Assembly: GCA_021604765.1 (NCBI GenBank)
Contig: BQJP01000011.1
Location: 1 to 64,000 of the forward strand
Direction: 5' to 3'
DNA length: 64,000 nt
Source: Thermodesulfobacteriota bacterium
GTDB lineage: Bacteria; Desulfobacterota_D; UBA1144; Nemesobacterales; UBA2774
Of this stretch, positions 1 to 64,000 are shown in pieces (within the stretch, counting starts at the first letter, position 1; each line of letters begins with the position of its first letter). Below the pieces are notes generated by a model. The model was not told the DNA's origin and searched no databases. It was given only the letters and a program-made list of their open reading frames with translations. Position numbers and translations under genes: made by a program.

Positions 1-1833
1 TAAGTCTCTAAGGCATATCTTTAATGTTTCAACGTGCCGGAACTTTCTTATTGCATCGAGCTTATCTTCGTCATCAGTCGCTTCTTTAATGCTCTCCTGA
101 AGACTCTCAAGCATTTCTTTCTTAGAAGCAAATTCTGTTCGCACATCTCTTAAAGTTATAACATCAAGATATTCGGGGTGCCTTATAAGGAAATTAGAAA
201 GATATCCACTTGTAGAAAATAGTCGGGCTAATAATTTGATTATCTCAGGATTTTCAAGAAGTACTGAATATATTGATGATCTCCATCCTATTCCTGAAAT
301 GAACCTCTCAAGGTTCACAAGTGCAGAATCAGGATCAAAAGATTTAAGTATTTCTCCAAGAAAGGCCGGTATAACTTTCTTAGTAATCAGCTTGCCCCCC
401 TGAGTTAAAGCCCCCAATCTGGCATCAAGCAATTTTGAAAAGATGTCGATAGCACTTTCAGGATTTTTGAAGCCTAATTTGCCAAGATTTTCTACCGCTT
501 CGGCCTCTTCAATATTTCCAGAAGTCAAGAAATCGGCAAGTTCCCAAAACTCTTTTCCAAATTCTTCAGTTTGCTGAGAGGGATCAAAAAACAGATGCGT
601 ATATATCTTAGAAACACTAGAGGTATTCTCTTGGTAAAGATCCTCAAACTGGTCTTTATCTTCTAGACCACACCTCTTTGCCAAAATATTAATATCTTCA
701 GAAGATTCCGGAATTTTATGAGTCTGTCTTTCATCTACAAGCTGAATCATATGTTCAACTTTTCTGAGAAAGAGATATGATGAAGTTAAAGATTCAAAAA
801 CATTTTCATCAATAATATTCACTTTTCTAAGTTTATTAAGAGCTAAAATCGAATTTCTTTCCCTAATGCTATGAACCTCGCCCGCATTAACCAGCTGAAG
901 GGCTTGAATAAAAAACTCGATTTCTCTAATTCCGCCTTTCCCAAGCTTAACATCGCACTTTTTTTGAAGTTTATCGAGCTTAGTCTTCATATCTTTTAAT
1001 TCTTCAATCGATTGATAATCAAGAAACTTTTTATACACAAAGGGCTCTATGTCTTTAATAAATTCCTCGCCCAATGAGATATCCCCGGCAATAGGTCTTG
1101 CTTTTATCATAGCAGCCCTCTCCCAGGTATCCCCCCAGTAGAAATAGTGCTCAACTGCTCCTTCGATCGGAACAGCCACAGTACTCTTGCTCCCACCTGG
1201 CCTAAGAGCTAAATCAACTCTGTAAAGAAAACCATCTTCGGTTAGGGCGCTTAACAACCTGGTCATTTTCTCGGCTAGTTTATAAAAAGGATTCGGATCC
1301 CCATTGTCACGGTAGACATAAATCAAATCTATGTCTGAGCTTAGGTTAAGCTCTCTTCCGCCAAGTTTCCCCATGCCTAATACAACAAACTCTCCATGAG
1401 ACTTCGTATCTAATTCCTCACTGTAAAACCTGAGCACAGACTCCACTATACCGCTTGAGAGATCAGAAAGCTCTTCCATAACATCGCTAAAGGGGCAAAG
1501 GCCCATAATGTCTCTGTATATGATTCTTGAGAATTCTCGGTACTTATACTGCCTTAATTGGGAACCAAGGGCGTCCTCTGTCTCAATGTTCTTTCTAATT
1601 GCATCTGTTTCTTTAAGAATTTGATTCGCTGTTTTCTTATTCTTGATATTTTTTGGCTGGCTGAGGTATTCAAGCACATATGGGTCTGTTAAAATCACTC
1701 TTCCCAGAAAACAACTATAGGACGAAAGTATTTTTAGAATCTCGGCTTTTTTAGACGGTACTCTTTTGTAGGTTTCTTTGTAGCGTTCGAGAACATTCTG
1801 GGCGTTTTCCGGGTTGGGTAAAACTCTATTCAA
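1..1833 (-). CDS. glnE: Glutamate-ammonia-ligase adenylyltransferase, partial (runs off the left edge; probable TTG start at 1833)
   Basis: Minus-strand reading gives VVLGMGKLGGRELNLSSDIDLIYVYRD and LALRPGGSKS, typical GlnE nucleotidyltransferase motifs; open to the window edge. Confidence 0.9.
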   Translation of the reverse strand, partial: MNRVLPNPENAQNVLERYKETYKRVPSKKAEILKILSSYSCFLGRVILTDPYVLEYLSQPKNIKNKKTANQILKETDAIRKNIETEDALGSQLRQYKYREFSRIIYRDIMGLCPFSDVMEELSDLSSGIVESVLRFYSEELDTKSHGEFVVLGMGKLGGRELNLSSDIDLIYVYRDNGDPNPFYKLAEKMTRLLSALTEDGFLYRVDLALRPGGSKSTVAVPIEGAVEHYFYWGDTWERAAMIKARPIAGDISLGEEFIKDIEPFVYKKFLDYQSIEELKDMKTKLDKLQKKCDVKLGKGGIREIEFFIQALQLVNAGEVHSIRERNSILALNKLRKVNIIDENVFESLTSSYLFLRKVEHMIQLVDERQTHKIPESSEDINILAKRCGLEDKDQFEDLYQENTSSVSKIYTHLFFDPSQQTEEFGKEFWELADFLTSGNIEEAEAVENLGKLGFKNPESAIDIFSKLLDARLGALTQGGKLITKKVIPAFLGEILKSFDPDSALVNLERFISGIGWRSSIYSVLLENPEIIKLLARLFSTSGYLSNFLIRHPEYLDVITLRDVRTEFASKKEMLESLQESIKEATDDEDKLDAIRKFRHVETLKICLRDL

Positions 1834-2140
1834 CTTCTATCTTCCTGCTTTTATTTCTACGGCTTCTCTTAGATTTATTCTTTTCTTTCTCTTTTAGTTG
1901 TTCGGTAACTTCTGTTAAAAACTCAAACCCCTTTCCTGCAGCCTTAGAAGGTAAGTCCCTTAGGAATTGTCTGCCCTCTTCATTATTTAGCAGATCTTTG
2001 GCACCTTTAATGGCAAACCCTGCCCCTACAACAAACTCAGCAGCACTAGTTATAAAGTGTTCCCCTGCCCGGCTGAGATCACTTAGATCAATTTCGGGCT
2101 CTTTCTTTTTACCTCTTGCTCTAGTTTGCTTTTTAGGCAT
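1826..2140 (-). CDS. Small lysine-rich hypothetical protein (probable start MPKKQTRARGKKK inside the supplied ORF)
   Basis: ORF 1826..2185; basic N- and C-termini; overlaps the glnE start by a few nt. Confidence 0.5.
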   Translation of the reverse strand: MPKKQTRARGKKKEPEIDLSDLSRAGEHFITSAAEFVVGAGFAIKGAKDLLNNEEGRQFLRDLPSKAAGKGFEFLTEVTEQLKEKEKNKSKRSRRNKSRKIEVE

Positions 2141-2266
2141 AGTCTGATCTCCTGCTAGTGAATTATACCCATCCCTTAAATACAATAAACTGACAAGTAG
2201 ATTCTACCACAAAGTTTCACTCTAAATAATACAAGAGTGCGTTTATCTAATCCTGCAAATTCAGAA

Positions 2267-4681
2267 CTAGCTGAAGTAGTAAGGATCTACATCGACAGAA
2301 CATCTCACATTAGATGAGATTTTTGAAATAGATGCAAGAAACTGTTTAGAAAAACTGTGGATAATGCCAGCATTAGTAGACTTAAGAAGCATCTGGAAAC
2401 GAAAGCGGTTTCTAATTTTATATATAGGACATGGAGAAGGCCCTATTATCTCTAGCGCCCCCATGGGTAGCTTCGAAATCATTTTACGAGCCAATTTGTC
2501 AGATTGGCTAACGACATTCTCGGTTTCTGCTTCAAACCTTCCCGAGAATCTGACATTTACTAGTCTTGAATACGGAGGATATTTAAGTTCTTCTCTCAGT
2601 TTTATCTCTTCATCTAAAAACCCCTTGCTATCCTGATGTGTCGCATAAGTAATGCTGGGATGCTCGGGATTGAAAGTCTGAACTATAACGTTGCCTGGAT
2701 GATCGCCGCGACCAGAGCGACCCGCCACCTGAGTAACAAGCTGAAAAGTCCTCTCTCCTGAGCGAAAATCAGGTATGCCAAGAGATATGTCCGCTGAAAT
2801 TACTCCCACTAAGGTTACCCCGGGGAGATCGTGTCCCTTGGCAACCATCTGTGTACCGATGAGAACATCTATCTCTCCGCGCTCAAGCCGTGAATATAGT
2901 TTGAGCAGTTTGTTCTTTCCACTGGCAGTATCTCTGTCCATTCTTGCAACTGTTGCTTTTGGTAAAATCCTTTTGACTTCTTCTTCTACTTTTTGAGTTC
3001 CTATACCTAGCCCTCTCATATGCTCACCGCATTTACTACAGTCGGGCATTGATTTCTCAGAAAGTCCGCACATATGACATTTGATAGAATCATCCCCAGC
3101 GTGATAGGTTAGAGAAACTGTGCAGTTAGGACATTTAAGAATTTCTCCGCAGGCATGGCAAATTAATAATCCTGAATACCCCCTTCGGTTAAGAAATAAG
3201 ATTGTCTGCTTGTTTTCTTCGAAGTTATTAAGAATAGACTGTTTTAGAGCTTCTGAAAAAATAGTGTCATTCTCATTCTTCATATCGATTACTTGTATTT
3301 TAGGCATGGACTTATCTTCTACCCTAAGAGGCATAGAGAGATAACCGTATCTACTTTTTAAGGCATTACTGTAAGTTTCTACAGAAGGTGTAGCAGATCC
3401 GAGCACAACAACAGATCCGGTCATTCTGCCAAGCACTAAAGACAAATCCCGCGCGTTGTAAGCAGGCGACTCTTCTTGCTTATAACTCGTCTCATGCTCT
3501 TCATCAACAATAATGATTCCAAGATTTTTTAATGGTGCAAAAATGGCTGACCTGGCTCCAATAACAACCTTCACCTCTCCCCTACTAGCCATTCTCCACG
3601 CGTCAAAACGCTCCCCGTCTGATAGAGCGCTGTGAATAACCGTCACCTGATTTCCAAAACGAGATCTGAATCTCTTTACAAGCTGAGGAGTTAGCGATAT
3701 TTCAGGCACTAGGACAAGCGCTTCTTTTCCTTTTTTAATAACCTCGCCAATTGCTCTAAGATATACTTCGGTCTTCCCACTACCAGTAACCCCATGTAAT
3801 AAAAACGGGCTAAATTCTTCATGGCTCACAGCCTCAACTATTTTTTTATATGCAATGTCTTGATCTAAATTAAGATTTGGAGGGGGTTCATTTGAGACTT
3901 TGATCTCGGAGAATGGGTTTCTAGATATTTCCTGATGTTCAATTTTAATAAACTCTTTTTCTTCAAGCCAGGGCAAATGAGCCACAACATTTCCGAATAT
4001 CTCCTTTAAATCCACAAGTGTAACCTTTCTGTGAGTAAGAACATATTCAAGTATTTCAGCCTTAGCGTGCTTTCTCTGAAGAGATTTACTATCTAGACTT
4101 GCACCATCTCCGGCTACTATTATTTTTTCTGTTTTAATCTTACTATCAGAGGCAAGTTCATAACTGAATTCTATTAAATTCCTCCTCTTAAAGGAATTCA
4201 ATAGTTCGTTTGAGGTATTCTCTACTAACGTTAAAAGTTTTTGTGATGTAACTTCGCCAAAATTATAGACTGTATTTAAAACCAGAGTCTCATGACTTGT
4301 CAGCCTATCAGCATTTAGCGCATTTATTCCATTTTCTGTAATTGTAATTAGGCGTTTCAGACTCACACCTAAGCCACCGGGATGAGCGGCTTTAAGCACA
4401 ATTCCTAGTGAGGCAATATAATAGTTAGATATCCATCTCAGAAACTCTAGCCTCTTCTCATCAAATAAAGGCTCCTCGTCTATAATGTCTAATATATCTT
4501 TAAGCTTTATATCAGACGGCGGGTTGCCCAAGCCTACGATAAAACCGATAGACTTTCTGTTCCTAAAGGGCACAAGAACCCTTTTCCCAAGCTTAATCCC
4601 TTCCTTTAAATGCTCAGGAACTCTGTAGGAATAATATTCATCTCCCGGTATTGGAACTGCAACTTGAATGCTATCATCCAT
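2267..4681 (-). CDS. priA: Primosomal protein N' (replication restart helicase)
   Basis: 804 aa; GVTGSGKTEVYLRAI Walker A, DEEH box, Cys-rich zinc motifs (CHACGEILKCPNC, CHMCG), VAGRSGRG. Confidence 0.95.
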   Translation of the reverse strand: MDDSIQVAVPIPGDEYYSYRVPEHLKEGIKLGKRVLVPFRNRKSIGFIVGLGNPPSDIKLKDILDIIDEEPLFDEKRLEFLRWISNYYIASLGIVLKAAHPGGLGVSLKRLITITENGINALNADRLTSHETLVLNTVYNFGEVTSQKLLTLVENTSNELLNSFKRRNLIEFSYELASDSKIKTEKIIVAGDGASLDSKSLQRKHAKAEILEYVLTHRKVTLVDLKEIFGNVVAHLPWLEEKEFIKIEHQEISRNPFSEIKVSNEPPPNLNLDQDIAYKKIVEAVSHEEFSPFLLHGVTGSGKTEVYLRAIGEVIKKGKEALVLVPEISLTPQLVKRFRSRFGNQVTVIHSALSDGERFDAWRMASRGEVKVVIGARSAIFAPLKNLGIIIVDEEHETSYKQEESPAYNARDLSLVLGRMTGSVVVLGSATPSVETYSNALKSRYGYLSMPLRVEDKSMPKIQVIDMKNENDTIFSEALKQSILNNFEENKQTILFLNRRGYSGLLICHACGEILKCPNCTVSLTYHAGDDSIKCHMCGLSEKSMPDCSKCGEHMRGLGIGTQKVEEEVKRILPKATVARMDRDTASGKNKLLKLYSRLERGEIDVLIGTQMVAKGHDLPGVTLVGVISADISLGIPDFRSGERTFQLVTQVAGRSGRGDHPGNVIVQTFNPEHPSITYATHQDSKGFLDEEIKLREELKYPPYSRLVNVRFSGRFEAETENVVSQSDKLARKMISKLPMGALEIIGPSPCPIYKIRNRFRFQMLLKSTNAGIIHSFSKQFLASISKISSNVRCSVDVDPYYFS

Positions 4682-4789
4682 ATGAACTTGGATTCTAATT
4701 GGTTTTCTCTAGTGGTTCAATAGAAGAATGCCTGGCTATAACATCCGTTGTAATCTATAAGTAGTAAAATTTTGGAGTGATTACAAATA

Positions 4790-6187
4790 TCACACATGCT
4801 TCATAGAATCTATAAAGGCTTGAATTGGTCTTGCGGAGCCTTCAAAACGGTCACCATAAGTGTTTCCGTTCTCAAGCTTCAATACCCCTCTTGGGCAAAC
4901 CGCGCTGCATACGCCGCAGCCAACGCATGAAGCCCTAACTATGTTCTTCCCTTGTTGAGCATATGCTCTAACGTCAATTCCCATCTCGCAGTATGTTGAG
5001 CAGTTCCCGCAGGACATACATTGTCCACCGTTTGTTGTAATCCTAAACCGTGAAAAATAACGCTGGAAAATTCCTAGTGTAGCAGCCAAAGGACATCCGA
5101 ATCTGCACCATACTCGGCTTCCCATAAGAGGATAGAAACCAACACCTACAACACCAGAAAAAATAGCTCCTATAAAAAATCCATACCATTTAGCTGCGGC
5201 GCCTGAAAAGCTTCCGAGCACCTTTCCTTCAGTAAACGAGTTTATCCAAAGAGCCGCAGTCACAATAACAATAAACACCAGTACAGAATGAATCATCCAG
5301 CGCTCAATTCTCCATGCTCTGGTGGATTTATCTGATAGCTGCCTCCAGGGATCACCCATTGTTTCAGCAAGCCCGCCACATCCACAAACCCAGGAGCAGT
5401 ACCACCTTTTGCCGAAGAAATATGTAAGTACCGGAACTGCGACAAAACTCATTACCAAACCCCAGAACACAAAAAATAGTCCAAGCCCAGCTGAGCTAGT
5501 TGTAAAATAGCTTATAGAGCTAGGAAATAGGTAATCGTATTTAAGAGGCCAGAAGTATGAAAAGTAAAACTCAGGCTGACTAAAAAGCTTTAAAATATTA
5601 GGGATTAGAAATGCGAATCCAAGCTGAACAGTCATTACTGATAGGGTTCTAATCTGCTGATAACGGTTCCCCCTGTACTTCATCAGCATCCTTACGCCAA
5701 AAACTAGCACTGCTAATGTATATATAAATCCATATAAAAACCAATGATTAGCTGGAGCTCCGGAAATAAGCTGAGCTTGTGGATCAAGGAGCCTCACCCC
5801 ACCCTCTAGATATTGAGGCCACCAGTATAAGATTATATAGAACCCCGTCATAAGAATGCCCGCTATCCAGCCCAGGTAACCTCTGGAAGTAATATTTCTG
5901 AAAAAATTGCCGTCATTCTTGATACCCGGCTCTGTGTCTTTATAGCTCAGCCAAAAATATAGCGCGCCTCCAATTGTTAAAGGTCCGAAAGCCAAAAAGA
6001 AACCTGACCAGGTTCCTCTGAGCGGACTATTAAATAATAAGATTACAAACAATAGAACACCGAGACCAACTAATCCGAGTGATAATTTTTCATATAATGA
6101 TAATGGCTTAGTTTCAACTATAGGAGGTTCTTGAAATCCAAGGTTTTCCTCATCATAATCGTAATCAAGAGTTCTGGACTCAATCAT
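4790..6187 (-). CDS. Membrane polyferredoxin, 4Fe-4S binding (NapH/NosR-C-like)
   Basis: Multiple TM segments; CxxCxxxC clusters CMSCGNCSTYCEMG and CVGCGVCSAVCPRG; CSWVCGCGG. Confidence 0.75.
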   Translation of the reverse strand: MIESRTLDYDYDEENLGFQEPPIVETKPLSLYEKLSLGLVGLGVLLFVILLFNSPLRGTWSGFFLAFGPLTIGGALYFWLSYKDTEPGIKNDGNFFRNITSRGYLGWIAGILMTGFYIILYWWPQYLEGGVRLLDPQAQLISGAPANHWFLYGFIYTLAVLVFGVRMLMKYRGNRYQQIRTLSVMTVQLGFAFLIPNILKLFSQPEFYFSYFWPLKYDYLFPSSISYFTTSSAGLGLFFVFWGLVMSFVAVPVLTYFFGKRWYCSWVCGCGGLAETMGDPWRQLSDKSTRAWRIERWMIHSVLVFIVIVTAALWINSFTEGKVLGSFSGAAAKWYGFFIGAIFSGVVGVGFYPLMGSRVWCRFGCPLAATLGIFQRYFSRFRITTNGGQCMSCGNCSTYCEMGIDVRAYAQQGKNIVRASCVGCGVCSAVCPRGVLKLENGNTYGDRFEGSARPIQAFIDSMKHV

Positions 6188-7470
6188 ATAATCTGCTCCT
6201 TAAGAGTGCCCACAATATTTGATTCATATCTTTTGAAAAATTCCGGGTCAAAATTAGCCTGAAACAAATTGTCCAACACATAGTCCGGAGTTCTTTTATC
6301 TCTTACCCAACTCTCACAAATTTTATGACTATAGCGGAGTCCCATCACATTTACTCCCAAGATTTCATTGCCATTATGAACCAAGCGAAGAGAATGAAGA
6401 TGGTTTTGATGCTCCCAGTAAAGATTCTTTTCACCTGGAATGCTCAAGAGTCCTTGTGCGTTATTTACCTGGCCATATGTTTGATACTCAAGATTTAAAA
6501 ACTTTGCCGAGTTATACCAGATACCCGGATCATAAACGCTATCCATTCCGGCAATTGTTTCACCCACAACTTTCCCCTGCATTTTCCCTGTATACCACAC
6601 TTGCTGAATAAGGTTTCTACCCTCGCCCTCTGTAACAATCTCAGCACAGTCGCCCGCCGAATATATATCCTCAATTTGAGTTCTCAGACCACCGTCAACT
6701 AATATGCCTCGACCACCCGGGATGTTTGACTCTTTAATTAGGTCTAAATTAGGACTAACGCCAGCGGTAAGTCCGACTAGACCACAATCTATCTTCTCGC
6801 CTTTGTTAGTAATTACTCCGCCCACTCTTCCATTTCCATCATCAATTATTTCTTTAAGTTCCCTCTCCAGTAAAAGCTCCATATTTTCTTGCTTAATCAG
6901 ATTGTTTATCATGGAAGACTCTTCTGCGGGCAGAACATTATCCCAATATGATTTTTCTCTTACTAGGAACGTAACGTGCAATCCTCTTGAATGGAGCATC
7001 TCTGCAAGCTCGATTCCTATAAGCCCACCACCGACGATTACAGCATTTTTTACTTCTTGGGTATTCTCATAGAGTTCTCTAAGATCCATCAAATCATATA
7101 AACTTTGCACCCCTTTTAAATCCTGTCCGGGCCAGCCAAACTTATTTGATTTAGACCCGGTTGCGATGAGAAGTTTATCGTAATAAATCGGGTCCAGCTT
7201 CTGCATAAGGAGCCTTTTTGAACCCGTATCTATTTCAGTTACCCAGTCACGTATAAGATGGATATCATTTTTGGGCCAGAAACTGTTTTCATATGGCTTA
7301 GTATTCTTATAGCCCATGTGGCCCATAAAGATGTACATAAGCGCGGGTCTTGAGTAATGATATTCAGACTCGCCTGAAATCATTGTAATTTTCCAGTCTG
7401 GTTGTAACTGCCTGATTCTGATAGCGGCAGACACTCCAGTAACGCCGTTACCAATAATTACTACATTCAT
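6184..7470 (-). CDS. NAD(P)/FAD-dependent oxidoreductase (nitrite/rubredoxin reductase type)
   Basis: N-terminal VIIGNGVTGVSAAIRIRQ, second Rossmann motif VIVGGGLIGIELAEML, IYSAGDCAE; overlaps the polyferredoxin gene by 4 nt. Confidence 0.85.
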   Translation of the reverse strand: MNVVIIGNGVTGVSAAIRIRQLQPDWKITMISGESEYHYSRPALMYIFMGHMGYKNTKPYENSFWPKNDIHLIRDWVTEIDTGSKRLLMQKLDPIYYDKLLIATGSKSNKFGWPGQDLKGVQSLYDLMDLRELYENTQEVKNAVIVGGGLIGIELAEMLHSRGLHVTFLVREKSYWDNVLPAEESSMINNLIKQENMELLLERELKEIIDDGNGRVGGVITNKGEKIDCGLVGLTAGVSPNLDLIKESNIPGGRGILVDGGLRTQIEDIYSAGDCAEIVTEGEGRNLIQQVWYTGKMQGKVVGETIAGMDSVYDPGIWYNSAKFLNLEYQTYGQVNNAQGLLSIPGEKNLYWEHQNHLHSLRLVHNGNEILGVNVMGLRYSHKICESWVRDKRTPDYVLDNLFQANFDPEFFKRYESNIVGTLKEQII

Positions 7471-7724
7471 AAAATTTTGAATCCTCTGGATAATATTTTT
7501 ATTAACTTTAATCTTTCGATGAAATTAGAGCAAAAAAGTTGCAGTCCTGTGAATAATTTATACATTTGCTGTCAATAGCATAGAATCACATTGAATGCTT
7601 TTTTACACCTTATATACTCATAAATTATTTCAAGAATTTATATAAATACATAGACTGTTGACATTCAGAGTAACAGAACATATTCTTTACTGAATTTGAA
7701 TACCGAAAGGATACGGAGCAAAAA

Positions 7725-8594
7725 ATGGGCAGGCTAGAAAGACTGCTTAACAAAGCTGACGATTTCAAAGAAGCGGGACGTTTCGAAGAAGCTCTTAAAG
7801 AACTAACTAAAGCAACTGAGATTGCACCTTATGATCCTGATGTATATCTTTCCATAGCTCTCACTTATGACGCGATGGAAGACTTTGAAATCTCTATTAA
7901 ATATTTCAAGAAATCCTTGAACTTAAATTCTGAAGATCCATATATATGGACTCAGCTGGGTATTACTCTGTCCAGAATGAGTAGATATTCTGAGTCTATT
8001 GAAGCTTTCGAGCAAGCGCTTGAGATCGATCCTGATCATGTCTTTTCGAAATGGCACCTGGCACTTGCTTATAGAACCACAGGATTATACGAAGATGCGC
8101 TGAGGAATTTTGAGGAATGCCTAGATTCAAATTCGGAATTGGATTATATAAAGGATGAGATTTATTATCAACTAGGACTATGTTACTTCGATATGGGATG
8201 GACCAGAGAAGCACTCTTAGAATTTAGGAAACACGTAGAAATATGCCCTAATGATAATTGGGCCCACCTATCTATAGGAAATTGTTATTTTGATTTTGGA
8301 TGGATTGACGAATCAGCGGCTAAATTCAGAGAAGTAATTGGGGCTTCTCCGGGATTTATACCAGCATATAATTCTCTAGCATTATCGTTGGCAGAGAAAG
8401 GGTGGTATGATGACGCACTTGAAGTGCTTAGAGCTGCTCTCCAAATTGCACCCGAAGATGAGTCAGTAAAAGATAATATGGATTACATACAATCTCTTAA
8501 AGATGATGACGATGGCAATAAAGGCATCGTTCTACTGTCGCTTATAATGCAGTTGCTGAAAAATAGAAAAGGAAACTTATCTGAACAGGATTAA
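7725..8594 (+). CDS. Tetratricopeptide repeat protein
   Basis: Repeated TPR motifs, e.g. AFEQALEIDPDHVFSKWHLALAYRTTGLYEDAL. Confidence 0.9.
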   Translation: MGRLERLLNKADDFKEAGRFEEALKELTKATEIAPYDPDVYLSIALTYDAMEDFEISIKYFKKSLNLNSEDPYIWTQLGITLSRMSRYSESIEAFEQALEIDPDHVFSKWHLALAYRTTGLYEDALRNFEECLDSNSELDYIKDEIYYQLGLCYFDMGWTREALLEFRKHVEICPNDNWAHLSIGNCYFDFGWIDESAAKFREVIGASPGFIPAYNSLALSLAEKGWYDDALEVLRAALQIAPEDESVKDNMDYIQSLKDDDDGNKGIVLLSLIMQLLKNRKGNLSEQD

Positions 8595-8602
8595 TCATCT
8601 AA

Positions 8603-9715
8603 TCAGTCATCCAAGATAGATTCTTTTGCATATTCCCTGCCCCGATCAGTTAAAACAAGCCTGCTACCGCTTACTAATACCAGCCCACTACTAGCTGAAT
8701 AATTCACTGCACGTTTGACAAAATTTTCTTTCCATCTGAGGTTTTGCTTAAGATGCTCAATTTGAGATTCCTGCTCTTCATCAGGGGTCCCCTCATGATT
8801 TAAAAGGTGTATAGCGATCATCTTCCCGGCGAATTCCCATCTTTGATCCGACCTTCGCCTGGCAATTGCAATTATTCCTCTTTCAGGTGCAAATAGGAAA
8901 ACTATAACGAATAAAACCCCAGACATTGTCGCCATAGCACCTGCAATATTTGCATCGAGGTAAATAGCAAGCCAAAAACCAGAAATAGAGCTCACAATTC
9001 CCAATACGACGCTAATTACAATCATTTTTGTAAGATTGTCCGTCAATAAATATGCTGCTGCGGGAGGAGCTATCATTAGTGCTACAACCAGAATCGATCC
9101 AACTGCGTCAAAAGCGCCTACGGCTGTAACCGAGACTAGGCTCATAAGCCCATAGTGAATAAGCCCCGGAGAAAAACCCAAAGCAGCCGCAAGCCCGGCA
9201 TCAAAAGTCGCAATTTTAAGTTCTTTATAAAAAAGAGAAATAAAAATAAGATTCAAAATTAAGATTGCTCCCATTACATAAAGAGACTTTGGGCCGATAT
9301 CGCTACCGAATAAAATAAGTCGGTCAAAAGGGGCAAATGCGAGCTCACCCAAAAGCACAGCATGCACATCTAAATGCACATTCCATGCATAGCGAGCAAT
9401 CAAAATCACACCGATACTAAAAAGCACTGGAAATACTAGACCAATAGATGCGTCTTCCTTCACAAGTCTTGTTTTATTTAGAAGCTCAACAAGGCTAACG
9501 GTAAGAACTCCGCTAAGGGCGGCTCCTATAATAAGAATTGGGGAGGAAACATCTGGAATTACAAAGAACGCAAGGACAATTCCTAAAAGTATTGCATGAC
9601 TAATCGCATCACTCATCATAGCCATCCTTCGGAGTACTAGAAAAACACCAGGTATAGCGCAAGCTGCGGCAACCACTGATGCAATAAGCTGTATCTCAAA
9701 CTGCTCAAAAGTCAT
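8603..9715 (-). CDS. Metal (Mn/Zn/Fe) ABC transporter permease with C-terminal cytoplasmic extension
   Basis: ABC-3 family permease (LRRMAMMSDAISHAILLGIVLAF); C-terminal about 85 aa winged-helix-like extension. Confidence 0.85.
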   Translation of the reverse strand: MTFEQFEIQLIASVVAAACAIPGVFLVLRRMAMMSDAISHAILLGIVLAFFVIPDVSSPILIIGAALSGVLTVSLVELLNKTRLVKEDASIGLVFPVLFSIGVILIARYAWNVHLDVHAVLLGELAFAPFDRLILFGSDIGPKSLYVMGAILILNLIFISLFYKELKIATFDAGLAAALGFSPGLIHYGLMSLVSVTAVGAFDAVGSILVVALMIAPPAAAYLLTDNLTKMIVISVVLGIVSSISGFWLAIYLDANIAGAMATMSGVLFVIVFLFAPERGIIAIARRRSDQRWEFAGKMIAIHLLNHEGTPDEEQESQIEHLKQNLRWKENFVKRAVNYSASSGLVLVSGSRLVLTDRGREYAKESILDD

Positions 9716-10851
9716 CAGTTAGTACCTTCTCTTATTTTTATTTTATCCCGAGCTTCTTGGATACCAGCTTTTGTAAGTGCCCACTCATCTGAATTCACAG
9801 ATTTCACCAGTCCTCGATCTTCGAGTATTTTCAAACTACTTTCAACACCAACTTTTCCAGAACCCATTAACTGCAATACTGCAATTGAATGTGGATGCTC
9901 CAGATCTTTATGAGATGAAGCTAAAGAATATAGGCCTTCTAAAATCGCTTCAATGTGAAGTCTACCCCTATTTTTTCTATCTCTATACCAACTCCATACA
10001 AGCCCTCGCCTCGGGGCTAAAAACAGCGAGACTAGAACTATTGCACTTATGCAGAGAACAATTGTAGGACCTGTGGGTAGCCGCGATATACTGCTACTTA
10101 AAAGCGCGCCGACTATTCCTGCCAATGCGCCAAATAATGAGGATAGAAATACCATTGTACCAAGATGATCCGTCCACTGTCTTGCCGCTGCCGCAGGCGC
10201 AACTATCATTGCGCTCATCAAAACAACTCCAACTGTCTGCAAACCCAATACTATTGCAAGAACAATTAAAGTGGTCAGCAGTATATCAAGAAACTTCATC
10301 GGAAAGCCAAGAGTTGCGCCAAAGTCCGGATCGAAACTAAGCAGTTTGAATTCCTTCCAGAACACCATCATTGTAAGTATTGCAATGGCACCAAGGATTC
10401 CCATAGTAATTACATCACGTTCAAGAAGTGCAGCTGCTTGTCCAAAGAGGAATTTATCAAGCCCCGCTTGAGTTGCATCGGGTCTCTTCTGAATAATTGT
10501 TAACAAGACAAGTCCGAAGCCAAAGAACACAGAGAGAACTAGACCCAGAGCACTGTCAAACTTTATCCTAGTAGTGCGGACTATACTCATAACAAACAGG
10601 GTTCCTATCCAGCCTGCTATGGCTGCACCTAATATCAGAACCAGTGACTGCTTGCTTCCGGTAAGAAGAAAAGCAATCGCAATTCCTGGCAAAGCAGCGT
10701 GTGACATAGCATCACCTAACAGGCTTTGCTTCCGAAGGACCGCGTATGAACCAAGGGCGCCGCTAACTATACCTAGAACTGCAGAACCAAGAGCAACTGT
10801 TCTTAGTGTGTAATCGAAGAGAAGATCATTTAAGAGTGCAAATAAATCCAA
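9715..10851 (-). CDS. Metal ABC transporter permease with C-terminal extension
   Basis: ABC-3 family permease (LRKQSLLGDAMSHAALPGIAIAF); overlaps the neighbouring permease gene. Confidence 0.85.
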   Translation of the reverse strand: MDLFALLNDLLFDYTLRTVALGSAVLGIVSGALGSYAVLRKQSLLGDAMSHAALPGIAIAFLLTGSKQSLVLILGAAIAGWIGTLFVMSIVRTTRIKFDSALGLVLSVFFGFGLVLLTIIQKRPDATQAGLDKFLFGQAAALLERDVITMGILGAIAILTMMVFWKEFKLLSFDPDFGATLGFPMKFLDILLTTLIVLAIVLGLQTVGVVLMSAMIVAPAAAARQWTDHLGTMVFLSSLFGALAGIVGALLSSSISRLPTGPTIVLCISAIVLVSLFLAPRRGLVWSWYRDRKNRGRLHIEAILEGLYSLASSHKDLEHPHSIAVLQLMGSGKVGVESSLKILEDRGLVKSVNSDEWALTKAGIQEARDKIKIREGTN

Positions 10852-10856
10852 TTCCC

Positions 10857-11630
10857 CTACCCCGTTTTCTGATCCAAATTGGATATACTATTCTGACCGT
10901 TTTGCTTTAGGAAAGAAACACGTCCACCATAAGTAAGACGAAGGTTGTCTTCTGTAAACACTTCCTGTACCGGACCGCTTGCAATGAGCCTTACATTTAA
11001 GAGTGCAGTCCAATCAAAGTATTCAGGCACTGTTTGAAGATCATGGTGGACGACAACAACAGTTTTACCAGACCCCCGTAGTTCCTGAAGTAGAGATACT
11101 ATCGCTCGCTCTGTAGTCGCATCGACACCCTGAAAAGGCTCATCCATGAGATAGACCTGGGCATCCTGAACAAGAGCGCGCGCCAAGAATACCCGCTGCT
11201 GCTGTCCACCAGAGAGTTGACTTATCTGACGATCCGCAAATTGAGCCATGCCCACCTTATCAAGCGCTTGCAAAGCTAAATCCTGCTCTTTTTTGCCTGG
11301 ACGTTTCATCCAGCCCAAAGTACCATAACGCCCCATCATCACTACGTCTTTCACGCTGGTTGGAAAATCCCAATCCACACTACCCCTCTGAGGGACATAA
11401 CCTATAAGTCGGCGCTGGTCGGAAGAAGACTCACCATAAATCTTGACCTGACCAGCTGCGGTATTTACTAGATTTAACATTGCTTTTATTAGAGTTGTCT
11501 TACCTGCACCATTTGGACCCACTATGGCCATCAACACGCCTTCGGGCACTGTTAAATCAATGTCCCACAGCACTGGCTTGTCCTTATAAGCTACGGTTAG
11601 ATCCTCTACTTCTATTGCATTTGTACTCAT
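10857..11630 (-). CDS. Metal ABC transporter ATP-binding protein (start probably [11 protein letters not shown] within the longer supplied ORF)
   Basis: [10 protein letters not shown] Walker [16 protein letters not shown] signature, YLMDEP Walker B. Confidence 0.9.
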
Positions 11631-11661
11631 ATTTTGTTCCTCTTTGAATCTTCTGCACTCA

Positions 11662-12612
11662 TCAAGATTCTCCACCTTGCCCCAGGGCATCGACAATTGT
11701 ATTTATATTGTGGCGTACCATTCCTATGTAGTTACCTTCAGGAGTTCCAGGATTGCCCATTGCATCAGAGAACAGCTCACCTCCAACCCTTACATCGAAC
11801 CCCTTGGATTTCACAGCAGCTTGTACTGCCTCAATATATCTAGGAGGTACAGACGATTCTACAAAAATAGCGGGTATCTGTCGTTCAACGATAATCGCGG
11901 CTAGCCCCTGTACATCTGCGGTACCAGCTTCAGATTCAGTGCTGATTCCTTGAAGACCTTTCACTTCAAAACCGTATCCTCTGCCGAAATAATTAAAAGC
12001 ATCATGGGCAGTTATAAGAACACGCTTATCTTCCGGCAAGCTATTAGCTCTCTCTTGCACATATTCATTTAACTCAGATAATTCTTCTAAATAAGCCTCT
12101 GCATTTTTATTATATTGCTGAGTGTTTTCCGGATCCATTTTTATTAATGTCTCTTTTACAGTCCCTACTGTGTCTGACCATAGATCAACATCAAACCAGA
12201 TATGCGGATCATAATTCCCCTTAAATTCGGGAGGAGCCAAAAGATCATTGAGATTCACGCCATCTGTAACTGCCACTGTGCTGATACCCCTTTTGTTCAT
12301 TTGCTCAAAAATCTCAGCCATTTTTCCTTCTAAATGAAGCCCGTTGTAAAAAATCACGTCTGCTTTGGACAGAAGAGCTACATCACCTGCGCTAGCTTTA
12401 TACAAATGTGGATCAACCCCGGGGCCCATAAGGCCCTTTACTTCTACATTCTCACCACCGATTACAGAAACCATATCGGCAATCATCCCGGTTGTAGCAA
12501 CTATATTTAATTTGCCGTTGTTGGAATCACTCTTTATTGATCCATCATTTGATGAACATGATATAACTGCTAGTGACAAAAGTGCTATTACCAAGTATTT
12601 TGACAACTTCAT
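11662..12612 (-). CDS. Metal ABC transporter substrate-binding lipoprotein (ZnuA/TroA family)
   Basis: Lipobox [49 protein letters not shown]. Confidence 0.9.
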
Positions 12613-13295
12613 TGCGACACCTCACTCTTAGAGCCCTTAATATCAGTCACAAATACATATTGAGCTGCTCCGGGCCCTAATATATGCTCTGAATCATTGA
12701 TTTTGATTTTTATCGGACCACTGAAAGGTTCAATTGAAACAACCTCGAACTTAGTCTTTGGATATAGACCCATTTTCCCCACATAACGCAGTAAATCAGG
12801 GTCATGATCACTAACTTCATCGACTATAGCACTTTGACCTGGATGGAGATCAGCAAGTGGAATGGAGTCGAGCTCAAGGATTGTGCCGTCTCGGCTAGGA
12901 ATCGGAGCACCATGCGGATCTCTTGTGGGATACCCAAGTGCTGCATCCATACGATCCTCGAGATCTTCAGATAAAACATGCTCCCATTTTTCAGCTTCTT
13001 CATGCACCTGATCCCACGGAACTCCAAGAGCCTCTGCAAGATAAAGCTCAATTAACCGGTGGTGCCTTATTATTTCAAGTGAAATCTTAAGTCCTGCATT
13101 TGTAAGTTTTACACCTTGATACCTTTTGTGAGTTATTAGTTTTTTTTCTGAGAGTTTTTTGATCATGCTAGTTGCCGATGCAGGTGCAACATTGAGCTTT
13201 TCTGAAAGCGAATTAGTCGATACTTTTCCATTTTCTTTTTGAATTTCATAAATGGCTTTTAAGTAATCCTCGATTGATTCCGTATACATTTGCAC
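12609..13295 (-). CDS. DtxR-family metal-dependent transcriptional regulator (MntR/TroR-like, FeoA-type C-domain)
   Basis: ESIEDYLKAIYEIQKENGKVSTNSLSEKLNVAPASATSMIKKLSEKKLI; HHRLIELYL. Confidence 0.9.
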   Translation of the reverse strand: MQMYTESIEDYLKAIYEIQKENGKVSTNSLSEKLNVAPASATSMIKKLSEKKLITHKRYQGVKLTNAGLKISLEIIRHHRLIELYLAEALGVPWDQVHEEAEKWEHVLSEDLEDRMDAALGYPTRDPHGAPIPSRDGTILELDSIPLADLHPGQSAIVDEVSDHDPDLLRYVGKMGLYPKTKFEVVSIEPFSGPIKIKINDSEHILGPGAAQYVFVTDIKGSKSEVSQ

Positions 13296-13310
13296 GCTCC
13301 TAAAATTGAA

Positions 13311-13326
13311 TTTAGTCCTGTCTAAA
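13311..13326. promoter_or_regulatory. Candidate DtxR-family operator TTTAGTCCTGTCTAAA
   Basis: Interrupted palindrome just upstream of the DtxR-family gene; same TTTAG-N6-CTAAA frame as 14242-14257. Confidence 0.55.
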
Positions 13327-13367
13327 AATGATATGTATTACAGCCAATAATGTCAAGTAAAACATCT

Positions 13368-14168
13368 CTAAAAAAGAAAAGTAAATGCTGTTGTAATTAC
13401 GACTTCTTTGTCTGTATTGTCGGTATAAATATCAGGAGTAACACCTATGATAATTGTAAGCCAATCTGTAACAGGAGATGTAAACCCGGGTGTTATGTTA
13501 ACGATTTGAGTACTTCTCTCTCCATCAATATCTTCATATGCATAAGCTGCTTCAATTACTGCTTGAAACCATGGAACGATGTAATAACCAAATCCAATAT
13601 TAGAAATAAAGTTCCACCCATCATCTTCTACTATTCCAAATACAAAATCCGAATCCATGGAGAAAACATTGGAAAAGTCTTTTGTTAATATAAGACCACC
13701 GATTTCAATAAACCAAGGTGTATCATTGCCACTAGTAGGTATAGATACGCCGCCTTGATAAGCTAAGGAGAAAGGAAGTTGATCGCCCTGATCAATAAAT
13801 CTATATTTAACTCCTGCCTCTATGTCACCGAAATCATTAACTTGATCAATTAGATCTGAATTTTCATGATTTAAATAATTTATATTCACACCGGCTTCAA
13901 GATTATCTAGTATGCCCAGCGTAATTCTCGCTCCGCCGCCTAGCCTAAAAGTATTATCTCTATCGTCAACAAATTCAAAAGAAAAAAAAGGCTCAAATTC
14001 TACATGTTTCTTTGGAACCGTTTCAGCACTTGGAACAACCACTTTTGAGTTAGAGATACCTCCAACAGCAAGAACATTAGGTGAACTAGATAAGAATCCA
14101 CCTAGAACAAAAATTGCTGAAAATAACATTGTCGACAATTCGATCTGACATATAATAAATTGCTTCAT
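13368..14168 (-). CDS. Putative outer-membrane beta-barrel/transporter protein
   Basis: Secreted N-terminus, alternating beta-strand pattern, C-terminal TTAFTFLF. Confidence 0.5.
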   Translation of the reverse strand: MKQFIICQIELSTMLFSAIFVLGGFLSSSPNVLAVGGISNSKVVVPSAETVPKKHVEFEPFFSFEFVDDRDNTFRLGGGARITLGILDNLEAGVNINYLNHENSDLIDQVNDFGDIEAGVKYRFIDQGDQLPFSLAYQGGVSIPTSGNDTPWFIEIGGLILTKDFSNVFSMDSDFVFGIVEDDGWNFISNIGFGYYIVPWFQAVIEAAYAYEDIDGERSTQIVNITPGFTSPVTDWLTIIIGVTPDIYTDNTDKEVVITTAFTFLF

Positions 14169-14241
14169 TTTTTAACTACTCCTAGCATATATCTAAGAAA
14201 CTGAAAGAACAATCAATTCCCCCTAGTTGCCTAAATTAATT

Positions 14242-14257
14242 TTTAGATGAGTCTAAA
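14242..14257. promoter_or_regulatory. Candidate DtxR-family operator TTTAGATGAGTCTAAA
   Basis: 6-bp inverted arms TTTAGA/TCTAAA upstream of the 13368..14168 gene. Confidence 0.55.
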
Positions 14258-14370
14258 TTATCTAATATAGAGGTATTTGTCAATTAAGTTTTGTTCAGAA
14301 TACAACAAGATAAGTTTGGATTACCTTTGTAACAGGCAAAGAATAAAAATAGCCCTTAAGAAGAAACTAA

Positions 14371-15447
14371 TTAATCAGAAGACTCTAAATATTCACTTTT
14401 GTAGATTTCAATGAAACTCATAAAGATAGCTAGCAGTATGGGGCCTAAAATTATTCCGGTAAAACCAAAAACTGACAAGCTACCAAAAATTGTTAGTACT
14501 AAAAATAGTGTGGAAAGTTTAACTTTGCCACCAATAATCATAGGCTTAAGGATGTTGTCGACAGAACTTACAACCAACCCACCAAATACAAGAACACCGA
14601 TCCCAGCATAAAGACTACTGGTGAAAACCAGATATAATCCAACAGGAAGCCAGACAATTACAGCCCCGGCTATTGGAATGAGAGCAAATATAAATGTCAG
14701 TACACCACCTAACACAGCATAAGATATACCAATTGCCCAGAAAAAGAGCCCTAGAAGCAGACCTTGAATAGCAGCCGTAACCATCACTCCTACTATGACA
14801 GCATTAAGGGTGTCGTAGAATTTCTTGAAAATTTCATCTTTCTGTTCATCTTTCATAGGAATTAAAGACTTAATGCGCTCTAACATACTTTCACCGTCAC
14901 GGAAAAAGAAAAAGAGTGAAAAAATCATTATTCCAAAGCTAACGAGAAGACCAGTTAGATTGGTTGCAGCATTTTGAACTTCATTGATGACATAAGTACT
15001 GGCTGAGCTTAAACCCTTAACTGCCATTTGATGAACATTAATTTCCTCTATTTGAAGTTTACTTTGAAGTTCTTCCAATACGGTGACTGGAAGAAGACCC
15101 TTAAGTTTTGCAAGCTTAGATTTAAGTTCTGAAACCTCTACATTATTAGTAAGACTTTGATAGATATCAAACATATCTACAGCAACCGTAGCTAATATAA
15201 ATACAATAGGGAGTATAATAAGAAATGTTGCCACTATAGTCATAATTAAAGCAGAAATACTATTCTTATTCTTCAGCAATTTAGTAAGTCTTATGTGAAT
15301 GGGATATAGAGTAAGAGTGGTTATAGCTCCCCAAAAAAGCGCAAGTATAAAGGGATTTAGTATTTGATAAAAAATATATAAGAGCAATAAAAAGATTGCT
15401 ATAAAAAACCAGGAAAACACTTGTTTACGAGGCACCTTCACTCCCAT
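14371..15447 (-). CDS. AI-2E family transporter
   Basis: Multi-TM protein; FFFRDGESMLERI and GGVLTFIFALIPIAGAVIVWLPVGLYL are typical of the family. Confidence 0.85.
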   Translation of the reverse strand: MGVKVPRKQVFSWFFIAIFLLLLYIFYQILNPFILALFWGAITTLTLYPIHIRLTKLLKNKNSISALIMTIVATFLIILPIVFILATVAVDMFDIYQSLTNNVEVSELKSKLAKLKGLLPVTVLEELQSKLQIEEINVHQMAVKGLSSASTYVINEVQNAATNLTGLLVSFGIMIFSLFFFFRDGESMLERIKSLIPMKDEQKDEIFKKFYDTLNAVIVGVMVTAAIQGLLLGLFFWAIGISYAVLGGVLTFIFALIPIAGAVIVWLPVGLYLVFTSSLYAGIGVLVFGGLVVSSVDNILKPMIIGGKVKLSTLFLVLTIFGSLSVFGFTGIILGPILLAIFMSFIEIYKSEYLESSD

Positions 15448-15567
15448 AAAGAGACATAATTATTTTATTCCAAAACACTTCCTAATTTACACTAAATAAG
15501 GAAATTTTGACAGACTTAGGATATTATATTGGTACTATTTTTACAACCTAGGAAGGATCTACATATT

Positions 15568-16410
15568 ATGAAACTAATTAGAGCATTATCTGTATCAAGA
15601 AAACTATGCCTTTTGGCGCTGGCTTTTGCCATCATTTTCTCACCTTGGTTTGATTCTCCCTTCAAATCAGTTTTTGTGGCTGCTGCTAACGAAAAAGACA
15701 AGGCTACTCTTTATAGTTATAAGGTCGTAAACACATTTTCTCATGATCCAGAGTCTTTCACACAAGGATTATTTCTTGAAGATGGAATTCTATATGAGAG
15801 CACAGGTTTAAACGGCAAGTCAGCAGTAAAGAAAATTGATCTCAAAACAGGGAAAGTTATTCAATCCCGGAACATGCAAGACAAATTTTTCGGAGAAGGG
15901 TTAACCATTGTTAATGATAAGATTTTTCAGATAACTTGGCGCTCAAAAACAGGTTTTGTGTATGATAAGGACAGCCTCGAGATCTTAAGAACATTCTCCT
16001 ATAAAACTCAAGGATGGGGAATCACATATGACGGCAAATACCTGATTATAAGTGACGGTAGCGAGATTCTTTATTTTATGGATCCAAAGAGTTTTGTAGT
16101 AGTTGGGAAATTAGAAGTCTACAACGACAATGGCAAAGTTAGCAAGCTTAATGAGCTTGAATACATTGACGGTGAGATATACGCCAACATTTGGGGCAAA
16201 GATTTGATAGCGAGAATAGACCCTAAAACCGGCTACGTGAATTCCTGGATAGACCTCACTGGAATTCTTAGTAAAGAAGATAGAAAAGGAAAAGAGGATG
16301 TGCTAAACGGCATCGCTTATAACCCTGAAAACAATTCGCTTTTAGTTACAGGAAAACTCTGGCCTAAAATATTTGAGATAAAAATAATAGAAAAGAACCA
16401 ACAGAAATAA
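15568..16410 (+). CDS. Glutaminyl-peptide cyclotransferase (plant/bacterial beta-propeller type)
   Basis: VVNTFSHDPESFTQGLFLEDGILYESTGLNG, FGEGLTIVNDKIFQITW, LNELEYIDGEIYANIW. Start chosen at internal ATG (MKLIRAL). Confidence 0.85.
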   Translation: MKLIRALSVSRKLCLLALAFAIIFSPWFDSPFKSVFVAAANEKDKATLYSYKVVNTFSHDPESFTQGLFLEDGILYESTGLNGKSAVKKIDLKTGKVIQSRNMQDKFFGEGLTIVNDKIFQITWRSKTGFVYDKDSLEILRTFSYKTQGWGITYDGKYLIISDGSEILYFMDPKSFVVVGKLEVYNDNGKVSKLNELEYIDGEIYANIWGKDLIARIDPKTGYVNSWIDLTGILSKEDRKGKEDVLNGIAYNPENNSLLVTGKLWPKIFEIKIIEKNQQK

Positions 16411-16419
16411 TAAAGCTAA

Positions 16420-16644
16420 TTACTTTATCAAAGGCTGCTGTTCCATTTCTTCAGTATCTATTGGATTTTCTACAGACTCAAGTTCTTCCTCAACTCCGCG
16501 ATCGTACTTAGAATCATAACTCTCGGGCTCTACCCTAGGCTCTAACTCATCAGTCGCTGTAGGCTCAGCAGGCCCAAAAAGTGCGGAGCAGGAACTGAGG
16601 CCTAAAGACAAACCCAATATTAGTATTAAAGTTTTATTTTTCAT
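16420..16644 (-). CDS. Small acidic lipoprotein
   Basis: Signal peptide with lipobox LSSCSA. Confidence 0.55.
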   Translation of the reverse strand: MKNKTLILILGLSLGLSSCSALFGPAEPTATDELEPRVEPESYDSKYDRGVEEELESVENPIDTEEMEQQPLIK

Positions 16645-16745
16645 CTTCCACCCTGTCTGATATAAAATTTTTATTAAGTATAATGTTGGTTCAGTAAGCT
16701 TACACGTTATAGTTAACAGAATCCAAATTAATTTGGAGAAGACTT

Positions 16746-17180
16746 ATGCAAAAAATATTGCCTTCACCATATCTACGAATCATAGCATCTTTATTTCTAG
16801 TGTTGATGTTACAATCCTGTTCAACCCATTCTCATAAAAGTAAAAACCTTAAGTACAATACTGCCATAACCCGCATATATCTTAGCCTAAGTTCAGAAAA
16901 ATTGAAAAGAGAATTTGAAATTGCTGATGTGGAAAATATTTTAATTAATCATTTCAATGGAGCTACCCTTCAGGAATCCATAGGATTCTTCAACAGGAAA
17001 AAAGAAAGAAGTCTCACAATTACTATCGTAAACTGCTGTCGGTGGGAGGAACCAATAGAAGTATTCCGAGAGAAGATCAATAATCTTGTTAAACAACTAA
17101 GAAATGATCTAGGTCAAGAATCCATACTCGTTGAAGTTAATAGAACCACGGACATACAAGTGTTTGAAGTTTTAGAATAG
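16746..17180 (+). CDS. Hypothetical lipoprotein
   Basis: Lipobox LMLQSCST; ORF preceded by GGAGAAG. Confidence 0.6.
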   Translation: MQKILPSPYLRIIASLFLVLMLQSCSTHSHKSKNLKYNTAITRIYLSLSSEKLKREFEIADVENILINHFNGATLQESIGFFNRKKERSLTITIVNCCRWEEPIEVFREKINNLVKQLRNDLGQESILVEVNRTTDIQVFEVLE

Positions 17181-17211
17181 TGTATACTAAGTTGATCTAA
17201 TTCAGTTTCCC

Positions 17212-17520
17212 ATGACAAAAACAAAACGAACATTAATATTTGGACTCCTTCTAATAGTATTAGGAGCAATTATATCCCTACTAGTTGTGATGTATATCAC
17301 AGGATTCTCATATGATAATAATAAAGAGTTCTGGATTATCTGGATATCTTCACTACTGCCAACAATCGTATCAAGCTGTATAGCAGCGTTTTTATATCAC
17401 TATCTTTGTGAATCAAAGAAAAGTTGGGTCCATATACTGTGGTTTTTAATCAATCTAATTATTATTGTAGGCTTTGCTCCATCCATCACTTTTGTCATGC
17501 TGAGCTCAATGCTAAATTGA
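17212..17520 (+). CDS. Small membrane protein
   Basis: Three predicted hydrophobic segments. Confidence 0.5.
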   Translation: MTKTKRTLIFGLLLIVLGAIISLLVVMYITGFSYDNNKEFWIIWISSLLPTIVSSCIAAFLYHYLCESKKSWVHILWFLINLIIIVGFAPSITFVMLSSMLN

Positions 17521-17524
17521 TGGA

Positions 17525-18904
17525 TTACAAAACTGTTCCTATACCAAATCCAATCACAAGAGCGTCATCGATATCGCTACGACCATCAGGATTAATTACT
17601 GCTTGAACATCCGGCTGCACAAATAGCCAAGGGGCTACTTGGATACGGTAATTGAGCTCTAAAATAGTTTCAGCATCTTGATTAGGATCACCATTATTCC
17701 GGTTGAATTCATTTAGATCATCACTGAAAAGTCCATATGCAAAAATGAAAGCCAAGGTATCCTGAGATCTGCTCGGAATTAAGCCCTGATAGCTTAACCC
17801 GCCTGATGTCATAAAGGTGATTATATTTCTATTCTCTGGAGCATAACTCAAAGCTAAGAAAGCTGAAAGCCCTTGAGTATATTTACCATTCTCTGAATAG
17901 AGCATTTGCTGACCCATTATGTATATTCCCCATGTTCCATCGACATTTCTTCCACTATCCAGATCTTCAAGCCTCTCAGAATCATAGTAGCTCCCAAGCT
18001 TAAATATTCCGGGGAGGCCCGGCACATTTTTATAATTACCTACTATATATCCAACCTCACCTAGAGTCAGGAACCCAGATCCGTTAGGTACTTTAAATTC
18101 AATTCCTGCTGTGTTGGAATTAAAGATCCCCTCATAAACAAGATATGTACCAATCTGCGCATACCAATCCGAGTGTGGTTTAACTTTAATACGCGCACCC
18201 CATGCGGCAAAGGGATACACAGGAAAAGTGATGCTCTGTTTACCTGCTATTGGATTTCCACATATTCCTTGGTTAAGCGATGTGCATGCAAGACTTAGGA
18301 AAGCAAAATCTTCACCGGTAATGAGCCTGCCTAAAACTATCTCAGTTGTATTATTAAATAGCTGTTGCCCAAATACCAGATGAACAATTCGGAAGCTCCC
18401 ATCATCATCTCCGTTATCCAGCTGTACTGGAAAAAAATTGCCTATATAGTCGAGTGATAAGCTTTTACCAGGATTTATGTATGAAATAGAATATAAAAAA
18501 TAACCCCTCTTCCACCCCACAAGACGCTCCAGATCCAGAAAAACTGAGCCGTTAATATCCCCCTTCCAGGAGGCTCCCTTTCGCTCACCTCCTGAGGGGT
18601 TTGTAGCTAATTGCCCAAAGTAAGCAACTATTACCTGAACACCTTTCTCTTCTAATTTATCCCAGAATCCTCCATAGCTTCCAAATAGAGAAGGTGTGGT
18701 ACGCCATTTCCCTGACAGTACTCCCCACTCTTGATCAGGAGTATATTCCGGCGGATGCAGCCAATTTGTTGCTGTAAATCGTCCGGCAGTATCCCATCTT
18801 CTAGAATCATATAGATTGCTCTGAATCCAGGGATTTATTTGTGCAGCTGCTATTATAGAACTAAAAATATATAGAAGGCTGAATAATAATATAGCCCTTA
18901 TCAT
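17525..18904 (-). CDS. Carbohydrate porin, OprB-like
   Basis: Signal peptide, beta-barrel pattern, NRNNGDPNQDAETILELNYRIQVAPWLFVQPDVQAVINPDG is a typical OprB C-terminus. Confidence 0.85.
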   Translation of the reverse strand: MIRAILLFSLLYIFSSIIAAAQINPWIQSNLYDSRRWDTAGRFTATNWLHPPEYTPDQEWGVLSGKWRTTPSLFGSYGGFWDKLEEKGVQVIVAYFGQLATNPSGGERKGASWKGDINGSVFLDLERLVGWKRGYFLYSISYINPGKSLSLDYIGNFFPVQLDNGDDDGSFRIVHLVFGQQLFNNTTEIVLGRLITGEDFAFLSLACTSLNQGICGNPIAGKQSITFPVYPFAAWGARIKVKPHSDWYAQIGTYLVYEGIFNSNTAGIEFKVPNGSGFLTLGEVGYIVGNYKNVPGLPGIFKLGSYYDSERLEDLDSGRNVDGTWGIYIMGQQMLYSENGKYTQGLSAFLALSYAPENRNIITFMTSGGLSYQGLIPSRSQDTLAFIFAYGLFSDDLNEFNRNNGDPNQDAETILELNYRIQVAPWLFVQPDVQAVINPDGRSDIDDALVIGFGIGTVL

Positions 18905-21837
18905 TTTTCCTTAGTAGCCCAATCTTTGGTCTCTATATCACCCAATATATTGAAATAAGAAATATGTTGTTCTCCCGATCCGTTTGAAGATATAAGACCT
19001 ATAAGAGGGTTATTATCTTTGGCGACTAATGTCATTATAGTATCTATATCGAGCCCGTTTACTTGAGATTTGCCTCCTGGGAAAGGAGTAAACTCACCTG
19101 CTATACGTAGTACTCCATGCTCAGCATAGGGGCCATGGCTATGTCCACCACCACCTTTATAATAATACATCGCAACTTTAGGATCATCAGTTTCTTCAGA
19201 AGGAGTTACGGCAATTAGGGCTCTATAGGGATTTGGTGCGGGCGGGTTCTTCCCAACCTCCGTTACTGGCGGATATTGAAAATATCCTCCAGCAAGATTG
19301 TCGGCGGCGATATTAAGCCCCTGGGTTCCGGGAGTTACCTTCGTCGTATCGACAACGATAGTTTCAGCAGGATTCTCGGCCCTCGATATCAATTGTCCAC
19401 TCAAAACCATAACTCGGTTTGTGGCACCTGGACCGTGAGAAAGTACAATATCGTCCCAATTGTCTCCATCCACATCTCCCGAGGCGATATTGACTCCCGA
19501 ATTGGCATAATTTTTATCAAGAACAGGTGCTTCAAATACAATATTTTCCTTTAGTGAGCCATCATCAGACTCAATAATCTTATATACCGCGACTTTAGGG
19601 CTCAGACCTTTGCCTGAACCAACTACTATTTCACCAACGCTGTCCCCATCAATGTCGCCTATAGCTATCGTAGCACCGTCTCCCTTTCCTTCGAAAGGTA
19701 TAAACTCAAGTACCTGAGCGTTATTGTTCTGGTAATCAAAAACATGGATTAGAGGACTACCGGATTTCTTTGAAGTTACAATGTGTGCCCTGTAATTTGT
19801 GACTCCAATATGCTTTACTCCTGTTAATTGTCCTGCGTCAGCGTCAACTCCGCCTTTATACTCTTTGTCATAAGCCACAAATGACCCTGCCTTGAATCCA
19901 TCTGTTGCACGGGTTAGAACAACTTCCGGTGAGTTACCAGGAGAAGCTCCTGAGGCAGAGATGGAAGCGTCTCTAGGAGGTTCTACTTTGACCGTTACCA
20001 TCATTCCAGAATCTTCATGAAGAAGAACATGACAATGCATAACAAACTTGCCCACAAAGTTAGAGGCCTTGAGTCTGATATAAGTCTTGCTTCTTCCAGG
20101 GAAGGCAAACGTGTCGATATCTCTCGGCACATCATTTATGACCGGATTTTGAGGCAGATCAGTCCTCAGTTTTGTCAAACCCTGGTCCTCAAAATACTCA
20201 ATTTTTTCTATCACAAACTGGCCTTGATGAATGTGGAAAGGATGGGATACCTGAGAGTACGTAGAGATTACCCATCTCTCATTATCCCCAGAATAGCTCT
20301 GTGCCATCGCGAGGTCAGGGAAGGAACCGAAGTTTATTCTTCCACGGAAATTGTGCTCGTCAAAATCATAGGAAATATTTCGGGTGAAGTCAGGCTCAGT
20401 TGTATAATCTTTTGGAATTTCTGTCCCTTCGACTTGGGGTATAGGCCTGTCATCTGGTTCCCCTTTTACGCGAACTGTCGCCAGAATTACAGAAGGCACA
20501 TAAGACGTAGGCGGCTCAAAAGTTGCCATAGACGGAAGATTTGACACTTGATTTGTATAAGCCGCATCAACTACATTTACCAGATAATAATCCCCAGGTT
20601 CATCTGGGGCCGTTACAGCCCATGTCAACCTTTCACCCGGAGCAACATAGGTGTCTTTAGTTAAGTCGCGTTGTTTAATAAAATATGTATAGGCAGGGGT
20701 AAAATGATCGTTGCCATCTTGTGCAATTAATGTGCTTTTAAAGAGTTGTCCCTCAGGATCCATAGCTCCATTATTGTCGAGTTTTAATACTGCCAGAGAA
20801 TAAGCTGAATAAGGGTTAACATTCGCCATGGTCCATACCTGAGTCTCCCCCGGGCGAATCTCTATTATAGGATTAACCTGTCCGTTGACCATATACATCG
20901 GGGCGTATTTGGGAGCCATGTCAGGTCCGCCCTGAGCAGCGATTGGATTGGGGTTGCTAAAATGGGGGCTTGTACCTATCGCAGTTGGTCCGAGTTCGTA
21001 CATTCCGGGATTCTTCTTACTCTCTGCGAGGTTGAATCCATTTAGCACAAAGAGTTTTTGCTCAAGACCGCCGTATACAGAGCGCTTGTCAGTACCAACA
21101 ACGTTACCTACCTGCAGTATACCCGCAAGCCCTCCGTAGACTTGTGCAGTTGTTGATCTGTGAAAGTGGGGATGATACCAATTAACACCCTGATCATGGT
21201 TGTCAGGGATATTTATTTCGGATACGTATTTGCCTCCGGGCAGAAAAGTCCTGTATACGTTGTCAGAGTTTCCTGTCGGGCTTACAAGCATGCCGTGATA
21301 GTGGATATTCGAGTTGACCGGAACAGGGTCAGTCGGATCATAAGATTCCGTCTGATCTTGTAGCTCGGATAGCGGCAAACGTTTGTCGTTAATATGAAGG
21401 CGTATTGTGTCCCCAGGCTCAGCTACAAGAGTTTGATTGGGAAAAAGGCTGTTATATGAGCTTACTATGCCGCCAAGTCTGGAAGGGCCGCTGTAAGTTA
21501 TCACTTTATAGGGCTTTGAGCCCACGAGCATGGGGTTATCCGCAGTACCGGAGACGAGGTTAAAAGTGGCTTCAAGAAGTCCGTCCTTTGAATTTATTGC
21601 CCATTTTTCTGAAAAAAGATCTAAAAGGGGTCCGTCCGAAGGCAACTCCTGACCAGTGTAAGGAACGAGCTGACTGCCTATGGCTTTTGGGGCCAGGAAT
21701 TTCTCTTTGCAAGGGAGAAATGCGTTATCGGTTTTCTTAGCCGGACACTGTGCTTTAGGATAGTCTTGTGCATACACAATATTAGAAAGCAAAAAAACCA
21801 CAGAACTTATCATTAAGGATACGATAATTTCTCTCAT
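18901..21837 (-). CDS. Multicopper oxidase with C-terminal FG-GAP/VCBS repeats (start at internal Met MREIIVSL)
   Basis: Copper motifs NIHYHGMLV, NWYHPHFHRST, SHPFHIHQGQF, MHCHVLLHEDSGMM; FG-GAP motifs GDIDGDSVGEIVVG and GDVDGDNWDDIVLS. Confidence 0.9.
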   Translation of the reverse strand: MREIIVSLMISSVVFLLSNIVYAQDYPKAQCPAKKTDNAFLPCKEKFLAPKAIGSQLVPYTGQELPSDGPLLDLFSEKWAINSKDGLLEATFNLVSGTADNPMLVGSKPYKVITYSGPSRLGGIVSSYNSLFPNQTLVAEPGDTIRLHINDKRLPLSELQDQTESYDPTDPVPVNSNIHYHGMLVSPTGNSDNVYRTFLPGGKYVSEINIPDNHDQGVNWYHPHFHRSTTAQVYGGLAGILQVGNVVGTDKRSVYGGLEQKLFVLNGFNLAESKKNPGMYELGPTAIGTSPHFSNPNPIAAQGGPDMAPKYAPMYMVNGQVNPIIEIRPGETQVWTMANVNPYSAYSLAVLKLDNNGAMDPEGQLFKSTLIAQDGNDHFTPAYTYFIKQRDLTKDTYVAPGERLTWAVTAPDEPGDYYLVNVVDAAYTNQVSNLPSMATFEPPTSYVPSVILATVRVKGEPDDRPIPQVEGTEIPKDYTTEPDFTRNISYDFDEHNFRGRINFGSFPDLAMAQSYSGDNERWVISTYSQVSHPFHIHQGQFVIEKIEYFEDQGLTKLRTDLPQNPVINDVPRDIDTFAFPGRSKTYIRLKASNFVGKFVMHCHVLLHEDSGMMVTVKVEPPRDASISASGASPGNSPEVVLTRATDGFKAGSFVAYDKEYKGGVDADAGQLTGVKHIGVTNYRAHIVTSKKSGSPLIHVFDYQNNNAQVLEFIPFEGKGDGATIAIGDIDGDSVGEIVVGSGKGLSPKVAVYKIIESDDGSLKENIVFEAPVLDKNYANSGVNIASGDVDGDNWDDIVLSHGPGATNRVMVLSGQLISRAENPAETIVVDTTKVTPGTQGLNIAADNLAGGYFQYPPVTEVGKNPPAPNPYRALIAVTPSEETDDPKVAMYYYKGGGGHSHGPYAEHGVLRIAGEFTPFPGGKSQVNGLDIDTIMTLVAKDNNPLIGLISSNGSGEQHISYFNILGDIETKDWATKEK

Positions 21838-21924
21838 CACTAAACACCGCCATTTGTTTATAATAATATCCACCGTTATTTTTAAATTAGAATAAAGAAA
21901 GAATAATGTCAAGAATACAAATTC

Positions 21925-22824
21925 TTACCTAACATTAGATATCTTCTCTAATGCTAACAACAAAGCTTGAGTTCCTTTCCTGCCGTGTCCCTGAGCTTTG
22001 GTTGCTATGTATAACTGATTAACTAGTGAGAGTCCCGGAAGAGATAGGTTCATTTTCTTGGCCTCTTCTAGAGCAATTCCCATATCTTTTATAAAGTGCT
22101 CAACGTAAAACCCCGGGCGAAAATCCCGTTTGACCATTAATGGAGCTACATTGCTAAGCATCCAAGATGCAGCGGCCCCCTTGCTCACCGAGCTTAGCAT
22201 TGTATTGAGATCAAGTCCTGATTTATAGCCGTAGAGTAGTGTCTCACAAACTCCAATCATTAAGGAAGAGGCCATAATCTGATTGCACATCTTGGCGTGC
22301 TGCCCCTTACCTGGGCCACCCTGATGGACAATATTCTTCCCCATTAATTTAAAGAGCGGCATAACTGCTTCCACTGCTTTCTTATCCCCTCCTACCATAA
22401 TTGAAAGTGTCCCCGCTTGTGCCCCTATATCGCCACCGGATACCGGTGCGTCAACAGACCAAGCCCCCCTACCCATAGCCTCTTCATAAACCTCCTCAGA
22501 CAAAGATGGCTCTGTTGTAGTCATATCAACTATAATGCTTCCCTTATTAAGACCTTCAAAAATCCCATTCTCTCCAAAATAAACCTGCCTTACATCTTTA
22601 GGAAATCCCACTATGGTAAAAATTACATCTGCTTTCTCAGCGACTTCCTTAGGATTCCTTGCCCACTCTGCACCTTCTTGTATTAATTTGTTTGCTTTTC
22701 TTTTTGTCCTGTTATATACGACCGCTTTATACCCTTTTTTTATTAAGTGGCTGCACATCGAGCTACCCATGACACCTGTTCCAATCCAACCAATAGTAGT
22801 TTTTTTCGGGCTTATTTTTAACAT
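21925..22824 (-). CDS. NAD(P)-dependent beta-hydroxyacid dehydrogenase (3-hydroxyisobutyrate dehydrogenase/GlxR family)
   Basis: IGWIGTGVMGSSMCSHL, SVDAPVSGGDIGAQAGTLSIMVGG, GKGQHAKMCNQ. Confidence 0.9.
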   Translation of the reverse strand: MLKISPKKTTIGWIGTGVMGSSMCSHLIKKGYKAVVYNRTKRKANKLIQEGAEWARNPKEVAEKADVIFTIVGFPKDVRQVYFGENGIFEGLNKGSIIVDMTTTEPSLSEEVYEEAMGRGAWSVDAPVSGGDIGAQAGTLSIMVGGDKKAVEAVMPLFKLMGKNIVHQGGPGKGQHAKMCNQIMASSLMIGVCETLLYGYKSGLDLNTMLSSVSKGAAASWMLSNVAPLMVKRDFRPGFYVEHFIKDMGIALEEAKKMNLSLPGLSLVNQLYIATKAQGHGRKGTQALLLALEKISNVR

Positions 22825-23009
22825 TTATAGAACCTCCTTCATCTGGTGATAATATCAATTTCGAGCTGAACTGTAAAAGAATAACAAAACTATCACAACA
22901 ATAATAGAATCTTATATGCGACAAGATGCTAAATACGTTTACAATAGCAATATTCTTTTGTAAAATACAGGCTCTATATATAGTAAGAAGGCGCTAGAAC
23001 CTCTATAAT

Positions 23010-23987
23010 ATGAATTTAAAAAACCTACTTATCAGACTTTTGGCTATTTTGATAGTCTTTATTGTAATTTTGACTCTGGGAGAAGTACTCATCAGAGTTT
23101 ATCTCCATTTCAATACAGCATATGATATAGAGATGACCAAGTATGCATTGAATCTTAAAAATGATTCCGACAACAAATTAATTGGCCATATACATACACC
23201 AAATAAATCAATGGAACTTATGGATGTAATGGTTGATATAAATTCTGATGGTCTCAGGGACAAAGAATATCCTGTTTCTAGGAGTGATAAACATAGAATT
23301 ATATTTCTGGGTGATTCACTTACGTTTGGGTGGGGAGTCAAGGAAGAAGAAACATTTGCAACCCTCATCGAAGAGGATCTCAGCTCAAGTTCTCCTACTG
23401 AAGTCTTAAACTTCGGCACAGGGAATTATAATACCGAGCAGGAAGTGAACCTTTTCATCGAGAAAGGCCTTAAATACAATCCAGACAAGGTAGTTCTTTT
23501 TTATTTTATTAATGATGCAGAAGTAACACCAGAAAAATCTGGCCTTTGGTTTTTAGGTTATTCCCAATTCATTTCTTTTTACTGGTCAAGGATTAATTCG
23601 CTATTAAATAATTTCCTTCCATCTAAAAGTTTCAAAGAATACTATGAGTCTCTATATGATGAAAATCAGCAAGGCTGGATAAATGCAAGAAAAGCCATAA
23701 TTGAGCTAAGAGATATTTGCGAAAGTAAGGGAATTGAATTCCAGGTAGTACTTTTGCCGGAGCTTCATGATGTGAATAACGAAATTTTTGCAAATGTATA
23801 CAATAATTTGGCATTATTTTTGAAGAATAATAATATTGATTACCTAAATTTAGCTAAGCTATTTGAAAATCATCCTAATCAAATAGAATTATGGGTCAGT
23901 TATGATGACGCTCATCCAAACAATATTGCACATAAAAAGATTGCTGAATCAGCATCAAAATTTATTTCAAATAAGGGGAAAGAATAG
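23010..23987 (+). CDS. SGNH/GDSL-type hydrolase with N-terminal TM anchor
   Basis: FLGDSLTFGWGV block I and DDAHPNNIAHKKIA block V. Confidence 0.85.
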   Translation: MNLKNLLIRLLAILIVFIVILTLGEVLIRVYLHFNTAYDIEMTKYALNLKNDSDNKLIGHIHTPNKSMELMDVMVDINSDGLRDKEYPVSRSDKHRIIFLGDSLTFGWGVKEEETFATLIEEDLSSSSPTEVLNFGTGNYNTEQEVNLFIEKGLKYNPDKVVLFYFINDAEVTPEKSGLWFLGYSQFISFYWSRINSLLNNFLPSKSFKEYYESLYDENQQGWINARKAIIELRDICESKGIEFQVVLLPELHDVNNEIFANVYNNLALFLKNNNIDYLNLAKLFENHPNQIELWVSYDDAHPNNIAHKKIAESASKFISNKGKE

Positions 23988-24121
23988 TGTTTAAAAATTT
24001 CTTCTCAAGATACAAATATTACCTTCTTACTGCACTGATAATATTTATCGTATTAACAGCTCTGTTAATCCTTTTCTCAAGCGGGCCTCAACAAGGTGGA
24101 TTTAACTATCAAATTTTTTAG
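23987..24121 (+). CDS. 44-aa single-TM protein resembling DUF5989 (GTG start overlapping the SGNH stop)
   Basis: Reads (M)FKNFFSRYKYYLLTALIIFIVLTALLILFSSGPQQGGFNYQIF; absent from the ORF track because of length. Confidence 0.65.
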   Translation: MFKNFFSRYKYYLLTALIIFIVLTALLILFSSGPQQGGFNYQIF

Positions 24122-24203
24122 TCTATCTTGCAATTAGCTGAAAAAAATTGATCCAAGCAAAAGACAACAAGGCTTGTTACAATAGCCGATTTTGAATACA
24201 AAA

Positions 24204-24223
24204 AAGGGAGCCGAAGCCCCCTT
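24204..24223 (-). terminator. Rho-independent terminator
   Basis: Minus strand AAGGGGGC-TTCG-GCTCCCTT followed by TTTTG, 14 nt past the stop of 24237..25292. Confidence 0.75.
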
Positions 24224-24236
24224 ATATACTAAAGAT

Positions 24237-25292
24237 TTAATGAATATGGTGATTTTTTATGCAATGCTTAATATTGTCACGGTTATTAGCATAATCCTGT
24301 TGACCTGCTATATGATCATATCCATATGTATGAGCTAATTCATGCTTCATATTCTCTAACCAGTGACAAGAATTCTGACCGTTCATAGCCATGGTTACGT
24401 CTACACTCCTTCGTGGATTTGATAGAGTCCCGATAAAGGAACATCCACAAATATTTGGCGTATTTGCACACCCAAAATTGTTTTTAATGTCTGAAGCATT
24501 AAAATACATAAGGACTGTAAGATCAACCGGAGCTTTAATGAATGAAGAACCGTTATGCGCTTTCATACAATCAACCCATGGACAGTCGCTTCCATTACTG
24601 CTGGTGTGACTACAACTTACAGTAGAAGATATAGCAACATTTTTCTTTAGATGATCGAAAATAGAGTTTAAATGACAGCTAAAGGCAACATATTCTACAC
24701 ACACTTCAAAACCAGGTATTTTGCCATCAGAACTATCATCGTCTGTAAAAGTGGCAGTATTGCAAGTCCCTGAAGGGACAGTGGAACCACCACAGTTAGA
24801 ACCCTGGACACTATTTGCATATGCCGGAGTATTTACAAAATCGAAAATAATATCGCTAAAGTCAATAGAATAAAGATCAAGCCCCTTTACTGTTTCTACA
24901 AGATCATCTAGCGTAACAGGTCGGGTTTCTGCATCGGGATCAAACTCTAATATCTTAAAAAATACTTCCTTTTTCCCTTTACTTTGAGCATACTCCATTT
25001 GTTCTTTCATGCTAATATTTGGATTTCTCGGATTAATGACAAATACAATTGTGGGATCATTTTCATCGGAAGCTCTAGAATCCGGAATATTTACGCTTTC
25101 AGAACTTCGCGAACTATAACCAGTTGGTAAATCATTTTTTATTCTTTGAGGTAATTCAGCGGGATCGCCAATTATCGTTACCCTCGGCTCGGTTGCGCTT
25201 TTATCCTGACTTTGACCGATAGTATAAAAACCGCCTATTCCTAACAAAACTACAAAAATTACCAAAACTACTCTATTGATATCTGAACGCAT
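24237..25292 (-). CDS. Secreted/anchored putative zinc metallopeptidase with HExxHxxGxxH motif
   Basis: N-terminal TM segment; HELAHTYGYDH near the C-terminus; Cys-rich middle. Confidence 0.6.
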   Translation of the reverse strand: MRSDINRVVLVIFVVLLGIGGFYTIGQSQDKSATEPRVTIIGDPAELPQRIKNDLPTGYSSRSSESVNIPDSRASDENDPTIVFVINPRNPNISMKEQMEYAQSKGKKEVFFKILEFDPDAETRPVTLDDLVETVKGLDLYSIDFSDIIFDFVNTPAYANSVQGSNCGGSTVPSGTCNTATFTDDDSSDGKIPGFEVCVEYVAFSCHLNSIFDHLKKNVAISSTVSCSHTSSNGSDCPWVDCMKAHNGSSFIKAPVDLTVLMYFNASDIKNNFGCANTPNICGCSFIGTLSNPRRSVDVTMAMNGQNSCHWLENMKHELAHTYGYDHIAGQQDYANNRDNIKHCIKNHHIH

Positions 25293-25438
25293 TGCCTAAT
25301 GCCTCCTTAAATAGATTTAACAGTGTTCCCTCTCTTAAAAGAACACCATTTGTTATAGTTATAGAACATTTCTATTTCCAAATCTGTAGTTTAAATTGCT
25401 TTTTTTTGTAGATTTTTGACCACAAAGTTGAGGAGGGG

Positions 25439-26365
25439 TTAATCTATTAGATTATTTTTTATTGCATAGCGTATTAACTCTGAGTTTGTTTCTATATTTA
25501 ATTTCTCAAGAATGCGGGCACGGTATGTGCTAACAGTGCTGTTACTGAGATACATCTCTTTAGCTATATCTCTTATACTCTTACCGTAGGCAATCATTAA
25601 CATTACTTTATACTCTTGATTCGACAGTAAACTATGTAGAGCCTTCTGAGTTGCTATTTCTTTCCCCACATCTTTAGTAAGTTTTTCAGCCAGTGATGAA
25701 TCTAGATATTGCACTTTGTTAAGTATGTTTTTAATAGAATTTACTATTTCGTGCTGTTCACGTAAGGTTCTGATTTCATTCTCAGCCCGCCTGTGATCTT
25801 CAATTTTCTGCATAAGACGTTGATTGGTTTTTTCAAGCTCGGCAGTCCGGATTTTAACACGCTCCTCCATTTCCTCATAGAGTTTAGCCTTTGCTATTGC
25901 TATACCAATGTTATGCCCAATAGATACATTTAATTTTACTTCCTGCTCGCTAAACTTTCCTGTTTTATAACTGGCGAGCCATATACAGCCTAAAACAATT
26001 CCCTCAAGCACGATAGGGATGCCAAGCCCTCTGCGGTGTCCCATGTCCTTTCCCGCCGGTCCTATATTCTTATCTTTTTGTATATCCTCAACATTAATAA
26101 CTTTTCCTGTGTTAAGTAATTTCCATGTAATCCCCTTAGGATAGGGAATTCTTGATGCTCTGCTTAAATAGTCTTCAGTAAGATTTCTGTGGGCTTCAAG
26201 AACGGCCTCTTTTCTATCCTTACTTATTATATAAATAAAGGCCATATCTACATCTTTTAGGGTTAAGACTAAGTCTAAAGCAGTATTATAGATATGGTGC
26301 AGGTCAAAATATTCATGCACCGCACTAGTAATAGTGTGTAGTATTTCTAAATCACCTTTTGCCAT
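25439..26365 (-). CDS. GAF-domain LuxR-family transcriptional regulator
   Basis: GAF-like N-domain; C-terminal HTH EYKVMLMIAYGKSIRDIAKEMYLSNSTVSTYRARILEKLNI. Confidence 0.85.
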   Translation of the reverse strand: MAKGDLEILHTITSAVHEYFDLHHIYNTALDLVLTLKDVDMAFIYIISKDRKEAVLEAHRNLTEDYLSRASRIPYPKGITWKLLNTGKVINVEDIQKDKNIGPAGKDMGHRRGLGIPIVLEGIVLGCIWLASYKTGKFSEQEVKLNVSIGHNIGIAIAKAKLYEEMEERVKIRTAELEKTNQRLMQKIEDHRRAENEIRTLREQHEIVNSIKNILNKVQYLDSSLAEKLTKDVGKEIATQKALHSLLSNQEYKVMLMIAYGKSIRDIAKEMYLSNSTVSTYRARILEKLNIETNSELIRYAIKNNLID

Positions 26366-26668
26366 CTATAAGTAAATAATAATATAAAATATCTTTAAAA
26401 GTAAAGAAAATTTACAAACTGGCGACGAAAGGGAATTTAACCCGAAATCAAAGAAAAATCGCTTTTTTCAGAGCTATGCATATAAATTGATCTCAACAGC
26501 AAAGCTAATCAAATATTTACCTATGAAAGATACAATAATCTTCAAAATCAATCACTTTTAGACAAAGATTAAATAATACAACCGAAGAATCTATAGTATG
26601 CCCTCTATTGATGGATAGCTAAAATTCTGTAATATATAATCACTTTAATTAAGCTGATCAGACTCTAA

Positions 26669-26745
26669 GTCCCCGTAGCTCAGTAGGATAGAGCGCAGGA
26701 TTCCTAATCCTGAGGTCAGAGGTTCGAATCCTCTCGGGGACGCCA
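26669..26745 (+). tRNA. tRNA-Arg, anticodon CCT, genomic CCA; island attachment site
   Basis: Acceptor GTCCCCG/CGGGGAC, loop TTCCTAA, T-arm GAGGTTCGAATCCTC, encoded CCA. Confidence 0.95.
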
Positions 26746-26781
26746 ACAATTTCAATAGGTTGCACTCGTTTCCAATTAAAG

Positions 26782-27831
26782 TTATTCGGCAATGTCAGTG
26801 GATTTGTCAGTAGCAGGGCGTGAAAATTTATTAGAAAGTAGCTCTACAGCCTCAATTAGTGAATTTTCAGGATGAGAATATCGCATCGTCATTTTTAAAT
26901 CACTGTGGCCGAGAATCTTGCTTACAGCTACTATCGAAGCTCCCGATTCTATCATTCGTGTAGCAGCTGTATGTCTTAGGTCGTGGAATCTTAAACCCTT
27001 AATTTCGGCCTTTCGACAGGCGCCATTGAAAGCGTTTTTTATGGAATCATGAAATTTGTATGGCTTTCCGGTCTGAGAAAGAAAGACATATTCACTTCTT
27101 ATGCTCTTCAGTTTTTGTTCAAGCAGAAGAGATTTTAAATTTGAATTTATTGGAATACGCCTTGTTTTTTTGTTCTTTGTGTTAGTTTGGTCTATCGTAA
27201 TTACTCCATTCTCAAGATCTACATTGGACCACTTGAGCGAAAGTATTTCAGATTTTCTCATACCTGTATTTAAAGCTGTAATAATTATTGGTTTGAGATG
27301 TTTATTTGAAATTGACAAAAGCTTATCCTCTTCTATAAAGGTTAAAATCCTTTCTTTTAAATTTTCCTCTGGTAACAGTCCTGATATAGAAACGGGATTT
27401 TCTCCAGAAAAACTATTCCATCTTTTAGCGAGATTATATATTTGTCTCAAGGTAGAAAGTTCGCGATTGACCGTAGCCGGTTTTACTTTCCGAAGTCGAA
27501 TTTCTTTGAAATCATCTATATCCTTTGGAGATATTTCCGAAATCTTCTTATTGCCGTAGAGCTCTAACAAGGTGCTTAGACTGTATTCATATCTGTACCA
27601 GGATCTTCTTTTTAAAGTATCTCTAACATATTTAATGTAACTGGTCGCAAATACTCTAAGGAATGGATTATCAATCTGACCCGAATTTGCCTCTAGTTCC
27701 TTTTTTCTTAATTCTTCACGAGCCATAGTTTTGGTAATATTTTTCCTATTACCAAGAGCTTTTCGCTTTATCTTGCCATTTACCTTATATTCTCCAACCC
27801 ATGATTTGCCTCTTTGGAATACGCTTCCCAT
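26782..27831 (-). CDS. Tyrosine recombinase/integrase
   Basis: TALNTGMRKSEILSLKW, LRFHDLRHTAATRMIESGASIVAVSKILGHSDLKMTMRYSH. Confidence 0.95.
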   Translation of the reverse strand: MGSVFQRGKSWVGEYKVNGKIKRKALGNRKNITKTMAREELRKKELEANSGQIDNPFLRVFATSYIKYVRDTLKRRSWYRYEYSLSTLLELYGNKKISEISPKDIDDFKEIRLRKVKPATVNRELSTLRQIYNLAKRWNSFSGENPVSISGLLPEENLKERILTFIEEDKLLSISNKHLKPIIITALNTGMRKSEILSLKWSNVDLENGVITIDQTNTKNKKTRRIPINSNLKSLLLEQKLKSIRSEYVFLSQTGKPYKFHDSIKNAFNGACRKAEIKGLRFHDLRHTAATRMIESGASIVAVSKILGHSDLKMTMRYSHPENSLIEAVELLSNKFSRPATDKSTDIAE

Positions 27832-27908
27832 ATTAATGAACCTCCCTATTAATACATGTTAGCATGCTAGCAGCTGCATCTCTTAATGTCAAGATAACAT
27901 GTTTAAAC

Positions 27909-27926
27909 TTATCAGAGATATGATAA
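27909..27926. promoter_or_regulatory. Candidate operator TTATCA-N6-TGATAA between the divergent integrase and RHH genes
   Basis: Perfect 6-bp inverted arms ending 9 nt before the RHH start. Confidence 0.45.
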
Positions 27927-27935
27927 ATTAGATTT

Positions 27936-28118
27936 ATGACATCAAAACAGAGCAAAAGAGACACAGAAGAAAAAACCGTACAGATAAGTATTAGGGTTGC
28001 TGAATCTGTACGCAAAGAACTAAAATTAATTTCTGTTAAGGAAGATAAAAGTCTCAATTTCCTATTAGAAGAAATAGTCACTAGCTACCTCAAGAAATAT
28101 CCTGTTAAAATTAACTAA
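27936..28118 (+). CDS. Small ribbon-helix-helix-like DNA-binding protein
   Basis: KTVQISIRVAESVRKELKLISVKEDKSLNFLLEEIVTSYLKK: beta-strand then two helices. Confidence 0.6.
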   Translation: MTSKQSKRDTEEKTVQISIRVAESVRKELKLISVKEDKSLNFLLEEIVTSYLKKYPVKIN

Positions 28119-28185
28119 GTACATTTGCTTTCTAAATATTTTCATAGAATTAAAAAATTTGGAATTAAAGGCTCTTAGGTGCCGG

Positions 28186-29253
28186 CTACAAAAATATGGT
28201 GAATCTGAAACAGATCGCTATCATGCTGCCGTGTGTGATGCGTTTCCAGTACGTCTGAATCACCAGGATAGTAGTCCCTGTTTGTTTACAGATATTTTGT
28301 AAAGGTCGAAGAACTACATTCATATCCTCGCCAGAATTTAAATCTCGGCCCCTAATTAAGTTTATCAGGGGATCAAGGACTACTAGTCGAGGCTTGTATT
28401 CAAGAATCTTTGTTGTTAAAGCTTCGAGGACTTTAAAGTCGGTCAATATACATTCCCCTATGTGGAAGTGAAAGTCTGGCTCATATTTATCAGGATTCCC
28501 CAACATTTTCCAGATACGTTTATTTAATCTAACTACACCGTCCTCTGTAGAAACAAATAAGACTCCTCCCTTTATAACTTTTTTATCCCATATGGTTTCA
28601 CCTAATCCTATCGAAATAGCGAATAGAAGGGCTAGTAGAGATTTTCCGAGTTTTGGTTTCCCAGCAAGAATAAGCAAACAGGAAGTAGGAATTAGATCTG
28701 CGATTAGAAATTCAATCTCCGGCTCTTGACTTCCCACTAATTCGTGCCAGGGAGATAGCTCTATATGGAGATCAGATGATGATCTATTCCTTGATATAGC
28801 CTTCATAACCTGCTCGCCAGCTTGCTCGCTGCTTATAGATCCAGACCGGAGACGGTGATCTAGTGAGGTAAAAACCTCACATAGATGTCTTTCATCTGCC
28901 TTGATTTTTACCAATTCTGCATAATATGTTGCATTCTGTGAAGTTGGCACTAGCTCAGTAAGATAGGTGAGATAACTACTTTCACCTACTTCTTTTAGGA
29001 GATTGCCTTTGGATTTCAAATAATCGAAGAGAGTAAGAAGGTCTATTGGTATATTTTTGTTATTGAGATCAATCATGGCATCAAAAATCTTTACGTGTGA
29101 TTCATTATAGAAATCAGAAGAGGATATTATCTGCACAATATCCTTAATCTTACTTCTGTCTATTAAAATTGCCCCCAATACTGCTTGTTCAGCTTCAATA
29201 TTGTTTGGATAACTTTGGTTTACTATGTTTTTTTGTATGTTCTCTTGTTTCAT
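28186..29253 (-). CDS. DnaB-like/RepA-like replicative ATPase, possibly 3'-truncated
   Basis: DnaB N-domain (PNNIEAEQAVLGAILID) plus AAA/RecA-type P-loop ILAGKPKLGKSLLALLFA; ends abruptly after LVVLDPLINLIRG...TTILVIQ. Confidence 0.75.
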   Translation of the reverse strand: MKQENIQKNIVNQSYPNNIEAEQAVLGAILIDRSKIKDIVQIISSSDFYNESHVKIFDAMIDLNNKNIPIDLLTLFDYLKSKGNLLKEVGESSYLTYLTELVPTSQNATYYAELVKIKADERHLCEVFTSLDHRLRSGSISSEQAGEQVMKAISRNRSSSDLHIELSPWHELVGSQEPEIEFLIADLIPTSCLLILAGKPKLGKSLLALLFAISIGLGETIWDKKVIKGGVLFVSTEDGVVRLNKRIWKMLGNPDKYEPDFHFHIGECILTDFKVLEALTTKILEYKPRLVVLDPLINLIRGRDLNSGEDMNVVLRPLQNICKQTGTTILVIQTYWKRITHGSMIAICFRFTIFL

Positions 29254-29274
29254 TATTTCGTCATATTCCCAGAT

Positions 29275-29469
29275 CTATTTCATAGTTCTAATATTTGCTC
29301 TCAGATATTTTTCAAGTTCGGACCTTAAGACCAGGGCACGTGATCCAATTTTTGATATTGGCAATTTTCCTTCAGCACTTAAACGGTAAACGTATGACAA
29401 GCTCAAACCAGTGAGTCTGGCTACTTCAGGTAATGTATAAGATAGCTTTTGTTCATTTCCTGTTTCCAT
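29275..29469 (-). CDS. Excisionase/AlpA-like helix-turn-helix protein
   Basis: YTLPEVARLTGLSLSYVYRLSAEGKLPISKIGSRALVLRSELEKYL. Confidence 0.8.
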   Translation of the reverse strand: METGNEQKLSYTLPEVARLTGLSLSYVYRLSAEGKLPISKIGSRALVLRSELEKYLRANIRTMK

Positions 29470-29532
29470 GATTTATATCTCCTTGTATTGAATTTGCACT
29501 CTATATTTAATTTTGCTATACTCATCATCTAG

Positions 29533-30516
29533 ATGCAAGCGAGTGCATTATTTGCACTTGGTGCAATTTCTGCATTAATAAAAATTCCAATGAAGAAAAA
29601 TGAAATAGGCAAGATAGCGAATAAATTAGGTTGGGAATTCGAGGAGACAGAAGAAGCAATTAAAGAGCTATTACATGAAAAATCAATAATAAAAGACTGG
29701 AAAAAATTTTTCAACATGTGCCTAGCAACTAAGGACCCACATGCAAGAATGAGAAGAGTTATTGAATATCTAAATAGCCAACTTCCAAATAAAAAGTCAG
29801 ATCTAGTAGAGATTATTTGCGACTGGCTTCATATCCCTGATCCCTGCTTTTCTGTTTGGGCTTTATACAATATAGCTGATCTAAAAAAGGAGCGTAGAAA
29901 TTCATACTATTGGTGGAAAAATTTGAGAATGCAAAAATCATTTAAATTGTTATTTACCACGAAAACACTGCCTGGGATATTTTATTCAGATAACCTTTAT
30001 GATCCTAGTGAATTATGTGATCATTATCTCAGTCGTCTAGTTAAGGACAAAGAAGAATACGTAGAAAGTATAAGTGCAGACTCCTTTTTACTTGCAGTTG
30101 TGGCACGGGTGGGATTTTTAGCATTTAATGTAAGCGCATTCCGTGCCCATGCTTCATGGTATAGCCTTGATCCTCCACAATATATTTATGCTAAAGAGTT
30201 AGCCGGAGCTTTGAGTGAAAAGTATTTAAGTAATACTGATAATACAGATAGAAAGTATTGGTTGTATTATGTCTTAGTAGAAATTTTGCTAAAAGAAAAA
30301 GAGTTTGAAAGCACTTGTAGAGAAGTTGAACGACTTCTTAATGTACCCTATAAAACTATTCGTAGGAGATATTTTGAAAGGAAGAAAAAGCTTAATGAGA
30401 TCAAAACTAAAAATCCAACTTTTGGTATTAGTAATATTATAACAGAGTTTTATTTAGCTCCAGCCATTAAGAGGCATCTTAAAATTGATACAAGTAGTTC
30501 CTACACAGAGAATTAA
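29533..30516 (+). CDS. Hypothetical protein of unknown function in the island replication module (true start may be ATG 29590)
   Basis: 327-aa ORF divergent from the excisionase; no recognised family. Confidence 0.6.
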   Translation: MQASALFALGAISALIKIPMKKNEIGKIANKLGWEFEETEEAIKELLHEKSIIKDWKKFFNMCLATKDPHARMRRVIEYLNSQLPNKKSDLVEIICDWLHIPDPCFSVWALYNIADLKKERRNSYYWWKNLRMQKSFKLLFTTKTLPGIFYSDNLYDPSELCDHYLSRLVKDKEEYVESISADSFLLAVVARVGFLAFNVSAFRAHASWYSLDPPQYIYAKELAGALSEKYLSNTDNTDRKYWLYYVLVEILLKEKEFESTCREVERLLNVPYKTIRRRYFERKKKLNEIKTKNPTFGISNIITEFYLAPAIKRHLKIDTSSSYTEN

Positions 30517-30721
30517 ATCATATTTATCTCAAGTATATATTTAATATATATTGCTAATCACAAATAAGTCTATGAATTTTATTGATCGACCATATCCTTA
30601 ATAATATTATAGAATCTCTCGAATCTACACTGTATATTTGCTCAATTTCATTGAATAACTTTACATATCTAACTTATAACTAGAATTATTGATAAACATT
30701 AATAAAATTCTCCGTTTTTCA

Positions 30722-30925
30722 TTAGCTGTAGGCTTTTTGTACCGATGGACACTTGACACTTCCGTAGGAACAAAACACACAGCAGTCGCCGGGTTTGGGT
30801 TTTAACATTGCCTTACACTTAGTGCATTCATAGAAAAACTGGCATGAATCCGTAGGCATTGTCTCCTTTTTCTCGAACCCACAGTCAGGGCATTTAATAA
30901 CTGATTCTAATTCCTCACTTTTCAT
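30722..30925 (-). CDS. Small Cys-rich zinc-ribbon-like protein (GDCCVFCSYGSVKCPS)
   Basis: CPDCGFEKKETMPTDSCQFFYECTKCKAMLKPKPGDCCVFCSYGSVKCP; ordered Cys pairs. Confidence 0.75.
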   Translation of the reverse strand: MKSEELESVIKCPDCGFEKKETMPTDSCQFFYECTKCKAMLKPKPGDCCVFCSYGSVKCPSVQKAYS

Positions 30926-31087
30926 ATCAAAAATATATATGATACTGTCTTAATCGAAAGTTTTATGTTAAAAAATTTCCAGCTTTAGAAGATATCTGAT
31001 AATTGGTATACTAAATAAAGTTAAGGATTAGGTATTCATTTATTGGTTACTTTCAGCTGAGCATATTATGGATACTACCAAAAAGAT

Positions 31088-32947
31088 ATGATTGAATCAC
31101 AAAACTCAGATCATTCTAAATTTCACCTTTTAGAGCCGGATTATAGCAAACCATCTTATATACTCCCAAAGAATTTACATAAAAGAATTTTAGAAAAGCT
31201 TGTTTTTCTATATGGAGAAGAAAGAGCCGAAAGTTGCTTTAATGAAATTAGTAGAATTATGAAGGCTTATTATTCTTACAAATCCCAAAATATGATAGAT
31301 TGGGAGAAGACCATTGATCCATCAAATAGATTTACAGAAAAGGATGTAATATTAATTACATACGGTGATCTGGTTTGCGGTGATGAGGAGTCGCCTCTCC
31401 AGAGTCTGAGAGATTTTAGCAGTAAATATATTAAAGGCACAATTAACACATTGCACATTCTTCCCTTCTTTCCATACTCCTCAGATCGCGGTTTCTCAGT
31501 AACTGATTTTAAACAAGTCGATCCTCAGCTCGGGACATGGGAGGATATCACAAATTTAAAGACTGACTACCGTCTTATGTTTGATGGTGTCTTTAACCAT
31601 GTCTCTGCTAAAAGTGCCTGGTTTGAAGAGTTCCTAAATCAAAACCCAGATTACGTTGATTTCTTTGAATCCTATCCCTCAAAGGAATCCATTCCTAAAA
31701 ATGCTTTGAAGTCTGTAGTAAGACCTCGTACTTCAGATTTATTAACGAAGTTCGAAACTATAAAAGGTGAAAGATACGTATGGACTACTTTCAGTCCAGA
31801 TCAAATTGATCTTAACTACAAAAATCCAAAAGTTCTCATCAAAATTATTGATATACTTCTTTTTTATGTGAGAATGGGAGCGGATATAGTAAGGCTAGAC
31901 GCAGTCACCTATCTGTGGAATGAGCTAGGTACTTCTTCGGCAAACTTGAAGCAGACGCATATGATTGTAAAGCTATTTCGTGACGTGCTTGATGCCGTCG
32001 CTCCAGATGTAGCAATTATTACCGAAACAAACGTTCCGCATGAGGAGAATATCAAGTATTTCGGGAACGGTTATGATGAGGCTCAAATGGTTTATAATTT
32101 TGCACTCCCACCACTTGTCCTTTACTCATTTCATACCCAAGACTCTTCAAAACTTACAGAGTGGGCACAAGCACTTGAAAAAATATCTGATACCGCAACC
32201 TATTTTAATTTTCTTGACTCCCATGACGGTGTTAGCATCCAGGGAGCTATTAATCTTCTAAGCAAAGAAGAAATAAAACTCTTAGAACAACGAGCTGTAG
32301 AACATGGTGGACTCATTTCTTATAAAGACAATGGAGATGGAACTGTTAGCCCATACGAATTAAACATCACATGGTATAGTGCTCTTAATCGAAAAGACAG
32401 TAATGAGCAAGTCGATCTACAAATTAAACGATTTATTGCTTCTAGATCGATTGCACTGGTTCTGATGGGTGTTCCAGGCATTTACCTCCTAAGTCTATTT
32501 GGATCAAAGAATGATGTAAAAGCGGTCTTAGAAGGTAAAAACCCAAGAATAATTAATAGGAAGACGATTTGTAAGCATGCGTGTGATAAAGCCCTTTATG
32601 ATGAGGATACAACCACCTATAGAATAAATGAATATTTCGGCAGAATAATCAAGAAACGTGCACAAGAAAAGGCATTTCACCCTAATGCCCCACAAAAGGT
32701 TCTTAATATATCAACTTCACTATTTTCTATACTTAGAACATCTGTGGATGGTAAAGAAACAATCTTGGCCCTAACAAATATCACAGAAAAAAATCTGAAG
32801 TTTGAAGTTAATACTAGGGATTTTGGGTTAGAAACAGATCACTGGAATGATGTTCTGTCAGAGAAATCTTTTATATCCGAGAATGGGAAATTCTCTATTA
32901 ATATTGAACCTTATGGGATGCTTTGGCTAAAAACAACATTGAATTAA
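31088..32947 (+). CDS. GH13 sucrose-phosphorylase-like sugar phosphorylase
   Basis: ILITYGDLVCGDEESPLQSL, HILPFFPYSSDRGFSVTDF, ADIVRLDAVTYLWNELGT, AIITETNVPHEENI. Confidence 0.85.
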   Translation: MIESQNSDHSKFHLLEPDYSKPSYILPKNLHKRILEKLVFLYGEERAESCFNEISRIMKAYYSYKSQNMIDWEKTIDPSNRFTEKDVILITYGDLVCGDEESPLQSLRDFSSKYIKGTINTLHILPFFPYSSDRGFSVTDFKQVDPQLGTWEDITNLKTDYRLMFDGVFNHVSAKSAWFEEFLNQNPDYVDFFESYPSKESIPKNALKSVVRPRTSDLLTKFETIKGERYVWTTFSPDQIDLNYKNPKVLIKIIDILLFYVRMGADIVRLDAVTYLWNELGTSSANLKQTHMIVKLFRDVLDAVAPDVAIITETNVPHEENIKYFGNGYDEAQMVYNFALPPLVLYSFHTQDSSKLTEWAQALEKISDTATYFNFLDSHDGVSIQGAINLLSKEEIKLLEQRAVEHGGLISYKDNGDGTVSPYELNITWYSALNRKDSNEQVDLQIKRFIASRSIALVLMGVPGIYLLSLFGSKNDVKAVLEGKNPRIINRKTICKHACDKALYDEDTTTYRINEYFGRIIKKRAQEKAFHPNAPQKVLNISTSLFSILRTSVDGKETILALTNITEKNLKFEVNTRDFGLETDHWNDVLSEKSFISENGKFSINIEPYGMLWLKTTLN

Positions 32948-33118
32948 GTATTAGTGGAAGAATGTGAACTTTTAATAGTTTGTATTATGATAAGTACCAA
33001 AGACGTTCATTGATGACGAAATATTGATCACTCTGACAAACTAATACTACATTTTAGCGAATATCTTCATCGAGACAATATTTACTTATATTGTTTTTCA
33101 AAAACACAATATTTAATC

Positions 33119-34234
33119 TCATAATTTCACCATTCTACCACCACTAAGTACACGATATTTAATTCCTCCCCAAGTCGTCGTTCGCAAGAATAGAGATTTA
33201 AAGAATACAGAGAGGAAAATTACATCACCAAAGATACTTTCATAACAAACTCTTTTTTCTCCTGAAACGAGGAACCAGAGATGACTTTTCAAAATCAGTG
33301 TCGAGATCGCTAAAAGAAACCCGAGAATCATTAAGGAATAATTCCAGAATATAGCGGACAAAATCAATATCAGTAGATAACTATATAAAATTGCATATTG
33401 GGAATTATGATTAGTTTTCTTCATTGATATTCCGTAAAGCGCCGCACGTGTAAACTTATTAATAAGTTCATTGAAATTTAGAGTTCCTACAGGAGAGTCA
33501 ACAATTGGACCAAGGCTTACTTTAATCCCTAATTCTTTGGCCCTAGTCCCCATAGCTACATCTTCTGCCACATAGTCCTTAAAGGCTTCGATCCCACCAA
33601 GGATATTTAGGGCATTTTTTGAAAGTCCTATCGTACCACCCATCGCTTTATTTCCATTTTCAAGGATAGACGGTGCTATAAAACCTATTTGTTCAAAATT
33701 CCAAAAACCCGCAAAAATTCTCGCCCAGAGATTTTTTGGATTGAGATGTCTTGTCAAACATGAGACCATATCACTTCTATTTTCCAATTGATATACGATT
33801 TGTCTGCAAGTAGTTGGATAAGCATAAATATCACTGTCACTTAAGATTAATATGTTATATTTAGCCTTCTTCAAACCGTAAAACAAATTAGACATTTTCC
33901 CACTGAATCCTTCCGCTACAGGATTTACAACTATTTTAATATGATCCAGATCTTGAATTTGTTTCACGATAACGATCCCCGGATCACTTTTATCCTGAAA
34001 AGAAAATATTACTTGCTTGGTTCCGCTGTAATCTTGCCCTAACCAAGAACGATAGTTATTCTCTGAAAACTCGTCAGCTCCCTTAACAGGTTTTATGATA
34101 GAAATATCTGGTTGTATATTACTTAAAGGTAAATTTCTGCTGTAATGCAGACACTTAATAAAGTCTCTATAGATTCGATATATAACGAACACCAATACAG
34201 GAAAGAGAATTAGCCCGATGATCAAGCCAAACAT
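33119..34234 (-). CDS. Family 2 glycosyltransferase (ceramide glucosyltransferase/HpnI-like)
   Basis: ISIIKPVKGADEFSENNYRSWLGQDY, LILSDSDIYAYP. Confidence 0.8.
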   Translation of the reverse strand: MFGLIIGLILFPVLVFVIYRIYRDFIKCLHYSRNLPLSNIQPDISIIKPVKGADEFSENNYRSWLGQDYSGTKQVIFSFQDKSDPGIVIVKQIQDLDHIKIVVNPVAEGFSGKMSNLFYGLKKAKYNILILSDSDIYAYPTTCRQIVYQLENRSDMVSCLTRHLNPKNLWARIFAGFWNFEQIGFIAPSILENGNKAMGGTIGLSKNALNILGGIEAFKDYVAEDVAMGTRAKELGIKVSLGPIVDSPVGTLNFNELINKFTRAALYGISMKKTNHNSQYAILYSYLLILILSAIFWNYSLMILGFLLAISTLILKSHLWFLVSGEKRVCYESIFGDVIFLSVFFKSLFLRTTTWGGIKYRVLSGGRMVKL

Positions 34235-34236
34235 TA

Positions 34237-34722
34237 TTAATTATTCTCCTTTTTATAATCATAATGCATAAATTTTGCATTGCCGTGAGAATTCCACATT
34301 CTTTGCACCCCAAAGTAAGTAAATGCTGCCGACCAGGTAATTAAAATGAGGCCATTTAAAGCCTCTATAGCTGTGAGTATTCGTAAACCGCCCACTGGGA
34401 AAATGTCCCCGACACCTAGAGAGGTATAAGTTGTAGCAGAGAAATAATGATAGACTAGAAAAGAATCCTGAATATTGCCGGCAAGCGCCGTAACCCCTGC
34501 ATATTTTACAAGGATCCAATAGGCCAAAGCATATATTGTAATTGCAAGGATATGAGCTACAAATATTCCCGTAATCATAATCAGCATGAAGTTACGCGGT
34601 TTTGTTGGCACTCTGGCAACTGTACGTGAGATCACGCACAGACACTCATAAAAAATTCCTGTAACTAGAAAAAAAATACCGATGCCGGTTATTGCTGTCA
34701 CTAATATATGAATCATGTTCAT
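34237..34722 (-). CDS. Two-pore-helix potassium channel family protein
   Basis: Pore-like TYTSLGVGDIFPVGGLR between hydrophobic segments. Confidence 0.75.
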   Translation of the reverse strand: MNMIHILVTAITGIGIFFLVTGIFYECLCVISRTVARVPTKPRNFMLIMITGIFVAHILAITIYALAYWILVKYAGVTALAGNIQDSFLVYHYFSATTYTSLGVGDIFPVGGLRILTAIEALNGLILITWSAAFTYFGVQRMWNSHGNAKFMHYDYKKENN

Positions 34723-34726
34723 TTGG

Positions 34727-35632
34727 TTATTCCCCGCTCACAAGTAGTCGTGCTACCCAAGCCCAGGTCTTCTGTGGCCAGTTGACCAAGATTATGCCCA
34801 ATAATATTAGGCTGATACCGGCTACAACCAGAAGATCATAAGTTTCTTCATAAAAAGCTATACCCATCGCTAGACCAAAAATCGGCACTAGAAAGCTGAA
34901 TACATTTGCACGATTGAGTTCTGTTTTTTTAAGAACATGGCACCATAACCAATAGGCCAAAGCCGTACCCGGCAAGCTTAACCCAACCAAACTTAAAACG
35001 AATTCTGGAGACCATTCTACACTCGAAGTATCCTCTGTTAATATGGCAATAAGTGCAAGAAATATGCTGCCCAGAATGAGTTGCCAGCCCATGGCAGTTA
35101 GGGCATCAATCTGAGAAGAGATGTAACGAATTAGTATATTACTGATGGTAATCCCGGATGCCGACAGCAAAATATAGCCAATTCCTGTAAGATAAGCGCT
35201 ACCGTAAGTAGACAACAAACCAGGTAGCGCAATAATTACGATTCCTAAAAATCCGAGCAGCATACCCCACTTACCGCGTGTATCCAGATACTCTCCTAGA
35301 ATGAAAAACGCCAGCAGGCTTGCCATCAGTGGCTGTGTATTGGAGACAACGGTTGCAATACCTGGAGAGACAAATTCAGAAGCATGAAACATTCCGAAGA
35401 AACCAAGAGTGGTTGCGCCCAGACCAATCAAAGCTAGAATAAACCAATTTTTCCGACCTTTTGGCTGGTTGCGGCGCAGAATCAATGCTATTACTAGTAA
35501 AGTCGCTCCTGCAATAAAAGCACGCATAGCAGCAAAAGTCAGATGCGGTGCAAATTGGAGTCCCATTGTTATCAATGGGAAACATATTGCCCATAAGAAC
35601 ATGACAAGTACTATTTGGAGAGTATGTAGCAT
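34727..35632 (-). CDS. EamA/DMT family transporter
   Basis: Ten hydrophobic segments; VSNTQPLMASLLAFFILGEYL. Confidence 0.85.
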   Translation of the reverse strand: MLHTLQIVLVMFLWAICFPLITMGLQFAPHLTFAAMRAFIAGATLLVIALILRRNQPKGRKNWFILALIGLGATTLGFFGMFHASEFVSPGIATVVSNTQPLMASLLAFFILGEYLDTRGKWGMLLGFLGIVIIALPGLLSTYGSAYLTGIGYILLSASGITISNILIRYISSQIDALTAMGWQLILGSIFLALIAILTEDTSSVEWSPEFVLSLVGLSLPGTALAYWLWCHVLKKTELNRANVFSFLVPIFGLAMGIAFYEETYDLLVVAGISLILLGIILVNWPQKTWAWVARLLVSGE

Positions 35633-35660
35633 TGTGCTTATTTAATCTGAATTCTCAAAG

Positions 35661-36623
35661 TTAACTACTGCCTATATAATCGATTGCGGCGGCCTGATCT
35701 TCAACCCTATCCGGGCATGATTTCTCTACCTGTAAAGTTGAAAAGTAAAAACTGAATTTTTCTTTTAATAGATTATAGGCTGCTTCAAGAATTTCATCAT
35801 GATCAGCCTTATCATCAATAGCTATATGCGCAGAAAACAAATTTTTGCCTGACGTAAGTGACCAGGCATGGATATGGTGTATTCCCTTCACTCCATCTAT
35901 TCTTTGCAGATTACTTATAACCTCGTTAACATCAATACTCTTGGGTGTAGCCTCCAGAAGAATGTCAAATGTTTCTTTAATAATTACCCAAGACGCGTAA
36001 AACAAAACTAGACCAAATAACATGCCCAATATTGGATCAATAGCATAAAATCCCGTCAGCTTGATAACAACTGCGGCCACGATAATAATAATGCTGCCGA
36101 CAAAGGTCTGCATAACATGCCAGAATGCCCCTTTCATATTGAGATTGTTTTTTTGCTTTTTATATAGCAAACCAATAGAGATAAATTCGATTATAAGACC
36201 CCCGCCAGCAGCAAGGAACATAGGACCCGTTGGAATCTCGATCTCGTTTCTCAACCGTTGGTAACCCATCCAAAAAACATAAATTGCCATTAATAATAGA
36301 AAAACGCCATTTATAAGGGCTCCAACAATTTCTGCCCGTTTCATGCCAAATGTGTGACCGCTTTCGGGTTTACGCATCGCAATACGATTGGCAATAAGCG
36401 CGATCAATATACCACCAACAGCTGAAAAAGTATGGAAAGCATCCGATATGACTGAAATGGACCCGGAATAAAAGCCCAAGCCAAGCTCAATGAAAAAATA
36501 AATACCAGTTAACCAACCTGTAATTTTTAATACTCTGGAATCGGCCTCAATCCCATGAAGCGAGTGACCTTTATCACTATAATTATCATTATTTTTTACA
36601 TCTTTTTTATGTGACTCATTCAT
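35661..36623 (-). CDS. Cation diffusion facilitator (CzcD-like)
   Basis: SISVISDAFHTFSAVGGILIALIANRIAMRKPESGHTFGMKRAEIVGALING; HHIHAWSLTSG. Confidence 0.9.
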   Translation of the reverse strand: MNESHKKDVKNNDNYSDKGHSLHGIEADSRVLKITGWLTGIYFFIELGLGFYSGSISVISDAFHTFSAVGGILIALIANRIAMRKPESGHTFGMKRAEIVGALINGVFLLLMAIYVFWMGYQRLRNEIEIPTGPMFLAAGGGLIIEFISIGLLYKKQKNNLNMKGAFWHVMQTFVGSIIIIVAAVVIKLTGFYAIDPILGMLFGLVLFYASWVIIKETFDILLEATPKSIDVNEVISNLQRIDGVKGIHHIHAWSLTSGKNLFSAHIAIDDKADHDEILEAAYNLLKEKFSFYFSTLQVEKSCPDRVEDQAAAIDYIGSS

Positions 36624-36760
36624 ATCTCAATTCCTATTAATAAATATATGAGCACTTTTATTCTTTCATCCAAGGCTTATCATCTTGTTAATATTGCCCT
36701 AACACTTGAAAATAAGTTTTGAAAAAACAAACGCTAAGCTAAATGATCTGCCTCTGGCAT

Positions 36761-37048
36761 TTACTTTCTAGCAAACATCCTCTTAAAAAAATTATAAAGT
36801 GGACAAAAAACAAGAGCTATATAGAAACCATAAGCAAAGCTTTCAATAATGCCCAGAATGAAACTACTCCATGTTAACCAAGTAAAACCGGGTAGCAACC
36901 TCATCCATGACTCGTACATAGCTTGTCCAGGAAAGATCAGATCAAATGTCACGCACAATATAAAGCTAATTACAAAAAATATGCCTAGAGCAAGACCCAA
37001 AGGCCTCCAATCTAAGGTGTGATAATGATGTGATTTCTTAGAATTCAT
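36761..37048 (-). CDS. Small membrane protein, DUF5676-like
   Basis: LGLALGIFFVISFILCVTFDLIFPGQAMYESWMRLLPGFTWLTWSSFILGIIESFAYGFYIALVFCPLYNFF. Confidence 0.65.
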   Translation of the reverse strand: MNSKKSHHYHTLDWRPLGLALGIFFVISFILCVTFDLIFPGQAMYESWMRLLPGFTWLTWSSFILGIIESFAYGFYIALVFCPLYNFFKRMFARK

Positions 37049-37084
37049 AGTAATCCTCCTATTGCTGATTATCTGAAATATCGG

Positions 37085-37240
37085 TTAATCAGCTAGTTTA
37101 TTTTTCTCAGAATCTTTATGGTGCTCCGTATTTCCATGATTTTCATATCCACCGTGGGAATGCATACCGCAGCCTCCCATGCGCATCATGAAATAAAAAA
37201 GCCCTCCAAAAATCAAAAACCAAAGAATTGATTCCCACAT
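37085..37240 (-). CDS. 51-aa His/Met/Cys-containing single-TM protein next to the P-type ATPase
   Basis: Reads MWESILWFLIFGGLFYFMMRMGGCGMHSHGGYENHGNTEHHKDSEKNKLAD; missing from the ORF track. Confidence 0.7.
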   Translation of the reverse strand: MWESILWFLIFGGLFYFMMRMGGCGMHSHGGYENHGNTEHHKDSEKNKLAD

Positions 37241-37260
37241 TCTCTTTCTCCTATTAATAT

Positions 37261-39261
37261 TTATTTCTCTACTTTTAAGAATTTGGCATTTATTGCTACT
37301 ATTACTGTGCTTAGAGACATAAATACAGCGGCCATAGCCGGACCGAGAAGTATCTTAGGATAGAGCACACCCGCTGCTAGCGGAATCGCAACTACGTTAT
37401 AGCCAGTCGCCCAAATAAGGTTCTGTATCATCTTTCTATATGTTGCTTTTGCAAGGCCTATTATTGCTACTGCATCAATAGGATTACTTCTTACTAATAT
37501 AATATCCGCTGTCTCCACAGCTACATCAGTACCAGCTCCGATGGCAATACCAACATCCGCCTGAGCAAGTGCCGGAGCATCATTTACGCCGTCGCCCGTC
37601 ATAGCCACTATTAGTCCCCTGGACTGGACTTCCTTAATTTTTGCTGACTTTTCGTCAGGCAATACCTCTGCAAAATATTCATCTAGTCCTATTTCCTCTG
37701 ATACCCATTTTGCAACCTGTTTATTATCACCAGTAAGCATCATGCATCGAAGACCCATATCTTTAAGTCTTGCTATTGCTGCTTTGGATTCGGGCCTGAT
37801 GATATCGGCCAGAGCTAAGGCTCCTTTTAATTCGCCGTCAACCAAAACAAATACAACTGTTTTCCCCTGCGAGGAAAGCTCTTGAATTCTTTCATCATTG
37901 ATTGTTATTTTCTGCTCTCTCAGGTATCCCGGGCTAACAACTTTTATATCTTTTCCCTCCACACTTCCCTCAGCCCCCTTACCCGTAATGGCTTTGAAAT
38001 TTTGAACAGGGAATTTTTCATCAGTTGATGAGACCACTCCTTTCGCAATTGGGTGTTCCGAGTGAGATTCAACAGAGGCTGCATATTTAAGGAGCTCCTT
38101 TTCATTAATATCATTCCCGATCATTAAGGTATCCGTAACGCCGAATTTACCTTGGGTTAATGTTCCGGTTTTATCAAAGATAATCGCCTGGATGTTTCTT
38201 GCTCTCTCAAATGCTGCACGGTCTCTTATCAATAAACCATTACTTGCCGAAATAGCTGTGGATACGGCTACAACTAATGGAACGGCTAAACCGAGGGCAT
38301 GAGGACAGGTAATAATCATCACAGTCACAGTGCGCTCAAGAGCAAAGGCAAGATCCTTATGGACTATAGCAAGCCATACGAACATTGTTATCGCTCCACC
38401 TACTAGTGCAACAATTGTAAGCCAGACTGCTGCGCGATTGGCTAAATCCTGTGTTTTAGATTTGCTTTCTTGTGCTTGTCTGACCAGATCTATTACTTGT
38501 GAAAGATAAGAGTCTTTACCAGTTTTTTGAACTTCCACAGTAATGGAACCCTCTCCGTTTACAGATCCACCTATAACTTTAATGCCCTTCTTTTTTGAAA
38601 CGGGGACTGATTCGCCCGTGAGCATAGACTCATTAACAGATGTTTCCCCTTCTATCACTTCTCCATCAGCAGGAATCTTCTCTCCAGGTTTTATGAGAAC
38701 TTTGTCCCCCGAGTTTAAGTCACTTAATGGCACATCCTTGACAGTTCCATTTGGCATGATTTTATGAGCATCTGAGGGCATTAACCGTGCTAATTCTTCA
38801 AGTGCTTTAGAGGCACCCATTACAGATTTCATCTCTATCCAGTGACCTAGGAGCATTATGTCAATTAGTGTTGCAAGTTCCCAGAAAAATATTTTCCCCA
38901 ATAACCCAAATACCACTGCGCTGCTGTAGAGATAAGCCACAGTAATTGCAATAGAAATCAGAGTCATCATGCCGGGCTTTGCAGATTTCAGTTCATTGAA
39001 TATTCCCTTTAGAAACGGATATCCGCCGTAGAAAAAGACAACCGACGAAAGTGCGAAAAGAACATAGAGATCGCCTGTGAATCTTATGGATTCCCTAATA
39101 CCCAGGAACTCTTGAATCATTGGAGAAAAAACAAGAATTGGAATTGTTATTATTAATGAAATCCAGAATCTCTTTCTAAAATCAGCAACCATATGGGCAT
39201 GATGGTCGTGATGGGTATGTTCTGATCGTTCATTTTTAGTTTTATGATGTTCATGATTCAT
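37261..39261 (-). CDS. copB: CopB-type heavy-metal P-type ATPase (CPH motif)
   Basis: His-rich N-terminus, TCPHALGLAVPL, DKTGTLTQG, MTGDGVNDAPALAQADVGIAIG. Confidence 0.92.
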   Translation of the reverse strand: MNHEHHKTKNERSEHTHHDHHAHMVADFRKRFWISLIITIPILVFSPMIQEFLGIRESIRFTGDLYVLFALSSVVFFYGGYPFLKGIFNELKSAKPGMMTLISIAITVAYLYSSAVVFGLLGKIFFWELATLIDIMLLGHWIEMKSVMGASKALEELARLMPSDAHKIMPNGTVKDVPLSDLNSGDKVLIKPGEKIPADGEVIEGETSVNESMLTGESVPVSKKKGIKVIGGSVNGEGSITVEVQKTGKDSYLSQVIDLVRQAQESKSKTQDLANRAAVWLTIVALVGGAITMFVWLAIVHKDLAFALERTVTVMIITCPHALGLAVPLVVAVSTAISASNGLLIRDRAAFERARNIQAIIFDKTGTLTQGKFGVTDTLMIGNDINEKELLKYAASVESHSEHPIAKGVVSSTDEKFPVQNFKAITGKGAEGSVEGKDIKVVSPGYLREQKITINDERIQELSSQGKTVVFVLVDGELKGALALADIIRPESKAAIARLKDMGLRCMMLTGDNKQVAKWVSEEIGLDEYFAEVLPDEKSAKIKEVQSRGLIVAMTGDGVNDAPALAQADVGIAIGAGTDVAVETADIILVRSNPIDAVAIIGLAKATYRKMIQNLIWATGYNVVAIPLAAGVLYPKILLGPAMAAVFMSLSTVIVAINAKFLKVEK

Positions 39262-40442
39262 ATCGTCAAAGCCTCCTTAAATTCAGAACTTTCTTTACAG
39301 TGCTTGCACCAAATACAATCACAGTTCTGATGCATGCACTGTTTATCAACTAGTCGACTGCGATAACTAAGCTTTGAAACTTGGAATATCAAACCTTTAA
39401 ACATTGATGGTCTATACTGTTTTCGTAATGATTCAAGAATGTCATTTTTTCTTGAAGCAATTTTAAGTACTTTGTCATATCCCAAATTGCCCAGATGTGC
39501 AAAGAGCCATCGATTGGCAAGTGAGACTTCCATTAAAGGTAAAATTTTCTCACTGCACATTTGGTTGTAAGATTTACCTGTTAGTATGCTATTCGCAGCC
39601 AGATAACCTGATAGCAAGGCATACCTTAAACCAAATCCCCAAAGGGCATCTTGAAAACCCGCAGCCTCTCCAATAAGTAAAACATCTTCTTTATAGTTTC
39701 TATCTTGATTGAGAATAAAATTCCCAAAGCCACCGAAGTCTTTAGGTTTTTCAATATCGATTTTAACTACACTTTGCATTGTTTCGAGAGCTCGTTGAAA
39801 ATAGATTTGTGTCTTTTGGAAATCTTCATACAAAATAGTTGCAAATGTAGCTTGGCCTTTATTAACTAAAAGATATGCATAGCCTTTTGCTGCAATTTCG
39901 TTATTTAAAAAACCAAAGCATGCATCGTTGTGTGATGTTCTAAAAGTTATTCCTTTTGCAATTACATCTGCTGCTCTGGGTCCAGTACCGATTATGGTGG
40001 TTTGGTAATGTGAATGTTTAATTCTATCGTTCCATATTATCTTCACACCCGAATCAATTGCCTGCTGTTTTAACCCCTGGTCAAGAGAGTTGCTATCCGT
40101 TCCTCTTTTGATTAGATAGAATAAGGGCCTTGACGTCCTTATTATATACTCTTTCATGCTTGGACCATAAAATGTCCCTATTGAGTATGGATCGCATAGA
40201 AAGTTTATCGAAATACCGATTGAGGATAAAAATTCAAGAGCATCCATATTGGTAGACCAGTTTTCAATACCTTGAAAGTCCCCGTTAAACCTTGAGCCGA
40301 CGTCACTTTTTTGTTCATGAATTACTACAGCAATACCTGCCTTAGCTAGATTAATTGCAGCAACACAAGATGCAGGACCAGCACCAATGATATGTACTCT
40401 TAAATCTTTGCCTAATAGATTATTTGTTCTATCTTCTTTCAA
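39258..40442 (-). CDS. FAD-dependent oxidoreductase (geranylgeranyl-reductase-like) with Cys-rich C-terminus
   Basis: VHIIGAGPASCVAAINLAKAGIAVVIHEQ; C-terminal CMHQNCDCIWCKHCKES. Confidence 0.75.
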   Translation of the reverse strand: MKEDRTNNLLGKDLRVHIIGAGPASCVAAINLAKAGIAVVIHEQKSDVGSRFNGDFQGIENWSTNMDALEFLSSIGISINFLCDPYSIGTFYGPSMKEYIIRTSRPLFYLIKRGTDSNSLDQGLKQQAIDSGVKIIWNDRIKHSHYQTTIIGTGPRAADVIAKGITFRTSHNDACFGFLNNEIAAKGYAYLLVNKGQATFATILYEDFQKTQIYFQRALETMQSVVKIDIEKPKDFGGFGNFILNQDRNYKEDVLLIGEAAGFQDALWGFGLRYALLSGYLAANSILTGKSYNQMCSEKILPLMEVSLANRWLFAHLGNLGYDKVLKIASRKNDILESLRKQYRPSMFKGLIFQVSKLSYRSRLVDKQCMHQNCDCIWCKHCKESSEFKEALTI

Positions 40443-40541
40443 CTTATTCTCCGCTGCGAACTGTTATGTGCAACTACTCAAATTCTAATTAAGTCCTCAG
40501 TCTGAAAATCAGTAAGATCATTTAACAGGGCGAAACCTTTA

Positions 40542-42911
40542 CTACCCCCATATCCATTCTTGAATCTCGGGCATATCCTGACCATATTTTTCGATATATT
40601 GTTTGTGATCGATTATCTTGTTCCGCATTTCCTGTTTCGTATAAGCTGCTATAGATCTCAAAATGGGAACTCGATCAATTACATCTTCAACTAAATGAAA
40701 ACGATCAATATCATTAAGTACCGCCATATCAAATGGTGTAGTAGTAGTTCCTTCTTCCTTATAGCCTCGGACATGGAGATTATTATGGTTTGCTCTGCGG
40801 TAAGTTAAGCGATGAATGAGCCATGGATAGCCGTGATAGGCGAAGATTATAGGTTTATCAGTTGTAAATAGTGCATCAAATTCCCAATTTGATAGACCAT
40901 GTGGGTGTTCCTCTTTTGGTTGCAGTTTCATTAGATCGACCACATTTATGACTCGCACTTTTAATTCTGGAAGTTTTTCACGCAGTATTTCTACAGCAGC
41001 TAATGTTTCTATAGTAGGCACATCACCACAACATGCCATTACAACATCAGGCTCGCTCCCCCTGTCATTACTAGCCCACTCCCATATACTTATGCCAGCA
41101 GTACAATGCTTAATGGCGGCATCCATATTGAGCCATTGTGGTTGGAGTTGCTTTCCTGCTATGATGATATTCACATAGTTACGGCTTCTTAAGCAATGAT
41201 CTGTAACCGAAAGCAGCGTATTTGTATCTGGAGGAAAATAAACCCGAATAATATCCGATTTCTTATTTACAACATGATCTATAAAACCCGGATCTTGATG
41301 ACTAAAACCATTATGATCTTGCCGCCATACATGCGATGTTAGCAAGTAATTAAGAGATGCGATAGGACGACGCCAAGGTATTTCTTGGGATGTAACCTTA
41401 AGCCACTTTGCATGTTGATTGAACATAGAATCAACTATATGAATAAAGGCCTCATAACATGAAAATAGTCCATGACGGCCAGTGAGAAGATATCCTTCAA
41501 GCCATCCCTGACATGTATGTTCACTGAGTATTTCCATTATACGGCCATCAGGATCAAGGTGTGAATCTTTGTCGCTATCCTCAGGATAGCGTTCAGCCAC
41601 CCATACTCTTTTAGTAACCTCGAATAAAGAAGTTAATCGATTTGATGCAGTCTCATCCGGTCCGAATATACGGAAATTGCGTTCGTTCATGTTTAACTTC
41701 ATAACATCACGTAATAAATGCCCCATAATTCTAGTAGCTTCTACTTTTTCGTGACCGGGTTTTGATGCCTCCACAGAATATTTTTGAAAATCTGGCATCT
41801 TTAGTTCTTTCAGTAATAGTCCGCCATTTGAATGAGGGTTGTCACTCATGCGGTGATGACCTTTGGGAGTGATATCTGACAATTCGGGAATAAGCTTTCC
41901 GTTTTTATCGAATAGTTTTTCCGGCTTGTAACTTTTCATCCAGTTTTCAAGTAGCTTCACATGACTTGGTTTTGTTGAAAGCTCGCTAAGTGGGACTTGA
42001 TGGGATCGCCAAAAATTCTCTGTTTTTTTACCATCGACTTTTTTAGGACCCGTCCATCCCTTTGGTGTTTTCAGAATTATCATAGGCCACTTGGGACGTG
42101 TGGTAACACCTTTGTTGCGGGCTTCCAGCTGGATTTTGTTAATTTCATCAATTACGATGTCGAGGGTTTCAGCCATTAAACGATGCATGATTTTGGGATT
42201 TGATCCTTCAACAAAATATGATTTATAACCATAGCCAAAGAACAAGCTCTCTAGTTCCATATGACTAATTCTGGCTAAAACCGATGGATTTGCAATCTTA
42301 TAACCGTTCAAATGTAAGATCGGCAGAACTGCACCATCGTTAACAGGATTAAGGAATTTGTTTGAATGCCAAGCAGTGGCGAGAGGGCCTGTTTCGGCCT
42401 CACCATCACCAACCACACAAGCAGCTATAAGGTCGGGATTATCAAATACTGCCCCATAAGCATGGGAAAGTGAGTACCCTAGTTCACCTCCCTCATGAAT
42501 AGAACCCGGTGTTTCCGGGGCGACGTGACTTGGAATACCTCCGGGAAATGAAAACTGTTTAAAAAGTTTTTTCATACCCTCCTCGTCTTGACTGATATCG
42601 GGGTAGTACTCACTGTAGGTTCCTTCAAGATAAGTATTTGCTACTAGCCCAGGACCTCCATGGCCTGGGCCAGCGATGTAAATAATATTAAGATCCCTTT
42701 CCTTAATAACACGGTTAAGATGGACGTAAATGAAGTTTAGTCCCGGCGTTGTTCCCCAGTGCCCAAGTAGCCTAGGCTTTATGTGTTTTAGCTTAAGAGG
42801 TTTTTTCAATAGTGGGTTATCGTAAAGGTAGATCTGTCCAACAGAAAGGTAATTCGCTGCTTGCCAGTATCTGTGCATTTTTTCTAAATATTCATCTTTA
42901 ATATCTGTCAT
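40542..42911 (-). CDS. xfp: Phosphoketolase
   Basis: [75 protein letters not shown]. Confidence 0.95.
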
Positions 42912-42921
42912 AGATCACCTT

Positions 42922-44151
42922 TTAGTGCATCATTTTCTTTGCGTCTTTATGATTATTCTTATTGATGATACAGTATGTATGCCTAGCGATCATCAGTTCT
43001 TCATTGGTCTTTATAACGCGCACTGTTGTTGGGGTTCCAGCAATTGATATGATAGAAGAATTAGTTTCATTCTTACTAAGATTTAGCTGAATGCCTAGAA
43101 ATTCCATTTCGCTACAAATTCGTTTACGGATCTCAGGCGAATTTTCCCCAATACCACCTGTAAAAATTATAGTACCCACGCCTTCTAAAACGGATGCCAT
43201 AGCTCCTAAATATTTTTTTGCTTGATAGCAGAAAATATTGATTGCGTCAGCGGCGTGTGGATTTTCCGCTTCCTTTTCTAAAAGTTCTTTCATATCAGAG
43301 CTTATTCCCGATACTCCGTATAGGCCGGATTTTTTGTTAATGATTTCGTATAACTTCAGAGGAGTTGTTTTCTTTTCTTCAAGCAAGAAACTAATAATTC
43401 CAGGATCTAAATCACCCGAGCGTGTACTCATCATAAGTCCGCCCGTTGGCGTGAATCCCATTGTTGTGTCGACTCCCTTCCCATTCTTAACAGCAACCAT
43501 GCTTGCCCCGTTACCCAAATGAGCAATTATGATTCGACCATCAACCTCACTAGAGCCACCTTCTTTATTGAGTTCTTGAATTATGTATTCATATGACAGA
43601 CCGTGAAAGCCATAGCGCATTACACCTTCGTCCCAGAATTCTCTTGGAAGGGCAAACATTTTTGCTTGCTTGGGCATATTGTTGTGAAAAACTGTGTCGA
43701 AACAGGCAACTTGATTCAGATTCGTATATAAATTGCCAACAGTCTCTATCCCCTTTATTTGTTGAGATAAATGGTCAGGGGCAAGATAAGATATTTTCTT
43801 CAAGTTCGATATTAATTGAGAGGTGATAAAATGATGTGCGATGAAACTTGATCCGCCATTTACTAGCCTATGACCCACGGCATCTATTTTTTTGTTATAT
43901 TTATTATTCTCCAGCCAATTAAATAGAACTCTAAAGGCTGCTTCATGGTTAGGCAGTTCCATATCCAGTTCTATAAGATTAGGATTTAATGACTCGGCAA
44001 CCTGAAAAGTGCTTTCTCTTGACCCAATTCTGTCTATACTTCCTCTTATAATCAATTTTTCATTTTCTCCAATTTCATATATAGAAAACTTTAAGCTTGA
44101 TGAGCCACTATTAATTGCTAATATATAATTTCCCTTTTTATCATTATGCAT
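42922..44151 (-). CDS. ackA: Acetate kinase
   Basis: LAINSGSSSLKFSIYE, VGHRLVNGG, HLGNGASMVAVKNGKGVDTTMGFTPTGGLMMSTRSGDLDPGI. Confidence 0.95.
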   Translation of the reverse strand: MHNDKKGNYILAINSGSSSLKFSIYEIGENEKLIIRGSIDRIGSRESTFQVAESLNPNLIELDMELPNHEAAFRVLFNWLENNKYNKKIDAVGHRLVNGGSSFIAHHFITSQLISNLKKISYLAPDHLSQQIKGIETVGNLYTNLNQVACFDTVFHNNMPKQAKMFALPREFWDEGVMRYGFHGLSYEYIIQELNKEGGSSEVDGRIIIAHLGNGASMVAVKNGKGVDTTMGFTPTGGLMMSTRSGDLDPGIISFLLEEKKTTPLKLYEIINKKSGLYGVSGISSDMKELLEKEAENPHAADAINIFCYQAKKYLGAMASVLEGVGTIIFTGGIGENSPEIRKRICSEMEFLGIQLNLSKNETNSSIISIAGTPTTVRVIKTNEELMIARHTYCIINKNNHKDAKKMMH

Positions 44152-44190
44152 TATATTTGATTCATACTTTGTTATATCTCACAAAACTCT

Positions 44191-44361
44191 TTATCCCTTC
44201 TTCTTTCTTATTATTACTTTCACTTGGTATTTCTCTGGATTCATTTCAAACCGTAATTTGCATTCTTTGGAACAAAAGTAGTATTTCTTGCCGTTGTATT
44301 CAGATAGTTCATTAACTTTCTTTTCTTCCACTTCTTTCCCGCACATAGGATCTTTGACCAT
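44191..44361 (-). CDS. YHS-domain protein (56 aa)
   Basis: Reads MVKDPMCGKEVEEKKVNELSEYNGKKYYFCSKECKLRFEMNPEKYQVKVIIRKKKG; not in the ORF track. Confidence 0.85.
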   Translation of the reverse strand: MVKDPMCGKEVEEKKVNELSEYNGKKYYFCSKECKLRFEMNPEKYQVKVIIRKKKG

Positions 44362-44510
44362 TTTGTGAAGTCACCTTTTTTATCATCGATACTATACTTC
44401 TGAACATTAATGAGATACTTACAAAATATTACTCTAGGTCTTCCCCAGGCTACTCCAAGTTGGCGGTAGGTGGAAATGAAAAAACGAGCCCGGGGAAGAT
44501 ATGTTCAACA

Positions 44511-44888
44511 CTAATGTTGATGAGAATCGTGATCGTCAGTGCCCTCGGCCATACCCCTATGATGTTTCGCCATAGATTTATATGCCTCAGCAGACTCACT
44601 ATTCTTATCAGATAATTTGGAGCAGTGATCAGTCATTCCGCTCATAGGCTTACTTCTTTTAGCATATGTCTCTCCCATCGTCTCATGCATCTTTGACATC
44701 TTTTCCATCTGAGCAGCCTGCACTTCATAGTATTCTGCTATTTTAATATGATCTTCCGGTGTCTCAGCAGTTTCTATGAGCACAATAATATCTTCTTCCT
44801 CAGCTGCATTTGTTGATAATCCGCCCATTAGAGAAACAACCAACATTGACAAAACAAAGATTGTTAAAATAAGGTGTAAATTTTTCAT
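44511..44888 (-). CDS. Secreted small protein with His-rich C-terminus
   Basis: Signal peptide; TDDHDSHQH tail. Confidence 0.6.
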   Translation of the reverse strand: MKNLHLILTIFVLSMLVVSLMGGLSTNAAEEEDIIVLIETAETPEDHIKIAEYYEVQAAQMEKMSKMHETMGETYAKRSKPMSGMTDHCSKLSDKNSESAEAYKSMAKHHRGMAEGTDDHDSHQH

Positions 44889-44927
44889 TTACATCACCTC
44901 CTATATTTAGATATATTTTTTTAACGT

Positions 44928-45446
44928 TCAAATTTGTTTATTTAATGAATCTCTATCATTTTCTATCGGATCCTTATTCTTCCTCATATCGTTAGGTTTA
45001 AAGTTCATCATTCCTATTAATTTGTTGAAATTATCAAGTCCGACTGCATGTCTTATTGCTGTAAGTGCATCAATAGACGTTAGTGCGTTCTCCAAAGTGA
45101 GAATAACAGATATCTTAATGGCCGATTTTAGTTCTTCAGTATTAAAATCCGGGTTTTTTAACAAGTCCATTACTTTCATTTCAGAAATCCGAAAAGCCGC
45201 CTCTTTTTGGATCATTGGGTATAGATAATCTTTCTTAACATTATCCAGTTCTTTTCTCTGTGAATCTGTGAGCTCTAAAGTACTTGCATTCAGAAGAAAG
45301 TACTGAACCAACATATAACTCTCTACTTTCTTTTTCATCGCTTTGGGTTCATCTTTACTGTCACCACTTCCTTCTATCACTTGTTGGGTAAAAGAGAAAC
45401 TTGTAAGATATAAAGATATAAGCAGCATTTGAAATAATATTTTCAT
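44928..45446 (-). CDS. Secreted hypothetical protein (Spy/CpxP-like helical character)
   Basis: Signal peptide; LELTDSQRKELDNVKKDYLYPMIQKEAAFRISEMKVMDLL resembles periplasmic helical metal-stress proteins. Confidence 0.45.
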   Translation of the reverse strand: MKILFQMLLISLYLTSFSFTQQVIEGSGDSKDEPKAMKKKVESYMLVQYFLLNASTLELTDSQRKELDNVKKDYLYPMIQKEAAFRISEMKVMDLLKNPDFNTEELKSAIKISVILTLENALTSIDALTAIRHAVGLDNFNKLIGMMNFKPNDMRKNKDPIENDRDSLNKQI

Positions 45447-45448
45447 AG

Positions 45449-45676
45449 TTAATCCTTTTCTCTTATTATCTCTTCTTTCATCTTCTCAAAATTCTCTTTA
45501 CTTATTTTGCCTTTAGCATATCTCTCTTGAAGTGATTCGAGAGATGATTTTTTAAACTGACTTTTAGAATTAAACCACCTAACAAGCGCCACAATACCAA
45601 AAACAAAAGCCAGCCAAAAAACAATAAAGAACACCCAAATTCCCCAATGCCATGCTAAAATATCGTGAATATGCAT
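45449..45676 (-). CDS. SHOCT-domain small membrane protein
   Basis: TM segment followed by SLESLQERYAKGKISKENFEKMKEEI. Confidence 0.8.
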   Translation of the reverse strand: MHIHDILAWHWGIWVFFIVFWLAFVFGIVALVRWFNSKSQFKKSSLESLQERYAKGKISKENFEKMKEEIIREKD

Positions 45677-45772
45677 GTTAATTATCGACCATGACTATTT
45701 TCATCTTATGTCTTTAACGTGAGGTCTTTTGCAAACCCTTATTTTTAATATAATTTCTAGAGTCGATAGAAA

Positions 45773-46453
45773 TTATTTTTTCTTACTCAGTCCCTGCAAA
45801 TAGACAATAATATCAATTATTTCCTTCTGATCCATGACGTTTCCCCAACCCGGCATTAAGGGCGATTTATCCACGCTGGCTCCGCCATATGTTATTACCT
45901 CAAGTAGGTATGCGTCTGATAAAGTTTGCATATATTCTTCATCCGCTAAATCTCTCGGTTTTGGTCTCATGCTAACGGCAGCTGGTCCGTCTCCCTTGCC
46001 CGAGGTTCCATGGCAAGCAGCACAGTTTCTTTTATATAAAGCCTTTCCGTTTATAACATCAGCATTTTCTGCATCAAGAATTAATTCTTGTCCCGTTATC
46101 TCGGTCGTCTTATCCGCTGATGTCGGAGCTATCGGTTGTGGCGGAGGGTCATTTGTTTCCTGAAGGAATTTGGTTATCGCTCTTGCCTGAGCGGCGGGAA
46201 TTCCGCCTATAACTCGCATATGGCTCACAATTATATTCCACTGAGCGTCGTTATACTCCTGAGGGCTTCTTACATTATGACATCTGCTGCAGTTCTGCGA
46301 CCAAAGATCCGCTCCGCTTAACTCACTCTCCTTCAGTTCTTCTTTAAGTTCCATCTCCCCTTGTCCGTAAGATTTGTCTCCCAAAGAAATCGAGACAACC
46401 ATTAGGAGCAGGCCTAAGAATAATGATATTTTTTTTAGCGTATATTTTTTCAT
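45773..46453 (-). CDS. Di-domain cytochrome c
   Basis: Two heme motifs, CSRCH and CAACH; signal peptide. Confidence 0.88.
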   Translation of the reverse strand: MKKYTLKKISLFLGLLLMVVSISLGDKSYGQGEMELKEELKESELSGADLWSQNCSRCHNVRSPQEYNDAQWNIIVSHMRVIGGIPAAQARAITKFLQETNDPPPQPIAPTSADKTTEITGQELILDAENADVINGKALYKRNCAACHGTSGKGDGPAAVSMRPKPRDLADEEYMQTLSDAYLLEVITYGGASVDKSPLMPGWGNVMDQKEIIDIIVYLQGLSKKK

Positions 46454-46491
46454 TTTATGTTACCTCCTTTCCCTATTTTCAAACTAAGATC

Positions 46492-47835
46492 CTAGAAACC
46501 AAACGCCCATTGCAATAAGACTCTATCTGGTAACCCATCATTAAATTCATAGGCAATTTTCAAAGGTACGCTTGACAAAAGCCACCAGTCAAGCCCAATT
46601 GCATACTGCTCCTCGTCCCGTCCTGGTAGATAATTTTTGCCGTATCTGAAAACAGGCTCAAGCCCGTTTATGAAACCGCCGAGATAACGGTTTTCTATGG
46701 AAATATCGGACAACCTGTAAGAACCCTGGGCATAATATCCGGTCTTCTTAGTCTCACCACTGCCTACATTATCGTTCTTAAGGTGTATGAACTCTGCGAG
46801 TACTAACAACCCTCTGTATTGATATTCTGTGTCGAACCCATACATGAAGAAATTTATATCATCCTCGGCATCACCAAACATAAGCGATCCTCCGACTTCC
46901 CAATTCCATACCGGCAGCAAACCTATCCTTCCACCAAACGCTTTGTTGGAATTTATATCTGTGAAGTTGTTTCCAAAAACTAAATTTGTTTGTGTACCGC
47001 CGTTTCCATTTTCTTCGGGTTCGTCGCCTTCATTAGCGGTAGTTGTTGTTTCATCATTATCATCTCCACCTGATTCCTCGCCGTGATCGTCCTCAGATTC
47101 AATTCTCGGCCCGTTTACAAGGTAAAAGGCGTAATTGATTTTCGATCCTTCAAACATGTTAAGCGCAAAACCGCCGCTGACTTGCGCTCCAATATCACTC
47201 AGTACAGGGACTATACCCCCTTCGTCGTGTCCTCCGTAAATAATCGGTCGACTCGGCATCTTGTTAATCCATGTGGGGTGGAACCTTTGTGAAAAGACGT
47301 TAAACGGCAATATTATTTTTCCCGCACTCAATGTCACATAGTCATTAAGAAAAAAGTCTATCTCACCTATTTCTAAACCTATTTCGAGTTCATCGTCTTC
47401 TAGTTCAAACTCAGGCTCTATAATTACGTGCAAGTTTTTATATAGTTGGTAATGAAATACCGGAGCAAAAACAGCGCTGAATGTACTTGGATTACCATCC
47501 GCTTTATTAAAACCAACAGCACCGTAACCAGTGAAAAGTGTTTTGGACGTATTGAATATGCCGAATTTTTGGATCCTTTCATCAACATAAGATCCAATTG
47601 AAGTGGAAGCCTGCTCCTGTGATTCTTCCTGATCACGGATAACCTGCTCTACCATCTTTTTTTCTTCGGCTCTTTGTTTCTCTAAGTCTTCGACCCTTTG
47701 GTTTAGCCTTCTTATTTCCTCCTTAAGAATCTTTAATTCACCATCTGTATCTTGAGCACTAACTGGATTTAATGCGAAGACCAATAGAAAGGAAATAATT
47801 AATAAAAAAATGAAAATAGAATTGTTTAATCTCAT
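46492..47835 (-). CDS. Outer-membrane porin-like protein with N-terminal coiled coil and acidic insert
   Basis: Signal peptide, heptad region LKEEIRRLNQRVEDLEKQRAEEKK, beta-barrel pattern with C-terminal VLLQWAFGF. Confidence 0.7.
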   Translation of the reverse strand: MRLNNSIFIFLLIISFLLVFALNPVSAQDTDGELKILKEEIRRLNQRVEDLEKQRAEEKKMVEQVIRDQEESQEQASTSIGSYVDERIQKFGIFNTSKTLFTGYGAVGFNKADGNPSTFSAVFAPVFHYQLYKNLHVIIEPEFELEDDELEIGLEIGEIDFFLNDYVTLSAGKIILPFNVFSQRFHPTWINKMPSRPIIYGGHDEGGIVPVLSDIGAQVSGGFALNMFEGSKINYAFYLVNGPRIESEDDHGEESGGDDNDETTTTANEGDEPEENGNGGTQTNLVFGNNFTDINSNKAFGGRIGLLPVWNWEVGGSLMFGDAEDDINFFMYGFDTEYQYRGLLVLAEFIHLKNDNVGSGETKKTGYYAQGSYRLSDISIENRYLGGFINGLEPVFRYGKNYLPGRDEEQYAIGLDWWLLSSVPLKIAYEFNDGLPDRVLLQWAFGF

Positions 47836-47943
47836 CTTACCAATCTCCGTTTTGTAAAATCTGTATCAAATCAATACTTAAAAAACTCATCAGGCCCTGT
47901 CCTTGTATCAAATCCATCCAAACGGTGTTTGTACTTGTAATAA

Positions 47944-47959
47944 TGCAAGTTGAATACCA
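47944..47959 (-). promoter_or_regulatory. Sigma-54 promoter TGGTAT-N5-TTGCA upstream of the porin/cytochrome operon
   Basis: GG and GC dinucleotides at exact -24/-12 spacing; 109 nt before the 47835 start. Confidence 0.6.
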
Positions 47960-48056
47960 GAGAAATCAAAATTGCCATTCTGGCGCTAACAGCCTGAAAT
48001 AAAACAATTTATTATTCTTGAGAAGAACTATGGAATTATGATCATTTCAATTTCGC

Positions 48057-48092
48057 TGTTGAAAATTCAACACATGGCGTTGGATATCCAAC
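48057..48092. promoter_or_regulatory. Tandem palindromic enhancer (UAS): TGTTGAAAATTCAACA and GTTGGATATCCAAC, centres 21 bp apart
   Basis: Two inverted repeats sharing GTTGRAWATYCAAC, placed between two divergent sigma-54 promoters. Confidence 0.65.
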
Positions 48093-48177
48093 TATAAAAA
48101 GGGCTGAACAAATTATTCAAACAGGAAATCATTAGAAAAATTAGCGATCAAAGCTGAATAGCTCTACTCTAGTCTCA

Positions 48178-48193
48178 TGGCATATAACTTGCC
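48178..48193 (+). promoter_or_regulatory. Sigma-54 promoter TGGCAT-N5-TTGCC upstream of the histidine kinase
   Basis: Exact -24/-12 spacing; about 135 nt before the 48329 start. Confidence 0.7.
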
Positions 48194-48328
48194 AACTTAT
48201 ATAAGACAGTATTATTGAGATATGCATGAGTGAAGGATTTAAGCTTATTAGGAAAGATTTATGGATAATTTTACAAAAACGTTATAACATGTGCTTAACC
48301 AGATATTTCATAGTAGAATTATAGAGTT

Positions 48329-49417
48329 ATGATGCTTAATCAATGGAAAATCAACAAACTTAGTCTTAGATTGGGTCTAATTATAATTATTGTTTTAGTA
48401 GTTGGATTAGGCTCTCTTCATTTTTTTACTGATAGAGAGATGTTCGAAGCTTATCAACATTTCTATTATGTACCAATTATACTCGCAGCAATTTGGTTTG
48501 GTTGGCTTGGAGGCTTAATTGTATCACTTATTATATCCTTGACTTATATACTCGAACTAATCGTTAGCCCTTTTAACGTTATGGGGCTCTATTCAGAAAT
48601 ACTTTTTTATATTCTTGTAGGTGTCGGGATCGGTTTTCTGGTGGATATAGAAAAAAAACAAAAAGAGAAGTTAGAAGAAACGTCTGAAGAACTAAGTAAA
48701 GCATATATAAAGCTACAAAACACCTATGAGATGCTTAGGCAATCGGATAGACTGGCTCTATTAGGGCAGCTTTCCGCAGGACTTACACACGAGATTAGAA
48801 ATCCACTCGGTTCTATCAAGGGAGCAGTAGATATACTAGAAAATGAGTTTGATAAAGAAAACCAAAAATATGAATTCGTACTAATAATTAAAGATGAAAT
48901 AAAAAGACTTAATCGGCTTCTAATGAACTTTACTCGCTATGCAAAACCCCCTGAGTTAGAATTACGAGAGGTTGATATAAAAGAAATCATTAATCCAGTG
49001 ATTAGTCTTATAAGAGCTACAGCAAAACAAGATAATGTTAAGATATTAACAGAATTGGGTAGCGACCTCCCTCCAATCTTGGTAGATTCCGAACAACTGA
49101 AGCAGGTATTTTTTAATATTATACTAAACGGTGTTCAGTCTATGCCCTCAGGGGGCAACCTGAAAATCAAAACTGTAAGAAACGACAATCATTTAGAAGT
49201 ATCGATCGAGGATGAGGGAATCGGAATCGAAACTGAGAAGCTACGTAAAATCTTTGAGCCCTTTTTTACAACCAAAGAAAACGGTACTGGTTTAGGCCTA
49301 GCAATTTCATATCAGCTGGTTAAAAAACATGGCGGAGATATAAGCATTCACCCGAACACTAAACGAGGTTTAACATTCTGTGTAAAGATCCCTATAGAGC
49401 AAAGTGATGAAAAATAA
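48329..49417 (+). CDS. Membrane sensor histidine kinase (NtrB/ZraS-like)
   Basis: GLTHEIRNPLGSIKGAVDIL H-box, G boxes, FEPFFTTKENGTGLGLAIS. Confidence 0.92.
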   Translation: MMLNQWKINKLSLRLGLIIIIVLVVGLGSLHFFTDREMFEAYQHFYYVPIILAAIWFGWLGGLIVSLIISLTYILELIVSPFNVMGLYSEILFYILVGVGIGFLVDIEKKQKEKLEETSEELSKAYIKLQNTYEMLRQSDRLALLGQLSAGLTHEIRNPLGSIKGAVDILENEFDKENQKYEFVLIIKDEIKRLNRLLMNFTRYAKPPELELREVDIKEIINPVISLIRATAKQDNVKILTELGSDLPPILVDSEQLKQVFFNIILNGVQSMPSGGNLKIKTVRNDNHLEVSIEDEGIGIETEKLRKIFEPFFTTKENGTGLGLAISYQLVKKHGGDISIHPNTKRGLTFCVKIPIEQSDEK

Positions 49418-50795
49418 AACTATCTTATTGATAGATGATGATAAAAGCTTTAGAAGAGTAATAGAATATCAACTCGTCGAAGAGGGGTATGAAGTAATTA
49501 CTGCAGACAATGGGTCTATAGGTCTCGATATATTAAGTAATCAAAAAATCGACTTGGTTATAACCGATATTCGTATGCCTGAAATGGATGGTTTGGAACT
49601 TCTTAAAAAATTAAAAGAAATTTCATATGATGGGATTGTAATTGTTGTAACTGCATACGGATCAATTGAGTCGGCTGTAGAAGCTATGAGGTTAGGAGCT
49701 AATGACTATATAACAAAACCAGTAGACAAGAATGAGCTCTTACTTAAGGTTGAAAAAGCTCTTAAGTACAAAGACCTTTTGATTGAGAATAAGACCCTCC
49801 GGGAATTTTTATCGGGATCATTCAATTTCGATAATATGATCGGTAAATCATCGGCATTGAAAGAAGTCTATGAGATTGTTAGTCAGGTCGCTAACATCGA
49901 TTCTTCTATTTTAATTCAAGGTGAAAGTGGTACGGGGAAGGAAGTACTGGCTAAAGCGATTCACTTTAACAGTCTCAGAAACACTAAACCTTTTGTTGTC
50001 GTAAATTGTGGCGCAATCCCGGAGAACTTACTTGAATCTGAGCTTTTTGGTTATAAGCGGGGTAGTTTCACTGATGCTAGAACAGATAAAGCTGGAAAAT
50101 TTGAAGCCGCTGAAGGAGGTACTATCTTCCTTGACGAAATAAGCGAACTACCTTTAAAACTCCAGGTCAAAATTCTAAGAACACTTCAGGATAAAGAAAT
50201 TGATAAAATCGGCGAGCTAAAGCCACGCAAGGTAGATGTACGAATTATTGCGGCTACAAATCAAGATCTTAAAAAATTAGTATATGAGAAACAGTTTAGG
50301 GATGATCTTTTTTATCGCCTGAGTGTTATTCCGATAAGTCTACCACCGCTCAGGGAAAGACAAGGGGATATACCGCTTCTAGCTGTTAATTTTCTTGATA
50401 AGTTTGCTAAGCTATTTGGCAAGAATGGTATAAATTATGATGATGAGGTTATTAAGGTCTTCTGTAAATATCATTGGCCGGGAAATATTCGAGAACTTGA
50501 AAATTTGATTCATAGGCTAGTGGTGCTTTGTCAAGGTGAGATTATTTCTAAAAATGATCTGCCAAAAGAGCTCCTCGAAGGAAAAATATCTGAGGCACTA
50601 GATTACATACTGCCTATCCCTGAAAGTGGTATCGACTTAAAGAATTTGGAAAGAGAATTAATTGTTCAAGCTCTTATAAAGAAGAATTGGAATCAGACTC
50701 AGGCAGCTAAACTATTGAATATATCACGAAATTCCCTAATTTACAGCATGCAAAAATATGGTATCAAACACCAAGTACCCAGTGATAAAAACTAA
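49404..50795 (+). CDS. Sigma-54-dependent response regulator (NtrC/ZraR family)
   Basis: Receiver DIRMPEMDG; GESGTGKEVLAKAIH; GAFTGA-equivalent reads GSFTDA; Fis-type HTH WNQTQAAKLLNISRNSLIYSMQKY. Confidence 0.95.
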   Translation: MMKNKTILLIDDDKSFRRVIEYQLVEEGYEVITADNGSIGLDILSNQKIDLVITDIRMPEMDGLELLKKLKEISYDGIVIVVTAYGSIESAVEAMRLGANDYITKPVDKNELLLKVEKALKYKDLLIENKTLREFLSGSFNFDNMIGKSSALKEVYEIVSQVANIDSSILIQGESGTGKEVLAKAIHFNSLRNTKPFVVVNCGAIPENLLESELFGYKRGSFTDARTDKAGKFEAAEGGTIFLDEISELPLKLQVKILRTLQDKEIDKIGELKPRKVDVRIIAATNQDLKKLVYEKQFRDDLFYRLSVIPISLPPLRERQGDIPLLAVNFLDKFAKLFGKNGINYDDEVIKVFCKYHWPGNIRELENLIHRLVVLCQGEIISKNDLPKELLEGKISEALDYILPIPESGIDLKNLERELIVQALIKKNWNQTQAAKLLNISRNSLIYSMQKYGIKHQVPSDKN

Positions 50796-50839
50796 TAGAA
50801 AGTATTTGTGTAATAATTCGTATAACTACCCAAAATAAT

Positions 50840-51064
50840 TCAATGATATCCTTGCTTATCTTTATGCTCTGTTAAATTTGGCTCCATAGAATGGGGTCTT
50901 ATTGAGTCGCATTTTGTCTTGTCATCAGGGTTCTTATCAATACACTCCTGATATTCTTGATAGCCATAACTTCCAGGACTCTCTGAAAAAATCGGACGAT
51001 ACGAACAACTCGCAAAAAGAACAATAGTAAAAATTATCATCAACAATTTTATGGTTAACCTCAT
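50840..51064 (-). CDS. Small lipoprotein
   Basis: Lipobox LFASCSY. Confidence 0.6.
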   Translation of the reverse strand: MRLTIKLLMIIFTIVLFASCSYRPIFSESPGSYGYQEYQECIDKNPDDKTKCDSIRPHSMEPNLTEHKDKQGYH

Positions 51065-51078
51065 AAATTAACTGTAAA

Positions 51079-51094
51079 GGCAATTAATATGCCA
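51079..51094 (-). promoter_or_regulatory. Sigma-54 promoter TGGCAT-N5-TTGCC upstream of the small lipoprotein
   Basis: Reverse complement of GGCAATTAATATGCCA; exact spacing. Confidence 0.65.
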
Positions 51095-51210
51095 ATAGAG
51101 AATATCAAAGTATGGAGTACTTATACTACCAAAAAATTTAGAAATATTATGATTTTCCTTGATTAAGTACACAAATAAGTAAATCAGGATGATGATTTTC
51201 AAACGCCTAT

Positions 51211-51226
51211 TGTTGTATTTTCAACA
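51211..51226. promoter_or_regulatory. Candidate UAS TGTTGTATTTTCAACA matching the 48057 palindrome
   Basis: Same 16-nt frame TGTTGNANNTTCAACA; lies between two divergent sigma-54 promoters. Confidence 0.6.
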
Positions 51227-51365
51227 GTTCGAAGATTAAATAATCATTTTAGATAAAGAGAATTATATTTTTATCCCTAGTTTTTATTCATAAATGATTT
51301 TATTGGCCAAAATAAATATTAAATCTGCTGTCTCTGTTCTGAACTAAGAAATGTAAATGCTTATA

Positions 51366-51381
51366 TGGCACTTAAATTGCC
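51366..51381 (+). promoter_or_regulatory. Sigma-54 promoter TGGCAC-N5-TTGCC upstream of the antiporter
   Basis: Consensus TGGCAC and TTGC at exact spacing. Confidence 0.75.
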
Positions 51382-51474
51382 ATACTAAAAATATAAAAAC
51401 TATAAACTTCATTTTAGTAGCGACCGGAGAAAAAAATAAGCGTAAAACACTTTGACCCATTATCACTGATTTTA

Positions 51475-52815
51475 TTGGAAATTGTACTTATTATCATTGC
51501 AGCTGTGATAGGCCGTTGGTTAGCCAGAATATTAAAACAACCCACGGTTTTGGGAGAATTGGTTGCTGGAATAATCATTGGTAATATTGGCTTTTGGTTT
51601 GATATGCCGATTTTTACTTTAATAATGGAGCTTAGCAATGTAGAAGAGATTTTCAGAGTTATCTGTTCATCCGGAATCTCGGTCGCTGAGGGTGTCAGAC
51701 ATGTTTACTCTCCGACTCAACTCACAGATGGTGAAATTGGGAATCAGCTTTTGGCGATACTCACTGGTACTCACGCCCCCAGATACATAATTATGGGGTT
51801 TACTTTATGGCTGTTCTCCGGTCTTGGAATTATCATTCTACTTTTCATGGTTGGACTTGATACAAGCATAGCCGATATGAAAAATGTAGGGAGACAGGCA
51901 ACAATGGTTGCCTTATTTGGTGTAGCAATTCCTCTGATTCTGGGAATTGTTATTAGTTATTGGATTCTGCTGGAATCTTCCATATCGTTCAGACTGTTTT
52001 TAGGAGCCACGTTATCGGCAACGAGTATAGGCATTACAGCAAGGCTATTCAAAGACCTGAATCAAATCCAAGACAAAACCGTACAAATAATTCTAGGTGC
52101 TGCAGTAATAGATGACATAATTGGTTTGATACTACTTGCCATTGTAGTGGCAATTGCAACAGCTGGTGAGTTAGATTTGCTTCTAATCTTACGTATTTCA
52201 ATACTTTCTATTATGTTCTTAGGAGCAGTCTTTTTTTTCGGTGAGCGCTTAGTTCGCTGGACATTGGTCAACAGATTTGATCAGAAAAACCAGAAACTAT
52301 TGTATTCTATTTGCCTCGCTTTTACTCTTTCCTTGGTCGCAAATTTGATCGGACTATCTTCGATTGTAGGTGCCTTCGCTGCAGGTTTGATTCTTAGTGA
52401 AAGTTATTTTACCAAAAGCTCATCTGATAAGGCAACTATAAAAGATTTAATTGCTCCTCTTGAAGCTGTATTTACACCAATATTTTTTGTTCTTATGGGA
52501 ATGCAAGTTAATTTAACAACTTTTTTGATGGAGGACGCTATATGGCTATCTTTATCAATCACAGCAGTAGCAATTCTTGGGAAACTATTATCAGGTATCT
52601 TTGCCGGCCGCCAAAATGATCGCCTGTCAATAGGAATCGGAATGGTTCCTCGAGGTGAAGTAGGTCTAATATTTGCTATTATAGGTAAAAGTTTGGGGGT
52701 ATTTAGCAATACTATATTCTCTGCAGTTGTTTTCATGGTCATTGTTACAACATTGATTACACCAGTACTATTAAAGTGGTCTGTAAATAGAAATCCTAGT
52801 GCTTCTATTGGTTAA
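51475..52815 (+). CDS. CPA2-family cation:proton antiporter (the real start is probably upstream)
   Basis: LARILKQPTVLGELVAGIIIGNIGFWF, GATLSATSIGITARLFKDL, FFVLMGMQVNL. Confidence 0.88.
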   Translation: MEIVLIIIAAVIGRWLARILKQPTVLGELVAGIIIGNIGFWFDMPIFTLIMELSNVEEIFRVICSSGISVAEGVRHVYSPTQLTDGEIGNQLLAILTGTHAPRYIIMGFTLWLFSGLGIIILLFMVGLDTSIADMKNVGRQATMVALFGVAIPLILGIVISYWILLESSISFRLFLGATLSATSIGITARLFKDLNQIQDKTVQIILGAAVIDDIIGLILLAIVVAIATAGELDLLLILRISILSIMFLGAVFFFGERLVRWTLVNRFDQKNQKLLYSICLAFTLSLVANLIGLSSIVGAFAAGLILSESYFTKSSSDKATIKDLIAPLEAVFTPIFFVLMGMQVNLTTFLMEDAIWLSLSITAVAILGKLLSGIFAGRQNDRLSIGIGMVPRGEVGLIFAIIGKSLGVFSNTIFSAVVFMVIVTTLITPVLLKWSVNRNPSASIG

Positions 52816-52887
52816 TTTGAAGAGCATAGGCATTCCAATTCTTTCGTGTACGACTCCTAACAACAACTTTAGTTAACCATAAAAATC

Positions 52888-53343
52888 TTATTCAACATCC
52901 TTATTAGTGTTTCCATTAAAATTTAGTAGATTTGTCTCATTTTCAAAATAATAAACACTGCCGTTCTGCTCAGCACCTATTATAGATTCTGCTTTATCAA
53001 CTTTCCTGTTACTAACAGGGTCAATAGATTCTCGACTATTCGGATCATTCTTTAGAGTAGCTTCGCACATTTTGCAGCAACCGTAGTAGGTTTTTCCTTC
53101 CACTTCGACAGGTATTTGTTCATTATTAAAAAGTTGGTCATTGATCATACATACGTATTTTGACTCTACTTCAGATAGGGCAGGTAAAGTCGTCTTATCA
53201 GTATCGCTTTCCTTTGAACCTTGAGCCCCTGCCTGTGAAATAAGAACTGCTACAACTAAAAATAAACTAACGCTTAAAACCCTAACTTTAGAAAGTGAAA
53301 AAGTCTTAGTTGTCATATAACGAACCTCCTTGGTTTTTTTCAT
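52888..53343 (-). CDS. Secreted TRASH/YHS-like metal-binding protein
   Basis: Signal peptide; YVCMINDQLFNNEQIPVEVEGKTYYGCCKMCEATLKNDPNSRESIDPVSNRKVDKAES. Confidence 0.7.
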   Translation of the reverse strand: MKKTKEVRYMTTKTFSLSKVRVLSVSLFLVVAVLISQAGAQGSKESDTDKTTLPALSEVESKYVCMINDQLFNNEQIPVEVEGKTYYGCCKMCEATLKNDPNSRESIDPVSNRKVDKAESIIGAEQNGSVYYFENETNLLNFNGNTNKDVE

Positions 53344-53355
53344 TGCCCTTATTGC

Positions 53356-53841
53356 TTACTCTATATGTTTTGGAGCCCAACTGAAGCGAAGATTTTTTCT
53401 CTCATCATCAATATTTAAACCAACAACCGCATTAAACGGTCCAATACTTTCGATTCCAGTTGTGGCATACAGATATGGTACTTGATCCCGATATCCACGT
53501 TTTAAATCAAACCATTTTATAGAATTAGATTTCATACGTGTCATACGTAAATAACCACGTCCGGTAATATCTTCTGGCATAGGAATAGGGTTCATATCGT
53601 CGTCTATCATTATAAGGGAAATATCTCCACTCTTATAATCGACTACAAATTCTACGTAATTCTTTTCCAGTTTTAGCACTATCCCCCCATTCGGGCCATC
53701 CAACTCTTCCTCTTGATAACCCTTGCCCATTAGTGGGCCATGAGACCAAGCACTGTTGCTCAATTTAGGGATTAACCCCAGAGAGATAATAAGAATTAGA
53801 GTAAGGACTATTTTAAAAAAAGATTTTCTCCGTAATTGCAT
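53356..53841 (-). CDS. Secreted hypothetical protein in the copper-efflux operon
   Basis: Signal peptide; GPNGGIVLKLEKNYVEFVVDYKSGDISLIMIDDDMNPIP. Confidence 0.6.
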   Translation of the reverse strand: MQLRRKSFFKIVLTLILIISLGLIPKLSNSAWSHGPLMGKGYQEEELDGPNGGIVLKLEKNYVEFVVDYKSGDISLIMIDDDMNPIPMPEDITGRGYLRMTRMKSNSIKWFDLKRGYRDQVPYLYATTGIESIGPFNAVVGLNIDDERKNLRFSWAPKHIE

Positions 53842-54008
53842 TAGATCTTTCCTCCCATTGATTGTATTTCCAATTTTTTAAACCTTGAACCGAATTATCC
53901 GAGAACAGAAACTTAGTGCACATCTTTCTCACCATCATTATGAATGTGGACATCTGGCATCTCAGTTTGATTAGTACTTTGGTCGGCAAGATTATCGTGT
54001 TGTTCATC

Positions 54009-54554
54009 TTAGTGTGAATGATCACCGTGGTTATGTTCTTGAGGCATTTTTTCGGATTCTTCTTTTAATGACTTATACTTTTCAGCTGATAAATCGGGAA
54101 GTTTTTGCATGAAAGCAACCATAGCCCAAAGCTCCTCATCGCTGTGAGTTGGTCCGAATGCAGGCATCCCTGTCATCTTAATTCCATTTTGAGTTATCCA
54201 AAAGAGCTCTTCCGGGGGCATATGTAAAGCCAATTCAGACAAGTCCGGAGGCTCAGGATTCAAACCTTCTCCTATCACAGAGGGAGATATACCCGGAGCC
54301 CCGTGACATCCTACACACATTTGATCGTAATTATTGAAGCCTGTCATTGTAAGTGATTCATCATTGAGATTTGGAACAGCAATATCCTTAGAACGCGAAC
54401 GGACCGATTTTTCTTTGGTTGTTTGAAGCACCCACTTTACAATTTCTGTCTCAGGTTTTGTTGCTGCGACATCGAATAGGCCAGAATTAATAAACGCCAA
54501 CCCGCACAATACTAAAAAGATGCCAATAACTAAAAGAATGATAATAATTTTCAT
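54009..54554 (-). CDS. Cytochrome c with His-rich C-terminal tail
   Basis: CVGCHG heme motif; MPAFGPTHSDEELWAMVAFMQKLP; tail HNHGDHSH. Confidence 0.88.
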   Translation of the reverse strand: MKIIIILLVIGIFLVLCGLAFINSGLFDVAATKPETEIVKWVLQTTKEKSVRSRSKDIAVPNLNDESLTMTGFNNYDQMCVGCHGAPGISPSVIGEGLNPEPPDLSELALHMPPEELFWITQNGIKMTGMPAFGPTHSDEELWAMVAFMQKLPDLSAEKYKSLKEESEKMPQEHNHGDHSH

Positions 54555-54556
54555 AA

Positions 54557-57500
54557 TTAATCCTCCTTGATATTGTTATTTTTATTATTCTTTACACCCA
54601 TACCTCTACCTCTCCATAACGAGTAAACAACCGGAATAATCACAAGTGTTAATACAGTCGAAGTTATTAGTCCCCCGACCATAGGTGCTGCTATCCTCTT
54701 CATCATGTCTGCTCCGGTGCCAAGACTCCACATTAAGGGAAGTAGCCCCATAGTAGTAGACATTACTGTCATCATTTTGGGCCTTACTCTCTGCACTGCC
54801 CCATCAGTAATCGAACCATGAAGGTCTGTTATATTTTTCATTTTCCCTTCATCTTTCCATTTTTTATACGCCTCATCGAGATATATAATCATTACAACAC
54901 CTGTTTGTGCTGCTAGTCCCGCAAGCGCTATCATTCCTACCCAAACTGCTACACTCATATCGTAGCCTAATAGGTATAGCAACCAAATGCTTCCAACCAA
55001 AGAAAAGGGCACTGAAAGAAGGACAATCAAGGTCTCTGTTGCCGATTTAAAGTTCATGTAAAGCAAAAGAAATATTATGAGGACAGTAATTGGCAATATA
55101 ATAGTAAGTTTCTCTTTCACTCTTTGTAAGTATTCATATTGACCAGCCCATTCCAAAAAATATCCGGGCGGAAGATCTACCTTTTCCCGTATAAGCTCTT
55201 TTGCTTCATTTACGTACCCTTCATAGTTTTTTCCCTCAACATCAACAAAGACGTATCCGACTTTTTGCCCGTCTTCGTTTCTTATTTGAGGCGGACCCGT
55301 TGAGAAATTGATATCTGCCAGGAGCGAGATAGGAATCTGTGCTCCAGTAGGTGTAGAAATGACAACTCTTTCAAGTTCTTCTATGTCGGTTCTAAGTTCT
55401 CTCTGATACCGGACGTTTATCGGATATCTCTCCTGACCCTCTACCGTTTGTGAGATATTTTTCCCTCCGATCGCCGTTTCTATGACATCCTCGACATCTC
55501 CCACAGTAAGTCCGTATCTTGCAGCCTGCTCACGGTTAATATCAAAATCAAGGAAGTAGCCTCCGGTTACCCTTTCAGCAAAAACGCTCCTTGTACCCTC
55601 TAGATCAGATAATACGCCCTCGATTTCAACGCCTACGTCTTCAATAGTTTTAAGATCAGGCCCGAAAACTTTTATGCCGAGATTGCTCCTAAACCCTGTG
55701 GAAAGCATCTCTGTTCTTGTTTGAATGGGCATCCAGAATATATTTGCCATACCGGGGAATCTGACATTCTGGTTCATCTCCGCTAAGAGCTTGTCCCAAG
55801 TCATTCCAGGTCGCCACTGGTCTTTAGGTTTAAGTGTGATCACCGTTTCTACCATGCTAAGCGGAGCAGGGTCAGTAGCTGTACTAGCACGGCCTATCTT
55901 ACCAAATACTCTTTCGACCTCAGGGAACTCCATTAGCATCCTGTCCTGCGTGTTCAGTATTTTTGCAGCTTCAGTAATTGACATACCCGGAACAGCAGTG
56001 GGCATATATAAGATCGTGCCTTCATTTAAAGGAGGCATGAACTCGGAGCCAAGCTTGGAAAAAGGAATTAAAGTTATAACTAATATCACTAAAGCAGATA
56101 CTATTACAGTCTTTTTAAATCTAAGTGCGAACTTAACTACAGGGTTGTATAGCCATATTAGTCCCCTGCTTATAGGATTTTTGTCCTCAGGTCTTACCTT
56201 ACCCTTAATTAACAATACAATAAGTGCAGGTGTAATGGTAATGGCAAGAAGGGCAGAAAAGAACAATGAGAATGTTGTGGTGAATGCAAGTGGCTTGAAG
56301 AGCCTTCCCTCCTGGGCCTCAAGTGTAAATACAGGAAGGAAAGCAACAGTTATAACCAGAAGGGCAAAGAAAATTGGTTTTCCAACTTCCTTCATAGCGC
56401 CCACTACTATATTGAATCTTTCCCCCTTTTCTCCTTCCGACTGCCATTTCTCCAGTTTTTTATGGACATTTTCTACAAGCACAATCGATGCATCAACCAT
56501 TACCCCTATTGCAATTGCAATACCTCCCAAAGACATGATATTTGAGGTTAGTTTCATATAATAAATTGGAATAAACGCTATTAATATCGATAGAGGTATA
56601 GTTAGTATTGGAGTGATAGCACTCCTGAAATGAAAGAGGAAAACAATTATTACAATGCTTACTATAATCATTTCCTCTAATATTTTTTCTTTCAGTGTTG
56701 AAATGGCTCTTTGAATTAGGCCTGAGCGGTCATAAGTAGTCACTACTTCAACCCCTTCGGGCAATGAGGGCTTAATATCCTCTAATTTTTGCTTTACTCT
56801 CTCTATAACCTCTAAAGCGTTTTCACCATAACGCATGATCACAATGCCGCCTACCGTCTCACCTTTGCCGTCCAAGTCAGCAAGCCCTCTTCTAATGTCC
56901 GGGCCTAGTTGAACATTCGCGATATCTCTAATGTATACAGGTGTACCGTGCTTGTTAGCTTTAACAGGTATTAGCTCTATATCTTCTACTGATTTTATGT
57001 ATCCACGCCCCCTGACGAAATACTCGGTGGTTGCAAACTCAACAACCCTACCACCTACATCATTATTACTTCGCCTGATAGCAGTGATTACATCTTCTAA
57101 TGGGATATCGTAAGCAATTAGTTTATTGGGATCTATCTCCACCTGATACTGCTTTTCGAAACCGCCCACACTTGCAACCTCCGCAACTCCTGGAACTGAT
57201 TCAAGCCAATAGCGGAGATACCAGTCCTGGAATGTCCTAAGCTCAGCTAAATCGTTATTACCCGTTTCATCAACCAGAGCATATTGGTAGACCCATCCTA
57301 CCCCTGTTGCGTCAGGCCCTAAAGTGGGTGTGACTCCCTCGGGCAAACTACCTGACACTTCATTTAGATATTCAAGAATCCTGCTCCTAGCCCAGTACAT
57401 ATCAGTTCCGTCCTCAAAGATCACGTAAACAAAAGAAAGACCGAAGAAAGATTGCCCACGGACAAATTTCACATTAGGAGCAGCGATCATGGTTGTTGTT

Positions 57501-57706
57501 ATAGGATACGTAATCTGGTCTTCTACCAAGTCCGGGCTTCTGCCAGACCATTCGGTAAATACTATTACCTGAACATCTGACAGATCAGGTATTGCATCGA
57601 GAGGGGTATTTCTCATAGCCCAAAATCCCCATGCAGCCATGAAAAGCACTAGAATAATTGTTAGAAACTTGTTTTTTGACGAGTACTCAATAATTTTTTC
57701 TATCAT
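54557..57706 (-). CDS. cusA: CusA/CzcA heavy-metal RND efflux permease
   Basis: 1049 aa; FWAMRNTPLDAIPDLSDVQVIVFTEWSGRSPDLVEDQITYPITTTM, GGIAIAIGVMVDASIVLVENVHKKLE. Confidence 0.95.
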   Translation of the reverse strand: MIEKIIEYSSKNKFLTIILVLFMAAWGFWAMRNTPLDAIPDLSDVQVIVFTEWSGRSPDLVEDQITYPITTTMIAAPNVKFVRGQSFFGLSFVYVIFEDGTDMYWARSRILEYLNEVSGSLPEGVTPTLGPDATGVGWVYQYALVDETGNNDLAELRTFQDWYLRYWLESVPGVAEVASVGGFEKQYQVEIDPNKLIAYDIPLEDVITAIRRSNNDVGGRVVEFATTEYFVRGRGYIKSVEDIELIPVKANKHGTPVYIRDIANVQLGPDIRRGLADLDGKGETVGGIVIMRYGENALEVIERVKQKLEDIKPSLPEGVEVVTTYDRSGLIQRAISTLKEKILEEMIIVSIVIIVFLFHFRSAITPILTIPLSILIAFIPIYYMKLTSNIMSLGGIAIAIGVMVDASIVLVENVHKKLEKWQSEGEKGERFNIVVGAMKEVGKPIFFALLVITVAFLPVFTLEAQEGRLFKPLAFTTTFSLFFSALLAITITPALIVLLIKGKVRPEDKNPISRGLIWLYNPVVKFALRFKKTVIVSALVILVITLIPFSKLGSEFMPPLNEGTILYMPTAVPGMSITEAAKILNTQDRMLMEFPEVERVFGKIGRASTATDPAPLSMVETVITLKPKDQWRPGMTWDKLLAEMNQNVRFPGMANIFWMPIQTRTEMLSTGFRSNLGIKVFGPDLKTIEDVGVEIEGVLSDLEGTRSVFAERVTGGYFLDFDINREQAARYGLTVGDVEDVIETAIGGKNISQTVEGQERYPINVRYQRELRTDIEELERVVISTPTGAQIPISLLADINFSTGPPQIRNEDGQKVGYVFVDVEGKNYEGYVNEAKELIREKVDLPPGYFLEWAGQYEYLQRVKEKLTIILPITVLIIFLLLYMNFKSATETLIVLLSVPFSLVGSIWLLYLLGYDMSVAVWVGMIALAGLAAQTGVVMIIYLDEAYKKWKDEGKMKNITDLHGSITDGAVQRVRPKMMTVMSTTMGLLPLMWSLGTGADMMKRIAAPMVGGLITSTVLTLVIIPVVYSLWRGRGMGVKNNKNNNIKED

Positions 57707-57750
57707 TTATTATCTCCATCTAACGAGACCAAGATGTCTCGTAGAAATCC

Positions 57751-59274
57751 TTAGTGATTGTGTAACTGAGGTTGCTGTATCTCAGATTCATTGTTTATAT
57801 CTTGTTCCAACTTAGGCTCTAATTTCTGTGTTGATTCCTGATTACTTTCATCCTCACCCCAGGTTGCGACAGCTGCTTGGACTTTACTTTCGGAATCAAT
57901 TAGGAAATTAGCTCTTGAAACTACCTGCTCGCCGCTTTTTAAACCCCTAAGCACTTCATAATAACTCCCTGTTTTTAGGCCAAGCTGTACTCTTCTTATT
58001 TCAAAAATACCGTTTCCTTTATCTACAAAAACGACATCCTGTTTCCCTGTCCTTAAAACAGCACTTGTAGGTATTGAAAGTTTTTCCCCAATGGGAATTT
58101 CCAGACTAATATCCGCATACATTTCAGGAAGAAGCTTTAGATCGGGATTTGGGAACTCCAGACGAACTTTCACTGTTCTTGTCTCAGGGTTTAAATGAGG
58201 ATTTATGAACTTAACTTCGCCTTCAAATACCTCTCCGGGAAAAGAATCCAAAGTCATTTCAGCCTTCTGCCCCAGCTTAATCATAGATATTTCATTTTCG
58301 TAGATATCTACTTGCACCCAAACTCTTGAGTGATCGGCAATTGTATATACAGTGGTATTAGGATCTACAAACTTATTCTCAAAAGCGTTTTTTTCAATAA
58401 CATTGCCTGAAATCGGGGAGTAAATAATAACACTGTCTTTTACTTTTCCGGTTCTTTCCAAGTCTTTTATCTGATTTTCTGAAATGTCCCAGAGTTCAAG
58501 CCGTCTTCTGGTAGCTTCCATTAAGGAATTTGCCCCTTGTGAAATTTCCGGGAAATCACTTTTAGCTAATAAGTCTTTTGAGCGAAGAGCTAGCAGATAT
58601 TCTTCTTGGGTAGATACCAGTTCAGGGCTGTAGATTGAAAAAAGCGGGTCCCCTTTACTCACATACTGCCATGTAAAATCAACAAAAACTTTGTCGATCC
58701 AACCTTCTATCTTTGTATGAATGTGCTCAATATTAGTTTCCTCAATTTCAACCATCCCAACTGTCCGTATATCTTTATCTAAAGTTCTCATCATTACAGG
58801 TTCAGTTTTTATACCGATTAATTGCTGCCTTTCAGGATTTACTGAAAATGTAGATTTCACTTCTTGATCACTGCCTGTTTTTGGACGAACCCCCATGCTG
58901 CTATGATCATGCCCCTGCATACCAGCCATGTCTTCTCCGTTTTCTGTACTGTCTTTTTCTTCCATTCTCTCTTGTGCCATAGGTTCTATTTGAGAATTAT
59001 CTTTTTCCCATACCGGAGTAGTTTCCATACCACATATAGGACATTGTCCGGGCTCTTTCATTCGGACTGAAGGGTGCATTGCGCAAGTCCAATAGTCTAT
59101 TTCACCCTCTTCAGTGAACACAGGTCTGTACTGATGTTCGTGTTTGTCTTCAAGAATTGGGATTTTATTAATCAAGGGAATATTCGCACCGTATGTATAT
59201 AGAACAAAACCTCCGATTACTAACACCACGAATATCCACAAAATCTTGTACAGTCTATTTTTGGTTTGTGACAT
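57751..59274 (-). CDS. cusB: CusB-like RND periplasmic adaptor with N-terminal heavy-metal-binding YWTCAMHP motif
   Basis: YWTCAMHPSVRMKEPGQCPICGMETTPV; HIHTKIEGWIDKVFVDFTWQYVSKGDPLFSIYSPELVSTQEEYL. Confidence 0.93.
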   Translation of the reverse strand: MSQTKNRLYKILWIFVVLVIGGFVLYTYGANIPLINKIPILEDKHEHQYRPVFTEEGEIDYWTCAMHPSVRMKEPGQCPICGMETTPVWEKDNSQIEPMAQERMEEKDSTENGEDMAGMQGHDHSSMGVRPKTGSDQEVKSTFSVNPERQQLIGIKTEPVMMRTLDKDIRTVGMVEIEETNIEHIHTKIEGWIDKVFVDFTWQYVSKGDPLFSIYSPELVSTQEEYLLALRSKDLLAKSDFPEISQGANSLMEATRRRLELWDISENQIKDLERTGKVKDSVIIYSPISGNVIEKNAFENKFVDPNTTVYTIADHSRVWVQVDIYENEISMIKLGQKAEMTLDSFPGEVFEGEVKFINPHLNPETRTVKVRLEFPNPDLKLLPEMYADISLEIPIGEKLSIPTSAVLRTGKQDVVFVDKGNGIFEIRRVQLGLKTGSYYEVLRGLKSGEQVVSRANFLIDSESKVQAAVATWGEDESNQESTQKLEPKLEQDINNESEIQQPQLHNH

Positions 59275-60583
59275 TTTGTTCTCTCCTAATCTTGTTATTG
59301 TTTATTACTTCTTCCGAAGTAGACAATCCACTCCCTATCAAATCAATCGCGGCGATTTCCTCAATTCGGGTCAGAGCTTTGTGATAAGAAGTTAGTTGTC
59401 CGTAGTATTCAAGTTCGAAGTTAAAAAGAGTTATCAAGTTATCCAGCAAGGTGAGGAAATCTATATCCCCAACTTGATAGCCTGATATCGCTGATTCAAG
59501 CGATAGTGATGATTGAGGAATGATTCCTGTTTGATATAGATTAAGGAGTTTTGCAGCTGTGGTTGCTGTAATATAATTGTCTTTTACCTCAAACAGGAGA
59601 CTATTTTTGGTAGCTTCGTAGTTCTGTTGTGCTTCTGAAACCTCCAAAACCGCTTCCTTGACTCCAAATCTTTCTTTTCTCCAGTAGTAGAGTGGTACTT
59701 TTAGGCCGAGACTAACTTGCCAGATATCATCCAGATCACCGTTCCCTCCATCACGGTTAAAGTAGGTAGCTCCAAGTATAAAGTCAGGGAGATATTGTTT
59801 CTTTGCCAGTTTTAAAGATTCTTCTCTGCTATCAATTATTTCTGAGCTTGATTTAAGCAGTGGTGCGCGCTCAGAAGTTGCATCGGTAATTTCAGAAAGT
59901 GTTACTGTAAGTTCCGATTTTGCGATTTCCTCAGGCTCTCCGAGTGGAGAGTCAAGCGGGCGGTTCAATATTTTTTTTATTTTTGTCTCTACAATCTCCT
60001 TTCTCTCATTTAAAAGCTCAAGTCTTTCAATGAATCCTGACAACTCTACTTGAGCTTTCAAAACATCTTGCTGTATTCCCATTCCTACTTCATATTTTAC
60101 TTCTGCGATCTTAGTAAATTTTTCAAGCAATTCCTTGTTTCTATTAGTAATCTCTATTGATTTATTGATAAAGAACCACTCAAAGTAAGCTTCTTTTAAA
60201 TCAGCTATCACTTTTCTACTTATTGCATCAGAAAGCCATCTTTGAGATTCGGATTCTTGTTGAGCTATCTCTTCTTTCGAAGAGAGTTTTCCAGGAAATG
60301 GTATTTCCTGAGTAACAAAGGCTTGTATATCAGACCTTGGGTCTTCACCTAAAGTTATATCGGAGAAACTGACATTTTTGATTCTTCCTCCTATTATAGG
60401 ATTAGGTAAAGAACCTTCTTGAGAAGGACGCATGGTAGATGCTTCCCACCTTGCTTTTGAAGCTTTTATTTCAGGGTTATTTTCACTGGTTTCCTGAACT
60501 AATGAATCCAGTTTTACTACTTCAGCACTTGCATTAATTCCGAAAATTAATGTAGCGAATAAAATAATTTGGAATAACTTCAT
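59255..60583 (-). CDS. TolC-family outer-membrane efflux protein (CusC-like)
   Basis: Signal peptide; LVQETSENNPEIKASKARWEA; typical paired helical repeats. Confidence 0.9.
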   Translation of the reverse strand: MKLFQIILFATLIFGINASAEVVKLDSLVQETSENNPEIKASKARWEASTMRPSQEGSLPNPIIGGRIKNVSFSDITLGEDPRSDIQAFVTQEIPFPGKLSSKEEIAQQESESQRWLSDAISRKVIADLKEAYFEWFFINKSIEITNRNKELLEKFTKIAEVKYEVGMGIQQDVLKAQVELSGFIERLELLNERKEIVETKIKKILNRPLDSPLGEPEEIAKSELTVTLSEITDATSERAPLLKSSSEIIDSREESLKLAKKQYLPDFILGATYFNRDGGNGDLDDIWQVSLGLKVPLYYWRKERFGVKEAVLEVSEAQQNYEATKNSLLFEVKDNYITATTAAKLLNLYQTGIIPQSSLSLESAISGYQVGDIDFLTLLDNLITLFNFELEYYGQLTSYHKALTRIEEIAAIDLIGSGLSTSEEVINNNKIRREQNVTNQK

Positions 60584-60736
60584 ATTATTTTCTCCGTTTC
60601 TTAATTACTAATTACGACCTCACAAAATGGAGGTTAGATAAATTTCTTAACAAACTTTTCGAAAGAATAGATATAGAGGGACCATGATAGCAAAAATTTG
60701 CTATCCTTGATCAATAGATGTATTGGGAGTGGTGAT

Positions 60737-61129
60737 TTATAGTAAAAAGCTAGAAACAGATAAGTATATATTCGGTGGATCGTGAGAACTACTAGAGTTT
60801 ATTAAATCTATGTTTTTTGAGATTTTTGAATCAAAATGATCTGGAAAATCTAATAAATATAGAATTGCTAATATGTTTTTATCTAAATTTACTTCTATAG
60901 ACGAATTGGTTAAGCCTTCGTAACAGCATTCAGAATTTTCTATATCAGTCGAGCTACTATTTTGAATTAATGCTTGAGCTTCATCTGCACTATCAGCACC
61001 ACTATGATTTCCCATATCACAATGAGAGCCCATTTCGTCAGAGCTTTCAGCTATGAGAACAGTTGCTGAACAGACACCGCTATAACAAAGCGCTAAACTA
61101 AATATTAGAAATAAACTTAGAAATCTCAT
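60737..61129 (-). CDS. Small secreted Cys/His-containing hypothetical protein upstream of cusCBA
   Basis: Signal peptide; GSHCDMGNHSG and ECCYEG. Confidence 0.55.
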   Translation of the reverse strand: MRFLSLFLIFSLALCYSGVCSATVLIAESSDEMGSHCDMGNHSGADSADEAQALIQNSSSTDIENSECCYEGLTNSSIEVNLDKNILAILYLLDFPDHFDSKISKNIDLINSSSSHDPPNIYLSVSSFLL

Positions 61130-61315
61130 ATCACAAATAATAGCAATATATAATTCGATGTCAACTAATCATTAAAATTTAATGTCAGTAGATATGTCAG
61201 TAACTCAAAGGTAGAATATGTATAAAGCCAAACAACTCCAAATACAAAAGTTAAGTGATCTATTGTCCTTAGATTCTATCTCTTTATACTACTTTATACT
61301 GATATTCTATTTATT

Positions 61316-61362
61316 AGGATTCCTAATCCTGAGGCCAGAGGTTCGAATCCTCTCGGGGACGC
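61316..61362. repeat. Right attachment site: duplicate of the tRNA-Arg 3' end (26697-26743)
   Basis: 46/47 identical; the single difference is T26716 versus C61335. Confidence 0.95.
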
Positions 61363-61453
61363 ATCAAGCCCAGTAGCCAGAAATAACCCCTCTTTTATTA
61401 TTTAAAGAGAAATTGTTCTTGACTTCTTAAGAACGATGCTTTATATTATTTAT

Positions 61454-61546
61454 GAAACTTAAGTAACGTACTTAAATTCATCCTCCATCCTCCTTTAAGA
61501 AAGAGGAAGCAAATCAGAAAGGACTTGCTTCCTCTTCTCTTTATTT
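61454..61546 (+). ncRNA. Candidate small RNA or structured leader with tandem AUCCUCC anti-SD motif
   Basis: TTGACT-N17-TATATT promoter at 61419-61447; hairpin TTAAGTA-ACG-TACTTAA; ATCCTCCATCCTCC; 12-bp stem 61501-61512/61525-61536 followed by a U-rich run. Confidence 0.5.
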
Positions 61547-61593
61547 AGGCACTTTTACCAGAGTTTTGATCAGTTATAATAATCCAAACTATT

Positions 61594-62523
61594 ATGGACA
61601 AGATACATATTATTCTCTTTTATAAGTTCAGTGAAATACAAAATCCTGAAGATTTTGTAGAGAGGCATCTGAATTTCTGTACAAAAGTAGGTCTACTTGG
61701 AAAAATTTTGGTAGCCAAAGAAGGGATCAATGGCTCACTTTCAGGATCAGAAGATCAAATCAATAAATATAAAGAATTTTTAACAAGCTTTAGTCAATTC
61801 TCTGATATTAATTTCAAAGAGGAAATTGGAACATTTAACCCGTTTAAAAAAATGATTGTCCGCCAAAAGAAAGAAATTATAAGAATGGATCAGAACCTTG
61901 ATCTAAAAAATAGAGGAGAATACATCTCTCCTCAAGAGTTAATGGAACTATACGAAAGCGATGAAGAGTTTATTGTGCTCGACACCAGGAACAATTATGA
62001 ATCGGAGGTAGGGAAATTTAAAAATGCTATCACACCGGATATAGATACTTTTCGAGAATTTCCCGAAGCACTCAAAGCTCTCGAGGACAAAAAGGACAAA
62101 AAGATAATAACCTATTGCACCGGTGGCATAAGGTGCGAGAAGGCAACTTCTTATATGATAAAAAGTGGTTTTACGAACGTTTATCAACTACAAGATGGTA
62201 TTATAAACTTCTGTCAGCAGTTCCCCAATACACTATGGGAAGGAAAGTGTTTCGTGTTTGATCAGAGGCTATTATCACATGTCGACCCTGAGGCAGAACC
62301 AATAACAAACTGCATTCATTGTAATCAAACTTGTGACCGTTATCAGAACTGCAAAAACCCAACTTGTGACGATTTTATCGTATTATGCGAGGATTGTGGT
62401 AAAAAGTTCAACGGTTGCTGTAGTGATAACTGCATAAGTGAATATAAAACCTATACAGCTAAGAAATCAAGAGAAAGACAAGGTTATAAGAGTAAAGAAC
62501 AAACCCTAGGGGGGATAGAATGA
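61594..62523 (+). CDS. trhO: tRNA uridine(34) hydroxylase, rhodanese family
   Basis: KILVAKEGINGSLSG, TYCTGGIRCEKATSYM, CDRYQNCKNPTCDDFIVLCEDCGKKFNGCCSDNC. Confidence 0.92.
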   Translation: MDKIHIILFYKFSEIQNPEDFVERHLNFCTKVGLLGKILVAKEGINGSLSGSEDQINKYKEFLTSFSQFSDINFKEEIGTFNPFKKMIVRQKKEIIRMDQNLDLKNRGEYISPQELMELYESDEEFIVLDTRNNYESEVGKFKNAITPDIDTFREFPEALKALEDKKDKKIITYCTGGIRCEKATSYMIKSGFTNVYQLQDGIINFCQQFPNTLWEGKCFVFDQRLLSHVDPEAEPITNCIHCNQTCDRYQNCKNPTCDDFIVLCEDCGKKFNGCCSDNCISEYKTYTAKKSRERQGYKSKEQTLGGIE

Positions 62524-62933
62524 GAACTTTATTGATAATTGCAATTCTAGGAATATCTACCAATTTTGCATTCTCAGAGTGCACAGATTATATGCAGGCT
62601 TTTAACAAACATCAGCTAGTAATAAAGGGAATGATGGATCTAAATTTTCAGGGCAAGATGAATGCGGAGGTAGGAGATGCAATCGGCAAGCGCCTTCAAG
62701 AAGCGCAAAAACCGCTTGATGCCGGAGAATACAATAAGGCTTGTGAAATGTATGATTCTATCCTTGATGATTATAAATTTGACAAATCATTCGGCGAAGC
62801 TCCTACGCTTGACAAAAAAGAATCTAGTAACAGCAGTTCAAGCAATGACGCAAGTGCAACTTCAGCGACATCCTCCTCAAGCGAAGCTTCCTCTTCTGCT
62901 GATTCAGCAGCCACTCAACCGACAAACAAATAA
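62520..62933 (+). CDS. Secreted hypothetical protein with Ser/Ala-rich tail
   Basis: Signal peptide; 4-nt overlap with trhO; low-complexity C-terminus. Confidence 0.6.
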   Translation: MRTLLIIAILGISTNFAFSECTDYMQAFNKHQLVIKGMMDLNFQGKMNAEVGDAIGKRLQEAQKPLDAGEYNKACEMYDSILDDYKFDKSFGEAPTLDKKESSNSSSSNDASATSATSSSSEASSSADSAATQPTNK

Positions 62934-63222
62934 ACAACTTTAAGTATTTCAATACTGTGGATGGTTACCGCTCATAAGATTGGTATAATTCTTTGTGAAT
63001 CTTTTTAAGAAAGGATCGACACTATTTAATCGTCACTATCTTGTTCTTTTCGTGCACGCAGAATAATAGCGATTACAAAAGCTGAAAGAGCAAGCGCATA
63101 AATTACTGGTCCTATTACTTCTAAAATTTGAACTTACCCCCTTTAGTTAGTAAATATATTATGCTTCACCGGAGACTATATGTCTATAGTCCCCGGCTTA
63201 GCAATAACTTTGTTTCTGTTAC

Positions 63223-64000
63223 TTACTTTTTCTTTTTAGTAGCTTTTTTAGCTGTTGAACTCTTTTGAATAAACTTTTTAAGCTCTTTCTGATCAGACTT
63301 AAGAAGTTCTGCAATACGAGGTGGATTTATTTGAGCAACAATAATATCTCCAACTTCCATGTTAACATCGCCGAAGATACCGTGCTTCTGCATTCCTTTG
63401 GTTTGCATCTGATTATCATCAGTTGGGTTCACATAATGAATCGCTGTTGCTTTGTATCTGTGAATTAGGAACAGTGACAATAAAGCGTTTAGCCTCTTCT
63501 GACGATACTCAGAATCGAATGTGTTCTGGTCTCTAACAAAGATTAAGGTTTTACCCATACGATCAATTATTGTTGAGAAAACGACATCTCCGATTTTATT
63601 GTTGTCACCGTCAAACACAGCGAGTTCAAGAAGTTCAGAACCTGCGGTATGAGGCCTCAACTGAACACGGAAGTTATCTTCAAAGTTATAATGGTCACTC
63701 CATATCTCAAGCCAATCTTCTAGGAGCCTTGGCGGAACCTCAGTTTCAACTAGATGTTGAACCTGTGTAGATCCTTTACCCATTGCCTTTGTTGTTGCAG
63801 TACGACCTGAAGATGCAGCCAATGCACCATCCATTCTAGGTCCTCCAACAAGTGACTGAGGTGTTTTATAAGGAGAATCGACCAGTCTGAATTTTCTTTG
63901 TAATCTGGCGAGTGCCAACATACCGTCCTGTTTTAGGGCAGTTGAGAACTCTTCTGCAGCGAGTCCGTCTATCTGATGCCCACCGTAAGTAATGAAATCA
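63223..64000 (-). CDS. aceA: Isocitrate lyase, C-terminal part (runs off the right edge)
   Basis: Minus-strand [37 protein letters not shown] continues past the supplied [44 protein letters not shown]. Confidence 0.85.

Follow-up and report, generated by a model that had tools for sequence, protein, structure and literature searches.

Why should the genes for a small lipoprotein and a cation:proton antiporter be separated by an intergenic region (51079–51381) in which two exact, divergent sigma-54 (−24/−12) promoters stand on either side of a 16-bp dyad, TGTTGTATTTTCAACA? Positions refer to the window, the 64-kb stretch of DNA analyzed here, which is part of a 3.42-Mb genome. Here, we propose that the region very probably works as a bidirectional enhancer for an NtrC-type regulator whose gene lies nearby, and that it belongs to an autoregulated sigma-54 two-component regulon, for which metal or envelope stress is the most likely role. 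The −24/−12 promoters have upstream dyads approximately 80–200 bp away, as in regulons of this class. The features are listed in Table 1.

Table 1. Promoters, dyads, and genes of the two intergenic regions and their surroundings. Predicted starts and dyad centers are given for the promoters.
Feature	Position	Strand	Remarks
Sigma-54 −24/−12 promoter TGGCATATTAATTGC, small lipoprotein	51080–51094	−	predicted start 51068; dyad centers −129.5/−150.5
Sigma-54 −24/−12 promoter TGGCACTTAAATTGC, CPA2 antiporter	51366–51380	+	predicted start 51392; dyad centers −173.5/−194.5
Strong enhancer dyad TGTTGTATTTTCAACA	51211–51226	none	proposed regulator-dimer site
Degenerate second dyad TGATGATTTTCAAACG	51190–51205	none	21 bp from strong dyad; includes ATTTTCAA half-site
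Enhancer dyad 1 TGTTGAAAATTCAACA	48057–48072	none	16/16 bases identical in G005
Enhancer dyad 2 CGTTGGATATCCAACT	48078–48093	none	21 bp from dyad 1
Sigma-54 promoter TGGTATTCAACTTGC, porin/cytochrome operon	47945–47959	−	predicted start 47933; dyads −131.5/−152.5; conserved in G005
Sigma-54 promoter TGGCATATAACTTGC, kinase–regulator operon	48178–48192	+	predicted start 48204; dyads −118.5/−139.5; conserved in G005
NtrC-type response regulator	49404–50795	+	receiver, sigma-54 AAA+, Fis-type HTH
Sensor histidine kinase	48329–49417	+	HisKA + HATPase_c; hydrophobic N-terminus, without large periplasmic domain
Small lipoprotein, 74 aa	50840–51064	−	lipobox LFASC, C-x10-C, C-terminal GYH
CPA2-type cation:proton antiporter (PF00999)	51475–52815	+	called start TTG 51475
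Porin-like outer-membrane protein	46492–47835	−	first gene of divergent operon; porin by appearance only; same order in G005
Cytochrome c	45773–46453	−	second gene of divergent operon

The preliminary description of the locus had reported a divergent pair TGGCAT/TGGCAC-N5-TTGCC with a palindrome between the two promoters, and both elements and the palindrome are found exactly at the positions in Table 1. It had also placed a half-site 22 bp upstream of the palindrome. The string ATTTTCAA does occur at 51195–51202, and again 22 bp farther on in the strong dyad, but the whole degenerate dyad describes the site better, and the natural spacing is 21 bp, the register of all other pairs. The left half of the degenerate dyad lies in this register and the right half comes one base early, which accounts for the 22-bp offset. 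On the lipoprotein side, the predicted start is only 4 nt before the ATG at 51064, so that either the transcript would be nearly leaderless or translation begins at a downstream TTG/ATG (51062–51068). On the antiporter side, a good GGAG ribosome-binding sequence (51426–51429) is located 6 nt before an in-frame ATA at 51436, not before the called TTG. The true start may be this ATA, and the arrangement reflects either a rare AUA start or an assembly base error.

The tandem-dyad design recurs at 48057–48093, before the kinase and regulator genes, which bears out the repeated architecture noted earlier. When this intergenic region was aligned with that of G005, a genome of the same genus, the proposed elements kept 62 of 69 bases compared with 317 of 427 elsewhere (p = 0.0035).

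The elements were weighed by their rarity. Within the window, TGGCACN5TTGC with at most one mismatch occurs only at the 51080, 51366, and 48178 sites, with 2.2 expected by chance, and this count taken alone is not significant. In the whole genome, exact TGGCAYN5TTGC occurs at 46 sites, including these three. The dyad pattern put forward in the preliminary description, TGTTGNANNTTCAACA, has perfect matches in the genome at 48057 and 51211 only. A genome-wide search for tandem pairs returned 48058–48092 as the sole exact match and 51191–51225 among just five matches with two mismatches. In 1.5 Mb of fetched sequence, a position matrix, trained on most of the sites that it then scored, gave 29.0 for the 51190–51226 pair, 22.1 for one different pair, and at least 34.9 for seven other pairs, all adjoining sigma-54-type elements; the reversed control on the same 1.5 Mb yielded no pair of 20 or more. 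Farther afield, the matches listed for the 16-base pattern in a viral sequence collection were scattered and chance-like for so large a collection. Approximately 1.35 Mb of loci, many with regulators of 40–51% identity from many phyla, contained no 21-bp tandem pair otherwise beside such genes.

The occurrence of the dyads follows that of the regulator. The protein matches PF00072, PF00158, and PF02954 (HTH_8), all above cut-off, and RpoN is encoded in the genome (PF04552 at C19:36304, E = 2.6e-54). Close orthologues are present in three of 58 genomes of the phylum: the window's own (100% identity), G005 (89%), and G026 (70%), the last from the same order and another family. The best matches in all other phylum genomes are at most 49% identical. 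The three orthologues have one and the same HTH core, KNWNQTQAAKLLNISRNSLIY, from which other, more distant regulators deviate. Exact tandem dyads (GTTGN6CAAC, N7, GTTGN6CAAC; 21 bp apart) were found in 3/58 genomes, which are precisely the three with a close orthologue. Four other phylum genomes have single matches with one mismatch that disappear under the stricter GTTGRAN3YCAAC, and the reversed pattern matched none of the three orthologue genomes. Other members of the window's genus have neither a close orthologue nor exact dyads, with gaps in the draft genomes as a caveat. The three genomes represent only two independent lineages, and the co-occurrence therefore rests on few events. As to the kinase, HisKA and HATPase_c are the sole Pfam matches, and its hydropathy profile shows no long periplasmic segment. 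In its N-terminal part, the connecting segments are short and the motifs LHF.T and YQH.YY are conserved; that the kinase senses within the membrane would be a guess.

The tandem enhancer precedes the kinase operon in all three genomes. In G005, the kinase and the porin/cytochrome operon are separated by the pair, and both sigma-54 elements are conserved; no tandem dyad was found downstream of the regulator gene. G026 has five such enhancers (C61:10293, 15177, 26290, 42026, and C96:1343). At sigma-54 promoters, they precede a DUF302–kinase–regulator operon, from which a gene for a Gly/His-rich secreted protein diverges; operons for CzcCBA and for CusCBA, the latter having a dyad pair of its own next to a sigma-54-like element; a small protein gene and, after it, the Rieske, cytochrome b, and cytochrome c genes (Rieske/bc1 operon); and a gene for a 157-aa secreted protein. 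A sixth tandem pair in G026, C96:1247/1267 (L187:1247-1282), has a different sequence (TGTAGAATATTCCACT/TGTCTAATATTCTACA, 20 bp apart) and was dropped as a site of the present regulator. It lies between divergent sigma-54 promoters and is probably an enhancer of another NtrC-type regulator. The promoter C96:1122, which has this different pair, is not in phase and is probably not a target.

The distance from dyad to promoter is also unusually well conserved. Starts were predicted 12 bases downstream of the C in TTGC, and dyads were assigned to promoters by proximity. At six of 11 non-orthologous promoters (the porin and lipoprotein promoters of the window and the kinase operon, CzcCBA, CusCBA, and C96 plus promoters of G026), the proximal dyad is centered at −129.5 to −131.5 and the distal dyad at −150.5 to −152.5. 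No uniform simulation out of 100,000 reproduced this clustering of the proximal dyad. Others are shifted from −130.5 by about whole helical turns: −12 for the window kinase, +43 for the antiporter, +84 for the G026 Gly/His-rich protein, and −44 for the G026 bc1 operon. One exception, C96 minus of G026 (+110), has a separate dyad pair. The Rayleigh test for helical phase at 10.5 bp gave p = 0.002 with 10 promoters and 0.014 with C96 minus as the eleventh. The recurrence of −130/−151 at unrelated promoters suggests that the distance between enhancer and promoter in sigma-54 systems can be kept nearly as constant as the binding site itself. Elements, conservation, co-occurrence, and geometry are all read directly from the DNA.

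These features bear on the earlier proposal of one local regulon with four promoters. A single regulon is the best reading of the sequence data, as the design stands before the kinase–regulator operon in three genomes, tracks the regulator over 58, and keeps a conserved spacing that includes the lipoprotein promoter. In G026, the putative regulon extends far past the promoter region of the regulator itself and takes in Czc/Cus-type efflux and other operons. Because the same enhancers precede the CzcCBA and CusCBA operons there, a role in metal or envelope stress appears most likely. The genes of the window probably form one stress-response circuit, considering that paired sites are common to both intergenic regions and that a relative has them at the same promoter distance before heavy-metal efflux pumps.

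The best homologue of the small lipoprotein (38% identity, E = 9e-8) is encoded after CusA at the end of the enhancer-linked CusCBA operon of G026, which ties the same gene to the same type of enhancer via a different promoter. Both proteins have the C-x10-C and C-terminal GYH features, and weak homologues are found in several congeners. The lipoprotein is possibly a periplasmic metal-binding protein. The porin-like protein of the divergent operon had no Pfam match. After the cytochrome gene, past a gap of ~330 bp, stands a gene for a putative Spy-like protein (44928–45446), a candidate counterpart of ZraP. Over 99 aa, it has 48% identity to a G026 protein that itself matches LTXXQ weakly and below the cut-off (E = 0.0058). 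The window also has its own CusABC, whose CusA is 62% identical to that of G026; upstream of these genes there is neither a dyad nor a sigma-54 element with up to two mismatches. CusABC and the putative Spy-like protein in the same neighborhood point to a metal-efflux island common to the two genomes, and it is this neighborhood that suggests the metal link inside the window. The putative regulon would tie the lipoprotein and the antiporter to metal-efflux operons. Phosphoketolase-like and acetate kinase-like genes (40542–44151, minus strand; named from translations only) adjoin the metal/cytochrome cluster.

Here, we propose a mechanism for the circuit. NtrC-type enhancers are activating sites ~100–150 bp upstream of the promoter that work through DNA looping and an AAA+ hexamer (PMC7057263), and the arrangement found here implies loop-mediated activation from a shared enhancer. 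When the signal is received, the kinase would phosphorylate the regulator, whose dimers would occupy the tandem TGTTGAAWWTTCAACA dyads. The 21-bp spacing corresponds to two helical turns, and two dimers on the same DNA face may nucleate the hexamer and form the ATPase ring. Through looping, the ring would open the waiting sigma-54 RNA polymerase at the promoters on either side. The enhancer at 48057–48093 would serve the kinase–regulator and porin/cytochrome c operons, and that at 51190–51226 the small metal-island lipoprotein and, probably, the CPA2 antiporter. Autoregulation would create a positive loop. We infer the binding of the regulator, its phosphorylation, the dependence on sigma-54 in vivo, and the signal.

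The antiporter is the least certain arm, and the porin/cytochrome, regulator, and lipoprotein arms are better supported. Points against the proposed reading include the degenerate state of the 51190 dyad and the lack of a tandem dyad downstream of the regulator gene in G005. The lipoprotein promoter may be the sole real target of the 51190–51226 enhancer, with the antiporter promoter at 51366 fortuitous or under another sigma-54 activator. The lipoprotein promoter has the common −130/−151 geometry, whereas the antiporter promoter is more distant and is without a counterpart in the relatives. Moreover, neither G005 nor G026 encodes a close orthologue of the antiporter near the regulator, and identity to the nearest relatives of the antiporter in the phylum does not exceed 45% over the main match. 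The 16 matches to the regulator in the genome indicate that other activators exist. However, the −24/−12 element at 51366 is exact, its dyads are in helical phase (approximately four turns), an exact promoter at −214.5 in G026 shares the same kind of enhancer, and no other dyad of the TGTTGAAWWTTCAACA type was found near the antiporter promoter. On balance, a lipoprotein-only enhancer seems somewhat unlikely.

It is quite improbable that some other regulator, such as a repressor, binds the dyads while another NtrC-type protein activates the promoters. Many HTH proteins recognize such dyads, but the dyads co-occur with the present regulator in all three genomes that have it and in none of the other 55, and the present regulator is favored by a tandem spacing fixed at 21 bp, by a conserved distance to the sigma-54 elements, and by the autoregulatory position. 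Even less credible, and practically negligible, is the idea that a palindrome and sigma-54-like strings came together by chance in AT-rich intergenic DNA. The promoter counts within the window would allow it, but the genome-wide rarity, the tandem-pair statistics, the conservation of feature bases in the sister region, and the geometry all speak against it.

The bidirectional enhancer and its regulator resemble several known systems. ZraSR (HydHG) of Escherichia coli, with the targets zraP and zraSR, is likewise a self-controlling sigma-54 two-component system linked to zinc and envelope stress (PMC7657598). However, the NCBIfam equivalog cut-offs were missed (ZraR, 370 versus 760 bits; ZraS, 196 versus 479 bits), only the kinase part of ZraS aligns, the kinase here lacks the large periplasmic sensor domain, and most targets differ. 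CorSR of Myxococcus xanthus acts on the copper tolerance operon curA, and its likeness lies in a kinase paired with a regulator that combines receiver, sigma-54, and HTH_8 domains, in the control of metal-tolerance genes, and in several predicted sigma-54 promoters within one cluster that includes lipoproteins (PMC3707914). CorS, unlike the kinase here, contains HAMP and a periplasmic sensor domain, and the cluster content differs; no enhancer dyads for CorSR were found in the main text of that paper. Compared with NtrC-type enhancers in general, the recognition sequence differs, and two sigma-54 promoters that diverge apparently share one enhancer. In NCBIfam, both the kinase (248 bits) and the regulator (479 bits) score best against AtoSC of E. 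coli. These scores are far under the respective cut-offs of 646 and 714 bits, and the genes linked to the circuit here are for metal efflux and cytochromes. HupR, an NtrC-family regulator of hydrogenase, uses TTG-N5-CAA sites, and the dyad spacer here is 6 bp. The proposed circuit works like ZraSR and CorSR, yet by curated scores it is outside ZraSR and AtoSC.

No description of this enhancer motif was found in a limited literature search. We tentatively raise the possibility, itself doubtful, of a new class: a sigma-54 metal/envelope-stress system with an in-membrane sensing kinase and a dedicated TGTTGAAWWTTCAACA tandem enhancer, held near-fixed at −130/−151 (or whole turns off) across unrelated targets in two families. 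If so, the loop geometry itself would be under selection and could offer a way to tell from sequence which genes belong to a regulon. The analysis yields a specific putative regulon and a candidate binding motif for a regulator of a lineage seen here only via draft genomes.

Other divergent sigma-54 pairs in the same genome were compared with the 51080/51366 pair. The C16:45292/45578 pair (L189:3293-3593; C16:45292-45592) has the same 286-bp spacing, and on reading no dyad of the TGTTGAAWWTTCAACA type lies between its promoters; the same is true of the divergent pair C9:75905/76058. Both were therefore taken as promoters of other regulators. The exact divergent pair C2:65490/65722 (L013, L014; C2:65490-65736) has a weak related dyad, TACTGAATATTCAACT, with a matrix score of 10.7, and adjoins a paralogous NtrC-type gene at C2:67149.
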